Shown: positions 1 through 64,000 of the stretch, piece by piece
How positions within the stretch are numbered: position 1 is the first letter of the stretch
Layout of the letters: each line of letters opens with the position of its first letter
Source of the DNA: a virus
IMG/VR virus record: IMGVR_UViG_3300007352_000001
Span: 177,427 to 241,426 of that record
Strand: one strand, 5' to 3'
Length of the DNA stretch: 64,000 nt
Program-made: the position numbers and the translations under genes
The notes under the pieces: generated by a model
What the model saw: the letters and a program-made list of their open reading frames with translations, nothing else
What the model was told of the DNA's origin: nothing
Databases searched by the model: none

Positions 1-348
1 CTGCCGCGACGCTTTCCGCTCAGCCTTCTGTCGCTTGGCTTCGCGATCGGACTCCCAGCGCAAGATGTCAGCGGGTTCGATCCCACAAGCACGAATCAGG
101 TTGTTGACGATGGCCAGGACGGTGCGCGCATCTTCCTTGCCGAGCAGGTTGTAGAGGTAGGCCTCACTGAAAAACGGTGCGTCCTCGTCGCCTTTCGCGT
201 AGCCTCTGCTCTTCGAGAAGAAGCCGGCGTGCGGGCGATCTTCCAGCTTCACCGTGAACAGCTGGCTGATCGCACGCTTGAGCGTGCGGCTGCAGACGTG
301 CGTGAGGCGCTGCTTGCACCGGTCGCAGCGGATGCTCAGTTGTTCCAT
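1..348 (-). CDS. Hypothetical protein, truncated by window start
   Basis: The frame opens at an ATG preceded by GGAGG and stays open for 116 codons to base 1, so the C-terminus is outside the window. The N-terminus has a CxxC pair (Cys8, Cys11) and a further Cys19, suggesting a small metal site; the end seen here is Lys/Arg/Glu-rich. It follows the 352-840 gene by 3 bases and is the last visible gene of the minus operon that starts at 2959. I do not recognise the family. Confidence 0.7.
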   Translation of the reverse strand, partial: MEQLSIRCDRCKQRLTHVCSRTLKRAISQLFTVKLEDRPHAGFFSKSRGYAKGDEDAPFFSEAYLYNLLGKEDARTVLAIVNNLIRACGIEPADILRWESDREAKRQKAERKASRQ

Positions 349-351
349 GCG

Positions 352-840
352 TTACCTCCGAAGTTGAAACACGACAGGGAAACGACTGCGCGAGACGCCG
401 TCGGCGTAGGTCACCGCCGACTCCTCGTCGAGGAAGAGACGGTGCGTGGCGAGCGCGGGCTTGCGCTCGTCGAGGCAGAGGATGACGAAGCCGGCTGGAC
501 GGTCGTGTTTCTTGATGCGATCGACGGGGATGGCCTGCCCTTCGCGCTGGTGGCGTTCGTAGGCGATCCGACACTCGCGGATCGCGAAGAGCGTCATCTC
601 AGGATAGCCGGCACGGCGGTAAGCGCGCAGCCGCACGTAGTCGTCGTGCCCGTCGAGCTGGGTCTGGCAGTTGTCGCAGATTCGCTGACGCTTCCCGAGA
701 TGAACGCGCCGGCTGCTGCACGACGTGCACACGGGCTCACCACAGTGCCCGCACGTGCCGACGGGCTGGTAGTAGTCGAACCCGGCCGGCGCGCGGCACC
801 CTTGGTTGACCACTGTGCAGGAATCGAAGTCTCCGCTCAT
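352..840 (-). CDS. Hypothetical zinc-binding protein
   Basis: A 162-residue protein whose N-terminal third has CGHCGEPVCTSC (about residues 30-41) and then ICDNC (about residues 54-58), a pattern expected for one or two structural zinc sites. The C-terminal half is charged and without recognisable motif. Its ATG overlaps the stop of the 837-1121 gene (ATGA), so it is translationally coupled. The function is unknown; a nucleic-acid or protein-binding adaptor is possible but not shown. Confidence 0.75.
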   Translation of the reverse strand: MSGDFDSCTVVNQGCRAPAGFDYYQPVGTCGHCGEPVCTSCSSRRVHLGKRQRICDNCQTQLDGHDDYVRLRAYRRAGYPEMTLFAIRECRIAYERHQREGQAIPVDRIKKHDRPAGFVILCLDERKPALATHRLFLDEESAVTYADGVSRSRFPVVFQLRR

Positions 841-1121
841 GTGCGCAGCTTGCTGAACGGCAACGGCCCGTCGCTCTCGCCGAGAATCGCGTTCAAGGCG
901 TAGATCACGTACTCCTCGGCCTCGCGGACCGTCGCGTGCGCGTCGTACCGCGCGCGGTTCCAGAAGGTCTCGCGGACGTCATGCGGCACTGCGGCTTGCC
1001 AGAAGGTCGCCCAAGTGTCGAGCTGTTCGCAGTAGAGGCGCCACACGAGCGCGAACTCGCCGCGCGGAAGCTCGTGCAACGGTCGTGGTGGTGTACCACC
1101 GGTCCAGGCGATCGTGTTCAT
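837..1121 (-). CDS. Hypothetical protein, 94 aa
   Basis: A small Trp/Tyr-rich protein with an acidic stretch near the C-terminus. Both ends are set by 4-base ATGA overlaps: its start overlaps the stop of the 1118-1555 gene and its stop overlaps the start of the 352-840 gene. Upstream in-frame sequence lies inside the neighbouring gene, so the ATG at 1121 is preferred. No family recognised. Confidence 0.75.
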   Translation of the reverse strand: MNTIAWTGGTPPRPLHELPRGEFALVWRLYCEQLDTWATFWQAAVPHDVRETFWNRARYDAHATVREAEEYVIYALNAILGESDGPLPFSKLRT

Positions 1122-1555
1122 ACGGTCCACGTTTCCAGCGGCGTGACGGCGCCGGGCTTGAAGATCAGCGCGTCCTGTTGCTCGTAGTCGAACTCGTACC
1201 AGGCGTCGTCGCCGGCCTTGGCGACCTCGGCTTTGATCCGCCGGCTGCCGCCATCGCTGACTTTGAGAGACAGTCCCTGACCGCCGACCCGCACGGCGAC
1301 GTGGAACCGCTTCACCAACTTGGGCGTGGCGACCTCGATCTCGTCGACGCGGGTGAGGATGCGTGTTGGCTCCGGTGGGCAACTCCAGTGCGGCCGGGCG
1401 ACACGCGCCCCGTCGGCATCGTTGAGCGGCGTGAGTCGTTCGGTGGACGGGTCGGATAGGTTCAGCGAGCCCCAGACCTGCACCCCGCCACGCTTCTCGA
1501 TCCACTGGCGGATCAGTTCCGCGTTCGAGGCCTTGATGCGGTATCGTTCGCTCAT
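1118..1555 (-). CDS. Hypothetical protein, 145 aa
   Basis: Begins MSERYRIKASN and has no membrane segment or cysteine cluster. The C-terminal half alternates hydrophobic and polar residues, as in a beta-rich domain. It overlaps the upstream XRE-regulator gene and the downstream gene by 4 bases each, so it is in the middle of a coupled operon with a Mom-like gene and a regulator. The function is unknown. Confidence 0.75.
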   Translation of the reverse strand: MSERYRIKASNAELIRQWIEKRGGVQVWGSLNLSDPSTERLTPLNDADGARVARPHWSCPPEPTRILTRVDEIEVATPKLVKRFHVAVRVGGQGLSLKVSDGGSRRIKAEVAKAGDDAWYEFDYEQQDALIFKPGAVTPLETWTV

Positions 1556-1965
1556 GTTGGGGTGCCTCCTCCAAGCTGCGGACGCAGCTCGTGGCGAATG
1601 ACGTTGTACACGCTGAGCAACTCAGAACGGCGCGGCTTGCCGGTGCGATAGCGTTCCAGCTCGTCGAAGAGTCGCAGGAGCAGGACACGCTGGCGATTGG
1701 TGATCACGGTTCGCTGCCGTCGGTGTCGGCGTTGCCTGAGTGCTGTGCTCGCGACTTTGGCGATCTCCGTAACGCCTGCGTCGAAGACCTCGAACTCGCG
1801 CGCCATGTCATCGAGCACGGTCCGCGCGATGCGTTGCGGCGACGTGTGGCCACCTTCCCAGCGGTTCACCGTCGCGAACGAGACGCCGACTCGCGCTGCG
1901 AACTCTTCCTGGGTCAGGTCGAGGCGAGCCCGGAGTCTGAGCACCAGCGTTTTGTAGTCGGGCAT
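1552..1965 (-). CDS. XRE-family helix-turn-helix regulator
   Basis: A 137-residue protein with an N-terminal helix-turn-helix: residues about 8-35 run RLDLTQEEFAARVGVSFATV followed by NRWE, the classic XRE pattern. The C-terminal half is Arg-rich and helical. The start at 1965 overlaps the stop of the Mom-like gene (TGATG). XRE proteins usually act as dimeric repressors or activators; coupling to a putative DNA-modification gene suggests control of modification or of the early genes, which is inference. The N-terminal motif makes the domain call secure; the target is unknown. Confidence 0.85.
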   Translation of the reverse strand: MPDYKTLVLRLRARLDLTQEEFAARVGVSFATVNRWEGGHTSPQRIARTVLDDMAREFEVFDAGVTEIAKVASTALRQRRHRRQRTVITNRQRVLLLRLFDELERYRTGKPRRSELLSVYNVIRHELRPQLGGGTPT

Positions 1966-2765
1966 CACGCTGCCAGGCGGTCGATCTTCGGGTAGGGCAA
2001 GCTCGTCGGCAGGCGCTTGCGATCGGCCTTCTGGAAGGCCCAGGCGTACTTGTGGTTGCCGACATGGCGCAACGGGCGGGTGAGCAGCGCCAGGTGCGTC
2101 TGGAGCCACGCGAGACGCTCCTGCGCATCCTCCGGGGCCTTCGGCGCGCCGAACGCTTCCAGGATCTCGGCCGAGTAAACCCAGCCCTGCTCGCCCGCGC
2201 GGATCTTCTGGATCGCGCGATCGCTGAACACGGTGCCGTTCGGCAGGATGCGCAGCGTGCGCGCCGTGCCGCGACCGAGGTAGACGCCATTGGACGCCTG
2301 GTAGATCGTACCGACGTGGCCGGGAAAGATGGTCTGCCCTTCGTCGTCGGTGCGGGCGATCGGGTCGGAGAACGACACGACGCCGCGCAGGCCTTCACCA
2401 CGCAGCTGCTCGAAGCAGCGCGCCAGGAACCAGGTCTCGCCGTTGCCGGCGACGTTGTCGAGGAGCACGAAACGGCCCAGCTCGACCGATTCCTTGGCCT
2501 CGCCGGGGAACACCGAGGTCAGCACCTTGTTCGAGCACGGGTGGCTGAACACTGCCACGCCGGCCAGGTCGCCACCGCGGTAGAGCCCGAAGCGGAAGCG
2601 GGCCGCGGGGTAGGTCGCCGAGTAGTGGTGTTGGACGACGAAGGCCTTGGCGACGCGGTCGGTGTCGATTGCGGCGACCTCGAACTCGGCCGTGTTGATG
2701 GTCTCACCAGCCGGGCGGTAGGTGTCCCGGCGGTCACGCCAGCGCTGGTTCACGGTGGTCAGCAC
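1965..2765 (-). CDS. Putative Mom-like (GNAT-fold) DNA-modification protein
   Basis: About 266 residues. Features that resemble the phage Mu Mom family (transfer of a carbamoylmethyl group to adenine, protecting phage DNA from restriction) are a HYS motif in VVQHHYSATYPAARF, a following FGLYRGGDLAGVAVF strand pair, VSFSDP in the middle and GHVGTIYQASNGVYLGRG, which matches my memory of the HxGxIYQAxNxxYxG segment of Mom-like acyltransferase folds. The call is from motif recall only. The GTG at 2765 is chosen because it overlaps the previous stop and has GGAGG about 10 bases upstream; a GTG at 2786 is also possible. A coupled XRE gene follows directly. Alternatives are another GNAT-fold enzyme or an uncharacterised phage protein. 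Confidence 0.5.
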   Translation of the reverse strand: MLTTVNQRWRDRRDTYRPAGETINTAEFEVAAIDTDRVAKAFVVQHHYSATYPAARFRFGLYRGGDLAGVAVFSHPCSNKVLTSVFPGEAKESVELGRFVLLDNVAGNGETWFLARCFEQLRGEGLRGVVSFSDPIARTDDEGQTIFPGHVGTIYQASNGVYLGRGTARTLRILPNGTVFSDRAIQKIRAGEQGWVYSAEILEAFGAPKAPEDAQERLAWLQTHLALLTRPLRHVGNHKYAWAFQKADRKRLPTSLPYPKIDRLAA

Positions 2766-2959
2766 GGGCGGAAGTCCTCCAGCCACGAGGGGCCGAAGTT
2801 GTTGCGGACACGCTGCAGGCTCGCCGCCAGGTCGCCGACGTCGAGCCCTTCGCGGCGGTAGTTGCCGCTGAGCCAGGCGTTGCGGATGGCTGCCTTGTAC
2901 TCTCTGCCGAGAAGGTTGCGCGCCCGCTCGACGGCCGCTCGTGCTTCCTGTTCAGTCAT
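2759..2959 (-). CDS. Small hypothetical protein, first gene of a promoter-led operon
   Basis: A 66-residue, charged, mainly helical protein beginning MTEQEARAAVERARNLLG. Its ATG is the ATG of the repeated promoter-like element at 2960-2989, with no Shine-Dalgarno sequence, so the mRNA may be leaderless or nearly so. The stop overlaps the start of the Mom-like gene. Family not recognised. Confidence 0.75.
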   Translation of the reverse strand: MTEQEARAAVERARNLLGREYKAAIRNAWLSGNYRREGLDVGDLAASLQRVRNNFGPSWLEDFRPC

Positions 2960-2989
2960 ACCGGTACAAAGGTGCGAGAACTATGCCAA
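2960..2989 (-). promoter_or_regulatory. Repeated sigma-54-like promoter element, copy a
   Basis: Reading on the minus strand, TTGGCAT is followed after 7 bases by TCGCACCTTTG and then TACCGGTATG. The GG and GC dinucleotides are exactly 10 bases apart, as in -24/-12 (sigma-54) promoters. The terminal ATG is the start of the 2759-2959 gene. The upstream end overlaps the stop codon of the 2981-3154 gene. Confidence 0.7.
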
Positions 2990-3154
2990 CGTGTACGTGT
3001 GGCCTTTGGTGGCGCTCACGTACTTGTCGGCGCCGTACCATTTGACATGGTCGATCTCACCGTCGTCCGAGACGATGGTGGACCAGTGGGCCACCGTGTC
3101 GACCTTGAAGCGTTTCCTGTCCCCGTCACGGACTAGGGTGTCACCGGGTCGCAC
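2981..3154 (-). CDS. Small hypothetical protein, 57 aa
   Basis: Starts with GTG at 3154 preceded by GAGGGG at good spacing and overlaps the end of the 3141-3565 gene by 14 bases. The sequence (VRPGDTLVRDGDRKRFKVDT and onward) is short-strand-rich and ends GHTYTLA, compatible with a small beta-barrel. It is the last gene of the operon that begins at 4860. Function unknown. Confidence 0.65.
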   Translation of the reverse strand: MRPGDTLVRDGDRKRFKVDTVAHWSTIVSDDGEIDHVKWYGADKYVSATKGHTYTLA

Positions 3155-3565
3155 GGCGCCCCTCAAACCACCGTGCCCACCTCGGTAGCTTGGCCTTGAT
3201 CCCGTCCAGCTGCTCATGGATTCGCGTCTCGTCACCGCGTCCGTGGTCGGCCGCGTCGTAGCAGAGCAAGCAGTAGAGCCCGAGCTGCCGCAGGACGGTG
3301 ATCTTCCGTTCCTCCCCGGCGGTGACGTCAGGCCAGAGTCGGGTGACTGCCAGACGGAGGGCGGACTTGCGGTGGTACTTGGCGAAGTTTCCTGCCGTGC
3401 CACAATGCTCGACCGCTGCCGCGTCCGGGTTGCGGAGGGTGTGTACGTGGCGCTCGAACTCCGGCCGGCACGTGGCGCACAGCAAGTCGGCTTCAGCGGC
3501 GCGCTCGCGGCAGTGATGACAGCGTTGGGCGTACGGGATCGGGTTCGGTTCGGTTCGTAGGGCAT
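3141..3565 (-). CDS. Zinc-finger hypothetical protein with an out-of-frame start (possible frameshift)
   Basis: The coding frame (139 codons before the stop at 3141) contains CHHC and CATC pairs near its start and a sensible C-terminus, but has no ATG, GTG or TTG at its 5' end. An ATG at 3565 reads MPYEPN and then falls into a poor frame because CGAAC is present three times in tandem (3543-3557). With two copies the ATG would run straight into NPIPYAQRCHHC. So this is either an indel in this genome, a phase-variable 5-base repeat, or a sequencing or assembly error. The gene lies between the 3571-4005 and 2981-3154 genes in one operon. Confidence 0.55.
3543..3557 (-). repeat. Three tandem copies of a 5-base unit (CGAAC on minus strand)
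   Basis: The plus strand reads GTTCG three times. It sits 3 codons into the apparent start of a zinc-finger gene, and copy number determines which frame the ATG enters. See the gene at 3141-3565. Confidence 0.9.
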
Positions 3566-3570
3566 CACGA

Positions 3571-4005
3571 TCACCGGCGAGCGCAGGACGGCGCAGCGGC
3601 CTTGAGGCCGGCGCGATCGAGCGCCTCGTCCACTGCTTCCTTGCGACTGCGGCAGAAGGTTGAGGACATCTTGTCGCCGATGGTGGCGGTCCAGTACCCG
3701 CCCCGTCGGCGCCAGACTGCGCCGACGTCCCCACCGTCCGAGAGGATCCGATAGCTGCTCGGGCCGTCGTACTTGAACGTGATCATCGTCACCTTGCCGA
3801 GGGTCAGCACCACGCGATCGCCCGGCTTCGACAGCCGCAGCGCGCGGCGCATCATCGCCAACGCACTCTTCGCCGCCGGGGCCATGCTCAGGTGAGTCTC
3901 TTCGAGCGTGAGCGGGTTGCGTAGGAAGTAGTGCCCGTTCTCGTGCCGGCCCAGCGTCAGGCCGTGCGAGAGTGCGAAGGCGACCGCGGTCTTGTGCATC
4001 TGCAT
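3571..4005 (-). CDS. Hypothetical protein, 144 aa
   Basis: Begins MQMHKTAVAFALSHGLTLG and continues through two strand-rich segments (GDRVVLTLGKVTMITFKYD and GGYWTATIG) to a basic C-terminus. GAAGGG lies about 10 bases upstream of the ATG at 4005; an ATG two codons later is an alternative start. It is second in the operon led by the 4018-4860 gene. No catalytic motif seen. Confidence 0.7.
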   Translation of the reverse strand: MQMHKTAVAFALSHGLTLGRHENGHYFLRNPLTLEETHLSMAPAAKSALAMMRRALRLSKPGDRVVLTLGKVTMITFKYDGPSSYRILSDGGDVGAVWRRRGGYWTATIGDKMSSTFCRSRKEAVDEALDRAGLKAAAPSCARR

Positions 4006-4017
4006 GGTGAGTGCCCT

Positions 4018-4860
4018 TCACTTCGCCTTGCGCTGGATCTTCGGCCAGCGGGTCTTGTCGCGCGCGATCGCCTTCTCGTCGTCGACGTTGGACGCATGCT
4101 TGGTAGCCAAGGCGAGGGCGACCAGGTCGGCGCGATCGGCGTGGCTAGAGCGTATGCGCGGCGCGTCCTCACGATCGGTCTGCTCGTTCCAGTAGTCGAC
4201 GTCGCGCAGCTCGCGGGCCAGATCCTCGTACGCGGACCGCTCGGTGTTGTAGAGCACCCAGCCCTTGACGGGGTGAAGGACGGCCTTCGCCAGCTTCTCG
4301 GCGCGCTTGGTATCGCGCTCAGCCTTGCGGGCTTCCTTCGCTTCACGCGCCTCGCGGCCGACGCGCCCCTCGCCCCAGAACTTCGAGGCCGGCGCCGACG
4401 GGAAGCAGACGGTGCACATCGTCTCGCCGTATTCCTTGACCGCTTCCTCTTCGGTCGCGCCGGAGAGGGTGAACACCCATGAATACTGCGTGGTCGGGAA
4501 GCAGGTCGAGCAGCCGCGCGTGCTGTGGACGTGGCCGTTGCCGTTGGTGACCAGGTAGAAGCGTGACCAGGGGCGCCGCGCGTATTCCTCGTGCAGCGGC
4601 GCCGCCGCGGCGCGGGCGGCATCGCGCTTGCGCGTGTACGCGGCGACCTCGGCTTCCGCCTCATCGAGTCCATGGAACCGGAAGTCCGGGCCGTACCTGT
4701 CGGGATGCCGCTCGTGCAGTAGCTTCGAGTCCTCCAGCAGGCGCTCGACACGGTTGGTCAGGTAGGACAGCCGGAAGATCGCGTCGTACTCGATCCCCAC
4801 CAGGCGGGCCAACTCGGTGTCGATCTCGACCGGCGTCTGCGTGCTGAGTGGCTTCGACAT
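4018..4860 (-). CDS. Hypothetical phage protein with two CxxC sites, 280 aa
   Basis: The N-terminal half is helical and charged. The centre has STRGCSTCFPTTQYSW and, about 30 residues later, GETMCTVCFPSAP, giving two CxxC pairs likely to hold one zinc. The C-terminal part is a Lys/Arg/Glu/Ala-rich probable coiled coil. From memory, proteins with this CSTCFP...CTVCFP arrangement are common in actinobacterial phages and lack an assigned role. The start at 4860 is the ATG of promoter-like copy b, with no Shine-Dalgarno sequence, implying a near-leaderless mRNA. Confidence 0.75.
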   Translation of the reverse strand: MSKPLSTQTPVEIDTELARLVGIEYDAIFRLSYLTNRVERLLEDSKLLHERHPDRYGPDFRFHGLDEAEAEVAAYTRKRDAARAAAAPLHEEYARRPWSRFYLVTNGNGHVHSTRGCSTCFPTTQYSWVFTLSGATEEEAVKEYGETMCTVCFPSAPASKFWGEGRVGREAREAKEARKAERDTKRAEKLAKAVLHPVKGWVLYNTERSAYEDLARELRDVDYWNEQTDREDAPRIRSSHADRADLVALALATKHASNVDDEKAIARDKTRWPKIQRKAK

Positions 4861-4890
4861 ACCGGTACAAAGGTGCGAAGAGCGTGCCAA
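4861..4890 (-). promoter_or_regulatory. Repeated sigma-54-like promoter element, copy b
   Basis: On the minus strand TTGGCACGCTCT is followed by TCGCACCTTTG and TACCGGTATG. This is TGGCACG-N4-TCGCA, one mismatch from the sigma-54 consensus TGGCACG-N4-TTGCW. The ATG starts the 4018-4860 gene, and the element directly abuts the stop codon of the 4891-5520 gene. Confidence 0.75.
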
Positions 4891-5520
4891 TCAGTCCCCC
4901 AGGAACCTGTTGCGATTGTCCATGGGGATGAGGGCGCCGTGCCCAGCGTCGACGATTGCTTGGTAGAGTCGCCTAGCACCTGCTTTGAGGTGTGCGACTT
5001 GTACCGGGTCGATGTGGGCGAGCCAGTGAACCTGGTCGACGGTGTAGCTGGCTGGATGACTCGCCGGCAGCTGCAGGACGTCGTTCAGTACCTTGCGTAG
5101 ATCGTGCGCGACCTTCAGCGGCTTCCTTGGGTCGTCAGGCTTCGCCACTGGCGGCTTGAGCCCTTGGCGGAAGAGTGCCTGGCGAAGTGCGTTGCCGCCG
5201 AAGTCGTAGTGATCCGACCGGCCGACGTAGATGTACGGCGCCGCACTCTCGAACACCCAGCGTGTCGGGTCATAGACGCGACCGTCTGGAAGGTCGATCC
5301 AGCCGTGGTTCGAGAACGGCCGGCCCGTGAAGATGTTCCCTTCGGCGATCGGGCCGTGCCAGATGCCGTACGAGAGCTGTGAACGTGCCGGCAGAAGCTC
5401 AGAACGAAAGACCTGTGACGCAACCTGGTAGCAGTGACCAGGCCATCCTTCGACCGGCCAGTTGATCAGGGCGGCAACGGTCCGCACGTCGAGTGCGCGT
5501 TTGCTGAGACGAGTCGGCAT
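4891..5520 (-). CDS. Papain/transglutaminase-like fold protein (putative)
   Basis: A 209-residue protein with a Cys-His-Asp order typical of papain-like and transglutaminase-like folds: WPGHCYQVASQVF (Cys about residue 30), then SNHGWIDLPDGRVYDPTRW (His about 71, Asp about 82). The rest is helical. Catalytic activity is not proven by this pattern; a protease, amidase or inactive fold member are all possible. The start is the ATG at 5520 just after promoter-like copy c, with no Shine-Dalgarno sequence. A second protein with the same kind of triad lies at 62317-63438. Confidence 0.6.
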   Translation of the reverse strand: MPTRLSKRALDVRTVAALINWPVEGWPGHCYQVASQVFRSELLPARSQLSYGIWHGPIAEGNIFTGRPFSNHGWIDLPDGRVYDPTRWVFESAAPYIYVGRSDHYDFGGNALRQALFRQGLKPPVAKPDDPRKPLKVAHDLRKVLNDVLQLPASHPASYTVDQVHWLAHIDPVQVAHLKAGARRLYQAIVDAGHGALIPMDNRNRFLGD

Positions 5521-5551
5521 CTATCGGGACAAAGGTGCGAGAGGTATGCCA
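5521..5551 (-). promoter_or_regulatory. Repeated sigma-54-like promoter element, copy c
   Basis: On the minus strand TGGCATACCTC is followed by TCGCACCTTTGTCCCGAT and AGATG. The GG-to-GC spacing of 10 is kept, but the end reads CCGATAGATG instead of CCGGTATG, so the ATG is shifted 3 bases. It is back to back with copy d, forming a divergent promoter pair. Confidence 0.7.
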
Positions 5552-5577
5552 CCGATCGCGTCGATCTGCTAGAGGAG

Positions 5578-5607
5578 TTGGCACAATCCCTGCACTTTTG
5601 TCCCGGT
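5578..5607 (+). promoter_or_regulatory. Repeated sigma-54-like promoter element, copy d
   Basis: TTGGCACAATCCCTGCACTT is followed by TTGTCCCGGT and then ATG at 5608. Here the -12 part is CTGCA, closer to the sigma-54 TTGCA. It launches the long plus-strand run of genes starting at 5608. GAGGAG lies just upstream of it, too far from the ATG to serve as its ribosome binding site. Confidence 0.7.
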
Positions 5608-5775
5608 ATGGATGCATTGACCGCTGAGTTGTTGGAGGCCGCAAAGCAGGTGTTCGAGTCGACCACTGAGTGCCGGCACGGCCACTGGTTGGTGCCGAAT
5701 GCAGCGGTGCGTCGCCTGGTCGTCGCGACTGAGGCCCTCGATCCAACCTGGCGCCCGGCCTCGGAGGAAGCGTGA
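5608..5775 (+). CDS. Small hypothetical protein, 55 aa
   Basis: Starts at the ATG that ends promoter-like copy d; no Shine-Dalgarno sequence lies between. Sequence MDALTAELLEAAKQVFES begins an amphipathic helix, and one CRHGHW patch follows. The stop overlaps the GTG start of the next gene. Family unknown. Confidence 0.7.
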   Translation: MDALTAELLEAAKQVFESTTECRHGHWLVPNAAVRRLVVATEALDPTWRPASEEA

Positions 5776-5993
5776 GCAACGTCCCCATCAAACCGTTCAA
5801 CGATCGCCAGGCGATCGCGTACGCCGACCGCATCGAGAGCGGTGGAGTCGTCGTCATCATCTGCAACCGGTGCCGCGGCGAGGTGAAGCGGCACAAGGTG
5901 AAGCCGACACTGGCGAAGCTCGTGCTGTCGCAGTGGAACCTCGACAACGGCGGTTTCCCACTCGCCGCGTGCCAGCGGTGCAAGGAGCGTTGA
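5772..5993 (+). CDS. Small zinc-binding hypothetical protein
   Basis: A 73-residue protein (GTG start overlapping the previous stop) with two CxxC pairs: ICNRC about residue 32 and ACQRCKER at the C-terminus, enough for one tetrahedral zinc site. Its stop overlaps the ATG of the HD-domain gene. A DNA- or RNA-binding ribbon is likely but the role is unknown. Confidence 0.7.
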   Translation: MSNVPIKPFNDRQAIAYADRIESGGVVVIICNRCRGEVKRHKVKPTLAKLVLSQWNLDNGGFPLAACQRCKER

Positions 5994-6619
5994 TGCCCAA
6001 GGTCAGAGAGACGGACATTCTGCACGAAGCCGGCGACTACTGGGTGAAGCGAGTGGCCAGAGGATTCGAGGTGTACCGAAACGGCCTGACCCACGCCGTG
6101 CGTGTCGCGAGCGTCGGCGACGGCCCCGGCCCGCGCCTTGGCATTGAGCGAGCGAAGGCCGAGGCTGATCGTCTCTATGCGACAGACTTCGTCGCCACTG
6201 CGCAGCGCATCGCCACCGAGGCCCACGCCGGCCAGACCAGAGCGTTCGGCCCCCAGGCCGGGCAGCCGTACATCATCCACCCCACCGCGGTCGCCGGCCG
6301 CTTCCAGGATGATCCTGTCAAGCAAGCGATCGGTTGGCTGCACGACACCGTCGAGGACACGGCCAAGACCGATCATCCGGTAACCTTCGACGACCTCCGT
6401 GCCGCCGGTTTGCCCGAAGAGGTCGTCACTGGCGTAGACGCAATGACGCGCCGTCAGGGCGAGGCGTACCACGACTTCGTCGTGCGCTGCTCGCGACATC
6501 CGCACGCGCGGCACGTGAAGCTCGCCGACCTCGGCGACAACATGGCCACGTTGCCCGAGGGGCACGGGCTCAGGAAGCGGTACGTCAAGGCGCTCGTGCT
6601 GCTCGCGGAGGCCGAATGA
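5993..6619 (+). CDS. HD-domain phosphohydrolase (MESH1/RelA-SpoT hydrolase-like)
   Basis: About 208 residues. The central part matches the HD fold of (p)ppGpp hydrolases: AHAGQTRAFGPQAGQPYIIH with PTAVA (first His region), then GWLHDTVEDT (the HD pair and adjacent ED), and later KLADLGDNM (third metal ligand region). Known relatives hydrolyse ppGpp or NADPH-type nucleotides; phage copies are proposed to alter the stringent response or nucleotide pools. There is no synthetase domain. It is coupled to both neighbours by overlapping stop and start codons. The fold is well supported; the substrate is not. Confidence 0.85.
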   Translation: MPKVRETDILHEAGDYWVKRVARGFEVYRNGLTHAVRVASVGDGPGPRLGIERAKAEADRLYATDFVATAQRIATEAHAGQTRAFGPQAGQPYIIHPTAVAGRFQDDPVKQAIGWLHDTVEDTAKTDHPVTFDDLRAAGLPEEVVTGVDAMTRRQGEAYHDFVVRCSRHPHARHVKLADLGDNMATLPEGHGLRKRYVKALVLLAEAE

Positions 6620-6765
6620 GACCGCGCAAGTGTCCACGATGCAACGGTCGACTGGCTCTGCTTGGGGCGACGGCTGGATCGCAGAAGCGTTGGTACTGCA
6701 CCACGCGCGGCGGCTGCGGCCACGTGTGGAGTCGTGTCGACGGCAAGTGGGTCGCGTTGTCATGA
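6616..6765 (+). CDS. Zinc-ribbon protein, 49 aa
   Basis: MRPRKCPRCNGRL opens the ribbon and WYCTTRGGCGHVW closes it, giving CxxC and CxxxxxC ligands separated by about 20 residues. The basic first residues suggest nucleic-acid binding. Start and stop both overlap neighbouring genes by 4 bases. Confidence 0.75.
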   Translation: MRPRKCPRCNGRLALLGATAGSQKRWYCTTRGGCGHVWSRVDGKWVALS

Positions 6766-6998
6766 CCGAGCTGCAGCGCCGTGCGCTGGCTCGCGCGATC
6801 AAGGCGTATCCCGAGTCGATCATCGCGACCGGCTCTGGTGACCGAGTGACGCTGGCGTCACTCCACACCAGAGGGTTGCTGACGCGCACTGTGCGACGCG
6901 AGGCGCGCCAGGAAGCGGACCGGGCGTACGCGTACAAGGCATCCGACCTCGTCATGGAAGAGTGGCGCGCGATCTGCGCAAGAAAGGCGGCACCGTGA
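6762..6998 (+). CDS. Hypothetical helical protein, 78 aa
   Basis: An Arg/Ala-rich protein beginning MTELQRRALARAIKAYPES. Residues 30-50 (TLASLHTRGLLTRTVRRE) look like a winged-helix recognition end, so it may be a small DNA-binding protein. It overlaps both neighbours. The domain suggestion is weak. Confidence 0.65.
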   Translation: MTELQRRALARAIKAYPESIIATGSGDRVTLASLHTRGLLTRTVRREARQEADRAYAYKASDLVMEEWRAICARKAAP

Positions 6999-7570
6999 AG
7001 ATCACCAACACTTCACTGTATCTCACCAGGAACCTGCGACGGATCGTCGCCCGCGTCGCGGCCGAGGAGCTGACGTCCGAGCAGCGTGCCGGCATCATCT
7101 CGGTGCGCTTCGAGACGCGGAGAGGGTCACGGAAGGGGCCGTGCACGAGCGTCGCAGTCGGTCGCACCGACAACAAGACCGCGCGCTGTGCGGTCAGCCT
7201 GCCAGAGCAGAGCACGGAGCCGGAGTACGTCGCCGTCGCCCTCGCCCGCGCCTTCGCCGAAGCGAAGGGAGTGAGCCAGCGGCAGATGCAGGAAGTGAAG
7301 CGCTACGGCTTCAAGACCGGCTGGCACACCTTCTACTCGTCAGTGGTCGACATCCCGATCACGAAGCGAGCGCCGCGTATCAAGGCGCGGCCGACGTCGT
7401 TCGCCAAGCTCGTGCACGGGAAGCAGAACGCCGAGGCACGCGTGCGCGAGTGGGAGCGCAAGCAGAAGCTCGCTACGACCAAGTTGAAGGTCTGGCGCGC
7501 GAAGGTGCGTTACTACGATCGGAAACTGGAGAAGCGCAGGCCGAAAGAGGAGGCCGGTGCCACGGCCTGA
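6995..7570 (+). CDS. Hypothetical protein with C-terminal basic coiled coil, 191 aa
   Basis: GTG start at 6995 overlaps the previous stop. The N-terminal 120 residues are mixed alpha/beta (a segment PEYVAVALARAFAEAKGVS resembles a helix-rich core), and the last 60 residues are dense in Lys/Arg/Glu with heptad spacing. It ends the first plus-strand gene run, before a 350-base non-coding stretch. No family recognised. Confidence 0.7.
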   Translation: MKITNTSLYLTRNLRRIVARVAAEELTSEQRAGIISVRFETRRGSRKGPCTSVAVGRTDNKTARCAVSLPEQSTEPEYVAVALARAFAEAKGVSQRQMQEVKRYGFKTGWHTFYSSVVDIPITKRAPRIKARPTSFAKLVHGKQNAEARVREWERKQKLATTKLKVWRAKVRYYDRKLEKRRPKEEAGATA

Positions 7571-7706
7571 CCCACCTGCCGCCAGAGGTTAAAACAACAC
7601 CGCGCTTTTGTAACAGCACCGGGCCGGAGGCTGGCGCTGAGCATGCCGACGCGATATAGGACCGGGGGCTGATAGGCCCCGTGCCGGTCACCTGCCCGGT
7701 GACCTT

Positions 7707-7744
7707 AACCGCCCCGCACGTCCTGCCCGGACGCCGGGGCGGTT
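7707..7744 (+). terminator. Strong hairpin, probable terminator
   Basis: AACCGCCCCG (7707-7716) pairs perfectly with CGGGGCGGTT (7735-7744). An inner stem CGTCC/GGACG (7719-7723 with 7729-7733) extends it. Only a short T-run follows, so intrinsic termination is likely but not certain. A separate 7-bp hairpin (7686-7692 with 7698-7704) lies just upstream. Confidence 0.55.
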
Positions 7745-7749
7745 CACGT

Positions 7750-7779
7750 TTGACAACGCGACAAGATCTGGGGTATGCG
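7750..7779 (+). promoter_or_regulatory. Sigma-70-like promoter candidate for the helicase operon
   Basis: TTGACA at 7750-7755 is followed, after 18 bases, by TATGCG (7774-7779), or after 17 by GTATGC. This differs from the repeated sigma-54-like elements used elsewhere and suggests the replication genes use a different polymerase form. Confidence 0.45.
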
Positions 7780-7787
7780 ACGCATCA

Positions 7788-7834
7788 CCTTCTAGTGGGA
7801 GACGTCTCACGACCGATGCCTTCTAGCGGGGACC
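7788..7834 (+). repeat. Operator-like direct repeat with palindrome
   Basis: CCTTCTAGTGGGAGAC at 7788 and CCTTCTAGCGGGGAC at 7819 are spaced 31 bases apart, close to three helical turns, with GAGACGTCTC (7799-7808) between. The position just downstream of the TTGACA-type promoter suits a repressor or attenuator site. Confidence 0.4.
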
Positions 7835-7919
7835 GGTGGGGTGGCGCTGGGCGCTGGCCAGTAATCCTGGACGTTGACCGGCGCCGCTCCTCGGTGATGC
7901 GGTTGGATGTGGTGGGGTG

Positions 7920-9269
7920 ATGACGGAGCAACGACTCTCGGCGGACCAGCAGCTAGCCGCTGATACGGTGATGACGCGACCGGGTCCGTTCTTCCTGACG
8001 GGCGCCGCAGGCACCGGCAAGAGCTATGTCATCAACCACTTGCGTCGCACCGTGCGCGGCGTCGCGGTCTGCGCGATGACTGGCATGGCCGCGCAACTGA
8101 TCCGCGGCCGGACGCTGCACTCGTACGCCTCGATCCATCCGCGTCATGGCGTCGTGCCATCGCACAAGGCCGTCGAGCGCGTGCAGGCGACGAACCTGCT
8201 CATCATCGACGAGATCTCGATGGCGGACGTGAACCTGTTCATGCAGTTGCACTCGCGCTTCGATGCCTGCGAGTGGGTGCCGAAGGTGCTGATGGTCGGT
8301 GACTTGATGCAGCTGCCGCCAGTCGAGGGCGATCAGCTGATCAACTCGCCCTGGTGGCCGGAGGTCACGACGCTCGTGCTCACCGAGCCGCACCGCCAAC
8401 ACGAGCAGCACTTCATCGACGTGCTGAACGAGATCCGCGTCGGGCACGTGACCTCGAACGTGTTGAGCTTCCTCGCCGAGCGTTACGTCGACCGGCTCCC
8501 GGAAGATTGCACGCAGCTCTACGCGCACCGGCGCTCGGTCGACGACGAGAACACCCGCCGTCTGGATGCCTTGCCGGGGCAACCAACGCGCTTCGACTGG
8601 CAGGTGTACGGCGCGGGGCACTCGCGTTTCCGCACGCGGCAGGAAGAGAAAGACTTCCTCGCGCGCTTCGTGCAGCCTGATCGCGTCCGCTTCCCGGTCG
8701 AGCTGTTCGTGAAGGAACATGCGCGCGTCGTGCTGCTCACCAACGCCGACGAGTGGCGCAACGGTTCAACTGGTGTCGTGACGCAGATCGGTGAGGACTT
8801 CCTGCGTGTGCGACTTGACTGGAATGGTCGAGAGGTATCGGTTGGCCGCACCAATGAGGAAGTGTATCACGACGACGACAAGCCCGTGGCGTACGTCCGA
8901 CAGTTGCCAGTGCGGCTTGGGTGGGCGCTCACGGTGCACAAGGCACAGGGGATGACGATCGACCGCCTGGGCGTCGATTTGAATGGTCACTTCGCGCCTG
9001 GCCAGACGTACGTGGCGCTCAGTCGCGCGGCGACGTCGAGCGGGCTCTTCGTGACGGGGAAGTTGCAACGCTTGCAGGTGAACCAGTTCGCGCGAGCGAT
9101 CGAGGAGATGTCGCGTCGCTTGCATGATGAGCGGATGGCTGCCGGCGTGGCCGGGGTTGTGGTTGATGAGGAGGATGAGGATGTCGGCTTCTTTGGAGGA
9201 AGCACGCCAGTTTCGCGCATCAGTTTCCGCTGCCGCGGTCCTCGCGTGCGACTCGACTGCGTCACCTGA
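7920..9269 (+). CDS. Pif1/RecD-type SF1B DNA helicase
   Basis: A 449-residue helicase. Walker A is GAAGTGKSYVINHL (about residues 28-41), Walker B LLIIDEISM (about 93-101), motif III GDLMQLPPV, then WALTVHKAQGMTID and QTYVALSRA near the C-terminus (motifs V-VI). This order and the VHKAQG box are typical of Pif1-like 5'-3' helicases; phage T4 Dda has the same role in replication start and recombination. The ATG at 7920 follows a GGTGGGG stretch; a GTG one codon earlier is possible. The C-terminal 30 codons overlap the 9181-9597 gene. First gene of a probable replication/recombination operon with the SbcCD-like genes. Confidence 0.9.
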   Translation: MTEQRLSADQQLAADTVMTRPGPFFLTGAAGTGKSYVINHLRRTVRGVAVCAMTGMAAQLIRGRTLHSYASIHPRHGVVPSHKAVERVQATNLLIIDEISMADVNLFMQLHSRFDACEWVPKVLMVGDLMQLPPVEGDQLINSPWWPEVTTLVLTEPHRQHEQHFIDVLNEIRVGHVTSNVLSFLAERYVDRLPEDCTQLYAHRRSVDDENTRRLDALPGQPTRFDWQVYGAGHSRFRTRQEEKDFLARFVQPDRVRFPVELFVKEHARVVLLTNADEWRNGSTGVVTQIGEDFLRVRLDWNGREVSVGRTNEEVYHDDDKPVAYVRQLPVRLGWALTVHKAQGMTIDRLGVDLNGHFAPGQTYVALSRAATSSGLFVTGKLQRLQVNQFARAIEEMSRRLHDERMAAGVAGVVVDEEDEDVGFFGGSTPVSRISFRCRGPRVRLDCVT

Positions 9270-9597
9270 CGCGCAGATCGCCCAGGTTCTCGCCGCCGTG
9301 CTCGCGGCGGTGCCCAACGAGGTGAAGCCGCTCGGCGGCGACGTCGCCGACCACGATCTGCATCCGTTGATCGTCGCGGCCGTGAACGACTTTGCCGGGT
9401 ACTTGAGCACTCAACCGGACTTCCACGTTGGGGAGACTCGTCACCCTGAACCGCTCATCTTGCGCATGAAAGAGTGGATGGAGAAGCGCGAGCTGCGCGA
9501 CACTGCGTGGTCCGGCGATTGGTTCTCGGTGCTGCCGAAGCGCACGATTGAGCTGTACCTGCTCGTCGCGATGCTCCAGGCCCGCAAGCTCGCATGA
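9181..9597 (+). CDS. Hypothetical protein, 138 aa
   Basis: The chosen ATG at 9181 has GAGGAGG about 9 bases upstream and lies inside the 3' end of the helicase gene. The product is soluble, with helical segments (AQIAQVLAAVLAAVPNEV; the C-terminal RTIELYLLVAMLQARKL). Its stop overlaps the ATG of the SbcC N-half. The position between helicase and recombination ATPase suggests a replication accessory role, but no family is recognised. Confidence 0.7.
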   Translation: MSASLEEARQFRASVSAAAVLACDSTASPDAQIAQVLAAVLAAVPNEVKPLGGDVADHDLHPLIVAAVNDFAGYLSTQPDFHVGETRHPEPLILRMKEWMEKRELRDTAWSGDWFSVLPKRTIELYLLVAMLQARKLA

Positions 9598-10568
9598 TCG
9601 GCTCGGTCATACTCGAAGGATTCCAGGGACACATCAGCAGTCACCTGGAGTTCAGCCCAGGCGTCAACGTCGTTGTGGGTGAAGGCGACGTCGGCAAGAC
9701 GGCGGTGATGCGCGCAGTGCGTTGGGCGTTGGAGAACCGCCCAGCGGGGGACGGCTTTGTCTACCGCGGTTCGAGGAAGAAGCTCCCTTGTCGGGTGACG
9801 ATCAAGACAGCGCGTGGCGACACCATCATCCGTGAGCGCAAGCCGAAGAACCGCTACGTGGTGAACGAGACCGAGTTCACGACTGTCGGTCGCACCGTGC
9901 CCGACGAGGTACGTGCCGTTCTCGATCTCCAACCGATCAACGTGCAAGGCCAGTTGATCGGACAGTACTTCCTCGTGCTTGACAGCCCTGGGGAGATCTC
10001 ACGCTACCTGAGTGACCTCTACCACTTCGATGCGGCGACCGTGGCGAGCCAGCAGCTGAAGGAAGGTGCCCACCGCGCGACTCGGCAACAGCAGGATCTC
10101 GTCACCAAGCAGCACCAGCTGACGCAAACGCTCACGGCGTACGAGCCGCTCAGCGAGCTGGAGGCACCGATTGAACTGGCCGAGCAGTCGATCGCGGAGG
10201 TCGAAGAGGCGAAGCAACAGCAAGTGCGCTTGCAGACCTTGCTCAATCAGTTGGACACTGCTGAGCAGGACGCGGCGGTTGCCGCGCGCCTCGCGCAGCA
10301 GGACACGTCTCGCTTGACGCAGTACGCCACCTTGCTCGACTCCACGCTCACGCGACGCACGCAACTGGCCGAGCAGCTACAGCGGTTGCAACGCAGCCGA
10401 CAACAGGCTGCGACGCAGACAACAGCCGTCGAGCAGGCGTCGCGCAACGTCACCGAGGCCGTGATGAAGTACGAAGAGATTCTACGCCGCACTGCCACGT
10501 GTCCGACGTGCCTGCGGCCGATGTCGGAAGACGTCGTCTCGCACATGGTGCACGAGGTAGCAGCGTGA
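9594..10568 (+). CDS. SbcC/Rad50-like ATPase, N-terminal half (Walker A plus zinc hook)
   Basis: A 324-residue protein that begins at the usual SMC/RecF start, MIGSVILEGFQGHISSHLEF, with Walker A GEGDVGKTAVMRA at about residues 30-42. A long Gln/Glu/Leu-rich coiled coil (about 150-300) ends in CPTCLRPM, the zinc-hook motif where Rad50 dimers join. The chain stops there: the returning coil and the Walker B half are encoded separately at 11542-11841 and 11783-12415. In T4 the equivalent is gp46, which works with the gp47 nuclease in recombination and DNA turnover. It is coupled by overlap to the SbcD-like gene. Confidence 0.85.
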   Translation: MIGSVILEGFQGHISSHLEFSPGVNVVVGEGDVGKTAVMRAVRWALENRPAGDGFVYRGSRKKLPCRVTIKTARGDTIIRERKPKNRYVVNETEFTTVGRTVPDEVRAVLDLQPINVQGQLIGQYFLVLDSPGEISRYLSDLYHFDAATVASQQLKEGAHRATRQQQDLVTKQHQLTQTLTAYEPLSELEAPIELAEQSIAEVEEAKQQQVRLQTLLNQLDTAEQDAAVAARLAQQDTSRLTQYATLLDSTLTRRTQLAEQLQRLQRSRQQAATQTTAVEQASRNVTEAVMKYEEILRRTATCPTCLRPMSEDVVSHMVHEVAA

Positions 10569-11542
10569 AGCCCGACGGGATGTGGGACTACCTCGTCCTC
10601 ATCGGCGATCTCCATCTGCGTGCGACCGCCCCTGTCTCGCGGATCGACGACTTCGTGGAGGCGCAGGCGCAGAAGGTGCGCGCCATCGTCAACATCGTGA
10701 AGGCACGTGAGGCGATCGCGGTTTTCACTGGGGACCTCTTCGATCGGCCGGATCCGCCGTACGCGCTCGTCAACCGCTACGTGCCGATCCTCAATGAGCT
10801 GGAGAGTTGCACCAAGTACGTCGTGCCTGGCAACCATGATGTGTACGGCGGCTCGTTGGCGACGCTCGGGCGCTCAGCGCTCGGCAATCTCGTCGCCCAC
10901 CGTTCGATCAACCTGCTCGGGCCGGAGCCGATGCGCTTCCGCGGACCGAGGGGTCCAGTGGCGCTCTTCGGAACGTCGTACATGCACCCGAACTGCCCGT
11001 CTCCAGACCCCGACTGCTCGCTCAACGTCCTCGTGGCGCACGAGATGATCGTTGAGAACCAGCTGTATCGCGAACAGGAAGACTTCACCCTGGTCGATCA
11101 GATCCTCCTCGACCGGCCAGGGTGGGACATGATCGTCTGCGGGCACTACCACTACCGCTTCTTGCGCGAATCGGGGACGACGCGGATCGTGAACCCAGGC
11201 GCCGTCGTGCGTGTCAAGGCGAGCGTTGGAGACCTCGCACTGGAGCCCGCAGTGTACGGGTGGAATCTGAACACTAACGAGCTGGAGTTGATCCCGTTGC
11301 CGCATCTGCCATCGAAGCAGGTTTTCCAGCCGGTCATTGTCGACGCTGGGAAGTCGCAGGAGCCAGAGGTGCTGCAGGCGTTGATGGCGCAGTTGCAGAC
11401 GCGCAACGATCAACGTCTGAGCCTGAGTGAAGTCGCGCATCGGGTGATGGCCGAGCGTGAGACTGAGGAGCCGGTACGGGCGCGTGTCCTCGATGCGTTG
11501 GCGGACGCCGAGGCCGGCTATGGCGCGGGGAGGAAGGCGTGA
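10565..11542 (+). CDS. SbcD/Mre11-like nuclease subunit (gp47-like)
   Basis: A 325-residue calcineurin-like metallophosphoesterase. The metal-binding motifs occur in order: IGDLHLRA (DxH), TGDLFDRPD (GDxxD), PGNHDVYG (GNHD), LVAHEMI and CGHYHYRF (GHxH). This is the Mre11/SbcD nuclease signature; the partner is the SbcC-like ATPase split on either side of it. The C-terminal 90 residues are outside the phosphoesterase core and may bind the coiled coil. The GTG start overlaps the previous stop (GTGA). Confidence 0.9.
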   Translation: MKPDGMWDYLVLIGDLHLRATAPVSRIDDFVEAQAQKVRAIVNIVKAREAIAVFTGDLFDRPDPPYALVNRYVPILNELESCTKYVVPGNHDVYGGSLATLGRSALGNLVAHRSINLLGPEPMRFRGPRGPVALFGTSYMHPNCPSPDPDCSLNVLVAHEMIVENQLYREQEDFTLVDQILLDRPGWDMIVCGHYHYRFLRESGTTRIVNPGAVVRVKASVGDLALEPAVYGWNLNTNELELIPLPHLPSKQVFQPVIVDAGKSQEPEVLQALMAQLQTRNDQRLSLSEVAHRVMAERETEEPVRARVLDALADAEAGYGAGRKA

Positions 11543-11841
11543 TGGACGACATCAACACGCTGCGGGCACGTGTGGCGTCGATGCGGCAGTTGCACGCGCA
11601 GGCGCAGCAGGACGCCGCGGCGAAGACCGCGGTGGTGCACACACTCCTGGAGCAGCTGCAAACCGAGTTCGGCTGCACTAGCGTGGAAGAGGGACAGCAG
11701 CTCCTGCAGCAGCTCGATCAGAAGGCGTCGACGTTGACCACGACGCTCACGCAGCTGCTGGCGGCGGTGGAGCAACAACTGGGTGGGGTGGAACGTGCGG
11801 GAGCAAGTCACAGCGGTTCGGCGACGGTACGAGCGGCTTAG
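11542..11841 (+). CDS. Small coiled-coil protein between SbcD and SbcC C-half
   Basis: 99 residues, dense in Gln, Leu, Ala and Thr, with heptad-like spacing from about residue 10 to 85 (for example LLQQLDQKASTLTTTLTQLL). It sits where the returning coil of Rad50 would be. It may be the separate returning arm that pairs with the N-half coil. The last 59 bases overlap the next gene. The ATG follows AGGAAGG. Confidence 0.65.
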   Translation: MDDINTLRARVASMRQLHAQAQQDAAAKTAVVHTLLEQLQTEFGCTSVEEGQQLLQQLDQKASTLTTTLTQLLAAVEQQLGGVERAGASHSGSATVRAA

Positions 11842-12415
11842 TGAACGCCAGCGGCAAGTTGCCGCGGAGTTGACCACGACCGCGGCCTCGCTCGCCGCGC
11901 TGGCCGAGCAGTCGCGCGTCGAGCAACTGGCGCACGACACGGTCACGGCGATCGACATCGTCTATCGCAAGCTCGCGCTCGATCGTGTCGAGCAGCTTGT
12001 GACCATCGGCCTGCAGGCGATCTTCGAGCACGACTACGCGTTCCGTTTCCACGTCGAGCCGAAACGTGGCCAGGCCGAGACGACGATCATCATCTCGGAC
12101 CAGGGGAAGGATCTCGACCCTACGACGGAGATGGGTGGTAGCGTCGTCGATGTCGTTTCCTTGCTGTTGCGTGTCGTGCTGTGGACGCAGATGCACGAGC
12201 GCTCGGCGCCGCTTTTCTTGCTTGACGAGCCTGCCCGCATGGTGTCGGCGCAGTACCGGCCTGCCTTGGCAGCGTTCCTCCAGCGCCTCTCGAAGGAGCT
12301 GCAGGTGCAGTTCTTCATCGTGACCCACGAGCCAGCCATCGCGTCGTCGGCGGACCGCGTCTTCGAGGTCACGAAGGACGGCCAAGGGGTAAGTCATGTG
12401 GGGATTCTGCGGTGA
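11783..12415 (+). CDS. SbcC/Rad50-like ATPase, C-terminal half (signature and Walker B)
   Basis: About 210 residues. After a coiled start, the C-terminal ATPase half appears: MGGSVVDVVSLLLRVVLW in the position of the ABC signature helix, then APLFLLDEPARMVS (Walker B with catalytic Glu) and QFFIVTHEP (the switch His). Without Walker A it must associate with the 9594-10568 product to form an ATPase site. The start is uncertain: GTG at 11783 or GTG at 11795. The product closes the recombination block. Confidence 0.8.
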   Translation: MGWNVREQVTAVRRRYERLSERQRQVAAELTTTAASLAALAEQSRVEQLAHDTVTAIDIVYRKLALDRVEQLVTIGLQAIFEHDYAFRFHVEPKRGQAETTIIISDQGKDLDPTTEMGGSVVDVVSLLLRVVLWTQMHERSAPLFLLDEPARMVSAQYRPALAAFLQRLSKELQVQFFIVTHEPAIASSADRVFEVTKDGQGVSHVGILR

Positions 12416-12451
12416 AGTGTGGTACATACGGCATGGCGGTTGGGGTGGCGG

Positions 12452-13384
12452 ATGGACGGGACGGATCAGAACGCGTTGATGACGGCGCTCGCCGAGCGCA
12501 TCGACCAACTCGTATCGACCAATCCGCGTCTGCAGGCGCTCCTGACCCAGCTCGTCGAGAGCAAGCACATCTCCTCCATGCGTCGCACGTGGCTGCCGCG
12601 TCACCGTACGTTGCGACAGGCGCACGCCACCGACCCCGCGGCGTTCGGCCAGAAGGTTCTCACAGCCACGCAGACCCAGCGTGGGCTCGCCACCAAGCTG
12701 GAGAAGCAGCTGCACGACCAGATGCAGGCATCGCTCCGCGCGATCGAGACTTTGGCCTCGCAGCGCAACAAGATCCTCACCGGCTTGCCGAAGCTCACGC
12801 GCACCAAACAGACGCACGCCCGGCAACAGTCGCACGTGCTGGCGAGCCGTCAGCTTGGGATCGCGGCGAAGTTCAAGAACGATCTGCGGCAGTCCTACGT
12901 GAACGCATTCCTCGCCGGCATGCGCGCCTCGGGGCACCCCACACGCCCGACGCAAGAGGAGCTGCGCTGGGTCGACAGTGCGTGGAAGCACGAACTGCGC
13001 TACGTGAACCGGCTGGTCGGCGAGATCAGCCAAGGCACGCCGGTCGATCGGCTGCAGCATCGCATCAAGATGTACCCGCGCGTGGTACGCGCGATGTTCG
13101 ACGCCGGCCGCGTGGCTGGAGGGCACCCAGACGCGTTGATCTACTGGGAAGTCGACCACGACGCCGAACACTGCCCGGATTGTCTCTACCTGGAGTCCCT
13201 TGCACCGTTCACTGCGAAGACGTTGCCCACGACACCGCGGGCGGGGCTCTGTCGGTGCCTTGGCAACTGCAAGTGCCGGCTCGTCACGGTGCACGCGACC
13301 AATGCCGTGGTGCGCAAGCGTAACCGCGAACTACCTACACGGGAGGCGATCGTGCGGAAGATCCAATCGGCGCGGAGAGCCTGA
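12452..13384 (+). CDS. Hypothetical protein with MuF-like C-terminal cysteine motif
   Basis: A 310-residue protein: a helical, Gln/Arg-rich N-terminal 180 residues and a C-terminal DHDAEHCPDCLYLESLAPF followed by a CRCLGNCKCRLV segment. The CxxC ... CxCxxxCxC layout resembles the C-terminal motif of phage Mu F/SPP1 gp7 minor head proteins (CxxC ... NCRC), which help package DNA, but no portal or capsid gene is near. The ATG at 12452 is chosen as the first with plausible purine-rich upstream sequence; GTG starts lie upstream. Treat the head-protein idea as a suggestion. Confidence 0.6.
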   Translation: MDGTDQNALMTALAERIDQLVSTNPRLQALLTQLVESKHISSMRRTWLPRHRTLRQAHATDPAAFGQKVLTATQTQRGLATKLEKQLHDQMQASLRAIETLASQRNKILTGLPKLTRTKQTHARQQSHVLASRQLGIAAKFKNDLRQSYVNAFLAGMRASGHPTRPTQEELRWVDSAWKHELRYVNRLVGEISQGTPVDRLQHRIKMYPRVVRAMFDAGRVAGGHPDALIYWEVDHDAEHCPDCLYLESLAPFTAKTLPTTPRAGLCRCLGNCKCRLVTVHATNAVVRKRNRELPTREAIVRKIQSARRA

Positions 13385-13707
13385 TGCGGCTCGTGAACCT
13401 GACCCCGGTGGCGATCGTCATCGAAACCCCGAGTGGGCAGCGCGTGCTCGAACCGTCCGGGCGCGTCGCGCGTCTGAACACCGTGCAAGAGCCTGACGAG
13501 AGCGTCGACGGCGTCGAATGCGTCCGCACCAGGATCCGTGAGGTTCTCGGACTGCCGGAGGCGACGGTGGGCGTGGTCTACGTTGTCTCGCCACTCGTCG
13601 GACAGTTCGCCCACCGCCACGACGTCGTCTGCCCGGACACCGGCCCGACGGCCATTCGTGATGCTGACGGAAAGCTGATCGCCGTGCGGCAGATGCAGCG
13701 CTTCTGA
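13384..13707 (+). CDS. Small conserved phage/plasmid protein (NLTP motif)
   Basis: 107 residues starting MRLVNLTPVAIVIETPSG, with a middle VRTRIREVLGLPE and a following VVYVVSPLVGQFAHRHDVV. From memory, this NLTPHxI...GLP...YIVS...PDTGP layout recurs in small phage and plasmid proteins of unknown role. The start overlaps the preceding stop. Likely a beta-rich fold. Confidence 0.7.
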   Translation: MRLVNLTPVAIVIETPSGQRVLEPSGRVARLNTVQEPDESVDGVECVRTRIREVLGLPEATVGVVYVVSPLVGQFAHRHDVVCPDTGPTAIRDADGKLIAVRQMQRF

Positions 13708-13715
13708 GGGAGATC

Positions 13716-13982
13716 ATGGGGGACAAGACACGAGGGTTGTACGGCAAGTTCTACGTCGCGCGCGTGGACGAGTCCGACATGCCTGGTGGAAAGCACCAAG
13801 GATGCGACTACTTCGTGCTCGACCTCTCTCACGACCCGTACGCTGGTCCGGCGATCCAGGCGTACATCGACGCGTGCAAAGACGAGTACCCACTGCTCGC
13901 CGAGGATCTCCGCAAGAAGCACCTCGGTGAAAAACGTCCGGCGCAGGGAGTCGCCACGGACGCCGAACCGGAGGACGCATGA
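13716..13982 (+). CDS. Small conserved phage protein, 88 aa
   Basis: The core DESDMPGGKHQGCDYFVLDL with SHDPYAGPAIQAY resembles a short protein found in many phages and bacteria, with no assigned function. The ATG follows GGGAGATC. The stop overlaps the tubulin-like gene start (ATGA), so it may be co-expressed with it. Confidence 0.75.
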   Translation: MGDKTRGLYGKFYVARVDESDMPGGKHQGCDYFVLDLSHDPYAGPAIQAYIDACKDEYPLLAEDLRKKHLGEKRPAQGVATDAEPEDA

Positions 13983-15136
13983 CCAACGTCAACATCAAGC
14001 TGCCAATCCTCGACATTGAGGATTACGACATCCCGCACGAACGTGCCGGCCAGGTGAGCAACGAGATCCAAGGCTCGGTGCAGTACGCGTTCATCGGTTC
14101 CGGTCAGGGTGGTTGTCGCTTGGCGCGTGAGTTCTACCACCTCGGCTACCGCAAGACGCTCTGCTTGAACACGGCGCCGCAGGACCTGCTGCTGGTCGAC
14201 TTGCCGGATACGCAGAAGCTCCTGCTCGACATCGGTCAAGGCGGTGCCGGCAAGAACATGGAGCGTGGCGAGAAGGCCGCGGTGGCGCACCGGCAGGAGA
14301 TCTACGATCTCATGCGGCGAGTCTTCGGCAAGGTCGACCACATCATCATCTGCGCCTCGGCCGGTGGCGGCTCGGGTGGCGGGAGCGTGTTCGCGCTCAT
14401 CATGGTCGCCAAGCGGTACCTGCGTTACATCGGCTACGACGATGTCGACCAGCGCGTCGGCGTGATGGTGACGCTGCCGACGCGCGGCGAAGCCAGCTCG
14501 CCGAAGGTGGCGGTCAACGCCTACGACCTAGTGCAGCGGCTCTCTGATCTCGCCGAGGCCAAGCAGGTCACGCCGCTGATCATCATCGACAATGACAAGA
14601 TCAAGCAGCTGTACTCGGGACTGCCGGTGGCGACGTTCTGGCCGACGCTCAACAAGAACGTCGCGCAACTCTTCGACGCCTTCAATCGACTCTCGACGCA
14701 GAACTCGCCGTACACCACGTTCGATCCCGAGGACTACCGTACGATTATCACTGGCGGCGGTCACTGCATCTTCGGGCTCACGACCGTGAAGGGCATGGAC
14801 ACCGAGACGGTCGAGGAGACACGGATCTCGAACGCCCTGAAGGCCAACTTGGAGAAAACACTCCTGGCCGGAGGTTTCGATATCACCACGGCGACGCACG
14901 CGGCGTGCTGCGTGGTCGGCGGCGAGCAGATGTTCGCCCAGCAGGCCGGGCTTCAGGATGCGATCGAGTACGCGTTCGACACCCTGACGCAGATGACCGG
15001 GGAGGCGATGGTGCACCGCGGCATCTACCAATCGGAGCGTGAGCTGTTGCTCGCCTACACCATCTTGAGTGGACTCAAGCGACCTGATGAGCGGTACTTG
15101 GAGTTGAGCCGGCAGGCGCAGCGCGCATACCCATGA
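13979..15136 (+). CDS. FtsZ/tubulin-superfamily GTPase
   Basis: A 385-residue cytoskeletal GTPase. The T1 loop is FIGSGQGGCRLAREF (about residues 38-52), the tubulin signature T4 loop is ASAGGGSGGGSVFAL (about 126-140), IIIDNDKIKQLY (about 201-212) matches the FtsZ segment PNDKL, and TTFDPEDYRTII (about 246-257) matches the T7 loop, keeping both acidic residues that complete GTP hydrolysis across the subunit interface although the Asn is replaced. There is a 30-residue N-terminal extension. Known phage homologues (PhuZ, TubZ) form filaments that centre or segregate phage DNA; this one looks closer to FtsZ-like sequences. It is coupled to the 15133-15498 gene, a candidate partner. Confidence 0.85.
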   Translation: MTNVNIKLPILDIEDYDIPHERAGQVSNEIQGSVQYAFIGSGQGGCRLAREFYHLGYRKTLCLNTAPQDLLLVDLPDTQKLLLDIGQGGAGKNMERGEKAAVAHRQEIYDLMRRVFGKVDHIIICASAGGGSGGGSVFALIMVAKRYLRYIGYDDVDQRVGVMVTLPTRGEASSPKVAVNAYDLVQRLSDLAEAKQVTPLIIIDNDKIKQLYSGLPVATFWPTLNKNVAQLFDAFNRLSTQNSPYTTFDPEDYRTIITGGGHCIFGLTTVKGMDTETVEETRISNALKANLEKTLLAGGFDITTATHAACCVVGGEQMFAQQAGLQDAIEYAFDTLTQMTGEAMVHRGIYQSERELLLAYTILSGLKRPDERYLELSRQAQRAYP

Positions 15137-15498
15137 GTGACGACGACGACTTCGCACAGCTCGTGCAGAAGACCTTGGCGCCGCTGGTACAGGTGAAGGA
15201 CTTCACCATCCAGAAGCGTCGCGTCCAGGTCGTGTTCGACTTCTTGAACATGAACTCGTTCGTCGAGAAGCAGCTCGACCAAGCGTTGCGGATCTGGCAG
15301 GCACGCTACCCGGGCGCTGGTCTGTCGATCATCCCCGAGAACGAGAACTACCGCGTCCGCTACCCGTTCCACCGTGAAGAGTTCGAGACCATGGGTAAGG
15401 CGATCCTAGTCTCGGGCCAGCACGCCAGACCAGCCCCTGGCAAGGTCACTATCAACGTTGGCGAGATTCGCCGCTTAACCGACAACGAGGAGGAGTGA
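15133..15498 (+). CDS. Hypothetical protein coupled to the tubulin-like gene
   Basis: 121 residues; the start overlaps the tubulin-like stop by 4 bases. After an acidic start (MSDDDDFAQLVQKTLAPL) it reads as a small alpha/beta domain and ends acidic. Position makes it a candidate adaptor or regulator of the GTPase filament, as TubR is for TubZ, but no helix-turn-helix is visible. Family unknown. Confidence 0.7.
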   Translation: MSDDDDFAQLVQKTLAPLVQVKDFTIQKRRVQVVFDFLNMNSFVEKQLDQALRIWQARYPGAGLSIIPENENYRVRYPFHREEFETMGKAILVSGQHARPAPGKVTINVGEIRRLTDNEEE

Positions 15499-15665
15499 TG
15501 TCGGACGACGATGAGTGGGAAGACGACGACTGGGAAGACGACGATGATGACGAGTTCCTGTGCGGTGGGTGCAAACAGGATCAGCCAGCCAGCTGCCGGT
15601 GCGACGAGTGCGATCTCTGCCCAGACTGTTGTGACTGCGACGACGAAGAAGATGAGGAGTGGTGA
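15498..15665 (+). CDS. Very acidic cysteine-rich protein, 55 aa
   Basis: Starts at the TGATG overlap with the previous gene, preceded by GAGGAGGAG. About 40 percent of residues are Asp or Glu, surrounding a cysteine cluster (CGGC, CRCDEC, CPDCCDC) with nine Cys, enough for two metal ions. The charge suggests a DNA mimic or metal-binding peptide; that is inference. Confidence 0.65.
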   Translation: MSDDDEWEDDDWEDDDDDEFLCGGCKQDQPASCRCDECDLCPDCCDCDDEEDEEW

Positions 15666-15713
15666 ATAGCACGAGGCCGTGCTATGCCGCGCAACGGGTG
15701 AGGAGAGCGGACA

Positions 15714-15959
15714 GTGGTGAGGTGGTGGCGGCGAACACGGAACCGGCTCGGGCGCATCGCGCGCACGGCCGTCGAATCCCTCGTGGTCGTTTCGTCGATC
15801 GCGTTGCGCGCCTGGTTGTCGCGGCAGTGGCGCGACGCGATCGCCTACCACATCATCGTCGCCCTTGGGTATCGCGTACCGGTGTGGAACGGTGACGTCC
15901 ACGAGGAACGTGACAGTGAGCGAAGCATCCGCATCACCACAATCGAACTTCGGGACTGA
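15714..15959 (+). CDS. Small basic hypothetical protein with hydrophobic segment
   Basis: 81 residues: basic N-terminus (MVRWWRRTRNRLGRIAR), a hydrophobic stretch (ESLVVVSSIALRAWL) and a polar tail. It may lie along or in the membrane. GTG start (15714 or 15717) follows GAGGAG. The function is unknown. Confidence 0.5.
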   Translation: MVRWWRRTRNRLGRIARTAVESLVVVSSIALRAWLSRQWRDAIAYHIIVALGYRVPVWNGDVHEERDSERSIRITTIELRD

Positions 15960-15972
15960 GGGGAGTTGGGGG

Positions 15973-16710
15973 ATGGTAGAAGGGCAAGAGGTCGAGATCT
16001 ACCGGTCTATGTTGCAGCCGTTCGCGCTGCAGAAGTGCAGCGTGCAGAACCTGTACTTGGCGCCGGGTAACTCTACGCAAGGGCTCGACCGATCACTGCT
16101 CGGTGCGCTCTTCGACCGCCGCGTCCCGTTCTGGACCAACGTCAAGCGTCGTGGCCGTGACCTGTTGCTGGAGTTCGAGCGCATCTCCCTGCTCATCCGC
16201 GGCGGTTTCACTGTGCATGTGAACGAGCCCGCGTCGAAGGACGATGTGGTGCGGCTCTACTTGGGGCACACCGCGGACACCAGCCGTCCACCGCAGGCGC
16301 GAGCGCAGCGCATTGCCGTGCGCCCAAACGGCAAGATGCGGGTGACGTTGCTCTCGCCGGAAATGTACGCCGCGATCTATCGACGCTTCGGGAGTGACGT
16401 GCTCTCGCAGGCGGTCGACGTGCCCCAGCTCTACGACGACAGCCGTGAACTGGGGAAGCCGATCGGGGCGTACCTGCTCGATCAGAACAACGTCGCCGGG
16501 ATCGGCCCGCGGACCGCGGTAGAAGCGATCGTGGTGATGGCGCAGTGCGACTTGTCCACGCCTGTGCGGGAGCTGACACCAGAACAGTTTGGGACGTGCG
16601 TGTTCGGCGCACAGCTTGTGGCGATCACCGCGCTCGTCCAGCAGGTACGGAAGGGAGAGGCATACCCCTACCGCTTGCCAGCGGAGACCGAGACAGCAGA
16701 CCGGCAATGA
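15973..16710 (+). CDS. Divergent Fpg/Nei-like DNA glycosylase
   Basis: 245 residues. MVEGQEVEIYRSML aligns with the MPELPEVE or MPEGPE start of Fpg/Nei enzymes, KRRGRDLLLEF with the RRxKYLLLEL strand, IYRRFGSDVL with the RRFG region, and AYLLDQNNVAGIG with the helix-two-turn-helix LLDQxxxAGIGN. Fpg/Nei remove oxidised bases using an N-terminal Pro; here residue 2 is Val, as in NEIL3. The usual catalytic Lys is Arg, the Asn after GIG is Pro, and no C-terminal zinc finger is present. It may be an altered-specificity or inactive DNA-binding member. The ATG at 15973 follows GGGGAG. Confidence 0.65.
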   Translation: MVEGQEVEIYRSMLQPFALQKCSVQNLYLAPGNSTQGLDRSLLGALFDRRVPFWTNVKRRGRDLLLEFERISLLIRGGFTVHVNEPASKDDVVRLYLGHTADTSRPPQARAQRIAVRPNGKMRVTLLSPEMYAAIYRRFGSDVLSQAVDVPQLYDDSRELGKPIGAYLLDQNNVAGIGPRTAVEAIVVMAQCDLSTPVRELTPEQFGTCVFGAQLVAITALVQQVRKGEAYPYRLPAETETADRQ

Positions 16711-16723
16711 AGGGGGTAGTCCA

Positions 16724-16999
16724 GTGGCACAGTCGAAGGGAGTAGATCGTGGGTTCATCGACCCCAACGACAGCTCACGGTACGTGATGCACGGGCATCG
16801 GGAGCTGAAGATCCCCAAGCGGTGGGAGGAACTCACGCCGGGGATGTTCTTGGCGATCATGGACGACATCGCCAATCGCTACCCGTTCTTGAACACGAAG
16901 GATCTGAAGTCGACGCTCGAAGGGATCCGCGAGGAGATGGCGCAGATGCGCAAGCTCATGCAGCAGCTCGTCGACTTGGAAACAGAGCTGGGCGACTAG
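16724..16999 (+). CDS. Hypothetical protein with C-terminal coiled coil, 91 aa
   Basis: GTG start at 16724, preceded by AAGGGGG. The middle has LKIPKRWEELTPGMFLAIMD and the last 30 residues (REEMAQMRKLMQQLVDLETE) form a clear amphipathic helix. It may oligomerise. Family unknown. Confidence 0.65.
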   Translation: MAQSKGVDRGFIDPNDSSRYVMHGHRELKIPKRWEELTPGMFLAIMDDIANRYPFLNTKDLKSTLEGIREEMAQMRKLMQQLVDLETELGD

Positions 17000-17071
17000 C
17001 CGATCTGTTCCGCGACCGTCACGTTTCGCGACCGTCGGCAACGTCGCCCAACAACCCCATGGGAGGTGGCT

Positions 17072-17437
17072 GTGGATGCGGTAGATGTGGAGGGGCGGCT
17101 GTACGTGCAGATGCAACGTGCCGCCAGGCTCGCGCGACGCGCGTGGCCAGAGGAACAGGACCGACCGGTCGAGGGGCTTTGCAAAGAGCTTCTCGCACAC
17201 CTGCTCGAAGAAGGCGGCGAACTCGCCGGGGCGATTCGCAGCTATCACGGCCGGCGTCTGCGGCCGGAGGTGAGCGGCTCGCACAAAGAAGTCACGCTGG
17301 AGATGGGCGACGTGCTGATCGTGTGCTTGCGCATCGCGTTTCTGCAGCAGGTGGATCCATACTTGGCCATCGACTTGAGCCTCGACAAGTTCGAGCGCCG
17401 GGTCGAAGCACTCGAACGTACGCTGGCAGGAGGGTGA
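17072..17437 (+). CDS. MazG-like nucleoside triphosphate pyrophosphohydrolase
   Basis: 121 residues with the all-alpha NTP-pyrophosphatase pattern: LLEEGGELAGAI (acidic EExxE metal site, about residues 46-57) and EVTLEMGDVLIVCLRIA (ExxD site, about 73-89). MazG-type enzymes split (d)NTPs to NMP and pyrophosphate; in phages they tune nucleotide pools or lower ppGpp precursors. GTG at 17072 has GGGAGG upstream at better spacing than the GTG at 17066. It fits the nearby HD-domain and ThyX genes as nucleotide metabolism. Confidence 0.8.
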   Translation: MDAVDVEGRLYVQMQRAARLARRAWPEEQDRPVEGLCKELLAHLLEEGGELAGAIRSYHGRRLRPEVSGSHKEVTLEMGDVLIVCLRIAFLQQVDPYLAIDLSLDKFERRVEALERTLAGG

Positions 17438-17438
17438 G

Positions 17439-17798
17439 ATGGGGATGGATGTGGAGGGGTACGAAGAGCTGCGCGCAGTCCTCGAAGGTGCCTACGATCA
17501 GGCCGCGCGCGGCAAGGGGAAGGAGCGGCACGCTGGTGGGCAAGTCTACACCAGACAGCCGATCTTGATGATCCCGGCACTGATCGCCGACGAGACCGAC
17601 GACAGCTTGCGCTATCAGGCGATCAAGAAGCTGACCGAGTCGAAGCGGCTCCCAACCGAGCGTGCGATTGCCGAGTGCTACGGCGCCATCATCTACACGG
17701 CGACCATGATCATGCGCATGAAGGACCGGCTCCTACCAGTCCAGGACACGGTCGCACCTTCCCGGCCGCGAGTCTCTAGGAAACGCCGCGCGGCGTAG
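17439..17798 (+). CDS. Conserved phage protein with GKGKERHA motif
   Basis: 119 residues. The segment QAARGKGKERHAGGQVYTRQ followed by PILMIPAL and, later, AIAECYGAIIYTATMIMRMK matches a small phage family I remember from many tailed phages, of unknown role and sometimes beside MazG genes as here (1 base from it). Ends in a basic tail. GGAGGGTGAG precedes the ATG. Confidence 0.7.
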   Translation: MGMDVEGYEELRAVLEGAYDQAARGKGKERHAGGQVYTRQPILMIPALIADETDDSLRYQAIKKLTESKRLPTERAIAECYGAIIYTATMIMRMKDRLLPVQDTVAPSRPRVSRKRRAA

Positions 17799-17825
17799 AA
17801 GCGCATTGACGCTTTTTCAAGATCT

Positions 17826-18074
17826 ATGCTAGCGTTCGCCGGCATGGATCTGGTGTTGTCCTACCTGTTCACGGGCGCGGTCGTCGGCGTCGTCCAGTGG
17901 CCGTACGTCGAGCTACTGGCCGACGAGGCGATCCGTGCCCGGAACGCTGCACCGCAGCTGCGCCGGCCACTTCTGGTCGTGACCTTCACCTTGGTCGTCA
18001 TCTTCTGGCTTCCGGCCGGCCTTTGGTACGTCTACCGGCGCGTTGGCACGCTCCTCGCACGTTTGCACCGGTAG
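17826..18074 (+). CDS. Small membrane protein, two predicted segments
   Basis: Up to 82 residues with two hydrophobic spans, LVLSYLFTGAVVGVVQWPYV and LLVVTFTLVVIFWLPAGLWY, and a basic C-terminus. The start is uncertain (ATG 17826 or 17844, neither with a good ribosome binding site). Its last 30 bases coincide with promoter-like copy h. A holin is possible from the topology but there is no lysis context. Confidence 0.6.
   Translation: MLAFAGMDLVLSYLFTGAVVGVVQWPYVELLADEAIRARNAAPQLRRPLLVVTFTLVVIFWLPAGLWYVYRRVGTLLARLHR
18043..18074 (+). promoter_or_regulatory. Repeated sigma-54-like promoter element, copy h
   Basis: TTGGCACGCTCCTCGCACGT is followed by TTGCACCGGTAG. Matches TGGCACG-N4-TCGCA, but the 3' end is CCGGTAGG, so no ATG is present; the downstream gene starts 35 bases later at 18109 with its own GAGGGAGG. 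This copy shows that the conserved DNA does not depend on encoding a start codon. Confidence 0.65.
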
Positions 18075-18108
18075 GCAGATCAACCCAACTGAGGGAGGTA
18101 TTGAGGTT

Positions 18109-18693
18109 ATGGCACTGGTGAATACCCGCAGGGCGGTCGCAGAGCAGCGGACGTTCTCGAAGCGCTTGCTCGACGCGGCGCGTGAGTGCGCCCGGCTCTC
18201 GCACCTGAAGCACTTCTTCGAGGATCGGCACGACGCGGCCAAGACCGTCCTGTTCGCTGCTGTCGAGGCCGAGCCGGGCGTGGTCGTCGGGCCGGGCAAC
18301 TCCCTCGGCAAGAAGCAGGGCTTCGAGTTGGGCTCGATTCAGCGCAACGAGAAGTACACCTACAAGCTCGACAGCGACGCGCTGTTCGACGCGGTCAAGC
18401 GCGGCAAGATCTCGAAGGCGGACTTCGGGGCGTTGGTCAGCGGCGTGAACTCCGAGCTGTGCGCGCAGCTGTTCAACGGCGACACGCTACCGGTCATCCT
18501 CACCAAGGAACAAGAGAAGGATGACAAGGGGAATCCGCTGACGATCGACAAGTTCGTCCCAAGCACGCTGGCGCTCGCGCCGTTCATCGCGTTGGCCGAC
18601 GACATCACGCGTGTGGACGACGAGATCTTCGCGCCGCTGCTCCTGCCCGACCTGCACGTGGCGCCGAAGCGTAAGAAGGCGGCGGCGTCGTAA
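18109..18693 (+). CDS. Hypothetical protein in a single-gene expression cassette
   Basis: 194 residues, soluble, mixed alpha/beta, with a Lys/Ala-rich tail (APKRKKAAAS). It has its own promoter-like element (18043-18074), a GAGGGAGG ribosome binding site and a 13-bp hairpin terminator immediately after, an arrangement unique in this window and typical of an abundantly made product such as an ssDNA-binding or structural protein. No sequence family is recognised; the ssDNA-binding idea is only from context. Confidence 0.75.
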   Translation: MALVNTRRAVAEQRTFSKRLLDAARECARLSHLKHFFEDRHDAAKTVLFAAVEAEPGVVVGPGNSLGKKQGFELGSIQRNEKYTYKLDSDALFDAVKRGKISKADFGALVSGVNSELCAQLFNGDTLPVILTKEQEKDDKGNPLTIDKFVPSTLALAPFIALADDITRVDDEIFAPLLLPDLHVAPKRKKAAAS

Positions 18694-18710
18694 GACGACC
18701 GCGGTCACAG

Positions 18711-18750
18711 CCGCACCGCCAGTCGGTTCCCCCTACTGGCGGTGCGGTTT
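18711..18750 (+). terminator. Intrinsic terminator
   Basis: CCGCACCGCCAGT (18711-18723) pairs perfectly with ACTGGCGGTGCGG (18735-18747), with an 11-base loop, followed by TTT. This is the strongest hairpin in the window and lies 17 bases after the stop of the 18109-18693 gene. Confidence 0.8.
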
Positions 18751-18768
18751 CCTGGGGGAGGTGTGGGG

Positions 18769-19026
18769 ATGCTGCGGAAGCAGGTTCGAGTCGGCCGGAC
18801 CGTGGTCACCATGGTGTTCGACACCGTCACGCAATGCTGGTGGTCTGATCAACAACAGATTCCCACTGCCGCAGAACGCATTTCCGCTCGTTTGCGCGGC
18901 GAGGGTACGTACAAGGCAGGCATGCTCCGTGCCGGCAGCGAGCCTGAGAAGCGAGCCCCGATCGCGAAGCCTGGCACGTACCATCGCCGGCTGCACATGT
19001 ACAAACCGCGTGTGCGCCGTCGATGA
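18769..19026 (+). CDS. Small basic hypothetical protein, 85 aa
   Basis: ATG at 18769 follows GGGGGAGG. Basic throughout, ending in an Arg-rich tail (RRLHMYKPRVRRR), with a WWSDQQQIPTAAERISARL segment. Nucleic-acid binding is plausible. It overlaps the next gene's start by 4 bases. Confidence 0.65.
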   Translation: MLRKQVRVGRTVVTMVFDTVTQCWWSDQQQIPTAAERISARLRGEGTYKAGMLRAGSEPEKRAPIAKPGTYHRRLHMYKPRVRRR

Positions 19027-19781
19027 TCATCAACGACCGTATCGTTCGGCGGAAGTTGCTGGACATCGCTTGGAGTGTGCTCGATGCCACCCAGGCGCGC
19101 CCTACGTGGCCTCCAGAAGTCCAGCCGATCAGCCAGGTGTTCAGCCGCTCGTACTTCGTCGGCCGTGTCTTCGAGGATCTCGATGTCTGCCACGCCTGCC
19201 AGGTGGCGCGCTCAACGCCGTGCTGGCTCGATCAGCGCGACCAGAAGTGCACCGGCAGTGTCTGTTGCGGCCTGTGTCTCTCGGCGAGCTACTTGGTGCA
19301 GGTCAACACCGAGCTGGCCGCGGTGCCGGCTGGTGCGTTGCCGGCGGAACGCTCCGACGGAGTCGGCTACCATCTGGGCCAGTGGTGGTGGCTCACCAGG
19401 CGCACGCAGAATCAGTACGTGTGGGCGGTCGAGCCTGCCGATGGGACGACGCTGCGCGTCCCGAAGATCAAGCGCACGCTGACGGTGATCGAGCAGTTGC
19501 GCGGGCCGGGCGGCGGTGGGGCACTCACCTGGAAGCTGTGCGACGCGCAGCATGCCCGTCTGGCGAACGACTCGGACCTTTTTTGCGGAGCGCAGCACTA
19601 CGCCAAGGGCGGGTGCCCGATCAGCATGGTGACGCCCGATCTCAAGAACGTCGAGACCGTTTTGGCAGCTCAGGCCGAGTCGATCGTGACGCGATGCACC
19701 GACTTCGTTCGGCAGGTCAGTATCGCCAACTTCTCCCGGCTCAAGTACCAGGCCAATCTTTTCGTCACACCCCAGGTCTGA
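19023..19781 (+). CDS. Cysteine-rich hypothetical protein, 252 aa
   Basis: Contains CHACQVARSTPC and CTGSVCCGLCLS (about residues 57-95), later C-containing loops (KLCDAQH, FCGAQHYAKGGC) and a helical end. Enough Cys/His for two or more zinc sites. It starts by ATGA overlap with the previous gene and ends two bases before promoter-like copy e. Unknown function. Confidence 0.7.
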   Translation: MIINDRIVRRKLLDIAWSVLDATQARPTWPPEVQPISQVFSRSYFVGRVFEDLDVCHACQVARSTPCWLDQRDQKCTGSVCCGLCLSASYLVQVNTELAAVPAGALPAERSDGVGYHLGQWWWLTRRTQNQYVWAVEPADGTTLRVPKIKRTLTVIEQLRGPGGGGALTWKLCDAQHARLANDSDLFCGAQHYAKGGCPISMVTPDLKNVETVLAAQAESIVTRCTDFVRQVSIANFSRLKYQANLFVTPQV

Positions 19782-19782
19782 T

Positions 19783-19812
19783 CTGGCACAGATCTCGCAC
19801 CTTTGTCCCGGT
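19783..19812 (+). promoter_or_regulatory. Repeated sigma-54-like promoter element, copy e
   Basis: CTGGCACAGATCTCGCACCT is followed by TTGTCCCGGT and the ATG of the ArdC-like gene at 19813. The GG-GC spacing of 10 is kept. There is no Shine-Dalgarno sequence between the element and the ATG. Confidence 0.7.
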
Positions 19813-20760
19813 ATGAGCAACGCTGACGTGTACAAGAAGGTGACCGAGCGGGTCGTGGGCCTGCTCGAACAGGGAACGGTGCCGTGGCACAAGCCGTGGG
19901 TCGGCGGGCAGCGAGGCCTGCCCCGCAACCTGATCTCGAAGCGGCCGTACCACGGCTGCAACGTGTTCTTCCTCGCCGTGCAGCAGTACGAGTCGCCCTA
20001 CTGGCTGACCTTCCACCAGCTCAAGCAGCTCGCCGGCTGCGACCAGCCCTTCTGCAAGAAGCCGCACGAGCACGGGCTCGTGATCAAGGGCGAGAAGGGT
20101 ACCCCGATCGTGTTCTGGCGGACGCGGCAGTTCACGCAGGTCAACCAGGCGACGGGCGAGGATGAGACGGTCAACGTGCCGCTGGCGCGCATCTACACCG
20201 TCTTCAACGTCGCGCAGGTGACCGGCATCGAGGACAAGCTGCCCGATCGCGCCGCGCTGCCAGACAACGACCTCGCCCCGCTCGACGCGTGCGAGCGCAT
20301 CATCCACAACATGCCACAGCGCCCGGAGATTCGGCACCAGGAGCAGCGCGCGTACTACCGACCGCTTGCCGACTTCGTGAACCTGCCGCTCTTCGACACG
20401 TTCGAGTCGGCCGAGGCCTACTACTCGACGGCCTACCACGAGCTGGGCCACGCGACCGGTCACAAGTCGCGGTTGAACCGCGCGACGTTGAACGACCTCG
20501 TCGACTTCGGCGACACGAACTACTCGCAGGAGGAACTGGTCGCTGAGTTCACCGCGGCCTTTCTCTGCGGCATCGCCGGCATCGAGAACACGACGGTCAA
20601 CACGTCCGCGGCCTACCTGAAGGGCTGGATCAGTCGACTGCAGGCGGATCCGCAGCTGCTGACGCGCGCAGCGTCGCAGGCGCAGGCTGCCGCCGACTAC
20701 ATCTTGCACGTGCAGCCCGAGCAGGCGGTGGAGGGGGAGTCGGATGCCGTCGCGGAATAG
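19813..20760 (+). CDS. ArdC-like antirestriction protein (ssDNA-binding N-domain plus zincin domain)
   Basis: 315 residues. The N-terminal part matches the ArdC/DUF1738 domain: VTERVVGLLEQGTVPWHKPW, then a YHGCNVFFLAV segment and LVIKGEKGTPIVFWR. The C-terminal zincin motif is TAYHELGHATGHKSRL (HExxH plus the TGH/SRL continuation). ArdC proteins bind ssDNA and protect incoming DNA from restriction; the protease-like site is needed for some effects. It has its own promoter-like element and an almost leaderless start, suggesting early or strong expression. It overlaps the next gene by 17 bases. Confidence 0.85.
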   Translation: MSNADVYKKVTERVVGLLEQGTVPWHKPWVGGQRGLPRNLISKRPYHGCNVFFLAVQQYESPYWLTFHQLKQLAGCDQPFCKKPHEHGLVIKGEKGTPIVFWRTRQFTQVNQATGEDETVNVPLARIYTVFNVAQVTGIEDKLPDRAALPDNDLAPLDACERIIHNMPQRPEIRHQEQRAYYRPLADFVNLPLFDTFESAEAYYSTAYHELGHATGHKSRLNRATLNDLVDFGDTNYSQEELVAEFTAAFLCGIAGIENTTVNTSAAYLKGWISRLQADPQLLTRAASQAQAAADYILHVQPEQAVEGESDAVAE

Positions 20761-21076
20761 CACGGCGAAGGACCTGGTCACGCTCTCGTTCCGTGCGCTC
20801 GTTGCGCGCGTCAACGAGCGTGTACGCCTCTCCGAAGCGGATCTGCTCGGCGCCGCACAGCGCGTGAACGCCACCAATGTCGTGCTCTGCGAGAACATCG
20901 ACATCAAGAGCCGCATCTTTGGTGAGCGCGCGGTCGTGCTGGTCGGTGGAGAAGCGCCATACGCCGACGTCGACGCGGTGAAGCCGTTGCTGCGGACGGT
21001 GAGGGGTGTCTCGTGCACGCTGGTGCCGCGATACACCGCCACCGTTCCGCTCAACCGCACCGAGAGGCACGCATGA
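20744..21076 (+). CDS. Hypothetical protein, 110 aa
   Basis: Begins MPSRNSTAKDLVTLSFRALV inside the end of the ArdC-like gene (GGGGGAG ribosome binding site). Alpha/beta composition without motifs. The stop overlaps the next ATG. Its tight coupling to ArdC suggests related use, but the function is unknown. Confidence 0.65.
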   Translation: MPSRNSTAKDLVTLSFRALVARVNERVRLSEADLLGAAQRVNATNVVLCENIDIKSRIFGERAVVLVGGEAPYADVDAVKPLLRTVRGVSCTLVPRYTATVPLNRTERHA

Positions 21077-21357
21077 AGCGCCCGCTCGCGACGCGGACAC
21101 GCCGCCCGCCGTTGGCCGGCCCGTTCGCCGTGCTCATCGTCCCCGAAGAGAAGTTCATCCTGACTCAGGATGTGGTCCCGCCGGTGCCAGTGCATCCGCG
21201 CTCGCACCGGCTCACGCAGCTGCCAGTGGTGGCGTCGCTCACGAGCGAGCAGGCTGCGCTGTGCGTCTGGGCGTTCCCCAAAGGTGGACTCGCCGACGTC
21301 GCTAAGCGATTGCGTCAGCTCGCTGCGGTGCTCGAAGGTACTCAGGAGCTGCTCTAG
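21073..21357 (+). CDS. Hypothetical protein, 94 aa
   Basis: Basic N-terminus (MKRPLATRTRRPPL) followed by a beta-rich middle and a C-terminal helix (VAKRLRQLAAVLEGTQELL). ATGA overlap with the gene before. Unknown. Confidence 0.65.
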   Translation: MKRPLATRTRRPPLAGPFAVLIVPEEKFILTQDVVPPVPVHPRSHRLTQLPVVASLTSEQAALCVWAFPKGGLADVAKRLRQLAAVLEGTQELL

Positions 21358-21408
21358 GCACGGCATTCGCATGTCTGTGCCGATAGAGAAAGGACCACAT
21401 GGTGCACG

Positions 21409-21597
21409 ATGGACTCAGAGTGGATCGGAATCCGGCATTTGCTGGGAGGTACGTTCTCGCCATTGTGCGGAGACTTCCCAGGTTTCATCACAGGCAAAGT
21501 CGCCAACTGCAACTGCCCGACGTGCCTCTCGTTGTGGGATGCACGGGGCGGCGCCAGGCACTTGACGGCCGATGACGTCGAGATTGTGGGTCACTAG
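21409..21597 (+). CDS. Small zinc-binding hypothetical protein, 62 aa
   Basis: Holds FSPLCGDFPGF and NCNCPTCLSLW, a possible four-Cys metal site. The frame is chosen over an ATG at 21400 in another frame, which has the better-placed AAGGA but a poor Arg-rich product. Moderate confidence. Confidence 0.5.
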   Translation: MDSEWIGIRHLLGGTFSPLCGDFPGFITGKVANCNCPTCLSLWDARGGARHLTADDVEIVGH

Positions 21598-21606
21598 GAG
21601 GATCAC

Positions 21607-22149
21607 ATGACCAAGATCGGACGAGGGTTGATCACGGCACTCGCAGTGATCGCGTTGCTCTGCGCGGTGGAGTCGGCGCAGGCGCAGCGTCACGGACGGA
21701 ACGGCAACCAGACGTTCACGTTCAACCAGAACTACAGCTACGGGCCGAACAACAACGGCCGCGACCTCGGCTACGCGAATCTCGGGCTCACCGCGTTCCT
21801 CGCGCTCCTCGACTCCGGCACCGGCGTTCGCCAGAACGGCGTGCCGGCGCCTGGCTACGACACCTACCCCGGTGGTGGTGTCGGCGGGGCCTGGGCCGGT
21901 GGTGTGGTCGTCGGCGGGGCACCCGTCGTCGTGACCGGTGTCGGACCGGTTGTGGTCTGTGACAACCCGAGCTGGTGCACGTGGCCGTCGCCGCTCGGAC
22001 CTGGTCCGGGCTCCAACGGCTTCGCGGCCGGCGTGCGGGCCGGTCAGCAGATCGCGCGTGAGCGGCGCATCGCCGGCTCGGTCGCCTACCACCAGAACTA
22101 CGCGGCCGGCTTGGAGCTGGGCGCGGCCGGGGGTGCGTACGCGCCGTGA
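21607..22149 (+). CDS. Secreted Gly/Asn-rich protein
   Basis: 180 residues. A Sec signal peptide (MTKIGRGLITALAVIALL, cleavage after AQA about residue 26) is followed by an Asn/Tyr-rich part (NQTFTFNQNYSYGPNNN) and a Gly/Val-rich centre (GGVGGAWAGGVVVGG). The mature protein is probably disordered or surface-adhesive. GGAGGATC precedes the ATG. A secreted product from a phage may act on the host envelope or exclude other phages; this is inference. Confidence 0.7.
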   Translation: MTKIGRGLITALAVIALLCAVESAQAQRHGRNGNQTFTFNQNYSYGPNNNGRDLGYANLGLTAFLALLDSGTGVRQNGVPAPGYDTYPGGGVGGAWAGGVVVGGAPVVVTGVGPVVVCDNPSWCTWPSPLGPGPGSNGFAAGVRAGQQIARERRIAGSVAYHQNYAAGLELGAAGGAYAP

Positions 22150-22448
22150 CCTCGCCGGCTCCCACTCGGCGCCGGTCCGGACTCGCAGGTGATGTCCGGG
22201 CCGGCACCCTCGGTTCACTGATAGCCAGCGCAGTGGTGGTGCTTGCACTCCTCTGCGCTGGCCACGTGTTGGCCGCGGCGTTCGCGGCCGTGTGCGCGTA
22301 CATCGGGTACCGCATTGCCCGATGGATCTTCGTCGACATCGTCGCGCCGGTGGTGGAGACCACCGCGCGCATTATCACACGAGCTGCAGGAGGAGGGGTG
22401 GCTGATGGGAGCGAAGTGGTACGGAACAGCGAAGAGCGCGCAGACTAA
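22146..22448 (+). CDS. Membrane protein, 100 aa
   Basis: GTG start overlaps the previous stop. Hydrophobic spans about residues 22-55 (LGSLIASAVVVLALLCAGHV and AAAFAAVCAYIGY) and a third weaker span, with a charged C-terminus. It follows a secreted protein gene, so both may act at the envelope. The 3' end overlaps the next gene. Confidence 0.65.
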   Translation: MTSPAPTRRRSGLAGDVRAGTLGSLIASAVVVLALLCAGHVLAAAFAAVCAYIGYRIARWIFVDIVAPVVETTARIITRAAGGGVADGSEVVRNSEERAD

Positions 22449-22851
22449 CCTGCTCGCGCTTTATCGCTACGAACAAGGCGACGATGACACCGTCCAGGCA
22501 CACAAGATCGAGACGCGTGGCCTCGACACTGACCGAGTGGGGCACCGTGCTACCGCGGACGTCGCCAACGCCAAGGTGCTCGCGTTGGCGATTCTCCACG
22601 ATCTGCTCAACGAGGATCCACAGGAGTACCCGCACACGCGTGCGACGCCCCTGGCCGAACAACTGTACGCGACGTTCTGGGGCACGCAGCTCGAACGGCT
22701 GCACGTAACGCAGGACGAGCTATGGGAGTGGGTGCGATCACAAGGCGAAGCGGGCGGGCCGTTGCGTGTCGGCGACTCGTCCGTGCCGGATGGCACGCCG
22801 TCGACCCCGCGCGCCATCGTGCGCATCACGACCGAGAAGGTGTCGCGATGA
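22405..22851 (+). CDS. Hypothetical protein, 148 aa
   Basis: ATG at 22405 with GAGGAGGGG upstream, inside the end of the membrane protein gene. Soluble, helical, with no cysteine; LALAILHDLLNEDPQEYP is a typical helix. The stop overlaps the ATG of the DUF4326-SLOG gene. Unknown. Confidence 0.65.
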   Translation: MGAKWYGTAKSAQTNLLALYRYEQGDDDTVQAHKIETRGLDTDRVGHRATADVANAKVLALAILHDLLNEDPQEYPHTRATPLAEQLYATFWGTQLERLHVTQDELWEWVRSQGEAGGPLRVGDSSVPDGTPSTPRAIVRITTEKVSR

Positions 22852-23570
22852 TCACCAGCGTCGCGAACCTCCGGTACGGCGCTACGTACGACGTCTACTG
22901 CGGGCGGGCGATGCCGGACCGCAACCTGCCAGAATCACCGTGGGCCAACCCGTTCCGCATCGGATCGGACGGCGACCGTGACGAGGTGATCCGCAAGCAT
23001 CGTGTCTGGCTCTTCGAGCACCCCCAGCTCGCCGCGCGCGTGAAGGAAGAGCTGTACGGCAAGATCCTCGGCTGCTGGTGCGCTCCGCAGCGCTGTCACT
23101 GCGACACCTATGTCGAGCTAGCTGAGGCACACGAGATCCTGATTTCTGGCGGACGCGAGTGGGTCAACGACACGATCATCCGCAAGGCGCTCGCGCGTGT
23201 TCCGGCTGGTACGATCATCATCCACGGCGGGCAGCGCGGCGCTGACACCGTCGCCGATCGCGTCGCCAAGGAACTCGGATTCGACACGATTGCGTTCCCG
23301 GCCTGGGGAGCTGGGGCTGACCAGCGACTGGCGCGGTCCGGCAAGGGTGCCGGGAATCTTCGCAACCTCCGCATGCTGCTGCGCTCCCCAAAGCGCGTGC
23401 TCGCGTTCCATGACGATCTCGAAAACCAAAGCCGCGGTACCAAGCACTGCGTCACTGCGGCGCAGTTCGCCGGCATCACCGTCGAGCTGTTCACCTCAAC
23501 CGGCGCGGAGATTTTGCTCACGCCGTTCAGTCGAGAGGAGAGTCTCAATGCGCTCGCTTCTACTCAGTAG
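22848..23570 (+). CDS. DUF4326-SLOG (DUF2493/YspA-like) fusion protein
   Basis: 240 residues in two domains. Residues about 1-90 match DUF4326: CGRAMPDRNLPESPWANPF, then LGCWCAPQRCHCDTYVE. Residues about 95-210 match the SLOG nucleotide-binding fold of the DUF2493/YspA type: ILISGGREWVND, IIHGGQRGADTVADRVA and later AFHDDLENQSRGT. SLOG domains bind or process nucleotide-derived ligands, and DUF4326 occurs in phages with no known role; the fusion hints at a shared ligand. The end overlaps the 23548 gene. Confidence 0.8.
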   Translation: MITSVANLRYGATYDVYCGRAMPDRNLPESPWANPFRIGSDGDRDEVIRKHRVWLFEHPQLAARVKEELYGKILGCWCAPQRCHCDTYVELAEAHEILISGGREWVNDTIIRKALARVPAGTIIIHGGQRGADTVADRVAKELGFDTIAFPAWGAGADQRLARSGKGAGNLRNLRMLLRSPKRVLAFHDDLENQSRGTKHCVTAAQFAGITVELFTSTGAEILLTPFSREESLNALASTQ

Positions 23571-23823
23571 TCTCACCATCCTGCTGACGTCGACGGCGGC
23601 GCTGGCGGGCAGTGTCACCTTCGAGAACGTGCCCGGCACCGAGAACTACCAGGTGCGCAACCAGCTCGGGCAGATCCAAGGGACGCTCGAACGGCAGTAC
23701 GATCCGAACGCCCGCGCCTACCGCTTCCGCGACGGGTCGAACGGCCAGCTCTCGGACTGGAAGCTGGAGGACAAGGGCGGCAAGACCGTGCTCGTGCCGA
23801 GCCCGTTCCGCCCACACAACTGA
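23548..23823 (+). CDS. Small secreted protein, 91 aa
   Basis: Signal peptide MRSLLLSSLTILLTSTAALA (cleavage about residue 20) and a short mature domain (SVTFENVPGTENYQVRNQLG and onward). ATG follows GAGAGGAGAG. It lies at the end of a run with two other envelope-directed genes. Unknown function. Confidence 0.65.
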   Translation: MRSLLLSSLTILLTSTAALAGSVTFENVPGTENYQVRNQLGQIQGTLERQYDPNARAYRFRDGSNGQLSDWKLEDKGGKTVLVPSPFRPHN

Positions 23824-23885
23824 ACCTTGCAATCGCGGACATACTGTGAAAACTTCTGCGCCCGTGAGTCAGGTGAGGGTGCAAG

Positions 23886-24476
23886 ATGCGGCTGCTTGAG
23901 GATACGGATCGTCCCCACGTCATGTTCGACTTGGAGGCGCTCGGCAACCCGCCGCAGGGCGCGATCGTCGCCATCGGGGCGTGCAAGTTCCGCATGTTCG
24001 GCGACGGGCCAGAAGGCGAGCCGTTCTATGCCACGATCAAGCCAGACTCGTGCGTCAAATACGGACTGCGCCTCGACCCGAGCAACATCAACTTCTGGCT
24101 GAAGCAGCCAGATGAGGCACGCCTCGCGCTGTTCCAGCCGCCGCAGCGCTCGCTGCTCGACGTCCTGATTGACTTCCGCACGTGGTACGAGGGCTCAGCA
24201 ACAATCTGGTCGCACGTGACGTTCGACAGCCGTCTGCTCGACGATGCGTTCGATGCAGTCGACCGGCAGTTTCCGTACTCAAAGCGTGACCATCGCGACC
24301 TGCGCACGCTGTTCGACCTCGCCTACGGCTACGGCAAGCAGCCGCGCAAGGTCATGCCGGAAGCGGTGCGTCACCACGCGCTGCACGACGCCACCAAGCA
24401 AGTCTACCAAGTCCAGGCAGCGCTCAAAGTGCTGCGCGGCGATCCGGAACCGAGGAGGGCAGATGGCGACCAATGA
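23886..24476 (+). CDS. DnaQ-fold 3'-5' exonuclease (DexA/Rv2179c-like)
   Basis: 196 residues. HVMFDLEALGNPPQGAIVAI is exonuclease motif I (DxE), WSHVTFDSRLLDDAF motif II (D), and HHALHDATKQVYQ motif III (HxxxxD). The layout, including a loop NINFWLKQPDEAR, is that of T4 DexA and mycobacterial Rv2179c proteins, which degrade single-stranded DNA or RNA 3' ends. GAGGGTGCAAG precedes the ATG. It fits nucleic-acid turnover with the nearby SbcCD-like set. Confidence 0.8.
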   Translation: MRLLEDTDRPHVMFDLEALGNPPQGAIVAIGACKFRMFGDGPEGEPFYATIKPDSCVKYGLRLDPSNINFWLKQPDEARLALFQPPQRSLLDVLIDFRTWYEGSATIWSHVTFDSRLLDDAFDAVDRQFPYSKRDHRDLRTLFDLAYGYGKQPRKVMPEAVRHHALHDATKQVYQVQAALKVLRGDPEPRRADGDQ

Positions 24477-24957
24477 CGTGCCGGGCGCGAACCCGGCGAA
24501 CAACGACACTTTGCACGAAGGGTGTTGGGCCGAGCACGAGGACGGCTCACTAATCCTCGTGCAGGGCATGCAGCCCGAGGACAACCGCGTCATCTTCTCG
24601 GTGTTCGATCTCGCCAAGGGCTTGGAGTACCGCACGGCGATGCCGGAGAACAACTTCAAGAGCCGCTTCTCGTGGAAGCCGAGCGATCCGAAGTCGGCGA
24701 AGTGGACCTGGCACGACAAGACCGCCTTTCCGTGGGATCGCATCATGCAGTCCTTCCCGCCCGGCGAGCGCCCACCGTTCGCTGAGCACACGATCTCACA
24801 GGCCGAGCGCGTGAAGCGAGATCTGCGCCGCCGCGGGATCGAGGTGAAAGAGAGCAAGCTCGCGGACGTCGGCAGCGTGGCGTACGAGCGCACGACCAGC
24901 GTGATCGCCATCATCGGTGACAAGATCACCCGCGCGTTCAACGAGCTGCGCAAGTAG
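24463..24957 (+). CDS. Hypothetical protein, 164 aa
   Basis: ATG follows GAGGAGGGC inside the exonuclease end. Residues about 20-95 read like a beta-rich domain (GSLILVQGMQPEDNRVIFSV) with Trp-rich WKPSDPKSAKWTWHDKTAF; the C-terminal part is helical and basic. Family unknown. Confidence 0.65.
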   Translation: MATNDVPGANPANNDTLHEGCWAEHEDGSLILVQGMQPEDNRVIFSVFDLAKGLEYRTAMPENNFKSRFSWKPSDPKSAKWTWHDKTAFPWDRIMQSFPPGERPPFAEHTISQAERVKRDLRRRGIEVKESKLADVGSVAYERTTSVIAIIGDKITRAFNELRK

Positions 24958-24961
24958 GCCG

Positions 24962-25321
24962 ATGGCGCGTGGCAAGAAAGCAGAGGCTGCGGCCGAGGCC
25001 TCGATCCCCGAACCACCGGCGCCACCGCCCAGCTCGAACGTGCGGACGGACATGTACTGTACCGAGTGCAGCAAGCGGTTCATTGCAAAGCTCGATCTCG
25101 GGCTCGACGGCAACCACGTGATCGAGTGCCCGTGGTGTGGGCACGAGCACTGTCGCGTGGTGAAGGACGGCAAGGTCACCGAAGATCGCTGGAGTACTCG
25201 CGCACAGAACACCCACCGCGTCGAGCGTCGGCACGTCTGGAAGCACGACTCGCTGCCGGCGCAGACCTCCTCGGCCTCGTGGTTCATTCACGAGATGTGG
25301 CTCGATCGGATGACGCAATGA
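24962..25321 (+). CDS. Zinc-finger hypothetical protein, 119 aa
   Basis: Ala/Pro-rich start, then MYCTECSKRF and CPWCGHEHC (about residues 37-65), a likely zinc ribbon, and a Trp-ended tail with DSLPAQTSSAS. From memory, similar small proteins are found in phage structural regions. Coupled to the next gene by ATGA. Confidence 0.65.
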   Translation: MARGKKAEAAAEASIPEPPAPPPSSNVRTDMYCTECSKRFIAKLDLGLDGNHVIECPWCGHEHCRVVKDGKVTEDRWSTRAQNTHRVERRHVWKHDSLPAQTSSASWFIHEMWLDRMTQ

Positions 25322-26091
25322 TGATCGACAACAAGGGATGGGGCTGGACGGACGACGATGATGACGGTGGCACCGGCTGCCGGCACAGCAACAGGAAACA
25401 CGGGTGGATCACGCAGATGTGGCCAGACTCGGGGACCTACAACAATCAGCCAACGACGCAGACCTCCGGCAACTACTATCGGTTCGTGCTGAACTCGATC
25501 ACATCGGCGACGAACAACTCGATGACGGTACAGTACGGCGGTCTGCAGCAGACACAGATTCAGTACGTGTCGCCGCGCATGCAATGGACCACTGGCATCA
25601 GGGAAGTGCCGGCGCGTGGTCGCAATGACCACATGAAGCTCGAAGCCGGTGAGAAGATGCGGATCGAGCTGCCCGACGGCGCAGTGCTCGTCGTTGAGGA
25701 GAGCGGGGCGTACACCTTGGTCGACAAGGACGCGAAGCTCACCTACAGGGCCAACCGCATCCGCGACTGGAACCCGTACCTGAACGCATCGGATCTGCTC
25801 GCCGAGTTCGTGCAGTATCTCGGCTCGCTCGGACTCTCGCGCAGCGATGCGAAGGCGATCCCCATCGAGCTGTTCATCAACTGGTTGGTGATCGAGGCCG
25901 CACGGGTGGATGGCGAAGAGGCGCCGCCGGACGTGCGAGTGCTTGACCACCCAGCGCTGCCAGCGCCGACCAACCCTCGCTGGAACATGCGCTGCATCCA
26001 GTGCCGGCGCTTCATCCCGCGCCGGCTTGCCGAGAAGCAGATCATGGTCTGCAGCCCGGAGCACATGCAAAGGTTCCTGGAGGCGGCGTGA
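25318..26091 (+). CDS. Hypothetical protein with C-terminal Cys motif, 257 aa
   Basis: A three-part protein: Gly/Asn/Gln/Ser/Thr-rich N-terminal 80 residues, a middle beta-rich domain with GEKMRIELPDGAVLVVEESG, and a C-terminal MRCIQCRRFIPRR plus later MVCSPEH zinc site. Starts overlapping the previous stop. The function is unknown. Confidence 0.65.
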   Translation: MMIDNKGWGWTDDDDDGGTGCRHSNRKHGWITQMWPDSGTYNNQPTTQTSGNYYRFVLNSITSATNNSMTVQYGGLQQTQIQYVSPRMQWTTGIREVPARGRNDHMKLEAGEKMRIELPDGAVLVVEESGAYTLVDKDAKLTYRANRIRDWNPYLNASDLLAEFVQYLGSLGLSRSDAKAIPIELFINWLVIEAARVDGEEAPPDVRVLDHPALPAPTNPRWNMRCIQCRRFIPRRLAEKQIMVCSPEHMQRFLEAA

Positions 26092-26588
26092 AGCGGAAGG
26101 ATGCGCTGCGACTGCTTGACTTGGTCGAGGTCACCATCGACGGCCAGCAGCACGTGATGCCGCGGGTGTTCAACGAGGTCTGCGTCGTGAACGCACTGCC
26201 CACCGACGATCTGCGATCGTATGTTGGCGCGCACAGTACGCCACCGTACCCGTCGCATCCCGAGCCACGTATTAGGGAACTCGCCCGTGGCGTTGTCGAA
26301 GGTCGCGTGTTCTGCGATCGCATGGTCTGCGATCGCGGCAATCTCGACATGATCTTCATGCCGCTTGTGTTCGATACCGCGATCGCGCGAGCCAGGCTCG
26401 TGATGCGCGGTGGCGCATTGTACGCCAACATGACCGACACGCTGGGCTCGTACGGCGTCAACGGCTACCCGACCTTTCACACGGTTGGCATTATGAACCG
26501 CGAGGATGGTGAACGGTTCTACCGACTCATCGAGTCGATGCAGGAGACTTTGCGCGCCATGGAGAGCGCGCCACTTGAGGGAGGATGA
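26088..26588 (+). CDS. Hypothetical protein, 166 aa
   Basis: GTG start overlapping the previous stop, preceded by GGAGG. Alpha/beta composition, with FCDRMVCDRGNLDMIFMP and GVNGYPTFHTVGIM as the most distinctive parts. No catalytic motif recognised. Confidence 0.65.
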   Translation: MKRKDALRLLDLVEVTIDGQQHVMPRVFNEVCVVNALPTDDLRSYVGAHSTPPYPSHPEPRIRELARGVVEGRVFCDRMVCDRGNLDMIFMPLVFDTAIARARLVMRGGALYANMTDTLGSYGVNGYPTFHTVGIMNREDGERFYRLIESMQETLRAMESAPLEGG

Positions 26589-26593
26589 GGACC

Positions 26594-26914
26594 ATGCCCA
26601 AACGAGCCACGATCCACACGCTGAAGGAGCTGGAGCAGCGACGCGACGCTCGCACTGCCAAGCCGGACGCCTGTGATCTTCGCTGTGAGAACTCGAACCC
26701 GTTGAACCCGTGCACCTGCCGCAAGTGCGAGGGCCGGTGCCACGGGTCGCGCAAGATCACGCCGCAGCATCTCGAAGCCCTCTGCGATCGCAAGCTCCGC
26801 GACCCAGAGCTGTCGTCGGCCGAGAACCGTTTCTGGATGCATCAGCTACGAGCGCTCATGTCCTACGAGGCCGAGCAGCAGCACCGTCGCCGCAGACGGA
26901 AGCGCGCCGCCTGA
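26594..26914 (+). CDS. Basic zinc-binding hypothetical protein, 106 aa
   Basis: Holds a dense Cys cluster, CDLRCENSNPLNPCTCRKCE and GRCHG (about residues 27-52), and ends in an Arg-rich tail HRRRRRKRAA. GAGGATGAGG precedes the ATG. Likely nucleic-acid binding; function unknown. Confidence 0.65.
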   Translation: MPKRATIHTLKELEQRRDARTAKPDACDLRCENSNPLNPCTCRKCEGRCHGSRKITPQHLEALCDRKLRDPELSSAENRFWMHQLRALMSYEAEQQHRRRRRKRAA

Positions 26915-27168
26915 TGGACGAGAACAAGAAACGCCGGCTGGTCGAGCTGCTCTATCGGATCCGACCGTGTTGTGGGTTGTGCAAACACGGGTCGTTCCGG
27001 CCGGGACAGTACTTCGGCATGTGCGGGAAGAACACCTACGAGCATGGCAAGCACACCGGTCCGCCGCGGCAGCTCTCAATCTCGCGCTATGGCGTCTGCC
27101 TTGCGCCTGAGCTAGACGAGTCCAGGCTGCAGACTCTTGAAGGGTTTGGCGAGTTTGTCGACGGCTGA
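26914..27168 (+). CDS. Small zinc-binding hypothetical protein, 84 aa
   Basis: The core RPCCGLCKHGSFRPGQYFGM followed by CGKN and a later GVCLAPE gives a four-Cys pattern (CxxC, C, C). Its ATG overlaps the previous stop. It is the last gene before promoter-like copy f, which begins at its stop codon. Confidence 0.65.
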   Translation: MDENKKRRLVELLYRIRPCCGLCKHGSFRPGQYFGMCGKNTYEHGKHTGPPRQLSISRYGVCLAPELDESRLQTLEGFGEFVDG

Positions 27169-27197
27169 TGGCACGGTCCTCGCACCTTTGGCCCGGT
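27168..27197 (+). promoter_or_regulatory. Repeated sigma-54-like promoter element, copy f
   Basis: TGGCACGGTCCTCGCACCTT is followed by TGGCCCGGT and ATG at 27198. TGGCACG-N4-TCGCA again has one mismatch to sigma-54 consensus. The ATG opens only a 7-codon frame (MTGSASV); the likely gene begins at GTG 27208. Confidence 0.7.
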
Positions 27198-27207
27198 ATG
27201 ACTGGGA

Positions 27208-27474
27208 GTGCAAGTGTTTGAACTGGGAGACCAGGTGGTCGTCGTCGGGCCGGGCTCGAATCCGTGGGTTGGTCGCACTGGGACCGTTGTCCAGGTCCTC
27301 GGCGACGACGGGCCGTTCCCGTATGTTGTGAGCGTCGACGACACGCAGATCGTCGCGCAGGTGGCTGATCTGCAGCTGCATGCGCGGCCGTTGCCGGCGC
27401 TCGATCCGGACGACGATCTCCCGTGGGACCGTTGGCAAGCTGAGTGGGAGGCGCAATGCCGCGTAAGAACGTGA
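27208..27474 (+). CDS. Small SH3/KOW-like protein (putative)
   Basis: 88 residues starting FELGDQVVVVGPGSNPWVGR with TGTVVQVL, a pattern like KOW or SH3-type barrels (GDxVxVxxG....GxVxxV). The C-terminus is acidic. It overlaps the next gene. The initiation codon is a GTG, reached after a mini-ORF, so translation may be by re-initiation. Confidence 0.55.
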   Translation: MQVFELGDQVVVVGPGSNPWVGRTGTVVQVLGDDGPFPYVVSVDDTQIVAQVADLQLHARPLPALDPDDDLPWDRWQAEWEAQCRVRT

Positions 27475-28106
27475 AGGCCCAACCGACCGACGAGCTGGAA
27501 GACGTCGCCGCGGAGAATCCGGAGGGTGAGGAGGCCGAGGTCGAGGAGAAGGCCAAGCCGATCTTTCGCAGCGCGCTCTCAGCTAGCGTCGCCGATCAGA
27601 TCTGGAACGAGTTCACGGCAAGTGGTGGACGGACGCAGTTCGGTCCGGATGACAAGGAAGTCATCGTCGAGGTCACGCCCGACGAGAAGAGCCTCGTGAT
27701 CCGTGCACGGGCGAGCCGACCGGCGTACGCCGATCAGCCGAAAGAGTTCATCAAAAAGGTGGCGGGCCGCGTCGAGTCGACGGCCAAGCGGGCGATCGAG
27801 GAAGTGTACCTGCGAGCACTCAGCGAGGCCCAGCGTTTGATGCTGATCGCCGAGCTGTTCGATCTCTTCGAGCGCAAGCTCGTGATCGGCGACAACGAGG
27901 AAGCACTGGCGCGCATCGAGGCTATCGCCTCGCGCACCAAGCGCACGCTCTTCTACGAGCAGATGACCGAGGACGACGTCGTGTTCTGGCTCGACGAGGC
28001 GCGCATCGTGTACGAGGAGTTGGGGCCGTGGGTGCCGAAGCCGAAGGTTCCGCCGTTGGATCCGCCGAAGCCAGAGGTCGACAAAGAGGACGAGGACGAA
28101 GAGTGA
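27456..28106 (+). CDS. Acidic helical hypothetical protein, 216 aa
   Basis: Acidic start (EELEDVAAENPEGEEAEVEE-like) and end (EVDKEDEDEE) around a basic-helical centre with ITRVE-type repeats absent. Long helices such as SEAQRLMLIAELFDLFERKL suggest a coiled bundle. The ATG follows GGGAGG. No enzyme motif. Possible scaffold or inhibitor; not recognised. Confidence 0.65.
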   Translation: MPRKNVKAQPTDELEDVAAENPEGEEAEVEEKAKPIFRSALSASVADQIWNEFTASGGRTQFGPDDKEVIVEVTPDEKSLVIRARASRPAYADQPKEFIKKVAGRVESTAKRAIEEVYLRALSEAQRLMLIAELFDLFERKLVIGDNEEALARIEAIASRTKRTLFYEQMTEDDVVFWLDEARIVYEELGPWVPKPKVPPLDPPKPEVDKEDEDEE

Positions 28107-28405
28107 CCATCGTGGTGTGGTTTGCCCGCGTCGGTACCATGGCGCTTGGGTTCAGCTGCACCACGGTGGGCGCCGCGTGGATGGACGCGTCGCTGATTGT
28201 CTGCGGGGTCCTGATCGTGCTACTGAGGGGCCTCGCGTTGTGGTGGTGGGAGGTGTGGGATGGGGCAGTATGCGGTCAACACGTCAGTCTCGATCGAACG
28301 GTCACGGGGCGAGATCGAGTCCACGCTCATGAAGTACGGCGCGTCACGGTTCGCGTACCTGAACGATGCCGAGCATGGGCGAGTCGTCATCGGCTTCACA
28401 GCTAA
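28103..28405 (+). CDS. Probable small membrane protein overlapping the next gene
   Basis: GTG start overlaps the previous stop (GTGA). Two hydrophobic spans (TIVVWFARVGTMALGFSC and SLIVCGVLIVLLRGLALWWW) lie in the first 55 residues. The remaining 45 codons run in a different frame through the 28260-28733 gene, so either the C-terminus is long and overlapped or the true gene is shorter by an unseen frameshift. Confidence 0.4.
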   Translation: MTIVVWFARVGTMALGFSCTTVGAAWMDASLIVCGVLIVLLRGLALWWWEVWDGAVCGQHVSLDRTVTGRDRVHAHEVRRVTVRVPERCRAWASRHRLHS

Positions 28406-28733
28406 CAATCGGCTGCTCCGCTTCGAGCTGCCGGTTCCGCGGCGTGATGATCCCAAGTATCAGCGTGACGGCCGCAACGCGAAGCGATCGGCCGACGCGC
28501 AGTACAAGGCGTGGGATCAAGAGTGTCGCTCGCAGTGGCGTTCGCTCGCGCTCTCGATCAAGGCGAAGCTGGAGTCCGTCGCCGCCGGTATCGAGACGTT
28601 CGAGACCGCCTTCCTCGCGCACATCGTCGTGCCGGGTGAGAACAAGACCATGGGCGAGTGGGCGATCCCACAGCTCGCCAAGGCATACGAGACGCAGAAG
28701 CGGATGCCTGCGCTCATCCCGGACTTGCGGTGA
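28260..28733 (+). CDS. Conserved phage protein (MGQYAxxTSV type), 157 aa
   Basis: Begins MGQYAVNTSVSIERSRGEIE and STLMKYGASRFAY, a start I remember from a small uncharacterised protein present in many phages. An LRFELPVPRRDDP segment follows and the C-terminal half is helical. GGGAGGTGTGGG precedes the ATG. The role is unknown. Confidence 0.75.
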   Translation: MGQYAVNTSVSIERSRGEIESTLMKYGASRFAYLNDAEHGRVVIGFTANNRLLRFELPVPRRDDPKYQRDGRNAKRSADAQYKAWDQECRSQWRSLALSIKAKLESVAAGIETFETAFLAHIVVPGENKTMGEWAIPQLAKAYETQKRMPALIPDLR

Positions 28734-28737
28734 CGTC

Positions 28738-29412
28738 ATGACACTGCAGGAGCGGGTGTTCAGGTTCATTGACTCGACGGCACTGCACGGCGCCACCGAC
28801 GACGAGATCGCGGCAGCATTGAAGCGCCAGCCTCAGAAGGCGAGCGCGAAGCGACAGGCGTTGTGGGTTCTCAACCAGCTGACGCAGGACGGGCGCACAC
28901 GTACTTCACGGACTGGGCAGCAGGAAACCGTCTGGGTAACGAAAGATGCGGTGCGCCGAGCATACGGACTGGCACCGCTGGTTCCGCTGCAGGGTACCTC
29001 TCGGCGCACTGATCTCGCCTCACGCCTCTCGTACGCCGCGGTCAAACCGACCTTGGCGAAGAGACACATGAGTACGCTCATGGCGCTCGCCGAGTACATC
29101 GCGGCGACGGGATCGAAGCCGACGGGATATGAGCTGCTTGAATATATCAAGGCACGCAGTGGTGCGCCGCTGCTGCTGGATGTGAACAGCGTGCGGCCGA
29201 ATCTCACCGGATTGAAGGATAGAGGGCTCGTCAAGAAGGTCGGGCCGCTTCGCCATTGCACGAAGTCTCCGACAGGCAAGCGAGCGAACGAGTGGCAGTT
29301 GACGGACAGTGGGCGCGCGATGCTGCAGAACGTCGCGCAAACGGATGAACCGGTTGTGGTTGAGGAGGTGGGGCATGCAGTTGGTGGAACCAAGGGTGCA
29401 TCTGATCGGTAA
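28738..29412 (+). CDS. Putative winged-helix DNA-binding protein, 224 aa
   Basis: Two winged-helix-like modules: ALHGATDDEIAAALKRQ with GRTRTSRTGQQETVWV, and ITGSKPTGYELLEYIK-like ATGSKPTGYELLEYIKARSG with NLTGLKDRGLVKKVGPL. The second contains a typical helix-turn-helix and wing. It ends with an acidic tail overlapping the ThyX start. It could be a late or middle regulator; the target is unknown. Confidence 0.6.
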   Translation: MTLQERVFRFIDSTALHGATDDEIAAALKRQPQKASAKRQALWVLNQLTQDGRTRTSRTGQQETVWVTKDAVRRAYGLAPLVPLQGTSRRTDLASRLSYAAVKPTLAKRHMSTLMALAEYIAATGSKPTGYELLEYIKARSGAPLLLDVNSVRPNLTGLKDRGLVKKVGPLRHCTKSPTGKRANEWQLTDSGRAMLQNVAQTDEPVVVEEVGHAVGGTKGASDR

Positions 29413-30172
29413 GCCGCAGTTGCAATGGGACGCAGTCAACAACTACCTGCACGACATTGGGGGTGAGGCGTGGTTCGATCGCATCGAACCGTTGTACCAG
29501 GCTGGCGACATCACCGACGCCGAGGCGATGGTCGAGTTCGCTGGTCGGCTCTGTTACCGCGCGTGGGCACCGGGCTTGAACGCGAACGTGACCAAGGTGC
29601 GCGAGGACAGCGGCGTGTACCTGCGCAACATCCTGCAGCAACGCCACGGCTCGGTGCTGGAGCACGCATACTGGATCTTCATCTTCCAAGACGTCAGCCG
29701 GGTCTGGACGCACGAGTGGGTGCGCCACCGCATGGGCGTCTCGATCAGCCAGGAGTCGCTGCGCTACGTGCGGCTCGACAAGCTGAAGATGTGGATCCCA
29801 CCATGGGCGCAGCAGGATCTGGAGTTCTTCAACCGCGCCGTCGCACTCGTCGAGGACATGGAGGCTTTCCAGGTCTGGATGGCCGAGCACTTCAACCTCG
29901 ATCGCGAGGGCATGCCCTTCGACGAGAAGAAGGCCAAGACGTCGTTCATGCGCCGCTTCGCGCCAGAGGGATTGGCGACGTCGATGGTGTGGGGCGGCAA
30001 CACGCGAGCGGTGCGCCACGTGCTGGAGATGCGCAGCGACACCGCGGCCGAGGAAGAGATGCGCCTTGTCACCGCGCAACTCGGACACATCATGCAGGAC
30101 GAAGCACCCAAGCTCTTCGGCGATTACGTCGTCGAGGACAATCACTTCAAGACGGAGTTCCGGAAGGTCTGA
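29375..30172 (+). CDS. thyX: Flavin-dependent thymidylate synthase
   Basis: About 265 residues. The ThyX signature is VRHRMGVSISQESLRY (about residues 110-125): RHR, then eight residues to Ser, one more than the usual RHRx7S, as remembered from phage ThyX proteins. Substrate-region QRHGSVLEHAYW (about 86-97) is also present. ThyX converts dUMP to dTMP with FAD, NAD(P)H and methylene-tetrahydrofolate. GAGGAGGTGGGG precedes the ATG at 29375, within the previous gene's end. It provides thymidine for phage replication, in line with MazG and the HD-domain enzyme upstream. Confidence 0.9.
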   Translation: MQLVEPRVHLIGKPQLQWDAVNNYLHDIGGEAWFDRIEPLYQAGDITDAEAMVEFAGRLCYRAWAPGLNANVTKVREDSGVYLRNILQQRHGSVLEHAYWIFIFQDVSRVWTHEWVRHRMGVSISQESLRYVRLDKLKMWIPPWAQQDLEFFNRAVALVEDMEAFQVWMAEHFNLDREGMPFDEKKAKTSFMRRFAPEGLATSMVWGGNTRAVRHVLEMRSDTAAEEEMRLVTAQLGHIMQDEAPKLFGDYVVEDNHFKTEFRKV

Positions 30173-30187
30173 CCACAGGAGGACGGT

Positions 30188-31225
30188 ATGCCTGACACGG
30201 AAGCGATGGAGGCGGTCAACGGCGTGAAGGAAGTGCCTATCACGATCGAGGACGCGCAGGAGTGGGTGAGAACGTCCGACGACCTCGGGCTGGTTGGCAT
30301 GGCCGGCCCGCCGCGGCCGTTCGTTCATCTCTTCTTCACCGTGTTGGAGTACCGGCACTTCCCACCTGACAATCGCGTGCTCAACGACGAGTTCAAGCTC
30401 GCCTCGATCAAGTGGGGCGACGTCGTGTGGATGTTCGTCCGCGTGCCGGCGTCGTACCGGCCGCAGGTCGAGGCGGTCGCTGCCGAGATGGGGCTGCGCC
30501 TCGGCGATGGGTTGCCCACGATGCTCGGCGGGCCAGACGGCCCGCAACGGTTCCCGATCGACGGCGACAACGTGTACACGTTGGAGAACGTCGGCGGTTC
30601 ACAGGTCTACCAGTGGACACCGCAGGAACGCGACCTGGCGCTCAAGGACGAGCTGGCGCGCATCCAGCGCATCGTCGACACCAAGCGGGTCTCTCCCGAC
30701 GACGTCAAGGCGAGCTTGGCGCCGGTCGATGGACGGGTCGGCCACGCGAGTCATCCAGACACCAAGCGCAAGCCGCCACCCGCGGCCGAGCTGCTCGTGC
30801 GGCTGCGTGCGAATCCAAACGAGCGTATTCGGCTCGGCACCATCGGCCAGTTCGAGGCCGAAGATCTGATGGTGCTCGCTGGCGCGTTGGCGCCCGAGTT
30901 CACCGTCGTGTTCGACAAGGACCAGGAGATCTACGCCGGCAAGATGCCGGTGCGGATCTCCATGAGTCCTGGCGCCCGCCAGCTGATCGCCCGCTACCCA
31001 AACCGCGAGCAGGCGATTCTGCACTACGTCACGGCTGCATTCTCGGCCTTCGACAAGGACGCCGTCGAGGCTGGTGGCTACGTCAAGGCGCTCGAAGATT
31101 CGCCCAACGACGTGCGGTTGATGTGCGTCTTCACGCCTGGCGACGGAGTCTTGGCCGAGGCTGAGATCATCAGCGTCGAGGAGTTTGAGCGCACACACGG
31201 CGCCGACCAGGGCCAGGGCAGCTAG
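30188..31225 (+). CDS. Hypothetical protein, 345 aa
   Basis: Preceded by AGGAGGA. Two domains: an alpha/beta N-terminal half (HLFFTVLEYRHFPPDNRVL, WMFVRVPASYRPQ), then a helical middle and a second alpha/beta half (MVLAGALAPEFTVVFDKDQE). The longest unassigned product of this region and last gene before promoter-like copy g. No motif recognised. Confidence 0.7.
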   Translation: MPDTEAMEAVNGVKEVPITIEDAQEWVRTSDDLGLVGMAGPPRPFVHLFFTVLEYRHFPPDNRVLNDEFKLASIKWGDVVWMFVRVPASYRPQVEAVAAEMGLRLGDGLPTMLGGPDGPQRFPIDGDNVYTLENVGGSQVYQWTPQERDLALKDELARIQRIVDTKRVSPDDVKASLAPVDGRVGHASHPDTKRKPPPAAELLVRLRANPNERIRLGTIGQFEAEDLMVLAGALAPEFTVVFDKDQEIYAGKMPVRISMSPGARQLIARYPNREQAILHYVTAAFSAFDKDAVEAGGYVKALEDSPNDVRLMCVFTPGDGVLAEAEIISVEEFERTHGADQGQGS

Positions 31226-31226
31226 C

Positions 31227-31256
31227 TTGGCACAGTCCTCGCACCTTTGAGCCGGT
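31227..31256 (+). promoter_or_regulatory. Repeated sigma-54-like promoter element, copy g
   Basis: TTGGCACAGTCCTCGCACCT is followed by TTGAGCCGGT and ATG at 31257. It begins right after the stop of the 30188-31225 gene. Gives a leaderless or nearly leaderless mRNA for the zinc-ribbon gene. Confidence 0.7.
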
Positions 31257-31430
31257 ATGATCCTGTGGTGCTACACGTGCCGGACGATCAGCACGCATGA
31301 GCAGGCGTTGACGCCGGCCGCGACGGTGTACACCTGCACCGACTGCGGCCGGCAGGAGACGTTCACCGCGGCTCCTTGTCGCACGCCGTCGCCGCTGCCG
31401 CGTACGCCTCTCGGTTGTCGGTCCACGTGA
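31257..31430 (+). CDS. Zinc-ribbon protein, 57 aa, leaderless
   Basis: MILWCYTCRTISTHEQ and YTCTDCGRQETFTA supply two CxxC pairs separated by about 25 residues, a complete zinc ribbon. The C-terminal part overlaps the convergent minus-strand gene at 31363-31531. The ATG is that of promoter-like copy g. It is the only gene of its transcript unless reading continues. Confidence 0.65.
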   Translation: MILWCYTCRTISTHEQALTPAATVYTCTDCGRQETFTAAPCRTPSPLPRTPLGCRST

Positions 31431-31531
31431 GCCCGTGGGCTGAGCCCCAGATCATGATGCCGCAGCGCTCGCAGCACCCGGCGCTCGCTGCCGTACTCGG
31501 CGATCGTCTGCCGCTGCTCGTCGGTGAGCAT
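31363..31531 (-). CDS. Small hypothetical protein, apparently frameshifted
   Basis: The ATG at 31531 overlaps the previous stop (TGATG) and reads a sensible MLTDEQRQTIAEYGSERRVL. After about codon 20 the sensible sequence moves to the +1 frame, with CCERCGIMIWGSAHGLTWTD and NREAYAAAATACDKEPR, ending at 31363. The join falls in a GCTGCGAGCGCTGCGG stretch. An indel, a sequencing error or a programmed shift could explain it. Confidence 0.45.
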
Positions 31532-31779
31532 CAGTCTTTGCGAACCCGCTGCAGTGCTGGGGTCGTCAGCTCACGGAAGTGCATCCGGCGATCGTTCATC
31601 GAGCCCACTAGCTGGCCAGCTTTGCGCTCGTTGACCGCCCAGCGCAGAAGGCCAACGGCCTCCTCGAACAGCTGCCGCTTCGAGCGCAGCCCGAGATCGG
31701 TCATCAGTGCTTCGAGCTGCTCGAAGTCTTCCGCGGCGACGTCGCAGTTGAAGCGACGCGTTTCTTCACTCGTCCCCAT
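31531..31779 (-). CDS. Ribbon-helix-helix-like DNA-binding protein (putative)
   Basis: 82 residues. TRRFNCDVAAEDFEQLEALM then DLGLRSKRQLFEEAVGLLRW resembles an RHH domain: a short strand, helix, turn and second helix. RHH proteins bind operators as dimers. ATG at 31779 has GGAGGAGG upstream at good spacing; ATG 31785 is an alternative. Last-but-one gene of the long minus run. Confidence 0.6.
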   Translation of the reverse strand: MGTSEETRRFNCDVAAEDFEQLEALMTDLGLRSKRQLFEEAVGLLRWAVNERKAGQLVGSMNDRRMHFRELTTPALQRVRKD

Positions 31780-32383
31780 CCTCATCCTCCTCCTCCACTG
31801 TCACCGGTTTGCCCACCATCAGAGCAGGCGTGATCAACGGATCGCTCCGCGACGCGTCACCGACGCGTAGCTTGCCGAGCGGCCGAAGGTGTCGCACCGT
31901 GCCCTGCTGAATGAAGTAGCGGCTGTGCGTGACGCAGACTGCGAAGCGCACGCGGCTGGTCTTGTGCTCGACGAGCTGCGTGGCGATCTCACCACACGGC
32001 ACGGTGTCAGCCGCTCGCACGGCCGCACACGTCATCCGCTTTTTCCGATGCTCTCCCATTGGTTGCGCCAGCTCTAGGGTCATCTGCGTCATATCGACGC
32101 GGCACCCGCCCTCGACGGCGACTGCGAGTAGCTCGACCAGTGGCATCGGCGACTGGCCATTGGCGTCGACGTCGCCCTTCACGATCACGTGCGCCGACCC
32201 GCTGCGCACGCCGTAGAGGCGGACGGTGTTCGGGTGGTCGGGAGACTGCTCGGCGCGGACGACGTTCGGCGCCGTGCTCTCGATCACCAGGTTGTCGAGT
32301 TGAACGGGCCGACCGTGAGAGTCGTATGCGTCGACTGTGACTTCTCGCAGCCGGCCCTGTTCGATCTTGAGGTCTTTGCTCAC
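31766..32383 (-). CDS. Hypothetical protein with Ig-like N-domain, 205 aa
   Basis: Residues about 10-75 (REVTVDAYDSHGRPVQLDNL to SGSAHVIVKGDVDANG) look like a bacterial Ig-like (Big2-type) beta-sandwich, as in the 49533-50015 protein. The rest has scattered Cys (TCAAVRAADTVPCGE) and a very acidic C-terminus (VEEEDEDGDE). Unknown role, possibly a virion or surface-binding domain. Confidence 0.55.
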   Translation of the reverse strand: MSKDLKIEQGRLREVTVDAYDSHGRPVQLDNLVIESTAPNVVRAEQSPDHPNTVRLYGVRSGSAHVIVKGDVDANGQSPMPLVELLAVAVEGGCRVDMTQMTLELAQPMGEHRKKRMTCAAVRAADTVPCGEIATQLVEHKTSRVRFAVCVTHSRYFIQQGTVRHLRPLGKLRVGDASRSDPLITPALMVGKPVTVEEEDEDGDE

Positions 32384-33039
32384 GTAGCCAACGCAAACTC
32401 CGCGGCATCGACCGGTTGTCGCTTCACCGGCGGACTCGCCGCGCGATCATCATCCGAATACGTCCAGCGAGACAGCTGGCGCCACTGCCTCTCCTCCTCA
32501 TCGAAGGCGAACATCATGTTCATCTGCGCCCGGCCAATGCCTTGGATCTCGATCAACGTCTCCGCGATGCGCTGCGCGAGCCACGAGTCGTCCGGAAACT
32601 GCTCGATCGTCAACCCTTTCAGGATGAGGATCGTACCACGGGCTTTCTGCAGCGTCTTGCGCAGCTCGTTGACCTTCTCGGCGCTGTAAACGCGCGGGGT
32701 GCTGAGGGCATCGGCGTGTTTGATCGGCTCTCGCACCGCGTGGCCGGCGGCGAGTAGCGTACGAATCCGATCACGCAGCCGCTCTTCGAGGAGCTTCACG
32801 CAGAGGCGGTGGCTGTTGCGGTGCTTCACGTTGACGCCCAGCTCGGGGATAGAGCCGACCCAGCTGAGCTTGCCGTCGGGCCAGAAGTGGCGGTGGTAGG
32901 GCTGCGTCGCCAAGCGTTCGACTTCGGCCTCGTCGACCTGGACGCGTGTCGGTGATGTGCCGGCGAGTGGTGGCTTGGAAGCGCTGCGTCGCGCGGGAGG
33001 CTTCTTCGTCGCGTGTCTCTTCTTCATCGGCATGCTCAT
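32380..33039 (-). CDS. Hypothetical protein, 219 aa
   Basis: Basic N-terminus (MKKRHATKKPPARRSASKPP), then a helical body with YHRHFWPDGKLSWVGSIPEL near its start. ATGA overlaps at both ends. No motif recognised; the first Met is uncertain (three within 6 codons). Confidence 0.65.
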   Translation of the reverse strand: MSMPMKKRHATKKPPARRSASKPPLAGTSPTRVQVDEAEVERLATQPYHRHFWPDGKLSWVGSIPELGVNVKHRNSHRLCVKLLEERLRDRIRTLLAAGHAVREPIKHADALSTPRVYSAEKVNELRKTLQKARGTILILKGLTIEQFPDDSWLAQRIAETLIEIQGIGRAQMNMMFAFDEEERQWRQLSRWTYSDDDRAASPPVKRQPVDAAEFALAT

Positions 33040-33590
33040 CCCTTGAACGCTTTGCTGGAGCGCTCACCAACTTGCTGCTGCCAGTCGTCACGGAGCAGGC
33101 CGAAGAGCACCCGGTCGTAGAACTGCCCACCAACTTTGACCGCACTGCGTTGGCGCCCTTCTTCGTGCATGCCGCCCTTGTGCATCGCGAGCGAGGCTTC
33201 ATTGCCACTGACCACGGTGCTCTCGCATCGGTGCACGCCGAGCTTCTCGAACGAGTAGCGCAGCAGAGCGCGAGCGGCGAAGCGGCCGATGCCCTTGCGG
33301 CGGTGCTGCGGCAGAACCCCCAGGCCGATGTCGGCGGTGTCGGCGTGGTGGTGCCGCTCGATCCAGGCGACGCCGACGGGCGTCGAGCCCTCGTGAATGA
33401 TGAACTCGATACGACCGTAGTCGGTTTTGCGATCCTCCCCGAGCAGGTGGAACGCGCCGAATGACATGAAGCGGCCCTGGTCCTGCAGCAGGATGTGCCA
33501 GATCTCAGACATCCGCTTTGCGGTGTGGGGGGTGACTGTCTCCAGCGTCACGATCCCGGTCTTCGACTTCTTTTTCTTGTCCTTTGCCAT
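33036..33590 (-). CDS. GNAT-family N-acetyltransferase
   Basis: 184 residues. The GNAT acetyl-CoA motif is IGLGVLPQHRRKGIGRFAAR (V/I-x-x-x-x-R/Q-x-x-G-x-G/A form), about residues 93-112, followed by SFEKLGVHRCESTVVSGNEA typical of RimJ/RimL-like proteins that acetylate protein N-termini or small molecules. The basic start (MAKDKKKKSK) is unusual. ATG 33590 has GAGGAG upstream. The substrate is unknown; in phages such enzymes may change host proteins or modify nucleotides. Confidence 0.8.
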   Translation of the reverse strand: MAKDKKKKSKTGIVTLETVTPHTAKRMSEIWHILLQDQGRFMSFGAFHLLGEDRKTDYGRIEFIIHEGSTPVGVAWIERHHHADTADIGLGVLPQHRRKGIGRFAARALLRYSFEKLGVHRCESTVVSGNEASLAMHKGGMHEEGRQRSAVKVGGQFYDRVLFGLLRDDWQQQVGERSSKAFKG

Positions 33591-33592
33591 CC

Positions 33593-33793
33593 TCAACTCT
33601 CCTCATGTTCGGGTCGCCCTCGGTTGCCGGTGATCTTCGCCGCCGGGCAATCCGTGGCGCAACCGTGGTGGCGCATCTCTCCGCAGCCGGCACAACTTGG
33701 CGCACCGTTGTAGATCGGCTGTACCCACTGCATGTCCTCGATCACTTCTCGCAACCGCTTCACGCGGCGCTGGTAGGTCCTGATGCTGGTCAT
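33593..33793 (-). CDS. Small zinc-binding hypothetical protein, 66 aa
   Basis: The N-terminal 25 residues are helical (MTSIRTYQRRVKRLREVIED); SCAGCGEMRHHGCATDCPAA gives a CxxC...CxxxC metal site. Coupled on both sides by overlaps. Confidence 0.65.
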   Translation of the reverse strand: MTSIRTYQRRVKRLREVIEDMQWVQPIYNGAPSCAGCGEMRHHGCATDCPAAKITGNRGRPEHEES

Positions 33794-34599
33794 TTGGGGA
33801 AGTGCCCCGCGTGTGCGAGTCGCTCTTTGAGTTCCTGCAGCAGCGCGCGGATTGGCCCGTAGCTGCGCGGGCCGAAGGTGTCCTCTTGCGCGATCACGGT
33901 CTCGACGACGAGGTCAATGTGGTGCCCGCAATCACACACATGCGCCCTGGGCGTCGTCCAGACATCTAGTGCACGCTGCTCCACAGCGATGAGCATCTGC
34001 AGCCGCTCAGGTTCGGTGCCTTGTGCGATGCCCAGGAGTCGGCCGAGTGCAGCCTGCATGTGCGTTTTCAACAGCGCGTACTCTTCGGCGAGCCGTTCGT
34101 ACTGGCCTGTCAGGTCCATGAGCTGCGTTTGCTGCAGCTCGTAGGCGCGTTCCCACACCGCTTCGAGCGGTTCGAGCTGCTCTGTGGCAATGGGGCTGCC
34201 AAAGTCGAGATCAGGGTCTTTGAGCCAAACGATCACGTCACGGATCAGTCGCCGGTGGGCAAGATCACGCCAACTCTCACTGGCTGCCAGCCCTTCGAGT
34301 TTCTGGACGAGTTCGAGATGAGCGTGGACAGCAGCCACATCAACGGCCTTTTCGCGGTCGTCTTCGTCCTCTTCGTCATGGGTTGCGATGCGCTGAAGTT
34401 GTCGCGCGATCGGCGGCTCGGTGAAGTACTTGAGGTAGAGTCGCTGCCCCCACGCGGGCAGGATCAGGTAAGTGATCCCGCTGTAGTGCCCCAGGCGAAT
34501 GCAGAGGATCGCTAGGAGAGCGTAGATCGTCACGATCAGCATGTGGACTGCCCAGAGAGCGCGGTCTGGAGTCGCCCACGAAAGATACTGCTCGATCAT
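33790..34599 (-). CDS. Membrane-anchored helical protein, 269 aa
   Basis: One N-terminal hydrophobic span (ALWAVHMLIVTIYALLAILC, about residues 14-34) followed by a long acidic helical body and a C-terminal HVCDCGHHIDLVVE metal-binding patch. The topology suggests anchoring with the body in the cytoplasm. Unknown family. Confidence 0.65.
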   Translation of the reverse strand: MIEQYLSWATPDRALWAVHMLIVTIYALLAILCIRLGHYSGITYLILPAWGQRLYLKYFTEPPIARQLQRIATHDEEDEDDREKAVDVAAVHAHLELVQKLEGLAASESWRDLAHRRLIRDVIVWLKDPDLDFGSPIATEQLEPLEAVWERAYELQQTQLMDLTGQYERLAEEYALLKTHMQAALGRLLGIAQGTEPERLQMLIAVEQRALDVWTTPRAHVCDCGHHIDLVVETVIAQEDTFGPRSYGPIRALLQELKERLAHAGHFPK

Positions 34600-35003
34600 C
34601 GTCTTCGCCGCGGCGCGTTCGTTTTCTGGCGTCGTCCGTTCGAGCCATCGAGTGCGGTCTCCATCATTTCATCAACCGAGTCAAAGACCTGGCCGACGTA
34701 CTTGGACTGCATCACCTTCGCGGCGTCGTACATGCCGAGTCGCTCAGCGATGCGCGTCATCTGCGTGGCGATCTCGTGCTTCTCCGAGAAGATCAAGGCG
34801 CCGAGGCAGTGGAGGTCTCTGCGCTCCTTCCGTACACGGTTGCCCATCGCGCCGGTGGTCTTGTGGCAAGCGAAGGTTGCCCCTTGGTGGTCGAGGAGGC
34901 CGTCAGTGATCTCGGTGATGCGGCCGGACATGAGCCGGATCCCGCCCTCACGTTTGAACGGGCAGTCGTGGCAGAGCACAGTGACATGGAACGGCCGAAC
35001 CAC
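34596..35003 (-). CDS. Conserved phage protein (CxxCPF type), 135 aa
   Basis: TVLCHDCPFKREGGIRLMSG, RITEITDGLLDHQGATFACHKT and a later CLGALIF recall a small Cys-rich phage family with pattern CxxCPF...FxCHKT. Four Cys and a His could bind a metal or Fe-S cluster. Ends in an Arg-rich tail. The function is unknown. Confidence 0.65.
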   Translation of the reverse strand: MVRPFHVTVLCHDCPFKREGGIRLMSGRITEITDGLLDHQGATFACHKTTGAMGNRVRKERRDLHCLGALIFSEKHEIATQMTRIAERLGMYDAAKVMQSKYVGQVFDSVDEMMETALDGSNGRRQKTNAPRRRR

Positions 35004-35341
35004 TAGCAGCCTCGCCTGAGTCGCTGGATCGAGGCCAACAGATCGACCAGCTCGGGACGAGCCATGAACTCAGCCAGCTCATCAGCGGTAGCAGCGCGGC
35101 GCTCGCTATTCTCCATGAACACAATCACGACCCCACACTCCGCGCAGAGACCCCAATCACCTGGCTTCGGTCCTTCGACAGGTTTCTTCAGCATCGCTTC
35201 GAGCGAATCGCCTCGCTGAATGTCGATGTTGGTATCGCCGTCGAGTAGGGCTCCACACCCTGGGCATCCGCGTTTGGTGCCACGGAAGCTCTTGACGCGC
35301 ACGAGCCCGACCACTCCCAGCTTCGGGTCAGTGTGGGGCAT
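35003..35341 (-). CDS. Zinc-ribbon hypothetical protein, 112 aa
   Basis: GCPGCGALLDGDTNIDI (about residues 22-38) and GLCAECGVVIVF (about 67-78) make a zinc ribbon. The start at 35341 lies inside the preceding gene. No further motif. Confidence 0.65.
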   Translation of the reverse strand: MPHTDPKLGVVGLVRVKSFRGTKRGCPGCGALLDGDTNIDIQRGDSLEAMLKKPVEGPKPGDWGLCAECGVVIVFMENSERRAATADELAEFMARPELVDLLASIQRLRRGC

Positions 35342-35594
35342 GCGCCACTGGGTTCGAGCTGATGTCGTAGACAACGCGTCGGATGTTCAGCGCGTCGATG
35401 CACGCGTTACCGAACGCGCACAAGCGGTCCCACGGTGGTGCATCCTCGATCGGATCGCCCGCCGTGAGGCGTAGCACGAGCAGCCGCTCGTACGGGCTCG
35501 TGTCCTCGTGCGTGCGCACGGTGACAAAGCTGCCGTGGACTCGCGACAGTTGGTAGTGCGTGAGCAGGTGTTGGAGCAACGCTTCCTCATCCAT
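35328..35594 (-). CDS. Hypothetical protein, 88 aa
   Basis: MDEEALLQHLLTHYQLSRVH start and a beta-rich centre (RLLVLRLTAGDPIED). GAGGAG precedes the ATG. It overlaps the next gene by 14 bases. Not recognised. Confidence 0.6.
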   Translation of the reverse strand: MDEEALLQHLLTHYQLSRVHGSFVTVRTHEDTSPYERLLVLRLTAGDPIEDAPPWDRLCAFGNACIDALNIRRVVYDISSNPVAHAPH

Positions 35595-35606
35595 CGGGCG
35601 AACTCC

Positions 35607-35828
35607 TCAGAGCCAGCCGTTGTCCTTCATGCCTTGGCACGGATCGCAGAACCGCTTCGGTGGGGTGGTGTACGATTCCGGCTTTGTGTCAGCCAGCAGT
35701 CCGCACCCTTGGCAGTAGAAGTACATCGGCGAGCCGGCGTAGAGCTTCGAGTTGTCAATCCGACCGTCTTTCTTGGCTTGTGCCTTGCGCGTGGCGAGCG
35801 CGGCTTCGGCCTGCTCGCGCTCACTCAT
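35607..35828 (-). CDS. Small zinc-binding hypothetical protein, 73 aa
   Basis: Charged helical start (MSEREQAEAALATRKAQAKK), then MYFYCQGCGLLADT and RFCDPCQGMKDN, two CxxC pairs about 25 residues apart. ATG 35828 overlaps the end of the preceding gene; ATG 35849 is an alternative. Confidence 0.65.
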   Translation of the reverse strand: MSEREQAEAALATRKAQAKKDGRIDNSKLYAGSPMYFYCQGCGLLADTKPESYTTPPKRFCDPCQGMKDNGWL

Positions 35829-36048
35829 CGGGATCGGACTCGACGCCATCGCGTGCACGCGACCAGGCCAATCCGACCTGCGTGCTGAGGCGCGCAAGGA
35901 ACTGCGACGGGACCGTGAAGCCGACGAGCAGAAGGCCACGGCTCAGGAGCGTCAGCGGGCGCGGCGCCATCCACACGAACATCGGTGTCAGGAGCGTCCA
36001 GAAGACACCGAAGATTGCCAGATCGAAGAGAAAGATCATCCACACCAT
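35821..36048 (-). CDS. Small membrane protein, 75 aa
   Basis: Hydrophobic spans MIFLFDLAIFGVFWTLLTPM and LTLLSRGLLLVGFTV with a charged C-terminal tail. GAAAGG is close to the ATG. Followed by overlapping zinc-binding gene. Confidence 0.6.
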   Translation of the reverse strand: MVWMIFLFDLAIFGVFWTLLTPMFVWMAPRPLTLLSRGLLLVGFTVPSQFLARLSTQVGLAWSRARDGVESDPDE

Positions 36049-36085
36049 CCTTTCATTTCAGAGCCGGTGTGTGCCCGGCTGGGGG

Positions 36086-36265
36086 TTACAGTTTCGCTTG
36101 GGCCTTGCTCCACTCCATCAGTTCGAGCACTGAGGCCGTCGACGGCAGCATCGACGTGCTGTCGACCATGCACGCGACCAGCTCATCGAGCCCTCGATGC
36201 AGCTCGCGATGGCGGTCTGTGCAGCGACACGGCGAGCCACCGTGCGTCCGCGCGTCTGTACTCAT
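36086..36265 (-). CDS. Small hypothetical protein, 59 aa
   Basis: Begins MSTDARTHGGSPCRCTDRHR with a CRC and His patch, then an acidic helical part. ATGA overlap with the preceding gene. Not recognised. Confidence 0.55.
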   Translation of the reverse strand: MSTDARTHGGSPCRCTDRHRELHRGLDELVACMVDSTSMLPSTASVLELMEWSKAQAKL

Positions 36266-36498
36266 GCGCGACCTGCCTTGAGGTCTTCGGTGAACTGCGC
36301 CAGTTCGCGCACGAGTGCGTCCATGAAGATGAGATCGTTGTCGGTCGGTTCCGCACCGGGTTCGAGTATCGTCATCACGTTGCTGAAGAGCGCTTGCGCC
36401 CCAGCATAGAACGCGCGGCGGGTCTCCTGGATCTGGACCGCTGGGGCGTCTTTCGGCAGCAGGGTCTGGTAGCTGTCCCACAACTCTTTGAGTGTCAT
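36262..36498 (-). CDS. Small helical hypothetical protein, 78 aa
   Basis: MTLKELWDSYQTLLPKDAPA then AGAQALFSNVMTILEPGAEP; predicted helical, no Cys. Overlaps both neighbours by 4 bases. Not recognised. Confidence 0.65.
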   Translation of the reverse strand: MTLKELWDSYQTLLPKDAPAVQIQETRRAFYAGAQALFSNVMTILEPGAEPTDNDLIFMDALVRELAQFTEDLKAGRA

Positions 36499-36731
36499 GA
36501 TGGGGTCTTCGCCTCCGAGTGGTGATAGCCGCCGAACTGGATCTCGACAGCATCGCTGTGATGGCGCACGCCAAGGAAACGGACTGCCGGCCACTTGCCT
36601 CGCCACATGGCGTGGTTGGGTTCGAGGCCGCTGTTCAGCTCGGTGAGCAGGTCGTGCACGAAGGCGTACGGGTCCTGCCGAATCGCGCTGATGAAGTCGT
36701 GGTTGAACTCGACGAGCGTGCGTGTGCTCAT
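36495..36731 (-). CDS. Small hypothetical protein, 78 aa
   Basis: MSTRTLVEFNHDFISAIRQD start; His-rich end (VRHHSDAVEIQFGGYHHSE). Overlaps both neighbours by 4 bases. Not recognised. Confidence 0.65.
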   Translation of the reverse strand: MSTRTLVEFNHDFISAIRQDPYAFVHDLLTELNSGLEPNHAMWRGKWPAVRFLGVRHHSDAVEIQFGGYHHSEAKTPS

Positions 36732-37105
36732 TTGGCCTCCATCATCGAGCGGGCGGTGCGGATCTGGGTCACGACGTCGCAGACGTTGTAGCGCCAGCCC
36801 CAGCACGACCACCAGCGCAGGGTGCTGTAGGTGACCGTGACGCGCTCCCCGGTCTCCTCGGCGCGTCGTGCCAGCTCGACCAGGCCCTTGCCCGGCTCGA
36901 TCGAGAAGCGCTCGCTCTGCTTCTCGCCGACGTCCGTGCTGCCGTGCAGCAGGTAGAGGTCCCACGTCAGCACGGTCTTGCCGGCCTCGCTCACGTTGAC
37001 GATCGTTCCCGAAGACTGGTTGCGTGTGGGCGTCACCATGTAGCTGTAGCTGAACCAGCCAATGGCGAGGACAAGGACGACGGCGGCGGTGATGAGCTTA
37101 CCCAC
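36728..37105 (-). CDS. Membrane-anchored protein, 125 aa
   Basis: GTG start at 37105 with AGGAGA upstream. N-terminal hydrophobic segment GKLITAAVVLVLAIGWFSYS works as a signal anchor; the outer domain is beta-rich (SGTIVNVSEAGKTVLTWDLY) with a WWSCWGWRYNVCD patch. Some phage envelope and inner-membrane proteins have this size, but no family is recognised. Confidence 0.65.
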   Translation of the reverse strand: MGKLITAAVVLVLAIGWFSYSYMVTPTRNQSSGTIVNVSEAGKTVLTWDLYLLHGSTDVGEKQSERFSIEPGKGLVELARRAEETGERVTVTYSTLRWWSCWGWRYNVCDVVTQIRTARSMMEAK

Positions 37106-37466
37106 GGGTGGTCTCCTGTGTTGGGCGGGAAGGCAGACGACGCCACCAGAGCACGCCCTCGTTCGGCACCGAGGTGTAGCCCCAGAAGGTGTCGTTCTCT
37201 GCGGTGGGGATGGCAGGGATGTAGGAGCCGATCTGGTCGGTGGGGCCGAACTCGCCTGTGTGCCGGCCGTGCTCGTCGAGATCGTCGATCGGCACCTTAC
37301 TGTCGGTGGATGCGCAGATCGCGCAGAGCAGCGTCTGGTTGTCGAGGAACGCGTTGTAGTAGCGCCACAGCTTGCAGTCGCTCGCGCCGCAAGGTTGGCA
37401 GCGGTAGCTGGTGGGCGCCGCGTCACTGGCGTAGTCGACGGGCTGTGTCGGGTCGACGAGGCTCAT
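37098..37466 (-). CDS. Zinc-binding hypothetical protein, 122 aa
   Basis: YRCQPCGASDCKLWR and LLCAICAST (about residues 22-52) form a likely zinc site; the remainder is Trp/Pro-rich (WGYTSVPNEGVLWWRRLPSR). From memory, proteins of this kind occur in many phages. Overlaps the next gene by 8 bases. Confidence 0.65.
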   Translation of the reverse strand: MSLVDPTQPVDYASDAAPTSYRCQPCGASDCKLWRYYNAFLDNQTLLCAICASTDSKVPIDDLDEHGRHTGEFGPTDQIGSYIPAIPTAENDTFWGYTSVPNEGVLWWRRLPSRPTQETTRG

Positions 37467-37858
37467 GCGGCACGCGTGGTGTTGGCCGGGTGCATGTAGT
37501 TCTCGAAGTCGATGTTCATCACGTTGACGTTGTGCCGTTCACACCAGACTTGGAAGCCGCGCTGGGTGTGCGCCACAGACAGCCGCGCCCAGTCCATGGC
37601 TGAGATGGTGCGCGGGCGCTCTTGCAGGCAGAGCCCGCAGTGGATGAACATCTCTTGCTGGCGCGCATTGCTGATGGGTGCCGGTGGGTTGACCAGCGGC
37701 CCCTCACTGTCGAAGTGCCCGTCCGGGGTGAAGATCCATTGGCGGGTGCGTGCATCGGTGAGCACGTTGGCGTCCGCGCCATCGAAAATACGGTACGCGC
37801 CCGGTGGGATGTCGACCTCGACGGAGGCGCCGTCGGCCGCTCTCACGTGAACCTTCAT
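37463..37858 (-). CDS. Hypothetical protein, 131 aa
   Basis: MKVHVRAADGASVEVDIPPG opens a beta-rich N-domain (about 45 residues); the C-terminal part has FIHCGLCLQERPRT and a VWCERHNVN Cys-His pair. Four-base overlap with the next gene. Not recognised. Confidence 0.65.
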   Translation of the reverse strand: MKVHVRAADGASVEVDIPPGAYRIFDGADANVLTDARTRQWIFTPDGHFDSEGPLVNPPAPISNARQQEMFIHCGLCLQERPRTISAMDWARLSVAHTQRGFQVWCERHNVNVMNIDFENYMHPANTTRAA

Positions 37859-37862
37859 GACC

Positions 37863-38249
37863 TCACCACGGTCCGCAGCGTTCGGCGGGGCCGTGGACGA
37901 AGCCGCACCCGCACATGACGCGCTTTGCAGGGTCGACGTGCTCAGCGAGCAGCGCGCCGAACATCCCTTGCGCCAGCCGTCGGCGCTCTGCGTAGTGTTC
38001 GCTGCCGGGCGCATCGTCACCGACGTAGGCTTGCGGATCCCGATGGAGCGCCGCCGTGTGCCGCGTCATGGCCTTGTGGACGACCTCGCTCAGGTACTGG
38101 TCACCTGGGGCGCGCCGTTGGAGTGCACGCAGCTCGACGGCGAGCCACGCGCTCATGTGGTCGAACGCGAGCATCGCCCAGTAGCACTCGTCGTGTGTCG
38201 GCTGCTTGCCGTTGCGGGCGTCGGTCAGAATCTCGGCTGTGGTCCGCAT
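37863..38249 (-). CDS. Hypothetical protein, 128 aa
   Basis: Helical, with a C-terminal VMCGCGFVHGPAERCG metal-binding-like patch. The start overlaps the next gene's stop. Not recognised. Confidence 0.65.
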   Translation of the reverse strand: MRTTAEILTDARNGKQPTHDECYWAMLAFDHMSAWLAVELRALQRRAPGDQYLSEVVHKAMTRHTAALHRDPQAYVGDDAPGSEHYAERRRLAQGMFGALLAEHVDPAKRVMCGCGFVHGPAERCGPW

Positions 38250-38797
38250 CAGGGCTCCTGGATGAACTCGTACTGGGCGCGGAACTCGCCGTCGTGCTGC
38301 CCGCGCGTGGTGATCTCCTTGACGCCCTCGGTCGGTACGTCGGCGACGCGGAACGTGAAGCCGCAGGCAGTGCACTCGTGGCTGCGATGCGGTGGGTTAT
38401 CCCAGTCGCGCTCGGGTGCCGGGGCGTCGATGTGTTGGGTGCGACAGTTCGGGCAGAAGATCACCACCGGCAACGGCGGCAGTGCATGCAGGTCTGGGGC
38501 AGTACAGCTCTCGACGATGTGCTCGAAGAGCCGGAGCATGTTGAGCGGTGGCAGGCTACCATCTCGCCCGACACTGGCCGCGCGTTGGATCACGTTCAGG
38601 CGTAGGAGGACCCGGCACAGCGGGCAGCCGAGACGCCGCTCGAACTCGATCTCGACGTGCCCATTGTCGCAGATCGTCATCGCCGCTTCCTGCTGGCGCA
38701 TCACCGCATCCAACTCCGCGTGCCGTCGCTCGTGCTCGGCCAGCCGTTGGAGCAGCACCGAGCGCCGTGTCTGCCAGCGCGCGATCAGCCGACGCAT
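38249..38797 (-). CDS. Zinc-finger hypothetical protein, 182 aa
   Basis: N-terminal basic helix (MRRLIARWQTRRSVLLQRLA). MTICDNGHVEIEFERRLGCP begins a first CxxxH...CPLC site (about residues 43-65) and VIFCPNCRTQH then HECTACGFTFRVAD form a second zinc ribbon. The start overlaps the preceding stop (TGATG). Possible nucleic-acid-binding adaptor. Confidence 0.65.
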   Translation of the reverse strand: MRRLIARWQTRRSVLLQRLAEHERRHAELDAVMRQQEAAMTICDNGHVEIEFERRLGCPLCRVLLRLNVIQRAASVGRDGSLPPLNMLRLFEHIVESCTAPDLHALPPLPVVIFCPNCRTQHIDAPAPERDWDNPPHRSHECTACGFTFRVADVPTEGVKEITTRGQHDGEFRAQYEFIQEP

Positions 38798-39045
38798 CAG
38801 TGCCAGGCTCCGCACGCGCACGGACCGCTGCTCACGTCGCACCGCACGCCGCCGTTGGTTCCGAACGACGCGTACTCGCTGTGGAGGTCCATCAAGTGGA
38901 GCACCATCACGCCGTCGACCAGGCAGCAGGATTGCAGCCCGATGAAGTCGTGGCGGTGATTCTCGGGGTGCTCCTTGATGTCTCGCTCCCGCTCGCTCAC
39001 GCGCTGGCGGTGCAGCGCGTCGCGATCGGTCGTGCTCTGTGGCAT
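38797..39045 (-). CDS. Hypothetical protein, 82 aa
   Basis: MPQSTTDRDALHRQRVSERE charged start; LQSCCLVDGVMVLHLMDLHS centre and SSGPCACGAWH end. GGAGG precedes the ATG. TGATG coupling to the next gene. Confidence 0.65.
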   Translation of the reverse strand: MPQSTTDRDALHRQRVSERERDIKEHPENHRHDFIGLQSCCLVDGVMVLHLMDLHSEYASFGTNGGVRCDVSSGPCACGAWH

Positions 39046-39266
39046 CACGGCCTCCTTCCTCGATGTTGCTCGATGAGTTGTCGACCCGCGACGGTGCGCA
39101 CAAAGTACGCGCCCACGCGGTCGTCGTAATGATCGACGCGCGCCAGCTGGCGCCGTTCCAAGCTCCATGCGGTGCGCAAGGGGCCACCGGAGCAATAGGT
39201 GGCCGACTGCCCTTCGTCGGCCAGCTGGTGCAGCACCACCCACTGTGCGAGCGTGAGCCGGCTCAT
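39045..39266 (-). CDS. Small hypothetical protein, possible winged helix
   Basis: 73 residues. LTLAQWVVLHQLADEGQSAT then RRQLARVDHYDDRVGAYFVR then TVAGRQLIEQHR resembles a short winged helix (MarR-like order), suggesting DNA binding. Weak call. Overlaps both neighbours. Confidence 0.55.
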   Translation of the reverse strand: MSRLTLAQWVVLHQLADEGQSATYCSGGPLRTAWSLERRQLARVDHYDDRVGAYFVRTVAGRQLIEQHRGRRP

Positions 39267-39577
39267 TCGACGTGCCAGAGCGTGCCGTAGATCGCCTCAC
39301 GGCTGACCCACCCGTTCACATGACCATGGTTGTTGCTGATCTGGTAGCGCTCGCCGCGCTTGGAGCTGACCAGGTGCAGGTAGTGGGAGCGTCCCACCTT
39401 GCAGAGCACGATGTCGCCGACGTGAATCGGTCCCCGCACTGGCCGCACCGTGCAGAGGTCCCCCGAGTCGATCCGTGGCGTCATCGAGTTGCCCCGTGGA
39501 CGGAACTGCACTGTCTCGCCGGCCAGCAGCTTCGCGATGTGCCCCGTGGCCCAGCTCATGACGACGGGAGCATCCAT
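39263..39577 (-). CDS. S24/S26 (LexA-like) peptidase-fold protein
   Basis: 104 residues: RPRGNSMTPRIDSGDLCTVR carries the GxSMxPxIxxGD motif with the nucleophilic Ser, then VGDIVLCKVGRSHYLHLVSS and YQISNNHGHVNGWV follow the usual beta order. S24 proteins self-cleave to relieve repression; the DNA-binding domain is absent here, as in UmuD-type proteins. The general-base Lys is not certain. Overlap with the next gene by 22 bases. Confidence 0.65.
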   Translation of the reverse strand: MDAPVVMSWATGHIAKLLAGETVQFRPRGNSMTPRIDSGDLCTVRPVRGPIHVGDIVLCKVGRSHYLHLVSSKRGERYQISNNHGHVNGWVSREAIYGTLWHVE

Positions 39578-39795
39578 TCATCAGGTTTCACTTTGCGAAG
39601 CAGCCGTTGCCGGAAGCGCAGCACGATGCGGAGGTCTGACGCATCGACATCCGGCCAGAGTGCCATCGCCTGCCGCACGAGCTGGTTGGTGGTGAACGTG
39701 GCGGCGCCTTCTTGGGTCAGGTGGAGCGCCGCGCGTTCGAGCACGCCGACGATCGCTTCGAGGTCGGTTGGGTTCTCTAGATCGCGCAGCGTCAT
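39556..39795 (-). CDS. Hypothetical protein, 79 aa
   Basis: MTLRDLENPTDLEAIVGVLE start; helical with HLTQEGAATFTTNQLVRQAM and a basic end. TGATG-type overlap with the preceding gene. Not recognised. Confidence 0.6.
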   Translation of the reverse strand: MTLRDLENPTDLEAIVGVLERAALHLTQEGAATFTTNQLVRQAMALWPDVDASDLRIVLRFRQRLLRKVKPDEWMLPSS

Positions 39796-40058
39796 CAGAG
39801 CCGCCGTTTCTCTTCGATCAGCGACCAGAGTTGCTGCCCGTCCGCGTGCCCGAGCGCGTTCTCCAGCAGCCCGCCGATCTGCCGCGGGATGTCTTCCTCG
39901 GGGTTGGCGAAGGTGCGCCCGGCGCGCATCTCGTCGTAGAGCGCCACGGCGAGGGTATGCACCAGCTCGCCGATCGCCTGGTCGGTGTGTTGGCGGACGA
40001 TGCCCCCAACCAGGCCGCAGTGGCGGATGCGCTCCGCAGCTGGCGTCTCGAAGCACAT
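39795..40058 (-). CDS. Hypothetical protein, 87 aa
   Basis: MCFETPAAERIRHCGLVGGI start, predicted helical throughout, acidic centre (RTFANPEEDIPRQ). Overlaps both neighbours. Not recognised. Confidence 0.6.
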   Translation of the reverse strand: MCFETPAAERIRHCGLVGGIVRQHTDQAIGELVHTLAVALYDEMRAGRTFANPEEDIPRQIGGLLENALGHADGQQLWSLIEEKRRL

Positions 40059-40582
40059 CAGGCGTCCTCACCGACCCGGCCGAGCCGGATCGACATCTGC
40101 GCGGGCGAGAGTGTGTACCAGGTCGTCCACACGTCCATGGCTCTGGCGAACCCAGCGTCGTACTCGCTCGGGAACGGCGTGAAGCCTTCACTGTGCTCGT
40201 GGATCGCCCCTTGGATCGCCGCGCGGATCGTGGCGAGCACGCGTAGCGGCGGCTTGCCGCGGGGATCAGTGTGCGTGATCAGCCAGTCCACCATGCGGCT
40301 GAGCGCCTTGTTGTAGCGCCGGTGCGCATCGAGCCACAGTTGGCCCGCGGCCACCGGCCCCAGGTCTTCCGCGATGCGCTGGACATCCGCCTCGCACGGG
40401 AGGCCGGGGAAGCTCGCCGGGTCCGTGGTGTCGTTGGCGACCTTCGGTGCGGCCAGCAGCAGCTCGCGCACGATCTCCTCGACCTGGTCGAGTGCGGCTT
40501 GGAGCCGGTAGACCTCGTGCGTCTTGGCGTGCGCCACCAGCGTCGCTTGGGTCAACGGGTCCGGTGCGGTCTGTTCCTCCAT
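40058..40582 (-). CDS. Hypothetical helical protein, 174 aa
   Basis: ATG 40582 follows GGAGGAGG; a GTG at 40597 is possible. Helical, with a His-rich centre (AIHEHSEGFTPFPSEYD) and a Trp cluster (MDVWTTWYTLSPAQ). Not recognised. Confidence 0.65.
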   Translation of the reverse strand: MEEQTAPDPLTQATLVAHAKTHEVYRLQAALDQVEEIVRELLLAAPKVANDTTDPASFPGLPCEADVQRIAEDLGPVAAGQLWLDAHRRYNKALSRMVDWLITHTDPRGKPPLRVLATIRAAIQGAIHEHSEGFTPFPSEYDAGFARAMDVWTTWYTLSPAQMSIRLGRVGEDA

Positions 40583-40598
40583 CCCATCCTCCTCCACA

Positions 40599-40817
40599 TC
40601 AGCGGGGTCGCCGCGGGGGTGGCCGGCGACACAGTTCGTTGATCAGGCCCTCGATCTTGTTCACCATCTCGTCGTCCATCCGGATCGGCGTGCTGCGCTC
40701 GTAGACCTGTCGGAAGGTGACGGTGCGCTGCTGGCGGGGACAGGTGCGCTCGACTTCGTTCAAGACGATCAGCGCCACCAGCAGGTGGAAGATCGTGTAG
40801 AACATCGTGTAGAGCAT
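40599..40817 (-). CDS. Small membrane protein, 72 aa
   Basis: N-terminal span MLYTMFYTIFHLLVALIVLN, then a basic cytoplasmic-type tail (RTCPRQQRTVTFRQVYERS). TGATG-type overlap with the preceding gene. Confidence 0.6.
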   Translation of the reverse strand: MLYTMFYTIFHLLVALIVLNEVERTCPRQQRTVTFRQVYERSTPIRMDDEMVNKIEGLINELCRRPPPRRPR

Positions 40818-41098
40818 CAGTGCCGCGTCTCCTCCGTCGGCCCCGACTCGATGCGCCTATGGACTACGCGCACTCGGACTTCCTGACCTGGGTAGAGCGT
40901 CATGCCCGGTTCGTACCTCACCACCGCCGGGTACGAGCCCAGCGTCGGGTGGTGGATCATTCCATGCTCGTCAGGCTCCAGCGCCGAGGCATCTGGCCAC
41001 GCGGCCTTCCATGCCTTGTCCTCTCGCCAGCTGACCACCGCGGCGATCACGCCGCCCAACAGTAGGCAGCCACCCAGGAAGAGCATCGTGCCGGTCAT
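40817..41098 (-). CDS. Small membrane-anchored protein, 93 aa
   Basis: Span TGTMLFLGGCLLLGGVIAAV at the N-terminus, then a soluble tail with a beta-rich segment (TLYPGQEVRVRVVHRR). Overlaps both neighbours. Confidence 0.6.
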   Translation of the reverse strand: MTGTMLFLGGCLLLGGVIAAVVSWREDKAWKAAWPDASALEPDEHGMIHHPTLGSYPAVVRYEPGMTLYPGQEVRVRVVHRRIESGPTEETRH

Positions 41099-41556
41099 AC
41101 CTTCTTCGCCGCCAGCTGCAGCTGTGCCAGGGCCAAGAGCATGTCGCCGGGCGTGACCAGCAGTCCGCCGTCGAGCTGCTTCCGGGTGTCGGTCACCAGC
41201 TTCTCGATGCCCGCTACGAGCACACCCAGCGGGTGCTCGGGGCACTGGGCGATGTGCGCTTTCAGCACGTTGGCCTGCACCACTGGCGTGCTCTCCACCG
41301 GCCCGTAGCGGTGCCCGCAGTAGACGCAGTTCACGTACATGCCCGACTGCAGGTCCGCCACCCATTGGCGTAAGCGGACCAGCTCCTCGATCTCGTCTGC
41401 GGGCACGACCTCCAGGTGCTCCACGTGGCAGGGCAGCATGATCCCGCCCAGCCGTGGATTGCACCGGCGCTCGCCATCGCTCCGGACATCGGTCGCCTCC
41501 CGGCCGTGGCTGTGACACCACCACAGGCCGGGACTGCGCTCGCTCAGCCAGTTCAT
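41095..41556 (-). CDS. Zinc-binding hypothetical protein, 153 aa
   Basis: SPGLWWCHSHGREATD near the start and MYVNCVYCGHRYGPVES plus AHIAQCPEHP form a CxxC...HxxxC finger (about residues 75-103). The C-terminal part is helical. ATGA overlap with the 41553-41684 gene. Confidence 0.65.
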   Translation of the reverse strand: MNWLSERSPGLWWCHSHGREATDVRSDGERRCNPRLGGIMLPCHVEHLEVVPADEIEELVRLRQWVADLQSGMYVNCVYCGHRYGPVESTPVVQANVLKAHIAQCPEHPLGVLVAGIEKLVTDTRKQLDGGLLVTPGDMLLALAQLQLAAKKV

Positions 41557-41684
41557 CGGCGCTCCGGTGGTGTTAGCCGGCCACCGCACCGTGGACAGCA
41601 CAGGCCACGGACCGGCCCACGCTCGGTCCGCCCGCAGCCGGCGGCGTAGCAGTAGCCCACCGGGTCCTCACGGTCATCGTTCAT
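41553..41684 (-). CDS. Zinc-ribbon peptide, 43 aa
   Basis: VGYCYAAGCGRTERGP and LCCPRCGGRLTPPERR provide CxxxxC and CCxxC pairs, a compact zinc ribbon. Start at 41684 directly behind the 41686-42063 gene; stop overlaps the next ATG. Confidence 0.55.
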   Translation of the reverse strand: MNDDREDPVGYCYAAGCGRTERGPVRGLCCPRCGGRLTPPERR

Positions 41685-41685
41685 C

Positions 41686-42063
41686 TCAGCTCTGCGCGCC
41701 GACGATGTCCTCGGCCATCTTCGAGTAGCGGGCGTTGGAGGCCAGGAACTGCTCGCGCCACTCCCAGTCGTCCATCACGTAGCGGGCGAAGTCGTGCTGG
41801 CTCAGCTCCACGATGTCGTCGACCGACATCTCCAGCATCTTGAGCACCCGATCGTACTCTTTGGTCTGGTCGACCGGCGCCAGCATCGACCAACTGCGTG
41901 GGATCCGCCGTCCTGCCTTGGCGTTCTCCAGCAGGCGGTCCAGCTCGGCGATCGCCTGTGCCCGGAACCCCTCCTGGGCCTCCAGGAAGATCGCCCGGTG
42001 CTTCTCGCGGTTCTCGCGCACGATGGCGAGCAACGCGGCCTTCTCAATCTTGACGGTCTGCAT
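41686..42063 (-). CDS. Hypothetical helical protein, first gene of the long minus run
   Basis: 125 residues, MQTVKIEKAALLAIVRENRE start with GGGAGGGG upstream. Helical and charged (FRAQAIAELDRLLENAKAGR), Trp pair WEWREQF near the end. It heads about 30 minus-strand genes with hardly a gap, so transcription likely starts just upstream of 42063. Confidence 0.7.
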   Translation of the reverse strand: MQTVKIEKAALLAIVRENREKHRAIFLEAQEGFRAQAIAELDRLLENAKAGRRIPRSWSMLAPVDQTKEYDRVLKMLEMSVDDIVELSQHDFARYVMDDWEWREQFLASNARYSKMAEDIVGAQS

Positions 42064-42442
42064 GGCCCCTCCCACGTCCTAGACTGGGACGTCCTAGTAG
42101 CTGGCTAGTAGGTGCGGCTGGGCACATACCGGGGGCAGGGTGGCGTGCGCGACAGCGCCGCCGCCCGTCAGCTGACTGCTGTGCGTGACTCACCACACCC
42201 ACCCGCATTGACCCACCCATGCCGTTGATTTGGAGCGCACGCTCTTAGCGCGCTTCTTACTCGCTCGTCAAGCTCAACGTCCAAACAGCCGGGCTAGGTA
42301 GTCCGTACCTAGCCACCAACAAAGGTCGACCACGGGTCGACAAAACGGCCGGTACGCCGTGGTTCACCCCTGTATCGCAGGGAAACCCACTTCGGGAGAG
42401 GTGTCTCCAGCCTCTCCCGCAGCCGTTTTGGAGGGCCACACC
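42064..42442. promoter_or_regulatory. Divergent control region between two gene runs
   Basis: No gene is supported in these 379 bases. Leftward: inverted repeat CGTCC/GGACG near 42076-42091, and a weak TTGACG-N17-CTAAGA promoter candidate at about 42243-42272 (minus). Rightward: hairpin GGCTAGGTA/TACCTAGCC (42292-42300 with 42306-42314) and the structured leader after it. No copy of the sigma-54-like element is present with an intact -24 part. Confidence 0.5.
42292..42442 (+). promoter_or_regulatory. Structured 5' leader with four-way-junction fold
   Basis: Closing stem: CAAAACGGC (42341-42349) pairs with GCCGTTTTG (42422-42430). Inside are CGG-UACG-CCG (42350-42359), GGTT...AACC around CCCTG/CAGGG (42361-42387), and CGGGAGAGG/CCTCTCCCG (42393-42401 with 42411-42419). 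The ribosome binding site GGAGGG (42430-42435) abuts the closing stem. Upstream are a 9-bp hairpin (42292-42314) and GTCGAC/GTCGAC (42325-42341). It may be a riboswitch, protein-binding leader or stability element; no known class is recognised. Confidence 0.55.
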
Positions 42443-42928
42443 ATGCGTCGAGTCGATCCGCTGGAAGTGGACGTGCTCCTCGACCTCGCCGCTGCTGCAG
42501 GTCCTGGTGCCGCCACCCAGCTCGCTTCAGGCCGTTCGCTGTTCGATGTCAGCGAACGCGCTCAGTTCCTCGTGTCCTCGCAGGCTCTGGCCGAGGCTCT
42601 CGCCGATGTGCAGCCGCTCGTCGACGCGATGCCGCGCCACAGTGAAGGCGATCTGGACACGGCCATCGACCTGCAGGATGCCGCCGCGCAGCTGGGCAAG
42701 GTCATCCCGCGGTTGCAGCTCGCGATCCGTGCCACCGAGAGCATGCAGGAGCGTGCGGCGATCGTCGCCGTCCTCGACGCCGCGCTCGACGCACACCGCC
42801 AGCTGAACGAGTGGTCGAGCCGTGCGGCCGAGTACAACCCGCCGCACGCCGCCGAGATCATCCAGAACTTCCACGGCCTGGTCATGATGGCGAAGGACCT
42901 GGCCCAGCTGGACCAGAACTACCGGTGA
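42443..42928 (+). CDS. Hypothetical helical protein downstream of structured leader
   Basis: 161 residues, MRRVDPLEVDVLLDLAAAAG start, helical, Ala/Leu-rich, without Cys or membrane span. GGAGGG precedes the ATG by 7 bases. It heads the plus-strand run that includes the secreted array. GTGA overlap with the first secreted paralogue. The function is unknown. Confidence 0.7.
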   Translation: MRRVDPLEVDVLLDLAAAAGPGAATQLASGRSLFDVSERAQFLVSSQALAEALADVQPLVDAMPRHSEGDLDTAIDLQDAAAQLGKVIPRLQLAIRATESMQERAAIVAVLDAALDAHRQLNEWSSRAAEYNPPHAAEIIQNFHGLVMMAKDLAQLDQNYR

Positions 42929-43515
42929 GCACCATCCGCGCCCTGGTGTGCGCCGCAGCCTTGCTGCTGAGCGCACCGGCCTGGGCAGGGGAAATCTACC
43001 TGCACGCCGCGGGCGCCCTCACCAAGGGCTCTGGTGGATGCACACGGGTGCAGAACGACGGCACCGCCGGCCCGATCGTCTCGATGCAGTGCTCGCAGAC
43101 GGGCACGCAGGAGCTGTTCTGGTGGGTGCCGATCCCGTCGGACTTCGGCAGTACGATCACGCCGACGATCACCTACCACACCGGCTCGGTGTCGGCTGGC
43201 AACCTGTGCTTCCGGATCCGGCTGACGGCGTTCGCCACCGACGGCTCGGCAGCCAACATGCTGACGGCCGCGGCAGCCACCAACACGGTGACGATCACCG
43301 ATGCCAACCTGACCGCGGTGGTGAACTCGCCGAACCAAGGGGCGGGTACCTCGCTGACGCCGCAACAGCGCACCAGCGCAGGGCTCACCAGCTGCGCGGT
43401 GCAGAGCTGCCAGAACCTCTACGGCCTGGTGCAGGTCGAGCGCATGAACGACGGCAGCTGCAGCTCGAACCTCGCGACCAATGCGCAGGTCGACATGCTG
43501 CGGCTTGCCTACTGA
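42925..43515 (+). CDS. Secreted paralogue 1 of 7 (most divergent)
   Basis: 196 residues. Signal peptide STIRALVCAAALLLSAPAWA (cleavage before GEIYLHA). Shares with the array the GxIYLxA start, the STCTK-like GGCTRVQND, paired Cys and an ending region with CSSN, but has MLRLAY instead of LEVxY at the end. Mature length about 175. It lies before the non-secreted 43531 gene. Family unknown; it is probably a periplasmic or surface protein. Confidence 0.7.
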   Translation: MSTIRALVCAAALLLSAPAWAGEIYLHAAGALTKGSGGCTRVQNDGTAGPIVSMQCSQTGTQELFWWVPIPSDFGSTITPTITYHTGSVSAGNLCFRIRLTAFATDGSAANMLTAAAATNTVTITDANLTAVVNSPNQGAGTSLTPQQRTSAGLTSCAVQSCQNLYGLVQVERMNDGSCSSNLATNAQVDMLRLAY

Positions 43516-43530
43516 CGAAAGGCGATGCGG

Positions 43531-44109
43531 ATGGATGCGGAGCGGTTGCTGCTGAAGGTCCGGAAGTTCGGTGACGTTCAGGCGGAACATGTGGCCTGGA
43601 CCGAGCCGTTGTCGTGGAACTCGGCGACTCCGGCCGGTGTTGGGTTCACCGAGCACAAGCTGTCGTTCATCGACGTGCTCAACCACGCCTTCCAGCTCTA
43701 CGCGCAGGGCGACGTGGTCCCCGACGTTGGGGATGAGCTGGTTGATGTCAGCCGCAAGGTCGCGAGCCGCGACCTCGTCTTCCTCGGCGAGCGCGCCACG
43801 TTCATCATCGAGACGCTGCCGGGGTTCATCATGCACCCGCCGCAGCAGCTCGGCAGTGCGACGCGCCTCGGCCGTCTGAACGGACACTGGACGGTGGTGC
43901 GGGAGTCCGCGTTGCCGCTGAACGAGTTCATCGTGGTGCACGTGCAGCCGCAGACGCGCACGGTGTTCGCCACGCCAGGCGTGGCCGGTAAGCAAGAAGA
44001 CATCGCGGAGTTTCTCCAGCGCCGCGCCGCCTCGCTGATCCAAGCGGTGGCCTCGACCAAGGCGCCGGCCAATCGACAGGTCAATCCCCACGCATCGTGC
44101 GCTGGGTGA
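43531..44109 (+). CDS. Hypothetical protein inside the secreted array, 192 aa
   Basis: No signal peptide. ATG 43531 has GAAAGG at good spacing; an ATG at 43525 is closer. Alpha/beta composition (DELVDVSRKVASRDLVFLGE, LNEFIVVHVQPQTRTVF). Its place between secreted paralogues 1 and 2 suggests a linked job such as a cytoplasmic partner or immunity-type protein; no sequence support. Confidence 0.65.
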   Translation: MDAERLLLKVRKFGDVQAEHVAWTEPLSWNSATPAGVGFTEHKLSFIDVLNHAFQLYAQGDVVPDVGDELVDVSRKVASRDLVFLGERATFIIETLPGFIMHPPQQLGSATRLGRLNGHWTVVRESALPLNEFIVVHVQPQTRTVFATPGVAGKQEDIAEFLQRRAASLIQAVASTKAPANRQVNPHASCAG

Positions 44110-44118
44110 CGAGGTCTC

Positions 44119-44706
44119 ATGGGCGGGTGGCGGTGGTGGAGTGGAGTGGTTGTGGCCGTGGCACTGGGTGCTGCGGCGCCCGCCCATGCAGGCAAACTCG
44201 AACTGTGGGCTGACTCGGCCTACACGCTCTCGGGCTCGGGCTGCACGAAGGTCGTGAACAACGCCGCCTCGAACGAGGCGTACACGACCATCAACTGCCC
44301 GGATGCCGCGGGCGGGACCTTCGTGGTTCCGTTCGCGATCCCGGAAGTGGCCGCGGCCACGGGCTGGACCTACCGCATCCACTACGCGGTCTCGAACAAC
44401 TCGACCTCGTCGACGTGCGCCTGGGACGTGCAGCTCCAAGCGCAGACGAGCGACGGGACAGTGGTGATCACTGGCGGGCCGACGACCACGGTCACCGCGG
44501 GGCCGCGCGATCACACCGCCGGCAAGATCGACCTCTCGCCGACCAGCGCGGCGATGACCGGCATTCGCGACAGCCAAGCCGGCGCGAACTGCTCGGGATC
44601 CACCTGCACGGACACCGGGGGCGTCGCACTCGTCACGCTGAACAACACCAGCACGAGCGGCATCACCGGCACCTGCAACTTTCGGCTGTTGGAGATCACG
44701 TACTGA
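44119..44706 (+). CDS. Secreted paralogue 2 of 7
   Basis: 195 residues. Signal peptide (MGGWRWWSGVVVAVALGAAA, cleavage AHA-GK). Array features: GKLELWAD, SGCTKVV, YTTINCPDA, ATGWTYRIHYAV, CAWDV, CSGSTCTDTGG, CNFRLLEITY. Four conserved Cys suggest two disulphides in an extracytoplasmic beta domain. The LLEI codons hold the GGAG used by the next gene. Confidence 0.75.
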   Translation: MGGWRWWSGVVVAVALGAAAPAHAGKLELWADSAYTLSGSGCTKVVNNAASNEAYTTINCPDAAGGTFVVPFAIPEVAAATGWTYRIHYAVSNNSTSSTCAWDVQLQAQTSDGTVVITGGPTTTVTAGPRDHTAGKIDLSPTSAAMTGIRDSQAGANCSGSTCTDTGGVALVTLNNTSTSGITGTCNFRLLEITY

Positions 44707-45290
44707 TGCGCTCACTGCTCACCACGCTGTGCTTCGCTGTGCTCGTGCTGGCTCAGCCGGCGTGGGCAGGACGGCTCTATCTCTTTGCCGAGAACGCCAT
44801 CCTGCCGTCGGGCTCGACGTGCACCAAGAACATCGAGATCCAGTCGGATCGCGCCTACACGACGATCAACTGCCCGCCGGGCGGCAACAACATCTTCGCG
44901 ATCCCGTTCCCGTTCCCAACCGATGCGCCGAGCACGGGATGGACGTTCCGCGTCCACTACCAGGTGAACCAGACCACCGCGTCGTCGCGCTGCGCGTGGG
45001 ACGTCACCATGAAGACGTTCCCCGACAACAGTGACGCCACGATCACCGGCGGCTCGGTCACCACGCTCCAGAGCACCTCGCAGACGCACACCGTCAACCG
45101 CCGGTACGTCTCCCCGGCGAGCGGCGCCATCAGCCAGATCCTCGGTCCGAGCGGCAGTCCCTGCACCGGCACGCCGTCGAACTGCGCGGATCTCAGCGCG
45201 GTGGCGAAGCTCGACATGAACGACGGATCGAGCACCAACATCAGCAACCCGAACAGCTGCAACTTCCGCATGCTGGAGGTTCGGTACTGA
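44706..45290 (+). CDS. Secreted paralogue 3 of 7
   Basis: 194 residues. Signal peptide MRSLLTTLCFAVLVLAQPAW (cleavage WAG-RLY or AWA-G). Same plan: GRLYLFAEN, STCTKNIE, YTTINCPPG, DAPSTGWTFRVHYQV, CAWDVTM, a C-rich segment GSPCTGTPSNCADLS, CNFRMLEVRY. TGATG overlap at both ends. Closest to paralogues 4 and 5 in the GWTxRVHY block. Confidence 0.75.
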   Translation: MRSLLTTLCFAVLVLAQPAWAGRLYLFAENAILPSGSTCTKNIEIQSDRAYTTINCPPGGNNIFAIPFPFPTDAPSTGWTFRVHYQVNQTTASSRCAWDVTMKTFPDNSDATITGGSVTTLQSTSQTHTVNRRYVSPASGAISQILGPSGSPCTGTPSNCADLSAVAKLDMNDGSSTNISNPNSCNFRMLEVRY

Positions 45291-45937
45291 TGCCGCGTTC
45301 GCTGTTTGCGAATAGCAAACGTGCCGGCGTCACGGGCCTTTTCTCCCTGTTGGGGTGTGCCCGTTTGCGGATTGCATACGCCGCGGCGCTGCTCGTGCTG
45401 GTCGCCACGCCGGCTCACGCCGGCCGCATCTACGTGTTCGCCGAGGCGTTCTACCTGACGACGACTTCGACGTGCACCAAGACGGTCAACTCGACCACGC
45501 AGAACTCGACGACGACGATCAACTGTCCGTCGAACGTGCTGACCACCGGCTTCCGCGCCAACGTGGCGTTCCCGCCCGATGCGCCGAACAGCTGGTCGTA
45601 CAGGGTCTGGTACACGACGCCGGACACGGCCTCGAACAAGTCGTGCAGCTGGCAGATCCAGGCGCGCTCGCGCCCCCACGACTCGCGCAACGACCTGGGC
45701 GGCGGTGAGGACACCGCTACCGTGATCGGTGGACCGATCCAACACGCCAACAACCGCCAGTACAAGACCGACATCTCGACGGCGACGGCCGTCTACAACA
45801 CGGCGACTTCGGCCAACTGTTCGAGCACGGCGTGCCAGGACACCGAGGTGCGCCTCAACATCGCGCTCATTCCGGTGCTCTTCAGTGCCGACTCCGCGAG
45901 CGAGTGCGACTTCCGATATCTGGAGATCGAGTACTGA
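45290..45937 (+). CDS. Secreted paralogue 4 of 7, extended N-terminus
   Basis: 215 residues. The signal peptide (LRIAYAAALLVLVATPAHAG) starts about 25 residues into the frame, after MPRSLFANSKRAGVTG. A TTG at 45365 (before RIAYAAALL) would restore the usual start, so initiation may differ. Array core GRIYVFAEA, STCTKTVN, TTINCPSN, CSSTACQDTE, CDFRYLEIEY. The 5' end has near-repeated TTTGCGAATAGCAAACG and TTTGCGGATTGCATACG. Confidence 0.7.
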   Translation: MPRSLFANSKRAGVTGLFSLLGCARLRIAYAAALLVLVATPAHAGRIYVFAEAFYLTTTSTCTKTVNSTTQNSTTTINCPSNVLTTGFRANVAFPPDAPNSWSYRVWYTTPDTASNKSCSWQIQARSRPHDSRNDLGGGEDTATVIGGPIQHANNRQYKTDISTATAVYNTATSANCSSTACQDTEVRLNIALIPVLFSADSASECDFRYLEIEY

Positions 45938-46521
45938 TGCGCACGCTACGGATTCTCTTCGTCGCGCTCGCTGTACTCCTCGTGGGCTCCAAGGCTCACG
46001 CCGGCCGCATCTACGGCTGGGCTGAGGCAGCGAAGCTCACCTCATCGTCCTCGGGTTGCACGCTCACCGACAACCAGGGTGTGCGCTCGGGCGGCAACTA
46101 CGCCTACCGCACGATGAACTGCACCGACGGTGCGAACCGCGAGTTCGTGCTGCCGTTGTGGATCCCGCCCGATGCGCCCAACACGGGCTGGACGGCGCGC
46201 GTGCATTACGAGACGACCGACACCAGCGCCAGCAAGGTCTGCGCGTGGAACGTGTCGATTGGCGCCTACAAGGACGGCGCCTCGCCGCTCGGCTCGCAAG
46301 GGTCGACCACGGCGATCGCTGGTAGCTCGCGCACGCACGTGGCTGGCACGCGCTACATCACCAGCCCGTCGGCGACCTTCTCGCTCTACGATGTGCTCGC
46401 GGCTGGCGCCTGCGCCTCGACCAACTGCCTGCAGAAGACGGCCAAGGCCTACGTCACGCTCGACAGCTCGGCCACCACCGCCACGGGGTGTGACTTCCGC
46501 ATGCTGGAGGTTCGGTACTGA
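45937..46521 (+). CDS. Secreted paralogue 5 of 7
   Basis: 194 residues. Signal peptide MRTLRILFVALAVLLVGSKA (cleavage AHA-GR). Core GRIYGWAEA, SGCTLTD, YRTMNCTDG, DAPNTGWTARVHYETTDTS, CAWNV, CASTNC, CDFRMLEVRY. TGATG at both ends, with GGAGG from LEVRY 10 bases before the next ATG. Confidence 0.75.
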   Translation: MRTLRILFVALAVLLVGSKAHAGRIYGWAEAAKLTSSSSGCTLTDNQGVRSGGNYAYRTMNCTDGANREFVLPLWIPPDAPNTGWTARVHYETTDTSASKVCAWNVSIGAYKDGASPLGSQGSTTAIAGSSRTHVAGTRYITSPSATFSLYDVLAAGACASTNCLQKTAKAYVTLDSSATTATGCDFRMLEVRY

Positions 46522-47126
46522 TGCGCACGCTGAAGCTCCTGGTCGTGCTCGCGCTGTGCCTCCTGCCAGCCACCGCGCACGCCGTCACCTACTTCGCCTT
46601 CGCCGAAGACGCCACCCTCGCCACGGCGACTGACATCTGCGCCATCACTGAGCACCAGGGCACGTCGAGCAACTACACTACGGTCGACTGCACGGGCTCG
46701 GGCGAGACGCGTGTCGCCATCCCGCTCTACCGCCCGGTGTACGACCCGAGCAGCTGGCCGAAGGCGGCGACGGTGAAGGTCCACTACGAGACGCCCGACA
46801 CCAGCTCGAACACGCACTGCGACTGGGACGTGGCGATCTACATCATCAACACGTACACCTCGTCGGGCACGGTGCAGCCGGCCCTGGTGAATGCGTCTTC
46901 GGTGTCGACGACGGCCGTCACGGGCACAACCCAGACGCACGCGGCGGACACGCGCTACATCACGCCCGCCACCTCGACGTTCAACTTGAAGGATCCAGCT
47001 GGCTCGGACTGCAGCAACGGCAATGCGGGCTGCGCCGATGGCGAGGCCGTGGTCATCATCGACTGGGACGACGCGTCGTCGACCGCGAGCGAGTGCCGGC
47101 TGCGGGCGGTGGAGGTGAACTACTGA
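46521..47126 (+). CDS. Secreted paralogue 6 of 7
   Basis: 201 residues. Signal peptide MRTLKLLVVLALCLLPATAH (cleavage AHA-VTY). Core VTYFAFAEDAT, TDICAITEH, YTTVDCTG, KVHYETPDTSSN, CDWDVAI, CSNGNAGCADGE, CRLRAVEVNY. The end EVNY replaces LEVRY but keeps GGAGG. Confidence 0.75.
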   Translation: MRTLKLLVVLALCLLPATAHAVTYFAFAEDATLATATDICAITEHQGTSSNYTTVDCTGSGETRVAIPLYRPVYDPSSWPKAATVKVHYETPDTSSNTHCDWDVAIYIINTYTSSGTVQPALVNASSVSTTAVTGTTQTHAADTRYITPATSTFNLKDPAGSDCSNGNAGCADGEAVVIIDWDDASSTASECRLRAVEVNY

Positions 47127-47800
47127 TGCGCTCGCACATCGCTGAGCTGCGGTTGTTCGTGAAGCAGCTGCATGAGCTGGGCCGTCTGCTCGGGATCCCG
47201 AAGCAGGCGATGCGCCAGTACATCGGCAGCCGCCTGTTCGTCGTGGCACTGGTCGCGCTCCTGGGTGGCTTCGGTGAAGCGCACGCTGGCATGATCCAGC
47301 TTGGCGCCGAGGCCGCACAGTTCGCGAGCCCCGCGCCTGCCACGTGCACCAAGGTCACGACCGCGGCAAGCAACTACACCGACACCTCGATTAACTGCAC
47401 GTCGTCTGGATCAGACGTGAAGTTCTACCTGCCGGTGGCGATCCCACCAGATTACACCGGCGGCTCGGGCATCTTCACCTCGGTGTACTACACGTCGCCT
47501 GACCCGTTCACGAACCGGCGGTGCTACTGGGCCTTGGCGCTCTCGGCCCTGCGCGACGGTGCCACCGCCGCCTCGCTCGATACCACGACGGTGTTCACGG
47601 CCGGCCCGCAGGTTCAGCACGTGGCGGGTCGACGGTACTGGGCGCAGAACAACGTGCTCCCGTACGACGTGCTAGCCGGCGCGAACTGCTCGGGCAGCAA
47701 CTGCTCGGATACTGAGGCCATTTTGGAGGTCACGTTGCGCGCCTCGCCGAACACCTCGGCGACGCAGTGCAACTTCGACTTCGTCACCCTTCGCTACTGA
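47126..47800 (+). CDS. Secreted paralogue 7 of 7, long N-terminus
   Basis: 224 residues from the ATG at the TGATG overlap. The signal peptide SRLFVVALVALLGGFGEAHA begins near residue 34; an ATG at 47210 (MRQYIGS) would give a normal start. Core MIQLGAEAA, ATCTKVTT, DTSINCTSS, VYYTSPDP, CYWALAL, CSGSNCSDTEA, CNFDFVTLRY. Last member; followed by a 16-base gap and the dockerin-like gene. Confidence 0.7.
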   Translation: MRSHIAELRLFVKQLHELGRLLGIPKQAMRQYIGSRLFVVALVALLGGFGEAHAGMIQLGAEAAQFASPAPATCTKVTTAASNYTDTSINCTSSGSDVKFYLPVAIPPDYTGGSGIFTSVYYTSPDPFTNRRCYWALALSALRDGATAASLDTTTVFTAGPQVQHVAGRRYWAQNNVLPYDVLAGANCSGSNCSDTEAILEVTLRASPNTSATQCNFDFVTLRY

Positions 47801-47816
47801 GAAAGGGACGTACGCC

Positions 47817-48266
47817 ATGTGGAAGGTTCTGGTGCAGGTTGTGGCTGGGGCAGCGATGCCCTTCATTTTGCTGGGGGCGACACTGGCGTATGTGCCGCCT
47901 CAGTACGTGATCGGCTCTGCCGCGCCACCGGAGTGCAAGGCGTGCAGCTGCCCCGGCGACCTGGACGGCAACGGTGCAGTGTCGGTAGGCGAGCTGATCG
48001 CGGCGGTGAACTCGCTGCTGCACGGTTGCCCAGCGCCGGCCCCGACGTTCACGCCGATCACCAAGCGCACCGCGGTCGTCTTCTGCCCAGGGGACTGCAA
48101 CGGAGATGGAGTGGTGACCATCGCAGAGAAGGACCAGGCGATCGCGATCATCAACGGGGCGCCCCTCTCGACGTGCATGGCCGCGGACGCCAACGGCGAC
48201 GGCCGTGTGCGCAGCAACGACATCACCATGATCATCCAGGCGATCAACGACGGCTGCCCGCAATGA
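47817..48266 (+). CDS. Secreted or anchored dockerin/EF-hand-like calcium-binding protein
   Basis: 149 residues. An N-terminal hydrophobic start (VLVQVVAGAAMPFILLGATL) can be a signal or anchor. Three calcium-loop motifs follow: CPGDLDGNGAVSVGELIAAV, CPGDCNGDGVVTIAEKDQAI and ADANGDGRVRSNDITMII, each DxNxDGxV then an acidic partner, as in dockerin I and related F-hands; each ends near a Cys. Dockerins bind cohesins, and loose relatives are abundant in some deltaproteobacterial lineages. It may display or tether the secreted array. GAAAGGGA precedes the ATG. Confidence 0.75.
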   Translation: MWKVLVQVVAGAAMPFILLGATLAYVPPQYVIGSAAPPECKACSCPGDLDGNGAVSVGELIAAVNSLLHGCPAPAPTFTPITKRTAVVFCPGDCNGDGVVTIAEKDQAIAIINGAPLSTCMAADANGDGRVRSNDITMIIQAINDGCPQ

Positions 48267-48700
48267 GCACATTGTCGGCTGAGTTCCGCATGTTCCCGCC
48301 GACCTACGCGGACATGTACGGGTTCCCGCGGCAGCCGCCCAGCTCGGGCTGGCAGCAGTGGCAGCAGCAACAATGGGTCGACGACCGCACCTCGGTGCAG
48401 CCGCCGTACGTGCCGTCGTACGGGGAACCCATCTGGATCGTGCAGCCGTCGGTCACGGTGCCGATGGTGCCGTACCCGCATCCGCAGAAGCTGCCGACGG
48501 TGCCGTCACCAACGCCGTTCCAGCCACAGCGGACCTACACCGTCGAGGAGCTGGAACTGATGCTGGCTGCGGCGCAGCAGCACGCTCTGCACGACGGCGC
48601 CCCGAGCGATCACGTCCCCACGCCTTTCGAGCACTTGCAGAAGGGGCAGATCGGCTACGCCTCGCGTCGCGACGTCGTCGAGCGCGACGGCGCACCGTGA
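48263..48700 (+). CDS. Pro/Gln-rich hypothetical protein with GYASR motif, 145 aa
   Basis: Pro, Gln, Tyr and Trp-rich N-terminal half (GWQQWQQQQWVDDRTS), helical segment VEELELMLAAAQQHAL, then FEHLQKGQIGYASRRDVVE. That last motif recurs in the next two genes. ATGA overlap with the previous stop. Function unknown. Confidence 0.65.
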   Translation: MSTLSAEFRMFPPTYADMYGFPRQPPSSGWQQWQQQQWVDDRTSVQPPYVPSYGEPIWIVQPSVTVPMVPYPHPQKLPTVPSPTPFQPQRTYTVEELELMLAAAQQHALHDGAPSDHVPTPFEHLQKGQIGYASRRDVVERDGAP

Positions 48701-48870
48701 GGATTCAGGGCCGGCTCCGTACCCCGAAGCCCGTCGTCTTCCACGATGAGGAGTGCACGGTGCGGTTCAACGAGCACCTGCAACCTGGCCAGGTCGGCTA
48801 CGCGTCACGTGAGGGAACACATGGCTGGACCGCTGCTCGATCCGACTCGCCCGCACCACCCGTCGCTTGA
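48697..48870 (+). CDS. Small hypothetical protein with GYASR motif, 57 aa
   Basis: GTG start overlapping the previous stop. RFNEHLQPGQVGYASREGTH repeats the motif of its neighbours. Last 50 bases overlap the 48821 gene in another frame. Probably real because of the shared motif. Confidence 0.55.
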   Translation: MRIQGRLRTPKPVVFHDEECTVRFNEHLQPGQVGYASREGTHGWTAARSDSPAPPVA

Positions 48871-49177
48871 CGACCTAGTCGATCCGAACTGTCACCGCCT
48901 GGTTCGCCACTTCTTCGAGAAGCCGCGGACACCTAGCGCCGACGGCGTCGCCTTCGATCGTGACGGCAAGCGCCCGTTCAACTTCCACCTGCAGCGCGGG
49001 CAGGTGGGCTACGCCAGTCGCACCGTCGTCGACACGGCGATCGGCACGGTGGCGGTGAGTACGCCGGAGTGCGGGACCGTGCCGCAGCTGGTCACCAACG
49101 GACCGCCGCTCACGAACAACCCACTGCTCGACATCGCCAACCGGCGCATCCGTGCACTGACACACCGTGAGGAGTGA
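48821..49177 (+). CDS. Hypothetical protein with GYASR motif, 118 aa
   Basis: GAGGGA precedes the ATG. FNFHLQRGQVGYASRTVVDT in the middle is the third motif copy; the end is polar. The stop overlaps the next ATG. Function unknown. Confidence 0.65.
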   Translation: MAGPLLDPTRPHHPSLDDLVDPNCHRLVRHFFEKPRTPSADGVAFDRDGKRPFNFHLQRGQVGYASRTVVDTAIGTVAVSTPECGTVPQLVTNGPPLTNNPLLDIANRRIRALTHREE

Positions 49178-49536
49178 TGAAGGATCCCAACGCACGTATC
49201 CGGCGGATCGAGCGTCTGCTGGTGAAGCTCGAACACGCCTGGACCGGTCAGGTGAAAGCGATCCGTCTCGAACTGGATCTGCTCTCGCTGGTGCTGGTGC
49301 AGGAACTGAAGATCCCCGGCGAGCGCATGGAGCACTACCGCCGCCAGGTGATCGTGATGCACTCACAACTCGAAGCCGCGGCAGCGATGTCGGAGTGTCT
49401 CCGGCCGCTCGCCGCGGCGTTGAAGACACCCTTCCTCCACGATTCGGCACAGGCTGAGTCGCCAGCAACCCCGGCGGCGGTAGGCGCCCTCCTCCCGCAG
49501 CCGGGGTTCCCGCCCGAGGAGGCTACAACAGCATGA
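49177..49536 (+). CDS. Helical hypothetical protein, 119 aa
   Basis: MKDPNARIRRIERLLVKLEH and ELDLLSLVLVQELKIPGERM suggest long helices, Pro/Ala-rich tail. GAGGAG precedes the ATG. ATGA overlap with the next gene. Confidence 0.65.
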   Translation: MKDPNARIRRIERLLVKLEHAWTGQVKAIRLELDLLSLVLVQELKIPGERMEHYRRQVIVMHSQLEAAAAMSECLRPLAAALKTPFLHDSAQAESPATPAAVGALLPQPGFPPEEATTA

Positions 49537-50015
49537 CAGCGCTCCTCTACGTGCTGCTGGGTGTGGGTTTGACGCTCGCCCTTGGCGCTCTCTGTCCCGC
49601 ACGCCATGGGCGCCTTGGGCGACTTCGGGTGCCCATACGGATGCGGGACACCAACGACAACGGAGGAGTCGAGATCATGGTCACCATGACCACCACGCAG
49701 CAAGTCGACATCGGCCCGATCACCGCGACCGATCGTCGAGGCAACCCCGCACCGCTCGATGGCGCCCCGACCTTCGGCAGCTCGGACGAAGCCGTCTGCA
49801 CCGTCGAGGCGCATCCGTCGGGCGACCCCGCCATGGCGCTCGCCAAGGCGGTCGGTCCGACGGGCTCGGTGCAGATCACCGTCAGCGCTGACGCCGACCT
49901 CGGCGAAGGCGTGAAGCCGATTCAGGGCATCCTGCAGATCGACGTGCTCGCCGCCGAGGCCAGCACGCTGGTCATCGCCACCGGTCAGCCGACCGAGCAG
50001 GACCTGGGTGCCTGA
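49533..50015 (+). CDS. Ig-like domain protein with N-terminal membrane segment (or internal start)
   Basis: 160 residues from 49533: one span (ALLYVLLGVGLTLALGALC), a short linker, then an Ig-like (Big2-like) domain VTMTTTQQVDIGPITATDRR to VQITVSADADLGEG. An ATG at 49677 with GGAGGAG upstream would give only the Ig-like domain (112 aa). Both products are possible. Ig-like domains in phages are often on virion surfaces. TGATG overlap with the next gene. Confidence 0.6.
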   Translation: MTALLYVLLGVGLTLALGALCPARHGRLGRLRVPIRMRDTNDNGGVEIMVTMTTTQQVDIGPITATDRRGNPAPLDGAPTFGSSDEAVCTVEAHPSGDPAMALAKAVGPTGSVQITVSADADLGEGVKPIQGILQIDVLAAEASTLVIATGQPTEQDLGA

Positions 50016-50815
50016 TGCTCCACACTGTGGTCGATCGCCTGCTCGCATCAGGCGATGTCGAGCAGGCGATCGCCGCAGTGCTAGAGTCGGGCATGACGCG
50101 CTTGCCCGACGGTAGTGGCTTCTTCACCGGCACCGTGAAATCCCCGCACGATGTGCGGGGAAAGCGTGGTCGAATCACCGCAGAGGCCAAGGACGAAGGT
50201 GACGAGTGGGATCGTCTGGTCGGCGACAAGCGTCGCTACCGCCGCTGGCGTCGCACACGTTGGTGTGAGTGCTCGAACGGCGCGTGTCCTGCGCATCCCG
50301 GCAAGGAGCTGCACGACATCCAGGCGCGCTCGCACACGGTGATCAAGACTGAGACCGGTGAGCCGCATCGCTTCTGCGGCAACTGCGCTCGTCATGCCGT
50401 GAAGAGCGGACGTTTCCACGTGAGCGAAGCGATCGACGAAGGCGACGTGGTGAGCTTCAGCGCTGGCCAACGACGTCGGCAGATGGCGCTTCGGCCGCAG
50501 CGCCCAGCCCCGAAGCGCTCGATGAAGGACCAGTTCTTGGCGCGTATGGGCTTTCCCAAGCGCCCCATCTCGCTCGATGCGGCCCGTGAGCGTCGGGACG
50601 ATCCGGTCCGCGCGCAGTACGATCTCGCTGGCGACATCCAGCACTGGGGTGAGCGCCACCGCTACGACAAGGATCCCGAGTGGCGTGGCCCTGCCGTGGT
50701 GAGCTGGCGGGCACAGAAGGCTGCCGGCAAGGTATTCGGCGCCGCGGGGATCGAGGGCGTGAAGCTGCGCTCGGCGATGCTGCGCTCGAAGCTCAACACG
50801 TTCCGAGGTCGATGA
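50015..50815 (+). CDS. Hypothetical zinc-binding protein, 266 aa
   Basis: Helical start (VVDRLLASGDVEQAIAAVLE), a central WCECSNGACPAHPGKELHDI and RFCGNCARH zinc site (about residues 83-130), and a basic helical C-terminus. Contains in its DNA a 9-bp palindrome (50141-50161). ATGA overlap with the next gene. Not recognised. Confidence 0.65.
   Translation: MLHTVVDRLLASGDVEQAIAAVLESGMTRLPDGSGFFTGTVKSPHDVRGKRGRITAEAKDEGDEWDRLVGDKRRYRRWRRTRWCECSNGACPAHPGKELHDIQARSHTVIKTETGEPHRFCGNCARHAVKSGRFHVSEAIDEGDVVSFSAGQRRRQMALRPQRPAPKRSMKDQFLARMGFPKRPISLDAARERRDDPVRAQYDLAGDIQHWGERHRYDKDPEWRGPAVVSWRAQKAAGKVFGAAGIEGVKLRSAMLRSKLNTFRGR
50141..50161 (+). other. Perfect inverted repeat inside a coding region
   Basis: TCCCCGCAC and GTGCGGGGA are separated by GAT. 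The look is that of type I-E CRISPR repeats (GTxxxCCCCGC...GCGGGGA), but only one copy exists. It would form a strong mRNA hairpin within codons 43-49 of the 50015-50815 gene. Confidence 0.6.
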
Positions 50816-51279
50816 ACTACGACGAGGCCCGTCAACGCCAGGGCGACGGACGCTGGGACTGGACCACGGCCAATCGACGCCTGGGCACGTTCGCCGACGG
50901 CTACTGTGCCGGCTGGTACACCTGGACGCAGGCCGACGCTGATCGGCTCGCGATTCCGCTCGATCGGCTCCTCGCTGAGCAAGAGAAGGATCACGGCGCG
51001 CACCGTGCCAAGTTCCACACCGACGGGCACGCGACCAAGGAAGACGCCGAGCGCTGCTACTACGAGTACTCGGCCGATCACCTCTACGAGTCCGGCCCGT
51101 GGTCGCCCGAACAGAAGTGCCACTACCAGGACTGCCGCGAGCTGGCGAACATGGGCCTGGAGAACCGCGGCTACGCGGGCTGCTTCAGTCTCACGCTCCT
51201 CTGCGATGCGCACCGCACCGTCGAGGTGATGCGCGAGCTGCAGCCGTTCAAGCCGGGGATGTCGCACATCCACTCGTAA
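50812..51279 (+). CDS. Conserved phage protein (MNYDEARQRQ type), 155 aa
   Basis: MNYDEARQRQGDGRWDWTTA and DGYCAGWYTWTQADADRLAI resemble a small protein seen in many actinobacteriophages and others. Later KCHYQDCRELANMG and FSLTLLCDAHR suggest a Cys/His metal site. Function unknown. Confidence 0.7.
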   Translation: MNYDEARQRQGDGRWDWTTANRRLGTFADGYCAGWYTWTQADADRLAIPLDRLLAEQEKDHGAHRAKFHTDGHATKEDAERCYYEYSADHLYESGPWSPEQKCHYQDCRELANMGLENRGYAGCFSLTLLCDAHRTVEVMRELQPFKPGMSHIHS

Positions 51280-51321
51280 GCGTTGACGAGTCCGCGAGGA
51301 CTCTGCTACCAGGGGCGAACC

Positions 51322-52161
51322 ATGAATCCCGAGGCACTCGCACGACACTTTAAGTCGATCGGTGCCGCGATCCAGATCACTGAGGTGCCGCGTGAGACGA
51401 CGACGCGTCGTCCGCGAGCGCGGCTGGTGCGGTGGGGTAGCGGCGAGCCGGTCAGTTCTCCCTCTCACATTCTCGACGTGCGGCCGATGCGCGAGCATCG
51501 CCAGGCCAGGCCGGTCGAGACCTTCACCCTGCGTGTGAACGAGGGGGTGCAGGTGAACGCGGTCCACATCGACCCCGAGCTGCGCCACCTGCTGCTGAAC
51601 GTCAACGACGGGACGCAGAAGGCCAAGTACCTCTGTGGGCACGACGAGCGCCACTGGTTCGTGGCTGGGGTGGCGAACAACGTCACCACCGTGCGCACGG
51701 CCATGGAGAGCTTGCAGCCGCCTCCGGTCGCCGAGAAGACGCGCCGACTGAAGACCAAGGACAAGCTCAGCCGGCGCAACGACGCCTTCGTGCGCCAGGG
51801 CGAGTGGTTCTTCGTCCCGGAGCCGAAGCTCCGGCTGCCGGCCACCGCGCAGGTCTACAAGCACGAACCGCTGCGTCGGAACACGCGCTCGAAGCCGCAC
51901 ATGGCCGAGGAGCTGACCCGCCACGGCGGCACGGTCGTCTACCTGTGCTCGCACTTTCGCACCGGTGCGACGGCCAAGCAGTGGCGGGAGCACAAGGCAA
52001 GCGGCGCGTTTTGCCACGCGAATACGGCCGTGCGCGATGCGATCGTGTACGTGCGCGGCAAGATCTCGCACGCCGATCACAAGACCGTCACGCTGAAGGG
52101 CTGGCACCGGGTGTTCATGAACAACGAGCCCTTCCGCGCCGAAGTCGCCTTCCTCGACTGA
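51322..52161 (+). CDS. Conserved hypothetical protein, 279 aa
   Basis: Blocks LLLNVNDGTQKAKYLCGHDE, RHWFVAGV, QGEWFFVPEP and TLKGWHRVFMNNEPFR are familiar from uncharacterised phage and bacterial proteins. WFFVPEP and KYLCGHDERHW are the strongest. The start at 51322 follows GGGGCG and no strong Shine-Dalgarno sequence. No catalytic assignment. Confidence 0.7.
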   Translation: MNPEALARHFKSIGAAIQITEVPRETTTRRPRARLVRWGSGEPVSSPSHILDVRPMREHRQARPVETFTLRVNEGVQVNAVHIDPELRHLLLNVNDGTQKAKYLCGHDERHWFVAGVANNVTTVRTAMESLQPPPVAEKTRRLKTKDKLSRRNDAFVRQGEWFFVPEPKLRLPATAQVYKHEPLRRNTRSKPHMAEELTRHGGTVVYLCSHFRTGATAKQWREHKASGAFCHANTAVRDAIVYVRGKISHADHKTVTLKGWHRVFMNNEPFRAEVAFLD

Positions 52162-52218
52162 CCACGGAATGGTTGAGGGTGCCTGGCCAGACCCACGCTT
52201 ACTCTACGTTTCGCTGGC

Positions 52219-52284
52219 ATGCGGCGTGGGGTGGGCCTTGCACTGATCGGGTGGGTGCTCTTCTTCGTGAGCACGAAACGGTGA
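52219..52284 (+). CDS. Possible 21-residue membrane peptide
   Basis: ATG CGG... encodes MRRGVGLALIGWVLFFVSTKR, one hydrophobic span flanked by basic residues. It lies in the 131-base gap before the 52293 gene, without a clear ribosome binding site. Weak. Confidence 0.3.
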   Translation: MRRGVGLALIGWVLFFVSTKR

Positions 52285-52292
52285 GGTGAGTT

Positions 52293-52553
52293 GTGGAACT
52301 CGACGACGGACTGAGCGGCGCTGGACCAACCCGCGGCCCGGACATCCCGGTGAGCTTCCCACGAGCGCGTCTGCTCTGGGCACAGCTTGCCGGCCACTAC
52401 ACGGCCTGGCGCACCGGCGTCCCGTTCGACATCACCGAGCAGCTCCGGGCGAGTGCTCGGGCACTGCATGTTCCAGGCCCGGATGTCGAACAGCACGACG
52501 AGGACTACGACGGCGACTGCTACTGCGCGCTCTGCCTGTCGTACTCGGACTGA
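52293..52553 (+). CDS. Small acidic hypothetical protein, 86 aa
   Basis: GTG start preceded by GAGGTGAG. Ends with DEDYDGDCYCALCLSYSD, an acidic CxCxxC patch. TGATG overlap with the next gene. Confidence 0.6.
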   Translation: MELDDGLSGAGPTRGPDIPVSFPRARLLWAQLAGHYTAWRTGVPFDITEQLRASARALHVPGPDVEQHDEDYDGDCYCALCLSYSD

Positions 52554-52816
52554 TGTTCCCGAGCCGCTTCACCAAATCGCTGCTGTGGATCTACTGGCGC
52601 ACGCTCCTGCGTCTGAGTGTGCGCCGCCAGCGGCTCACCTACGTCGACGTCCGCCTGATGCGCATCTACGGCTACCTCGAACGCCGTAAGCGGCGGGCGA
52701 ACCGCGGGCCGTTCCTGCAAACGCCGTCGCGCGTAGAGCGCGAGCTGCGGGAGATGGAAGACGAGCTGGCGCTGATCAAGCCGGTGCGGTCCGATGGCGA
52801 GGCAGGTAAGATATGA
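52553..52816 (+). CDS. Small basic hypothetical protein, 87 aa
   Basis: MFPSRFTKSLLWIYWRTLLR then RQRLTYVDVRLMRIYGYLER; the first part is amphipathic or membrane-associated and the C-terminus is charged. ATGA overlap with the next gene. Confidence 0.6.
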   Translation: MFPSRFTKSLLWIYWRTLLRLSVRRQRLTYVDVRLMRIYGYLERRKRRANRGPFLQTPSRVERELREMEDELALIKPVRSDGEAGKI

Positions 52817-53040
52817 GCGGTGGCGAGACACTCGCAGAAGCGATTGCTCGACATGAGATCTGCCGTTGTGGAGATCCGCTCGGCGACGATGCTGTTGGTC
52901 TCACTGACGACCGGCGCCTCGTGATGATCGTCGCGTGCCGTGAGTGCGCCGTTGATCTGCGACTGCTTCCCAATCCTGATGGACCGGTCGACATCCCTGC
53001 AAGGTTCACGCTGGTTCTGAACGATGTCGGGGCAGGGTAA
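52813..53040 (+). CDS. Small zinc-binding hypothetical protein, 75 aa
   Basis: ARHEICRCGDPLGDDA and MIVACRECAVDL give CxC and CxxC pairs. GGCAGGT precedes the ATG. Overlaps the next gene by 17 bases. Confidence 0.6.
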   Translation: MSGGETLAEAIARHEICRCGDPLGDDAVGLTDDRRLVMIVACRECAVDLRLLPNPDGPVDIPARFTLVLNDVGAG

Positions 53041-53233
53041 GTCGGTCGATGAGATCGTCGGTGAGTTGGCGGACGTCATGGCCATGTCGCTCCTCGACAA
53101 GTTCGCGCTTGCTGCGCTGCAGGGCATCCTCGCGCACGCAGGACACGACAACGATCCTGCGGACGTCGCTCGCTGGTCGTACGACTTCGCCGAGGCCGCA
53201 TTGAGGGAGCGCGGGTTCCGCGTGAAGACGTGA
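53024..53233 (+). CDS. Small helical hypothetical protein, 69 aa
   Basis: MSGQGKSVDEIVGELADVMA and LLDKFALAALQGILAHAGHD are helical; basic end. Start inside the previous gene. Not recognised. Confidence 0.6.
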   Translation: MSGQGKSVDEIVGELADVMAMSLLDKFALAALQGILAHAGHDNDPADVARWSYDFAEAALRERGFRVKT

Positions 53234-53263
53234 GTCGCCGACACCGTCGACGGTTGAACAAAG

Positions 53264-53833
53264 ATGAGCGCAACGAGCGAGACGGCGTCCGCCGCTACAA
53301 GCACCGCCGTGCTCTCCCGTGCTTGGAAGACGGCACACAGGTTCCTCGGGCACAGGCCCGCCGACACTGAACGCTGCGCGTTCGTCGACTTCCCGGTCGA
53401 GACCGACTGCGAGTGCTGCAATCGCAAGCCGTGTGGAAGCGTGTCCCTGCGCTTCGAGTTCCGCGACGATGACGGCCGCTGGGTGCGACAGTGGCTCTGT
53501 GGACGGCACCACCGTCTCGCAGGCCGCTGGGCGGACATCGACCAGCTGGAGCATCGCATGTACGATCTCCGCGGTCGGTGGTACGACGACAACAGCTTCC
53601 ACTCCTGGTGGAACGCGTGGAACTTCCTCACCGAGCTGTGGGAGCACTGGGACGAGCGCAACTTCGGCTGGGCGTGGGGCAACGGCTGCGCCGGCACCGG
53701 CCCCCGCAAGAACCACGACGGCTCGGAGTCGCTGCCGTACCGCACCTTCGGCGTCTCGGTCGACATCTGGGACCAGGCCATCGTGTTCGTCTGGAACTTC
53801 CGACTCTTCAGCGGCTACTGCTACTTCTGGTGA
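53264..53833 (+). CDS. Trp/Tyr/Phe-rich hypothetical protein, 189 aa
   Basis: ETDCECCNRKPCGSVSLRFE has a CxCC...C site; the second half is unusually aromatic (WWNAWNFLTELWEHWDERNF). It is likely a compact soluble protein or a surface protein. No family recognised. A 30-base gap precedes it. Confidence 0.65.
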   Translation: MSATSETASAATSTAVLSRAWKTAHRFLGHRPADTERCAFVDFPVETDCECCNRKPCGSVSLRFEFRDDDGRWVRQWLCGRHHRLAGRWADIDQLEHRMYDLRGRWYDDNSFHSWWNAWNFLTELWEHWDERNFGWAWGNGCAGTGPRKNHDGSESLPYRTFGVSVDIWDQAIVFVWNFRLFSGYCYFW

Positions 53834-53851
53834 GAACCGTGGAGGACAGCC

Positions 53852-53971
53852 GTGTTTGGATTCGACAGCGCCGTGCCGCACCTCGTGCAGTGGTGCGCCG
53901 ATACGCTCCTGCTGTTCGCCTGTCTCATCGCTGCCTTGTTGGTCGTCAGCGACGACCGGCTCGGCGCTTGA
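53852..53971 (+). CDS. Small membrane protein, 39 aa
   Basis: GTG start with GGAGGA 6 bases upstream. Sequence VFGFDSAVPHLVQWCADTLL then FACLIAALLVVSDDRLGA: one transmembrane span. It may be a small holin-type or regulator peptide; unknown. Confidence 0.55.
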   Translation: MFGFDSAVPHLVQWCADTLLLFACLIAALLVVSDDRLGA

Positions 53972-54239
53972 CAAAACATCACGAACTCTGCCAGTGATTT
54001 GGGCGTAGGTTTCCACCACCACTCTTACTGATCATCTACCGTGGTACCGCGGACGGGTGGTGTGGGATGGTTGGTGGGCCTGCACACCCAGCGCTGGCGA
54101 GACAAGCTGTGCCGGCTGGCAAACCCAACCTGCGCCAGATGAGCGCAGGAGCTACGTGCAAGGCGTAGGCCGGCTCCAGTTCACTTTTGACACAAGAACG
54201 GTGGTGTTCTTGTGGCGCTTTCGTTGTGGAGGGGTGGGG
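53972..54239. other. Non-coding stretch before the KTSC-domain gene
   Basis: Contains a 17-base segment CGTAGGTTTCCACCACC (54004-54020) that recurs with two changes at 56472-56488, an inverted repeat CTGCGC/GCGCAG near 54131-54149, and a perfect 9-bp inverted repeat CACAAGAAC/GTTCTTGTG (54191-54199 with 54206-54214). No gene is convincing; likely regulatory. Confidence 0.4.
54191..54214 (+). promoter_or_regulatory. Perfect 9-bp inverted repeat, possible operator or RNA hairpin
   Basis: CACAAGAAC, loop GGTGGT, GTTCTTGTG. It is 25 bases upstream of the 54240 ATG, where a repressor or a leader hairpin would act. No T-run follows. Confidence 0.5.
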
Positions 54240-54734
54240 ATGGTGTGGCTGGCGTACTACTGGGACGGTGACTGGGAACAGTTGGTCTTCATCGGTCTGT
54301 TCACCGAGATCACCAAGGCGTTCGAGGCCGTCGACGCGCACGCGAAGCGGAAGGTGGACTTCCCCGCGGCACCGGCGTCGATGCCGACCGAGTACTCGTG
54401 GGACGGCTACCACGTGCGCTGCTTCGAGATCGACCTCGACTACGCGAACCCGCCGGTAGATCTCGCCGACGTCGTGGGCCGCGCGCTCGCCGATGACGAA
54501 GACAACGCCACGCTGCAGCTGAAGCCAGTCGCGTCGAGCAACATCGCGGCGATCGGCTACAACAAGCTCACCTCCGTGCTGCGCGTGAAGTTCCTGACCG
54601 GCGGCGTCTACGACTACAGCGGCGTCCCGCCCGTAGTGGCCGAGGAGTTCCAAGAGGCGTCCTCAAAGGGCACGTACCTCTCGCGCTTCATCCGGCCCCG
54701 CTACGCGGTGCGCAAGCTCGACGCGGCCGAGTGA
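54240..54734 (+). CDS. KTSC-domain protein, 164 aa
   Basis: C-terminal residues about 92-160 match the KTSC domain: VASSNIAAIGYNKLTSVLRV, then VYDYSGVPPVVAEEFQEASS and GTYLSRFIRPRY. The N-terminal 85 residues are alpha/beta (WEQLVFIGLFTEITKAF). KTSC is named after Lys-tRNA synthetase C-terminal-like domains and occurs in phage proteins of unknown role. GGAGGGG precedes the ATG. Confidence 0.75.
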   Translation: MVWLAYYWDGDWEQLVFIGLFTEITKAFEAVDAHAKRKVDFPAAPASMPTEYSWDGYHVRCFEIDLDYANPPVDLADVVGRALADDEDNATLQLKPVASSNIAAIGYNKLTSVLRVKFLTGGVYDYSGVPPVVAEEFQEASSKGTYLSRFIRPRYAVRKLDAAE

Positions 54735-54765
54735 GACTTTCGCGCATCTGAAACACGCGAAAGTC
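54735..54765 (+). terminator. 10-bp hairpin after the KTSC gene
   Basis: GACTTTCGCG (54735-54744) and CGCGAAAGTC (54756-54765) with an 11-base loop. It begins at the stop codon's next base and ends 17 bases before the next ATG. Without a T-run it may instead stabilise or attenuate. Confidence 0.5.
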
Positions 54766-54781
54766 GCACAGAGAGGCGATC

Positions 54782-55327
54782 ATGGCTTGGACAGCCAACG
54801 AGACGGCAAAGGGGACCAGCGAGTTCACCGACAAGACGCTGGAGTTCGACCAGCTGTTGACCAGCGCCGAGGATCTCGACGCGCTGGTGCAGCCGCCTGG
54901 CGTCGAACCGGCGACGTGGGCGGTACCGCTGGACGAGTTCATCGACGTCACCACGCGCTGGCACGGGTACAACCGCGCCGCCGACGGCGATCAGTTCACG
55001 CTCTCCCGTCAGCTCGCGAAGCGTTTCACGACGCCGCCGATTCCCGACCACGTGCCGGAACGGCCCCCGTGGTGGTGGGGACTCGAACAGATGTTGGAGC
55101 GGTCGCGCTTCAATCGGCAGGAGACCACCGAGGAGTACGTCCGCTTCGTCTTGAACGACATCAGCAAGCCGCGGGCGACCGTCATCGTGTACGCCGACGG
55201 AAGCTGGCACACGATCCTCGGCGGGATGATGCACAAGGGCGCTGACACAATCGAGATGTTCCTGAAGCTCACGCGGTGGTTCCGTCAGTGGGAAACGACC
55301 GCGCGCTCGCTGGCTGAGGAGGCATGA
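54782..55327 (+). CDS. Hypothetical protein, 181 aa
   Basis: Helical and Trp-rich (VPERPPWWWGLEQMLERSRF). GAGAGG precedes the ATG. Acidic start, ends AEEA. ATGA overlap with the next gene. Not recognised. Confidence 0.65.
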   Translation: MAWTANETAKGTSEFTDKTLEFDQLLTSAEDLDALVQPPGVEPATWAVPLDEFIDVTTRWHGYNRAADGDQFTLSRQLAKRFTTPPIPDHVPERPPWWWGLEQMLERSRFNRQETTEEYVRFVLNDISKPRATVIVYADGSWHTILGGMMHKGADTIEMFLKLTRWFRQWETTARSLAEEA

Positions 55328-55836
55328 TGGCCGACACGTTCAACATCCTCCAGCACCTGCTCCCGAAGACGCTCACGCGCGCTGAGGTGCAGCGCCTGCG
55401 CAACCGTGCACGCTGTGTGCCGGGCTCGGACGAGGCGACCACACGCGCGTTCGATGCGCTCGTGGAGGCCCTCGATCAGGTCGATGCGGCGCTCGCCCGC
55501 AAGGAGCTGGACGACGAGAAGCTCGTGCGCAAGATCCTGCAGGAGCAGGAGCGGCGCCGCGAGTCGGCGCGCAAGCTGATGGTGGATCATCTGCGGCATC
55601 TCGACGCCGTGGTGAAGAGTCCAGACGAGGTCGAGCCGGTCGAGCGCGCTTTCAAGTCTGGGCGGCAGAAGCTCTTCGGTTCCGAGCTGCTCTCGCGCCA
55701 CGTGCGCGAGACCATCAACGGCGAACAGCCGACCAACTTCGTCCGCCACAACGGCCAGCCGCTGGCCTACAACGCAGGCCTGCACGATCGTCTGGTCGCC
55801 CTGGGCATCCTCCCGGCCGTCGAAGAGACCTGCTGA
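55324..55836 (+). CDS. Helical hypothetical protein, 170 aa
   Basis: Long helices (LVRKILQEQERRRESARKLM) and a C-terminal NFVRHNGQPLAYNAGLHDRL. Last gene before the tRNA cluster. Start 55324 or 55327. Confidence 0.65.
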   Translation: MMADTFNILQHLLPKTLTRAEVQRLRNRARCVPGSDEATTRAFDALVEALDQVDAALARKELDDEKLVRKILQEQERRRESARKLMVDHLRHLDAVVKSPDEVEPVERAFKSGRQKLFGSELLSRHVRETINGEQPTNFVRHNGQPLAYNAGLHDRLVALGILPAVEETC

Positions 55837-55852
55837 CGCTCGTGGGAGCGTC
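55835..55852 (+). terminator. 7-bp hairpin before tRNA cluster
   Basis: GACGCTC (55835-55841) pairs with GAGCGTC (55846-55852) around GTGG, starting at the last base of the preceding stop. No T-run; a processing or weak termination site. Confidence 0.4.
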
Positions 55853-55892
55853 GACACTGTACGCCCGCTCGTCGTTGCGGTAGGTTCACCCT

Positions 55893-55966
55893 GCCCCGAT
55901 GGCTCAGTCTGGTAGAGCGGCTGACTTTGGATCAGCAGGTCGCTGGTTCAAATCCAGCTCGGGGTG
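55893..55966 (+). tRNA. tRNA-Gln (anticodon UUG)
   Basis: Acceptor GCCCCGA pairs with TCGGGGT (one G-U at position 1), D-stem GCTC/GAGC, anticodon stem GCTGA/TCAGC with loop CTTTGGA, T-arm GCTGG TTCAAAT CCAGC, discriminator G. No CCA encoded. First of five tRNA genes; UUG reads CAA and CAG. Confidence 0.9.
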
Positions 55967-55969
55967 CTT

Positions 55970-56042
55970 GGGTCGATAGCTCAAATGGGAGAGCGCCTGT
56001 TTTGCAAGCAGGGGGTTTGGGGTTCAAGTCCCCGTCGATCCA
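55970..56042 (+). tRNA. tRNA-Ala (anticodon UGC)
   Basis: Acceptor GGGTCGA/TCGATCC, D-stem GCTC/GAGC, anticodon stem CCTGT/GCAGG with loop TTTGCAA, T-arm ending CCCCG, discriminator A. No CCA encoded. Three bases after tRNA-Gln. Confidence 0.9.
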
Positions 56043-56050
56043 CTTCTCGA

Positions 56051-56123
56051 TCCCCGGTAGCTCAGATGGAAGAGCGCTCGCCTACGAAGCGACAGGTCGC
56101 TGGTTCGACTCCAGTCCGGGGAA
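56051..56123 (+). tRNA. tRNA-Arg (anticodon ACG)
   Basis: Acceptor TCCCCGG/CCGGGGA, D-stem GCTC/GAGC, anticodon loop CTACGAA, T-arm GCTGG TTCGACT CCAGT, discriminator A. One C-C mismatch at the base of the anticodon stem. The A at position 34 would need deamination to inosine by host TadA to read CGC and CGA. Confidence 0.9.
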
Positions 56124-56138
56124 CTGCACACACGATGG

Positions 56139-56213
56139 TCCCCGGTAGCTCAGCCTGGCTAGAGCATGCGCCCGATAAGCGCAGAGTCGTCGGTTCAAAT
56201 CCGACTCGGGGAA
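56139..56213 (+). tRNA. tRNA-Ile (anticodon GAU)
   Basis: Acceptor TCCCCGG/TCGGGGA (one G-U), anticodon stem TGCGC/GCGCA with loop CCGATAA, T-arm GTCGG TTCAAAT CCGAC, discriminator A. Reads AUC and AUU. Confidence 0.9.
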
Positions 56214-56217
56214 CTGA

Positions 56218-56304
56218 TGCGGAGTACCCGAGTTGGTAGCAGGGAGCGGCCTGTTAAGCCGTTGGGCGTAAGCCCCGTCGTAGGTTCGAGTCCTACCTCC
56301 GCAG
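56218..56304 (+). tRNA. Class II-shaped tRNA with anticodon GUU (Asn by anticodon)
   Basis: 87 bases. Acceptor TGCGGAG/CTCCGCA, 3-bp D-stem CCC/GGG, anticodon stem GCGGC/GCCGT with loop CTGTTAA (anticodon GTT), a 17-base variable region whose GGGC-GTAA-GCCC forms an arm (56264-56275), T-arm GTAGG TTCGAGT CCTAC, discriminator G. tRNA-Asn is normally class I (short variable loop); long arms belong to Leu, Ser and Tyr. The anticodon indicates Asn but the identity is uncertain. Confidence 0.85.
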
Positions 56305-56445
56305 CCTTTTCTCCTCCTCTGCTTTTCGTAGCTCCTGCACGCGCTTCCACAGGTGCGGGAAGCGCTGCTGTAGGTCAGGTGAGCGTTCGAGGTCCTGGAT
56401 GGCCTCGCGCACGAGGGGCGCGAGCCAGTCGCGGTCTTCAGTCAT
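56293..56445 (-). CDS. Small acidic helical protein on the opposite strand, 50 aa
   Basis: The third ATG of an ATGATGATG run (56445) has AGGAG at 6-base spacing. MTEDRDWLAPLVREAIQDLE and RFPHLWKRVQELRKAEEEKR are helical. Its stop lies inside the tRNA(GUU) gene. The only minus-strand gene between plus-strand runs here; moderate support. Confidence 0.4.
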   Translation of the reverse strand: MTEDRDWLAPLVREAIQDLERSPDLQQRFPHLWKRVQELRKAEEEKRLRR

Positions 56446-56516
56446 CATCATCTCCTGAGACCAGTATCTCACGAAGGTTTCCACCGCCGACCCACCAGGC
56501 TGTGGGCACGGTTACG

Positions 56517-56543
56517 GCGGCGTCTCTGTGCAAGAGGCGCCGC
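56517..56543 (+). promoter_or_regulatory. 10-bp hairpin in the gap after the tRNAs
   Basis: GCGGCGTCTC (56517-56526) pairs with GAGGCGCCGC (56534-56543), one G-U, loop TGTGCAA. It lies 97 bases before the next gene. The rest of 56446-56639 holds the second copy of CGAAGGTTTCCACCGCC (56472-56488) and no gene. Confidence 0.45.
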
Positions 56544-56639
56544 TAGATCTCTCGCTCGTCCACCAGGTGTGGAAGGAGCATCCGGTGGCGTCGTCCGAGC
56601 TATGCTTGGCGGCGCTTCCAGTCAACGTCTGGAGGACGT

Positions 56640-56957
56640 GTGCTCGAAGCGATCGACTACGACGAACTCGACCCCGGCATCCGCGACATCGTGCGGCTGT
56701 GCCGGGAGAACGGCTTCGACACCTGCGACAGCGGCGACGGGGTCTCGAAGCCGAACGTCGGTGTTGAGGACGAGCACGGCGTGATCGAGAACTGGGCCTG
56801 TCCGAACGTGGCGGTCCAAGTCGAGCGCGAGACGTTCTTCACCGAGGCCGATCGCCTCCAGCAGCTGCTCGGCACCGAGTGGCGCATCGAGGCAACCTAC
56901 TGGCCAGACGGCGGCGCGTGCATGCTGCTCGCCGTCAAGGATGGGATGCCTTCATGA
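56640..56957 (+). CDS. Hypothetical protein, 105 aa
   Basis: GTG start with GGAGGA upstream. MLEAIDYDELDPGIRDIVRL and the following CRENGFDTCDSGDGVSKP segment; alpha/beta. ATGA overlap with the next gene. Not recognised. Confidence 0.65.
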   Translation: MLEAIDYDELDPGIRDIVRLCRENGFDTCDSGDGVSKPNVGVEDEHGVIENWACPNVAVQVERETFFTEADRLQQLLGTEWRIEATYWPDGGACMLLAVKDGMPS

Positions 56958-57889
56958 CCAGCGTGCGTGACATTGTCCTTGCCGAGGTCGCTCCTCCGGG
57001 TTTCAAAGGCACCGTGAAGGCGATGAAGCGCAAGCACGGCTTTTCCAACAAGAAGGCCTACGCGCTCGCCTGGTCGATGAAGAACAAGGGCGACCGCTCG
57101 CACTACAAGGCCGACGGCACGCACAAGGAGTCGGTCGACGAGGCCTTTGTCACCCGCGAGCAGCTGCTGCGCGACTTCCCGCCGAACCCAGTGGTACTGC
57201 GTCAGCTTCGTGCAGGGACGTACAACACTGAGGCTGCAGCGGCAGAACGTGATGTGGCCAAGGAACATCAGCTGAACGTCGCCCGGCGCACGCTCAAGAT
57301 GCCGGATGCGATGGCGGGAGTGATGGGCGGCATGACCAAGGACCAGGCGCGACGGATCGTGCAGAACCACGCCGGCAGCTTCGCGGCCCGAGTGCGCGGC
57401 TACCAGGAGACCGACGAGTCGCTGCGCTTGGTGCAGCCCGGCACCACCGGCTGGCGGGACAAGTCCTTCGGCGCCGCGGAGCGCCGCCAGCAGATCCGTG
57501 CGCGGGTACACCAGCAAGGCACGGTCCACGGCGTGCAGTCCGAACGCGTTTTGAAGAAGGCTGCTGCTGCGGTACAACAGGGGCGCATGAAGGAAGATGT
57601 CAACGCGACCTGGAGCCAGCTCGTCGACGAGAAGAAGGACAGTCTCACCGACCCGGTCAAGTACGAGCTGATGTACTCGGGCGGCGGGCACGGCGGGCCG
57701 TACCTCGGCGCACAGGCAGCCTACAAGGGCGCCAAGCGCATGCTGAAGGGCGGCAGCGATCGCGCGGTCACTATCGCGCGCTACGCCAAGCCGGGCGAGC
57801 AGGGCCTCTTCATCCCGCGCTTCACGGTCCGCAAGGACGGCACCTCGTCGTCAATGCGGCCGATGATGGATCCACGGTTCCGCAAGTGA
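56954..57889 (+). CDS. Hypothetical phage protein with AMKRKHG motif, 311 aa
   Basis: Near the start KGTVKAMKRKHGFSNKKAYA and LAWSMKNKGDRSHYK resemble a short segment found in assorted phage proteins (virion or capsid-associated). The body is helical and Arg/Gln-rich; the C-terminus is Gly-rich then basic. No enzymatic motif. It starts a new run after the tRNAs. Confidence 0.65.
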   Translation: MTSVRDIVLAEVAPPGFKGTVKAMKRKHGFSNKKAYALAWSMKNKGDRSHYKADGTHKESVDEAFVTREQLLRDFPPNPVVLRQLRAGTYNTEAAAAERDVAKEHQLNVARRTLKMPDAMAGVMGGMTKDQARRIVQNHAGSFAARVRGYQETDESLRLVQPGTTGWRDKSFGAAERRQQIRARVHQQGTVHGVQSERVLKKAAAAVQQGRMKEDVNATWSQLVDEKKDSLTDPVKYELMYSGGGHGGPYLGAQAAYKGAKRMLKGGSDRAVTIARYAKPGEQGLFIPRFTVRKDGTSSSMRPMMDPRFRK

Positions 57890-57969
57890 ACCGCCTGCTG
57901 GCCGCGCTCGTGCTGGTGCCTGCACACGCCGCGCTCGGCTGGCTCATCGTGACGCTCTTCTGGCCATGA
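57886..57969 (+). CDS. Small membrane peptide, 27 aa
   Basis: GTG overlaps the previous stop (GTGA) and the TGA overlaps the next ATG (ATGA), so the frame is coupled at both ends. VNRLLAALVLVPAHAALGWL then IVTLFWP is one hydrophobic span with a basic start. Tight coupling supports translation. Confidence 0.5.
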   Translation: MNRLLAALVLVPAHAALGWLIVTLFWP

Positions 57970-58226
57970 TCATCAACCTCACCTGGGCCGAGTTGCTCGA
58001 AGCCGCCCGCCCAGTGGTGCACGCGCACTACCTGCAGATGATGGTCGACAAGTACCCGGTCGACGCCCCGCCGACGCGGATTGCGCAGGACATCCGGCAC
58101 CGGTTCCGCACCCACATGAAGCTGCCAGTGAAGCCCGAGCAGGTGAAGGCGACGGTATCAGCCGCATTGCGCTACCATGCGTATAACCAGCGCACGCACC
58201 GCCAGGTGATGGGAGTGCGGCCGTGA
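57966..58226 (+). CDS. Hypothetical protein, 86 aa
   Basis: MIINLTWAELLEAARPVVHA start, then PTRIAQDIRHRFRTHMKLPV and a basic helical end. Start coupled to the 27-residue peptide, stop coupled to the next GTG. Not recognised. Confidence 0.65.
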   Translation: MIINLTWAELLEAARPVVHAHYLQMMVDKYPVDAPPTRIAQDIRHRFRTHMKLPVKPEQVKATVSAALRYHAYNQRTHRQVMGVRP

Positions 58227-58321
58227 TCGAGTACGTGTTCCCGCTCACCGTTGTCGCGACCGTGTCGCTCCTGGCCTGGTTCGCCTGCCATCCGGTGGAA
58301 GACGATGACCGCACTCTGTGA
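58223..58321 (+). CDS. Small membrane peptide, 32 aa
   Basis: GTG overlaps the previous stop. IEYVFPLTVVATVSLLAWFA then CHPVEDDDRTL: one span with an acidic tail. Its last 17 bases overlap the methyltransferase start. Two such peptides in 450 bases is notable. Confidence 0.5.
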   Translation: MIEYVFPLTVVATVSLLAWFACHPVEDDDRTL

Positions 58322-58940
58322 GTTGGCCAAGACCTACCGCACCGACAAAGGGCCGTGGGGCTTCGATGGCGACGCCTCGCCGGGCCACGGCTACACGCGC
58401 ACCTACGATGCGCTCTTCCGCTCGATGCGCCATGACGCGATCGTGCTCTTGGAGATCGGCATCGCCAAGGGCGCCTCGCTGCTCATGTGGAGCGAGTACT
58501 TCGCCGAAGGCACGATCCTCGGCCTCGACATCTCGTTGGCCAACGTCGATCGCTCCACGCTCGCCGGCACGCAGGGTGGCGGCTGGGAACAGCTGCCGCG
58601 GCACGCCGACATCCAGCTCTACGAAGGCAGCCAGGACAACACGGCGCTGCTCCGACAGATTGCCGAGGACAACGGTGGCGTGCTCGACATCGTCATCGAC
58701 GACGGCAGTCATCGCGCGGAGCACCAGGTCCAGACCTTCGAGACGCTGTTCCCGTACGTGGCGCCGGGCGGCTACTACGTGATCGAGGACATCGGCCACG
58801 GCGATGCGGTGTCCGGCAGCGTCTTCACGAGCCGGATGCTCGACGCACAGGGGCTCTTCGCCGACGTCGACGAACTGTACTGGGCGATTCGCCAGCGGAC
58901 GAGCCAGTCGGTCATTCTCCGTAAGAAGGCACGCGTATGA
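58305..58940 (+). CDS. Class I SAM-dependent methyltransferase (macrocin/CmcI-type)
   Basis: 211 residues. AKTYRTDKGPWGFDGDASPG with HGYTRTYDALF, then VLLEIGIAKGASLLMWSEYF (SAM-binding GxG region), GLDIS (acidic SAM contact), DIVIDDGSHRAEHQ and GGYYVIEDIG. This combination is typical of sugar O-methyltransferases such as MycE-like and cephalosporin-hydroxylase-type proteins; DDGSHxxxxQ is the metal-binding part. Substrate in a phage could be a surface glycan or a capsid/host sugar. ATGA overlap with the next gene. Confidence 0.8.
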   Translation: MTALCELAKTYRTDKGPWGFDGDASPGHGYTRTYDALFRSMRHDAIVLLEIGIAKGASLLMWSEYFAEGTILGLDISLANVDRSTLAGTQGGGWEQLPRHADIQLYEGSQDNTALLRQIAEDNGGVLDIVIDDGSHRAEHQVQTFETLFPYVAPGGYYVIEDIGHGDAVSGSVFTSRMLDAQGLFADVDELYWAIRQRTSQSVILRKKARV

Positions 58941-59530
58941 AGAAGACGCACGAGCGCATGCGTGAGATCGCGTACGGCTGGCACGGCGGGCAGAGTTCGC
59001 CGCTGTACTCGTTCGCGTCGACCGGCAAGATCCACGGCCCCGAGCACCGCCACGGGCTGCTGCGCGAGATCGACAGCTCGCTCAATCATCCCGACAAGCA
59101 CACGCTTTGGGATGCCGGTGAGCTGCGCGAGCTGCAATCACTGCGCAGCCACCTCGCCATTGCCCCAGACAAGCACGGCGCGTTCCCAGCGCGCGAGCAG
59201 CCGGCGATCCAAGCTGGCCGTGTCGGGGCCTGGAGCATCGGCGGCGTGAAGGAAGGGGCTGACGCCTTGCTGAACGGCGCGCCGGTGCGCAAAGTCGTCG
59301 AGACCGTCTCGTTCCGAGAGCCTCGTCGCCGGCCGCGGCAGCCGGCGCGGACCGTCACGTACGGCGATTCGACGTACAAGGTGAAAGGCAAGGTCGAGAT
59401 TCCAGACCTCACCAAGATGGAGCGTATGGACGCGCTCATCTGGCTGAACCGCAACACGCACGCACGGGGCTACTCGAAAGCCAACCCGCTCGCCGGCATC
59501 GGTGGCGTGATCAGCCTCAAGACGCGCTAG
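58937..59530 (+). CDS. Hypothetical protein, 197 aa
   Basis: Begins MKKTHERMREIAYGWHGGQS. Polar and basic, with helical parts; YGDSTYKVKGKVEIPDLTKM near the C-terminus. Its TAG lies in a CTAG shared with the convergent minus gene. Not recognised. Confidence 0.6.
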   Translation: MKKTHERMREIAYGWHGGQSSPLYSFASTGKIHGPEHRHGLLREIDSSLNHPDKHTLWDAGELRELQSLRSHLAIAPDKHGAFPAREQPAIQAGRVGAWSIGGVKEGADALLNGAPVRKVVETVSFREPRRRPRQPARTVTYGDSTYKVKGKVEIPDLTKMERMDALIWLNRNTHARGYSKANPLAGIGGVISLKTR

Positions 59531-60486
59531 ACCGCCAGCGGCGCTGGCATCCAGTTCTGCAATGGGTGCGGCCCCGGCAACTGCACCAGGACTGGGTTCT
59601 CCGGAATCGGCCGCACGCTGGTGCTGGTCTTGTTGGTCTCGTCGGGATGCATGTGATCGACACAGCGCGGTTCGAGTCGATCGTGGGTGCCCTCGATCAC
59701 TCGCAGGAACACGCGCGCGGGGCTCGCACAGTACCCTGATCGTGGAAACGCTCGCTCGCGGCGGATGTCGCCGACGCGCAGGAGCCGGCGCGAGCGGAAG
59801 GTCGGCTCACCACCGATCGCGTCGGCGTGGCCGTAGTAGTACCAACACCGCCACGGATACTCTTGGTTCCAGGTGCGCGCCATGAAGAGTTCCTTCTGCC
59901 CGGTGAACACCGAGCATGAGCCGCCGCACCACGGGCCGAGATGGTCGATGTAGAAGAACATCGGGCTCTGGCAGCGACGCTCGCGACACTTCACCGCTGA
60001 GCGTCTAGCGGTCCACCCTGGCCACAGGCGCCGCGGCATCTGGTAGTCCGTGATCAACGCGGCGATGTCGATGGCGCGATTCCACTTCAGACGCGTTGCC
60101 GCCGGTAGCAGCAAGAGCTGCCCGCGCGCGTAGCCGGTGGCGCAGTACCGACAGAGCGCGTTCTTGGTCAGCTTGTCGATCGCTACGACGTCGGGCCGGC
60201 CGCAGCGCTCGTGCTTCCCCCAGCGCCACACGAGCTGGCAGGCGAGCGGCGTCGGTAGCGACGCGGTGTGCACCGAGCCCAGCGAGTAGAACTCCTCGCT
60301 CCACAGGTCGCGGTCGATGGCGCACGCCTCGCAGAGCGGCCACGCGCACCGCGGATCGTGATCGAGGGTGAGCTTCACGGGTGGGCCGTCGACGATCTCC
60401 GTGAACACGCTCGCTTCGTCGGTGCGGCAACTTCCGCAAACCATGCCCCGGACGTCCGTGATCTGCCCCACATGTTCCATCCGCAT
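59527..60486 (-). CDS. Cys-rich hypothetical protein on the minus strand, 319 aa
   Basis: At least five metal-type pairs: VCGSCRTD, CAWPLCEACAID, GRPD...LCRYCATG, KCRERRCQSP and WCGGSC, suggesting several zinc sites, with Trp/Tyr-rich loops (WRCWYYYGHADAIGG). The ATG is at 60486 or 60480. It is convergent with the 58937-59530 gene (stops share CTAG) and divergent from the next. Confidence 0.6.
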   Translation of the reverse strand: MRMEHVGQITDVRGMVCGSCRTDEASVFTEIVDGPPVKLTLDHDPRCAWPLCEACAIDRDLWSEEFYSLGSVHTASLPTPLACQLVWRWGKHERCGRPDVVAIDKLTKNALCRYCATGYARGQLLLLPAATRLKWNRAIDIAALITDYQMPRRLWPGWTARRSAVKCRERRCQSPMFFYIDHLGPWCGGSCSVFTGQKELFMARTWNQEYPWRCWYYYGHADAIGGEPTFRSRRLLRVGDIRRERAFPRSGYCASPARVFLRVIEGTHDRLEPRCVDHMHPDETNKTSTSVRPIPENPVLVQLPGPHPLQNWMPAPLAV

Positions 60487-60592
60487 GCTCCATCAAGGGT
60501 ACTTCACCTGGGAATGCCAGAGGTGTGGGCACCGCTGCAACGGTGACCTGCCGACGAAAGAGACCGATGACGGTGAACGACGCGACGATTGA
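60485..60592 (+). CDS. Possible zinc-ribbon peptide, 35 aa
   Basis: MLHQGYFTWECQRCGHRCNG has CxxCxxxC, followed by an acidic/basic tail. The start is inside GCATGC, overlapping the divergent minus-strand start, with no ribosome binding site. Its 3' end overlaps the endolysin gene. Uncertain. Confidence 0.3.
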   Translation: MLHQGYFTWECQRCGHRCNGDLPTKETDDGERRDD

Positions 60593-61016
60593 CCTGATCA
60601 AAGGCTTCGAGAGCCTGCGGACGCGGGCGTACCAGGACACGGGTGGGGTGTGGACGATCGGCTACGGTCATACCAGCGCCGCCGGCAACCCGAAGGTCTT
60701 CCGCGGCATGGTGGTCTCGCCGGAGTCTGCGCTGCGGATCCTGTACGATGACGTGTCGAAGTTCGCCACGGGCGTCGAGCAGCTGGTCACCGTCACCCTG
60801 AACGAGAACCAGTTCGGGGCGCTCGTCAGCTTCGCGTTCAACGTCGGGCTGGGCGCGTTCAAGGGCTCCTCGGTGTTGAAGCGCGTGAACAGCCGCCAGT
60901 TCGCCGAGGTGCCGGCCCGCTTGAATCTCTGGGTGAAGGACAACGGCAAGGTGCTGAAGGGGCTGGTGCGCCGCCGCAAGGCTGAGGGCGTGCTGTTCCT
61001 GACTCCGGTGGTCTGA
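60567..61016 (+). CDS. Endolysin, T4 lysozyme-type (GH24) muramidase
   Basis: 149 residues. IKGFESLRTRAYQDTGGVWT then IGYGHT carries the catalytic Glu (residue about 14), Asp (in YQD) and Thr (in GYGHT) triad of T4-like lysozymes; NENQFGALVSFAFNVGLGAF is the conserved second block. Cuts peptidoglycan glycan strands to lyse the cell. No signal peptide or SAR anchor, so a holin is needed; candidates are small membrane proteins upstream. AAAGAG is a weak ribosome binding site. Confidence 0.9.
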   Translation: MTVNDATIDLIKGFESLRTRAYQDTGGVWTIGYGHTSAAGNPKVFRGMVVSPESALRILYDDVSKFATGVEQLVTVTLNENQFGALVSFAFNVGLGAFKGSSVLKRVNSRQFAEVPARLNLWVKDNGKVLKGLVRRRKAEGVLFLTPVV

Positions 61017-61028
61017 TAGACGGGCCGC

Positions 61029-61334
61029 ATGGATGTGGTTCATGCGGACGTACCTTTAGAAGGCTGCAAGCACCTTGTCACGCCGTTCCAGTGCATCGCC
61101 TACACCTGCTTCGCGCGCACCACGCACCTCCCACTGGTGGAGCTGGTCACCCCGAAGGGCAAGCAGGTGGTCCACTTCCAGTTCGGCGCCTGCGCGCAGC
61201 ACCTCACCACGGTGCGCCTCGCGCTCAGCGACGCCCCATTCTTGCGGTTCGTCTGCGGGCTGCTCGACGTGCCGGAGGTGGGCAGCCACATCATGCGCGT
61301 CACCTTCGAGCAGGCACCGGTCGGGAGTGCCTGA
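61029..61334 (+). CDS. Hypothetical protein, 101 aa
   Basis: FQCIAYTCFARTTHLPLVEL opens a beta-rich centre with LVELVTPKGKQVVHFQFGAC; acidic end. Three spaced Cys. Not recognised. Confidence 0.6.
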   Translation: MDVVHADVPLEGCKHLVTPFQCIAYTCFARTTHLPLVELVTPKGKQVVHFQFGACAQHLTTVRLALSDAPFLRFVCGLLDVPEVGSHIMRVTFEQAPVGSA

Positions 61335-61350
61335 CCGAGGAGAGTCGGTC

Positions 61351-61665
61351 ATGGACACGCCAGTGTTGGAACGGCCGCATGTCGAGATCAACCGGGTCTG
61401 CGCCCGACAGCACTGCGGCAACTTCTCGGTCTACCAGCCCGTCCTGAAGATCTTCCACACGACCTCGGCCGAGCCGTACATCCTCTTCATCGGCATGGGC
61501 ATCTGCCTGACGCACCAGCCCGACATCACCACCGACGTGCTCCTCGGCTTGCCCGAGCAGCAGGCGTTCATCCGCAACGTGTTCACCGCGCTGCACCTCG
61601 GCGAGCCCCAGTTCGAGCGCAGCCTGGTGGAGTTCGAGATGCTCGACGCTGAAGGCTCCGCATGA
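61351..61665 (+). CDS. Hypothetical protein, 104 aa
   Basis: GAGGAGAG precedes the ATG at 61351. NRVCARQHCGNFSVYQPVLK resembles the preceding gene's style, so the two may be diverged duplicates. ATGA overlap with the next gene. Confidence 0.6.
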   Translation: MDTPVLERPHVEINRVCARQHCGNFSVYQPVLKIFHTTSAEPYILFIGMGICLTHQPDITTDVLLGLPEQQAFIRNVFTALHLGEPQFERSLVEFEMLDAEGSA

Positions 61666-61853
61666 GCTGCTACCGCCACCGGGTCCTGCCCACAGGCGGG
61701 GAGATGCGCGGGATCGGCGACCCGGACGCGCAGCGGTACACACGCCGTCGCCGGCAGCTGTTTCTCCGTCGCTTTATCGACTGGGATCCTGTACATCCGA
61801 AGAAGCGCCAGGACCGGTCCTGGAAGCGCTTCCGAGCGACGAGGTATCGCTGA
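61662..61853 (+). CDS. Small basic hypothetical protein, 63 aa
   Basis: Arg-rich (RRRRQLFLRRFIDWDPVHPK), probably nucleic-acid binding. Overlaps the neighbours at both ends (ATGA, TGATG). Confidence 0.6.
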   Translation: MSCYRHRVLPTGGEMRGIGDPDAQRYTRRRRQLFLRRFIDWDPVHPKKRQDRSWKRFRATRYR

Positions 61854-62317
61854 TGGCGTGCTCTTGGTGTCCGAATCCGATGGCTCAGACGACCCCGCTG
61901 ATTGTCACCGATCGCGGCGCTGAGGCCTCTGGTCGGAAGACCGGTGACACGGTCAATCTCTGCCCTGCGTGCGCGACGAGCGCATTGCGCCGTCGGCACG
62001 CGAAGGCGGCAACCAAGCCGCGGGAACAGATCGAGGCAGTCGCCCGCGGCATGCGGCCGGCTGACGTCCTCGCCGAGAATGATCCGAACGACGACTTTGT
62101 CGCGGACACCGACGGCTCGCCGCTGCGGATCCCACCCAAGGGTCATCCCGATCGGTGCCCGGACTGCGGTGGCAGCCGTGCGCTGCGCGTCGGGTACACG
62201 TGGTGCGGGGCGATCCCGAACACGCCGTGCAACATCCCCGGCGGCGGGGAGCCGCACCAAGACGATCTGATCAACGCGAAGATCAAAGCCCATCCGTACC
62301 GCTACCGGCGCCGCTGA
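61853..62317 (+). CDS. Zinc-finger hypothetical protein, 154 aa
   Basis: MACSWCPNPMAQT with VNLCPACATSALR, then DRCPDCGGSRALRVGYTWCG: three CxxC pairs and extra Cys, two probable zinc sites. Basic C-terminus. TGATG overlap with the next gene. Confidence 0.65.
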   Translation: MACSWCPNPMAQTTPLIVTDRGAEASGRKTGDTVNLCPACATSALRRRHAKAATKPREQIEAVARGMRPADVLAENDPNDDFVADTDGSPLRIPPKGHPDRCPDCGGSRALRVGYTWCGAIPNTPCNIPGGGEPHQDDLINAKIKAHPYRYRRR

Positions 62318-63438
62318 TGGCTGAGTGGCACAAGCGCGGCTGGCTCGCTCCGTCGGGCACGCTGCACTCGATCGCAGCCGAAGGGACGCACACCGACTGG
62401 TTGCTCGCGCACCCGGAACACTGGGAGCCGGGCAAGCACCAGGAGGCGGTCGACCGCATCAACAAGGGCGAAGGCAAGCACTACGCGGTCCGCGACGCCA
62501 ATGCCCGCCTGCTGCGCCACGGGTGGGTGCGCCAGGCGGGCCGCGGCATGTACGAGCTGAGCGACCGTCGCCATCTGCGCCGCGTCCTCGACCACGTCAT
62601 GACGAACTACCCCGACATTGACCGGGTCACCGTCGACATCGGGGTGGACAAGCCGACCACGCACACGATCTCGGTGCACGAGGAGACGATTCCACTGGGG
62701 CAGTGCTACTCGTGGGCGACCAAGAATGCGCGCGAGGGAGACACCGTCGTGCACGGCACGGTGCAGCATCCATGGGACGGGCACAGCTTCTCGCACGCTT
62801 GGATCGAGCGAGGCGATCGCGTGCACGACTTTCAGACCTCGATCGGCCTCGGACCGGGCAAGCAGGGTTGGACGCGAGCAGCCTTCCAGGACGCCTACAC
62901 GCCGTCCCAGACGCGTCGTTATGCGCCGCACGAGGCCAAGGCCCACATGCTGCGCCATGGTCACCACGGGCCATGGGAGTGGGTGGAACGCGTGCTTGCT
63001 GGGGAGCGGCCTGCAGATGTCATCAACGAGGCCGTAGGCTTGGTGCGCAAAAGCACTCAAGACTTCCTCTTGAACGATCCTGATGGCGGCGAGACCGACG
63101 CCGAGATGTATAACTTCGGGCGTGGGCGGGAACGCTACCGGCCTCGTCACGGCAAGGTGCACGAGTTCGACATTGTCCATCGCCAGCATGGGCGGGTCGG
63201 TACGATGCACGTGGCGCACACCGATCGAACGCAGCGGACGCTCTACGTACCGTGGATCGAGATTGAGCCCGCTCATGAGCGGGCTGTGAACCCGATGAGT
63301 CTGCGCACGTCGCTGCAGGCGCACTTTCCTCGTGCGCGTGAAGTGCGCGGCTGGCGCATCACTGGCCGCAGGCCAGGCGTCCGTTCGTACACGCTGCCGC
63401 CGCCTCGCAGCAACCCGCGACAAGGAAAGCTGTTCTGA
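62317..63438 (+). CDS. Transglutaminase/papain-like fold protein (putative), 373 aa
   Basis: N-terminal helical part with AEWHKRGWLAPSGTLHSIA (a typical phage virion-type start), then a Cys-His-Asp order: IPLGQCYSWATKNAREGD (Cys about residue 130), HSFSHAWIERGDRVHDFQ (His about 159, Asp about 168). C-terminal half basic with WRITGRRPGVRSYTL. Activity is unproven. The 4891-5520 protein has the same triad order; the two may be related. ATGA/TGATG couplings. Confidence 0.55.
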   Translation: MAEWHKRGWLAPSGTLHSIAAEGTHTDWLLAHPEHWEPGKHQEAVDRINKGEGKHYAVRDANARLLRHGWVRQAGRGMYELSDRRHLRRVLDHVMTNYPDIDRVTVDIGVDKPTTHTISVHEETIPLGQCYSWATKNAREGDTVVHGTVQHPWDGHSFSHAWIERGDRVHDFQTSIGLGPGKQGWTRAAFQDAYTPSQTRRYAPHEAKAHMLRHGHHGPWEWVERVLAGERPADVINEAVGLVRKSTQDFLLNDPDGGETDAEMYNFGRGRERYRPRHGKVHEFDIVHRQHGRVGTMHVAHTDRTQRTLYVPWIEIEPAHERAVNPMSLRTSLQAHFPRAREVRGWRITGRRPGVRSYTLPPPRSNPRQGKLF

Positions 63439-64000
63439 TGACGATCACGGCGTACGTTGAGTCGCTCATGGGCGGCACCAAGCCGCGGACGGTCATCGAG
63501 CAGATGGTCGCCGGCCTGCGCCCTGGGCAGCATCTTCACCCGAACCAATACCCGTGGCACGACGGGCACACGCGCTACGGCCGTGGGCAGCTGCTCGAAG
63601 ACGAGCACGAGTGGAACGACCAGGCGGTGAAGGGGAGGGTTGCCGGCTATCACGACATCGCGCGCCACTTTGGACACGTGGTGCCGAACGCGGGCGCGGA
63701 CCTGAAGCACTACGACTACCGCGCCGAGCATGCCGAGAAGATCGACCGCACGCTGACAGGCCACGGCTACACCGCCTACTACGCAGGCGGGAAGTACGGA
63801 CAGCCAGCCCTGCACACCAAGAACTACGACTCGGGCCACCTCATGATCTGGAACCCAGACGAGGGCTCGGGCGGGGACTTCGGCCACCGCGCGTACACTG
63901 ACGCCTGGCGCAAGATGCACGAGCTGGCGCACGCGATCACCAAGCCGATCGTCAACGCGAAGTACGGCGAGGCGCAGCGCATCGGCAAGCTCGGCCACCA
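63438..64000 (+). CDS. HELAH metalloprotease-like protein, truncated by window end
   Basis: Open from the TGATG overlap at 63438 to the last base (187 codons). MHELAHAITKPIVNAKYGEA has HExxH, a zinc-peptidase-like site, preceded by a WNPDEGSGGDFGHRAYTDAW region and His-rich segments (GQHLHPNQYPWHDGHTR). The rest is outside. It may be a virion or ArdC-like peptidase. Confidence 0.6.
   Translation, partial: MTITAYVESLMGGTKPRTVIEQMVAGLRPGQHLHPNQYPWHDGHTRYGRGQLLEDEHEWNDQAVKGRVAGYHDIARHFGHVVPNAGADLKHYDYRAEHAEKIDRTLTGHGYTAYYAGGKYGQPALHTKNYDSGHLMIWNPDEGSGGDFGHRAYTDAWRKMHELAHAITKPIVNAKYGEAQRIGKLGH

Follow-up and report, generated by a model that had tools for sequence, protein, structure and literature searches.

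Several phages make envelope proteins that affect whether receptors are available or whether DNA can enter, among them T5 Llp, phi80/N15 Cor and T4 Imm/Sp. On a broader scale, huge phages encode predicted bacterial membrane and surface proteins that perhaps alter susceptibility to other phages (PMC7162821), and P. gingivalis phages encode Sec-exported proteins considered capable of modifying the outer membrane (PMC10367356). The initial annotation knew of no described phage system with the layout of the locus analyzed here; we likewise found none in the literature. That phages encode exported proteins has, as a general concept, already been put forward in these two reports. We tentatively favor reading the locus as an array of exported, lectin-like proteins that have diversified and would act at the host envelope, through superinfection exclusion, receptor masking or surface modification.

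The window, that is, the whole stretch of 64,000 nucleotides analyzed, comes from the 241 kb record of a contractile-tailed phage. Seven paralogous open reading frames of 194-224 aa lie on its + strand at 42925-47800, exactly where the initial annotation had placed them, and the TGATG coupling it had proposed is present at all five junctions from 44706 to 47126, linking the last six paralogues (Table 1). At these junctions a Shine-Dalgarno-like GGAG falls within the (L/V)E codons conserved at the C-terminus, with a spacing that suits the next ATG; paralogue 7, the last of the coupled run, is the sole subfamily-A member without the C-terminal glutamate (it ends VTLRY). Paralogue 1 begins with a GTG that overlaps the stop of the operon's first gene, and that gene has no match in PHROG, Pfam or PADLOC. 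Between paralogues 1 and 2 the array is interrupted by a non-paralogous gene, a truncated capsid-protein paralogue. The structured leader claimed ahead of the array and the dockerin-like protein claimed behind it are both borne out, the former by a fold z of -3.46 against shuffles and the latter by its Pfam match. The strongest leader hairpin ends in CAGCCGTTTT, and an Rfam search returned only tRNAs, with no match for the leader. The array, preceded by a leader of its own, lies away from the block of structural genes, a placement in keeping with the envelope reading.

Table 1. Features of the array and its immediate surroundings, in window coordinates (SP, signal peptide).
Feature	Coordinates	Strand	Description
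Structured leader	42300..42442	+	Several hairpins, before the operon's first gene; fold z computed over 42300-42446
Operon gene 1	42443..42928	+	161 aa, no SP
Paralogue 1	42925..43515	+	196 aa, GTG start, subfamily B, SP MSTIRALVCAAALLLSAPAWA, 6 Cys in mature protein
Truncated major-capsid-protein (MCP) paralogue	43525..44109	+	No SP; matches MCP residues ~312-409
Paralogue 2	44119..44706	+	195 aa, subfamily A, SP, 6 Cys
Paralogue 3	44706..45290	+	194 aa, subfamily A, SP, 6 Cys in mature protein, TGATG overlap with paralogue 2
Paralogue 4	45290..45937	+	215 aa, subfamily A, SP with long n-region, 6 Cys in mature protein, TGATG overlap
Paralogue 5	45937..46521	+	194 aa, subfamily A, SP, 6 Cys, TGATG overlap; mature part modeled, predicted jelly roll
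Paralogue 6	46521..47126	+	201 aa, subfamily A, SP, 6 Cys in mature protein, TGATG overlap
Paralogue 7	47126..47800	+	224 aa, subfamily A, SP by eye, long n-region, 6 Cys, TGATG overlap
Exported dockerin-type protein	47817..48266	+	149 aa, EF-hand/dockerin repeats, SP; Pfam PF00404, E 2.4e-9
Junction motif [CTG]TGGAG....TACTGATG	44674-44716, 45258-45300, 45905-45947, 46489-46531, 47094-47136	+	Five gene junctions

Across the whole phage record the family numbers eleven copies, seven in the array and four elsewhere, which fall into two subfamilies represented in the array by one member of B (paralogue 1) and six of A. Leave-one-out profiles recover 11/11 copies in the phage proteome with E values from 3e-11 to 2.5e-43, no protein outside the family scoring better than 7.5e-4 in any of the runs; because each copy is found by a profile built without it, the homology is not a chance resemblance. 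Identity is 25-41% among the six subfamily-A copies of the array and 15-22% between paralogue 1 and the others. Paralogue 1, a member of the second subfamily, lacks most of the shared sequence blocks that the initial annotation ascribed to all seven proteins. Retention of seven copies in order to make more of one product, a suggestion in keeping with their tandem and translationally coupled order, is highly improbable for copies that are 15-41% identical and divided between two subfamilies, and we reject dosage because of this low identity. Such strong divergence instead fits different ligands, so that the variant binding suggested earlier agrees with the copies and with their predicted lectin-like fold. 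Variation does not differ between predicted strands and loops (p = 0.39), and there is therefore no sign of loop-focused diversification.

A simple Sec rule is passed by six of the seven array proteins, compared with 30/324 (9%) of the proteins of the phage; the seventh fails only in its h-region/cleavage spacing and has a signal peptide by eye, reading ...LFVVALVALLGGFGEAHA followed across the cleavage point by G. A-X-A ends are present in all seven. Given that the rule is crude and below SignalP grade, with shuffled N-termini of equal composition passing in 34% of cases, it is the comparison with the proteome that carries the weight. The number of cysteines in the mature proteins is even throughout the family: nine full-length copies of the typical form have six, one enlarged by an additional insert that itself carries Cys has 10, and one that lost the segment carrying Cys 4-5 has 4. 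Paired cysteines, as claimed for the array, are matched by exactly six in each of its seven mature proteins, where five Cys columns are invariant and the sixth is retained in 6/7. These even counts would constitute a disulphide signature that fits export. The permissiveness of the rule and a fold resembling phage proteins would also suit ordinary cytoplasmic phage fiber-type domains with hydrophobic N-termini that do not function in export; we consider this distinctly improbable in view of the A-X-A ends that stand beside even Cys counts in every array copy, the signal peptide of the adjoining dockerin protein, and the recurrence of the same export pattern, with unrelated sequences, in the nearest relative found (G001).

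An AlphaFold model of mature paralogue 5 is a jelly roll (pLDDT 84.7, pTM 0.84), and together with the signal peptides and the even Cys counts this confident model supports secretion and a beta-sandwich with disulphides. Its nearest neighbors in a BFVD fold search are Caudovirales proteins, mostly unnamed or uncharacterized (E 2e-8, TM 0.74-0.76), with tail-fiber and spike proteins further down the list than the uncharacterized ones. The tail-fiber/spike-like jelly rolls of phages in BFVD (A0A6J5RYK1, F8TV94, F5B3P6) resemble the array family in predicted fold at TM up to 0.76, but the BFVD matches, compared by fold, share about 11-14% identity with it, and the array family has three disulphide-type Cys pairs and a predicted Sec signal. 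PDB fold matches are looser (TM about 0.4-0.5) and comprise lectin, carbohydrate-binding-module and Eph ligand-binding jelly rolls; among these, the PP2 phloem lectin 7yaq, CBM6 2cdp and CBM35 2w1w have the overall jelly-roll architecture in common with the array family, a likeness of architecture only, there being no sequence relation.

A known phage virion family, the outcome that would have told against the initial annotation, is half in evidence: the nearest folds are uncharacterized phage proteins, tail-fiber and spike proteins appear lower in the list, and one of the 11 family copies (73.0 kb in the phage studied, G000) lies in the baseplate module. That copy belongs to a cassette of mostly exported genes, several others of which encode exported beta-sandwich/LamG proteins, located between the baseplate hub and a VgrG-like spike. 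The cassette spans 13.6 kb in G000 and is conserved in G001 (12.1 kb), whereas of three other relatives, G003 and LIS04 have the hub and spike genes adjacent and G005 has them about 0.2 kb apart. The capsid proteins of G000 and G001 are 67% identical, and the two phages differ in GC content (37% and 65%).

These observations keep alive a rival in which tail-fiber or decoration-type proteins would pass into the periplasm by export, acquire disulphides as they fold there and join virions while the cell lyses or afterwards, supplying adhesive variants outside the cytoplasm. In addition to the fold neighbors and the hub-spike genes, the truncated capsid paralogue inside the array speaks for it; this protein matches the phage's own MCP by BLASTP (E 2e-12), by hhalign (probability 98%) and by hmmsearch within its own record (E 1.4e-11). 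Tailed-phage virion parts, however, are normally assembled in the cytoplasm, from which a Sec signal would take them away; we found no precedent for such dressing, a large conventional DUF4815 protein without a signal peptide is already present (91997-97894), the array lies far from the structural genes, and the relationship of its family to further proteins of the cassette is marginal. We retain this rival, because the nearest folds are phage proteins and one copy lies in the baseplate module, as possible but on balance unlikely. Kinship of the array family with cassette proteins 79704 and 72286 was tried (hmmsearch E about 1e-3 to 0.1, hhalign E 0.01) and is taken as unproven because a random control in hhalign scored 0.028. 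A structure model of a G001 cassette protein reached pLDDT 46 and was discarded.

Common to G000 and G001 are exported LamG proteins, a dockerin protein (PF00404) and an exported beta-propeller, and the array family itself is absent from the 82 kb of G001 searched. Since G001 keeps the LamG, dockerin and beta-propeller homologues, the export program looks ancestral to this lineage. An unlikely extension is that the lineage exports tail-module-type, disulphide-bonded adhesive proteins through Sec that dress virions, or the host surface, outside the cytoplasm, with the exported cassette inserted between hub and spike and the lectin-like array, through its eleven genome copies, extending the repertoire. 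Lectin-like, LamG and dockerin proteins could also be freed at lysis to bind host debris, polysaccharide or neighboring cells and so keep virions or infected cells near hosts. The lectin/CBM-like fold, the exported LamG and dockerin modules and the Thr/Pro-rich linkers present in cassette proteins are consistent with such a matrix, but ligand binding is putative and, unlike a cellulosome-type dockerin-cohesin system, neither G000 nor G001 encodes a cohesin (PF00963) as partner, which leaves it rather improbable.

Searches for relatives of the array proteins gave nothing significant by tblastn against 50,697 phages, nothing significant for P3 against 72,556 plasmids, no relatives when viral contigs were scanned with peptide and DNA patterns, no family at E below 0.05 in Pfam or PHROGs, and nothing significant among PDB sequences. 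PADLOC returned no significant match for the array (one at E 0.038). A known superinfection-exclusion or defense family was considered and rejected, PADLOC and PHROGs being without a significant match. Dockerins were found neither in other phages or plasmids nor in a scan of genome contigs for host assignment. The matches obtained for a PMT-like glycosyltransferase, in Chloroflexi MAGs, are at 34-36%, too distant to name a host.

Under our preferred reading, in which exported lectin-like proteins work at the host envelope, the steps would be as follows. Paralogues made by translationally coupled synthesis would be exported from the host cytoplasm by Sec, cut between A-X-A and G, oxidized to form three disulphides in a typical copy, and retained in the periplasm or on the infected cell's exterior. 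In that position they may bind glycans or envelope structures, and the altered surface would most plausibly block or mask receptors against superinfecting phages, or be reshaped to the phage's benefit. The array would belong to a wider set of exported proteins in the phage lineage that includes dockerin, LamG and beta-propeller proteins. Gene order, coupling, the eleven copies in two subfamilies, the even Cys counts, the predicted jelly roll and the exported cassette conserved in a related phage come from sequence or computation. Actual export, disulphide pairing and the class of ligand are what we infer for the array proteins, and superinfection exclusion or receptor masking as their purpose is the least certain element. 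If confirmed, the locus would represent either a program remodeling the infected-cell surface or a new extracytoplasmic step in tailed-phage building.

The T5 Llp, phi80/N15 Cor and T4 Imm/Sp proteins, compared with the array by description only, are single small lipoproteins or membrane proteins. The Porphyromonas gingivalis phages likewise carry several functionally unassigned genes whose products bear host-adapted signal peptides and are proposed outer-membrane modifiers; they are prophages of Bacteroidota, and the available part of that report describes no paralogue array, fold or disulphide pattern for them (PMC10367356). The huge phages of Al-Shayeb et al. 2020 (PMC7162821) are likewise large phages with predicted membrane and surface proteins, but that is a general statement on many proteins, whereas here a coupled paralogue array, an even-Cys predicted jelly roll and a conserved exported cassette in the baseplate module come together. 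Exported phage proteins are usually noted singly; here they form a whole repertoire of lectin-like array, dockerins, LamG proteins and beta-propeller, much of it inside the baseplate module and kept in both phages despite their disparate GC contents.

The seven paralogues reported in the initial annotation are indeed encoded on the plus strand at 42925-47800, where copies 2-7 are joined by five TGATG overlaps and copy 1 is separate from this six-gene run. The window forms the right end (177427-241426) of a virus record of 241,426 bases, in which four further copies, at 25.7, 26.3, 73.0 and 151.1 kb, bring the family to eleven. Because leave-one-out profiles recover every copy (11/11, E 3e-11 to 2.5e-43), the family is no artefact of composition. 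The tree resolves two well-supported subfamilies (support 100/99): in one, copies 2-7 group with the 151 kb copy; in the other, copy 1 groups with those at 25, 26 and 73 kb. Identities of only 25-41% within copies 2-7 and 15-22% between copy 1 and those six speak against the proposal that the duplicates are retained for dosage; judged from these sequences, the array is a set of ancient, diverged duplicates.

AlphaFold2, supplied with the seven mature array sequences on which the model rests, confidently returned the anticipated beta-sandwich, all-beta throughout (pLDDT 84.7, pTM 0.84). Among predicted viral structures, its best matches come from phages and mostly lack a name or characterisation (TM 0.74-0.76, E 2e-8); tail-fibre and spike proteins rank lower. 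In the PDB it is matched by jelly rolls from lectins, carbohydrate-binding modules and Eph-receptor ligand-binding domains (TM about 0.4-0.5). Searches of Pfam, PHROGs, PADLOC, PDB sequences and phage genomes gave no significant sequence relative, nor did plasmids searched with one array protein (P3). Given empty sequence searches and matches to known folds, the family is new at the sequence level and its fold common.

A simple Sec rule is passed by six of the seven array N-termini, compared with 30/324 phage proteins, and the seventh appears Sec-like by eye; the rule is crude, as shuffled N-termini pass at 34%. More telling for predicted export are the cysteine counts, even in 11/11 copies. 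Nine full-length copies contain six cysteines; the 73 kb copy has ten, with an insert that carries cysteines, and the 151 kb copy, whose N-terminus resembles a membrane anchor in place of a plain signal peptide, has four, lacking exactly the segment with cysteines 4 and 5. In subfamily B, that of copy 1, the sixth cysteine is shifted by a few residues and the count is even all the same. The family thus looks like oxidised domains predicted to be exported.

The leader preceding the array is structured, as first described, with a 143-base fold that beats shuffled sequences (z -3.46). A 43-nt motif is common to the five TGATG junctions; within it, conserved C-terminal (L/V)E codons spell GGAG(G), a Shine-Dalgarno sequence serving the following gene. 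Copy 7, the last and without an overlapping successor, is the sole subfamily-A member lacking the C-terminal glutamate, and C-terminal ‘conservation’ may therefore partly reflect selection on the ribosome-binding site. The truncated capsid paralogue matches the phage's own major capsid protein by BLASTP (E 2e-12), hhalign (98%) and own-record hmmsearch (E 1.4e-11).

Coordinates of features in the window, the source phage (G000), its nearest relative (G001) and loci within phage records (L-numbers)
Feature	Coordinates	Context	Remarks
Copy 1	42925-43515		
Copies 2-7	44119-47800		
n-regions of paralogues 4 and 7	45290-45421; 47126-47287	ahead of hydrophobic stretch	unusually long, 28-35 residues
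Truncated major capsid protein (MCP) paralogue, MCP residues ~312-409	43525-44109	between paralogues 1 and 2	sequence match to phage's own MCP
HLQxGQxGYASR, three times	48635, 48778, 48989 (+)	adjoining + reading frames directly past dockerin gene	no further occurrence in + frames of record
Hub-spike cassette	G000 71.6-85.2 kb (L010, L015, L016); G001 66.2-78.3 kb (L033)	between baseplate hub and VgrG-like spike	mostly exported LamG/beta-sandwich genes
Exported PQQ-type beta-propeller protein	L009 9301-11037; L030 5056-6744		conserved in G000 and G001
PMT_2-like integral-membrane glycosyltransferase	L015 4742-6313 (-) = G000 61742-63313	inverted, flanked by tail sheath and tube genes; adjoins small exported protein	score slightly below Pfam cut-off
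NAMPT (nicotinamide phosphoribosyltransferase)	L020 13749-15137		
Nudix-domain gene	L020 15412-16344		start resembles NMN adenylyltransferase
Glycosyltransferase	L017 3213-5453		combines GT1/GT4-type and GT9-type domains

By its gene content, the source of the record is a contractile-tailed phage. It encodes a major head protein (phrog_138, E 5e-55), portal (phrog_213), head protease (phrog_207), tail sheath (phrog_23), a Phage_base_V spike, a DUF4815 tail protein and five tRNAs, with tail genes ordered as in Listeria phage LIS04; genes outside the window were called with a custom-built caller. The NAMPT and Nudix genes make up an NAD salvage pair with a possible role in counter-defence. Speculatively, the PMT_2-like enzyme could glycosylate exported Thr/Pro-rich proteins.

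Between the end of the baseplate hub (71578) and the start of the VgrG-like spike (85210) lie 13.6 kb of mostly exported genes; the same gap holds nothing in LIS04 and relative G003, and about 0.2 kb in G005. This cassette includes one array-family copy, a multi-dockerin protein whose DUF7483 match falls below threshold, a LamG protein of 1657 aa, and beta-sandwich proteins whose linkers are rich in Thr/Pro. Of the relatives found, the nearest is IMGVR_UViG_3300000311_000002, with a capsid protein 67% identical and a GC content of 37%. It carries 12.1 kb of exported genes at the corresponding position, encodes LamG proteins and an exported dockerin protein, and has a protein homologous to the exported beta-propeller at 27.3 kb (30% identity across 513 residues, E 1e-51). 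Its 82 kb hold no array-family match, no cohesin was found in either genome, and a search of 50,697 phage records yielded no dockerin of this kind. These two genomes make export appear a habit of the lineage; the evidence that the array family is homologous to other cassette proteins is no more than suggestive.

The best-supported mechanism is that diversified lectin-like domains would be exported, with their site of action the host envelope or beyond it, and we infer receptor masking or superinfection exclusion as the most plausible purpose. Its chief rival, that the array proteins dress virions once exported, is favoured by both the fold and the baseplate cassette, although the absence of a precedent for extracytoplasmic tail assembly counts against it. 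Since the array lies outside the structural block and behind its own leader, action at the host envelope is slightly ahead. A literature search yielded no phage array of this kind, in agreement with the view that the layout is undescribed. General precedent for phage-encoded exported proteins comes from huge phages, some of whose proteins are predicted to reside at the cell surface (PMC7162821), and from P. gingivalis phages, whose genes include some for Sec-exported proteins (PMC10367356).
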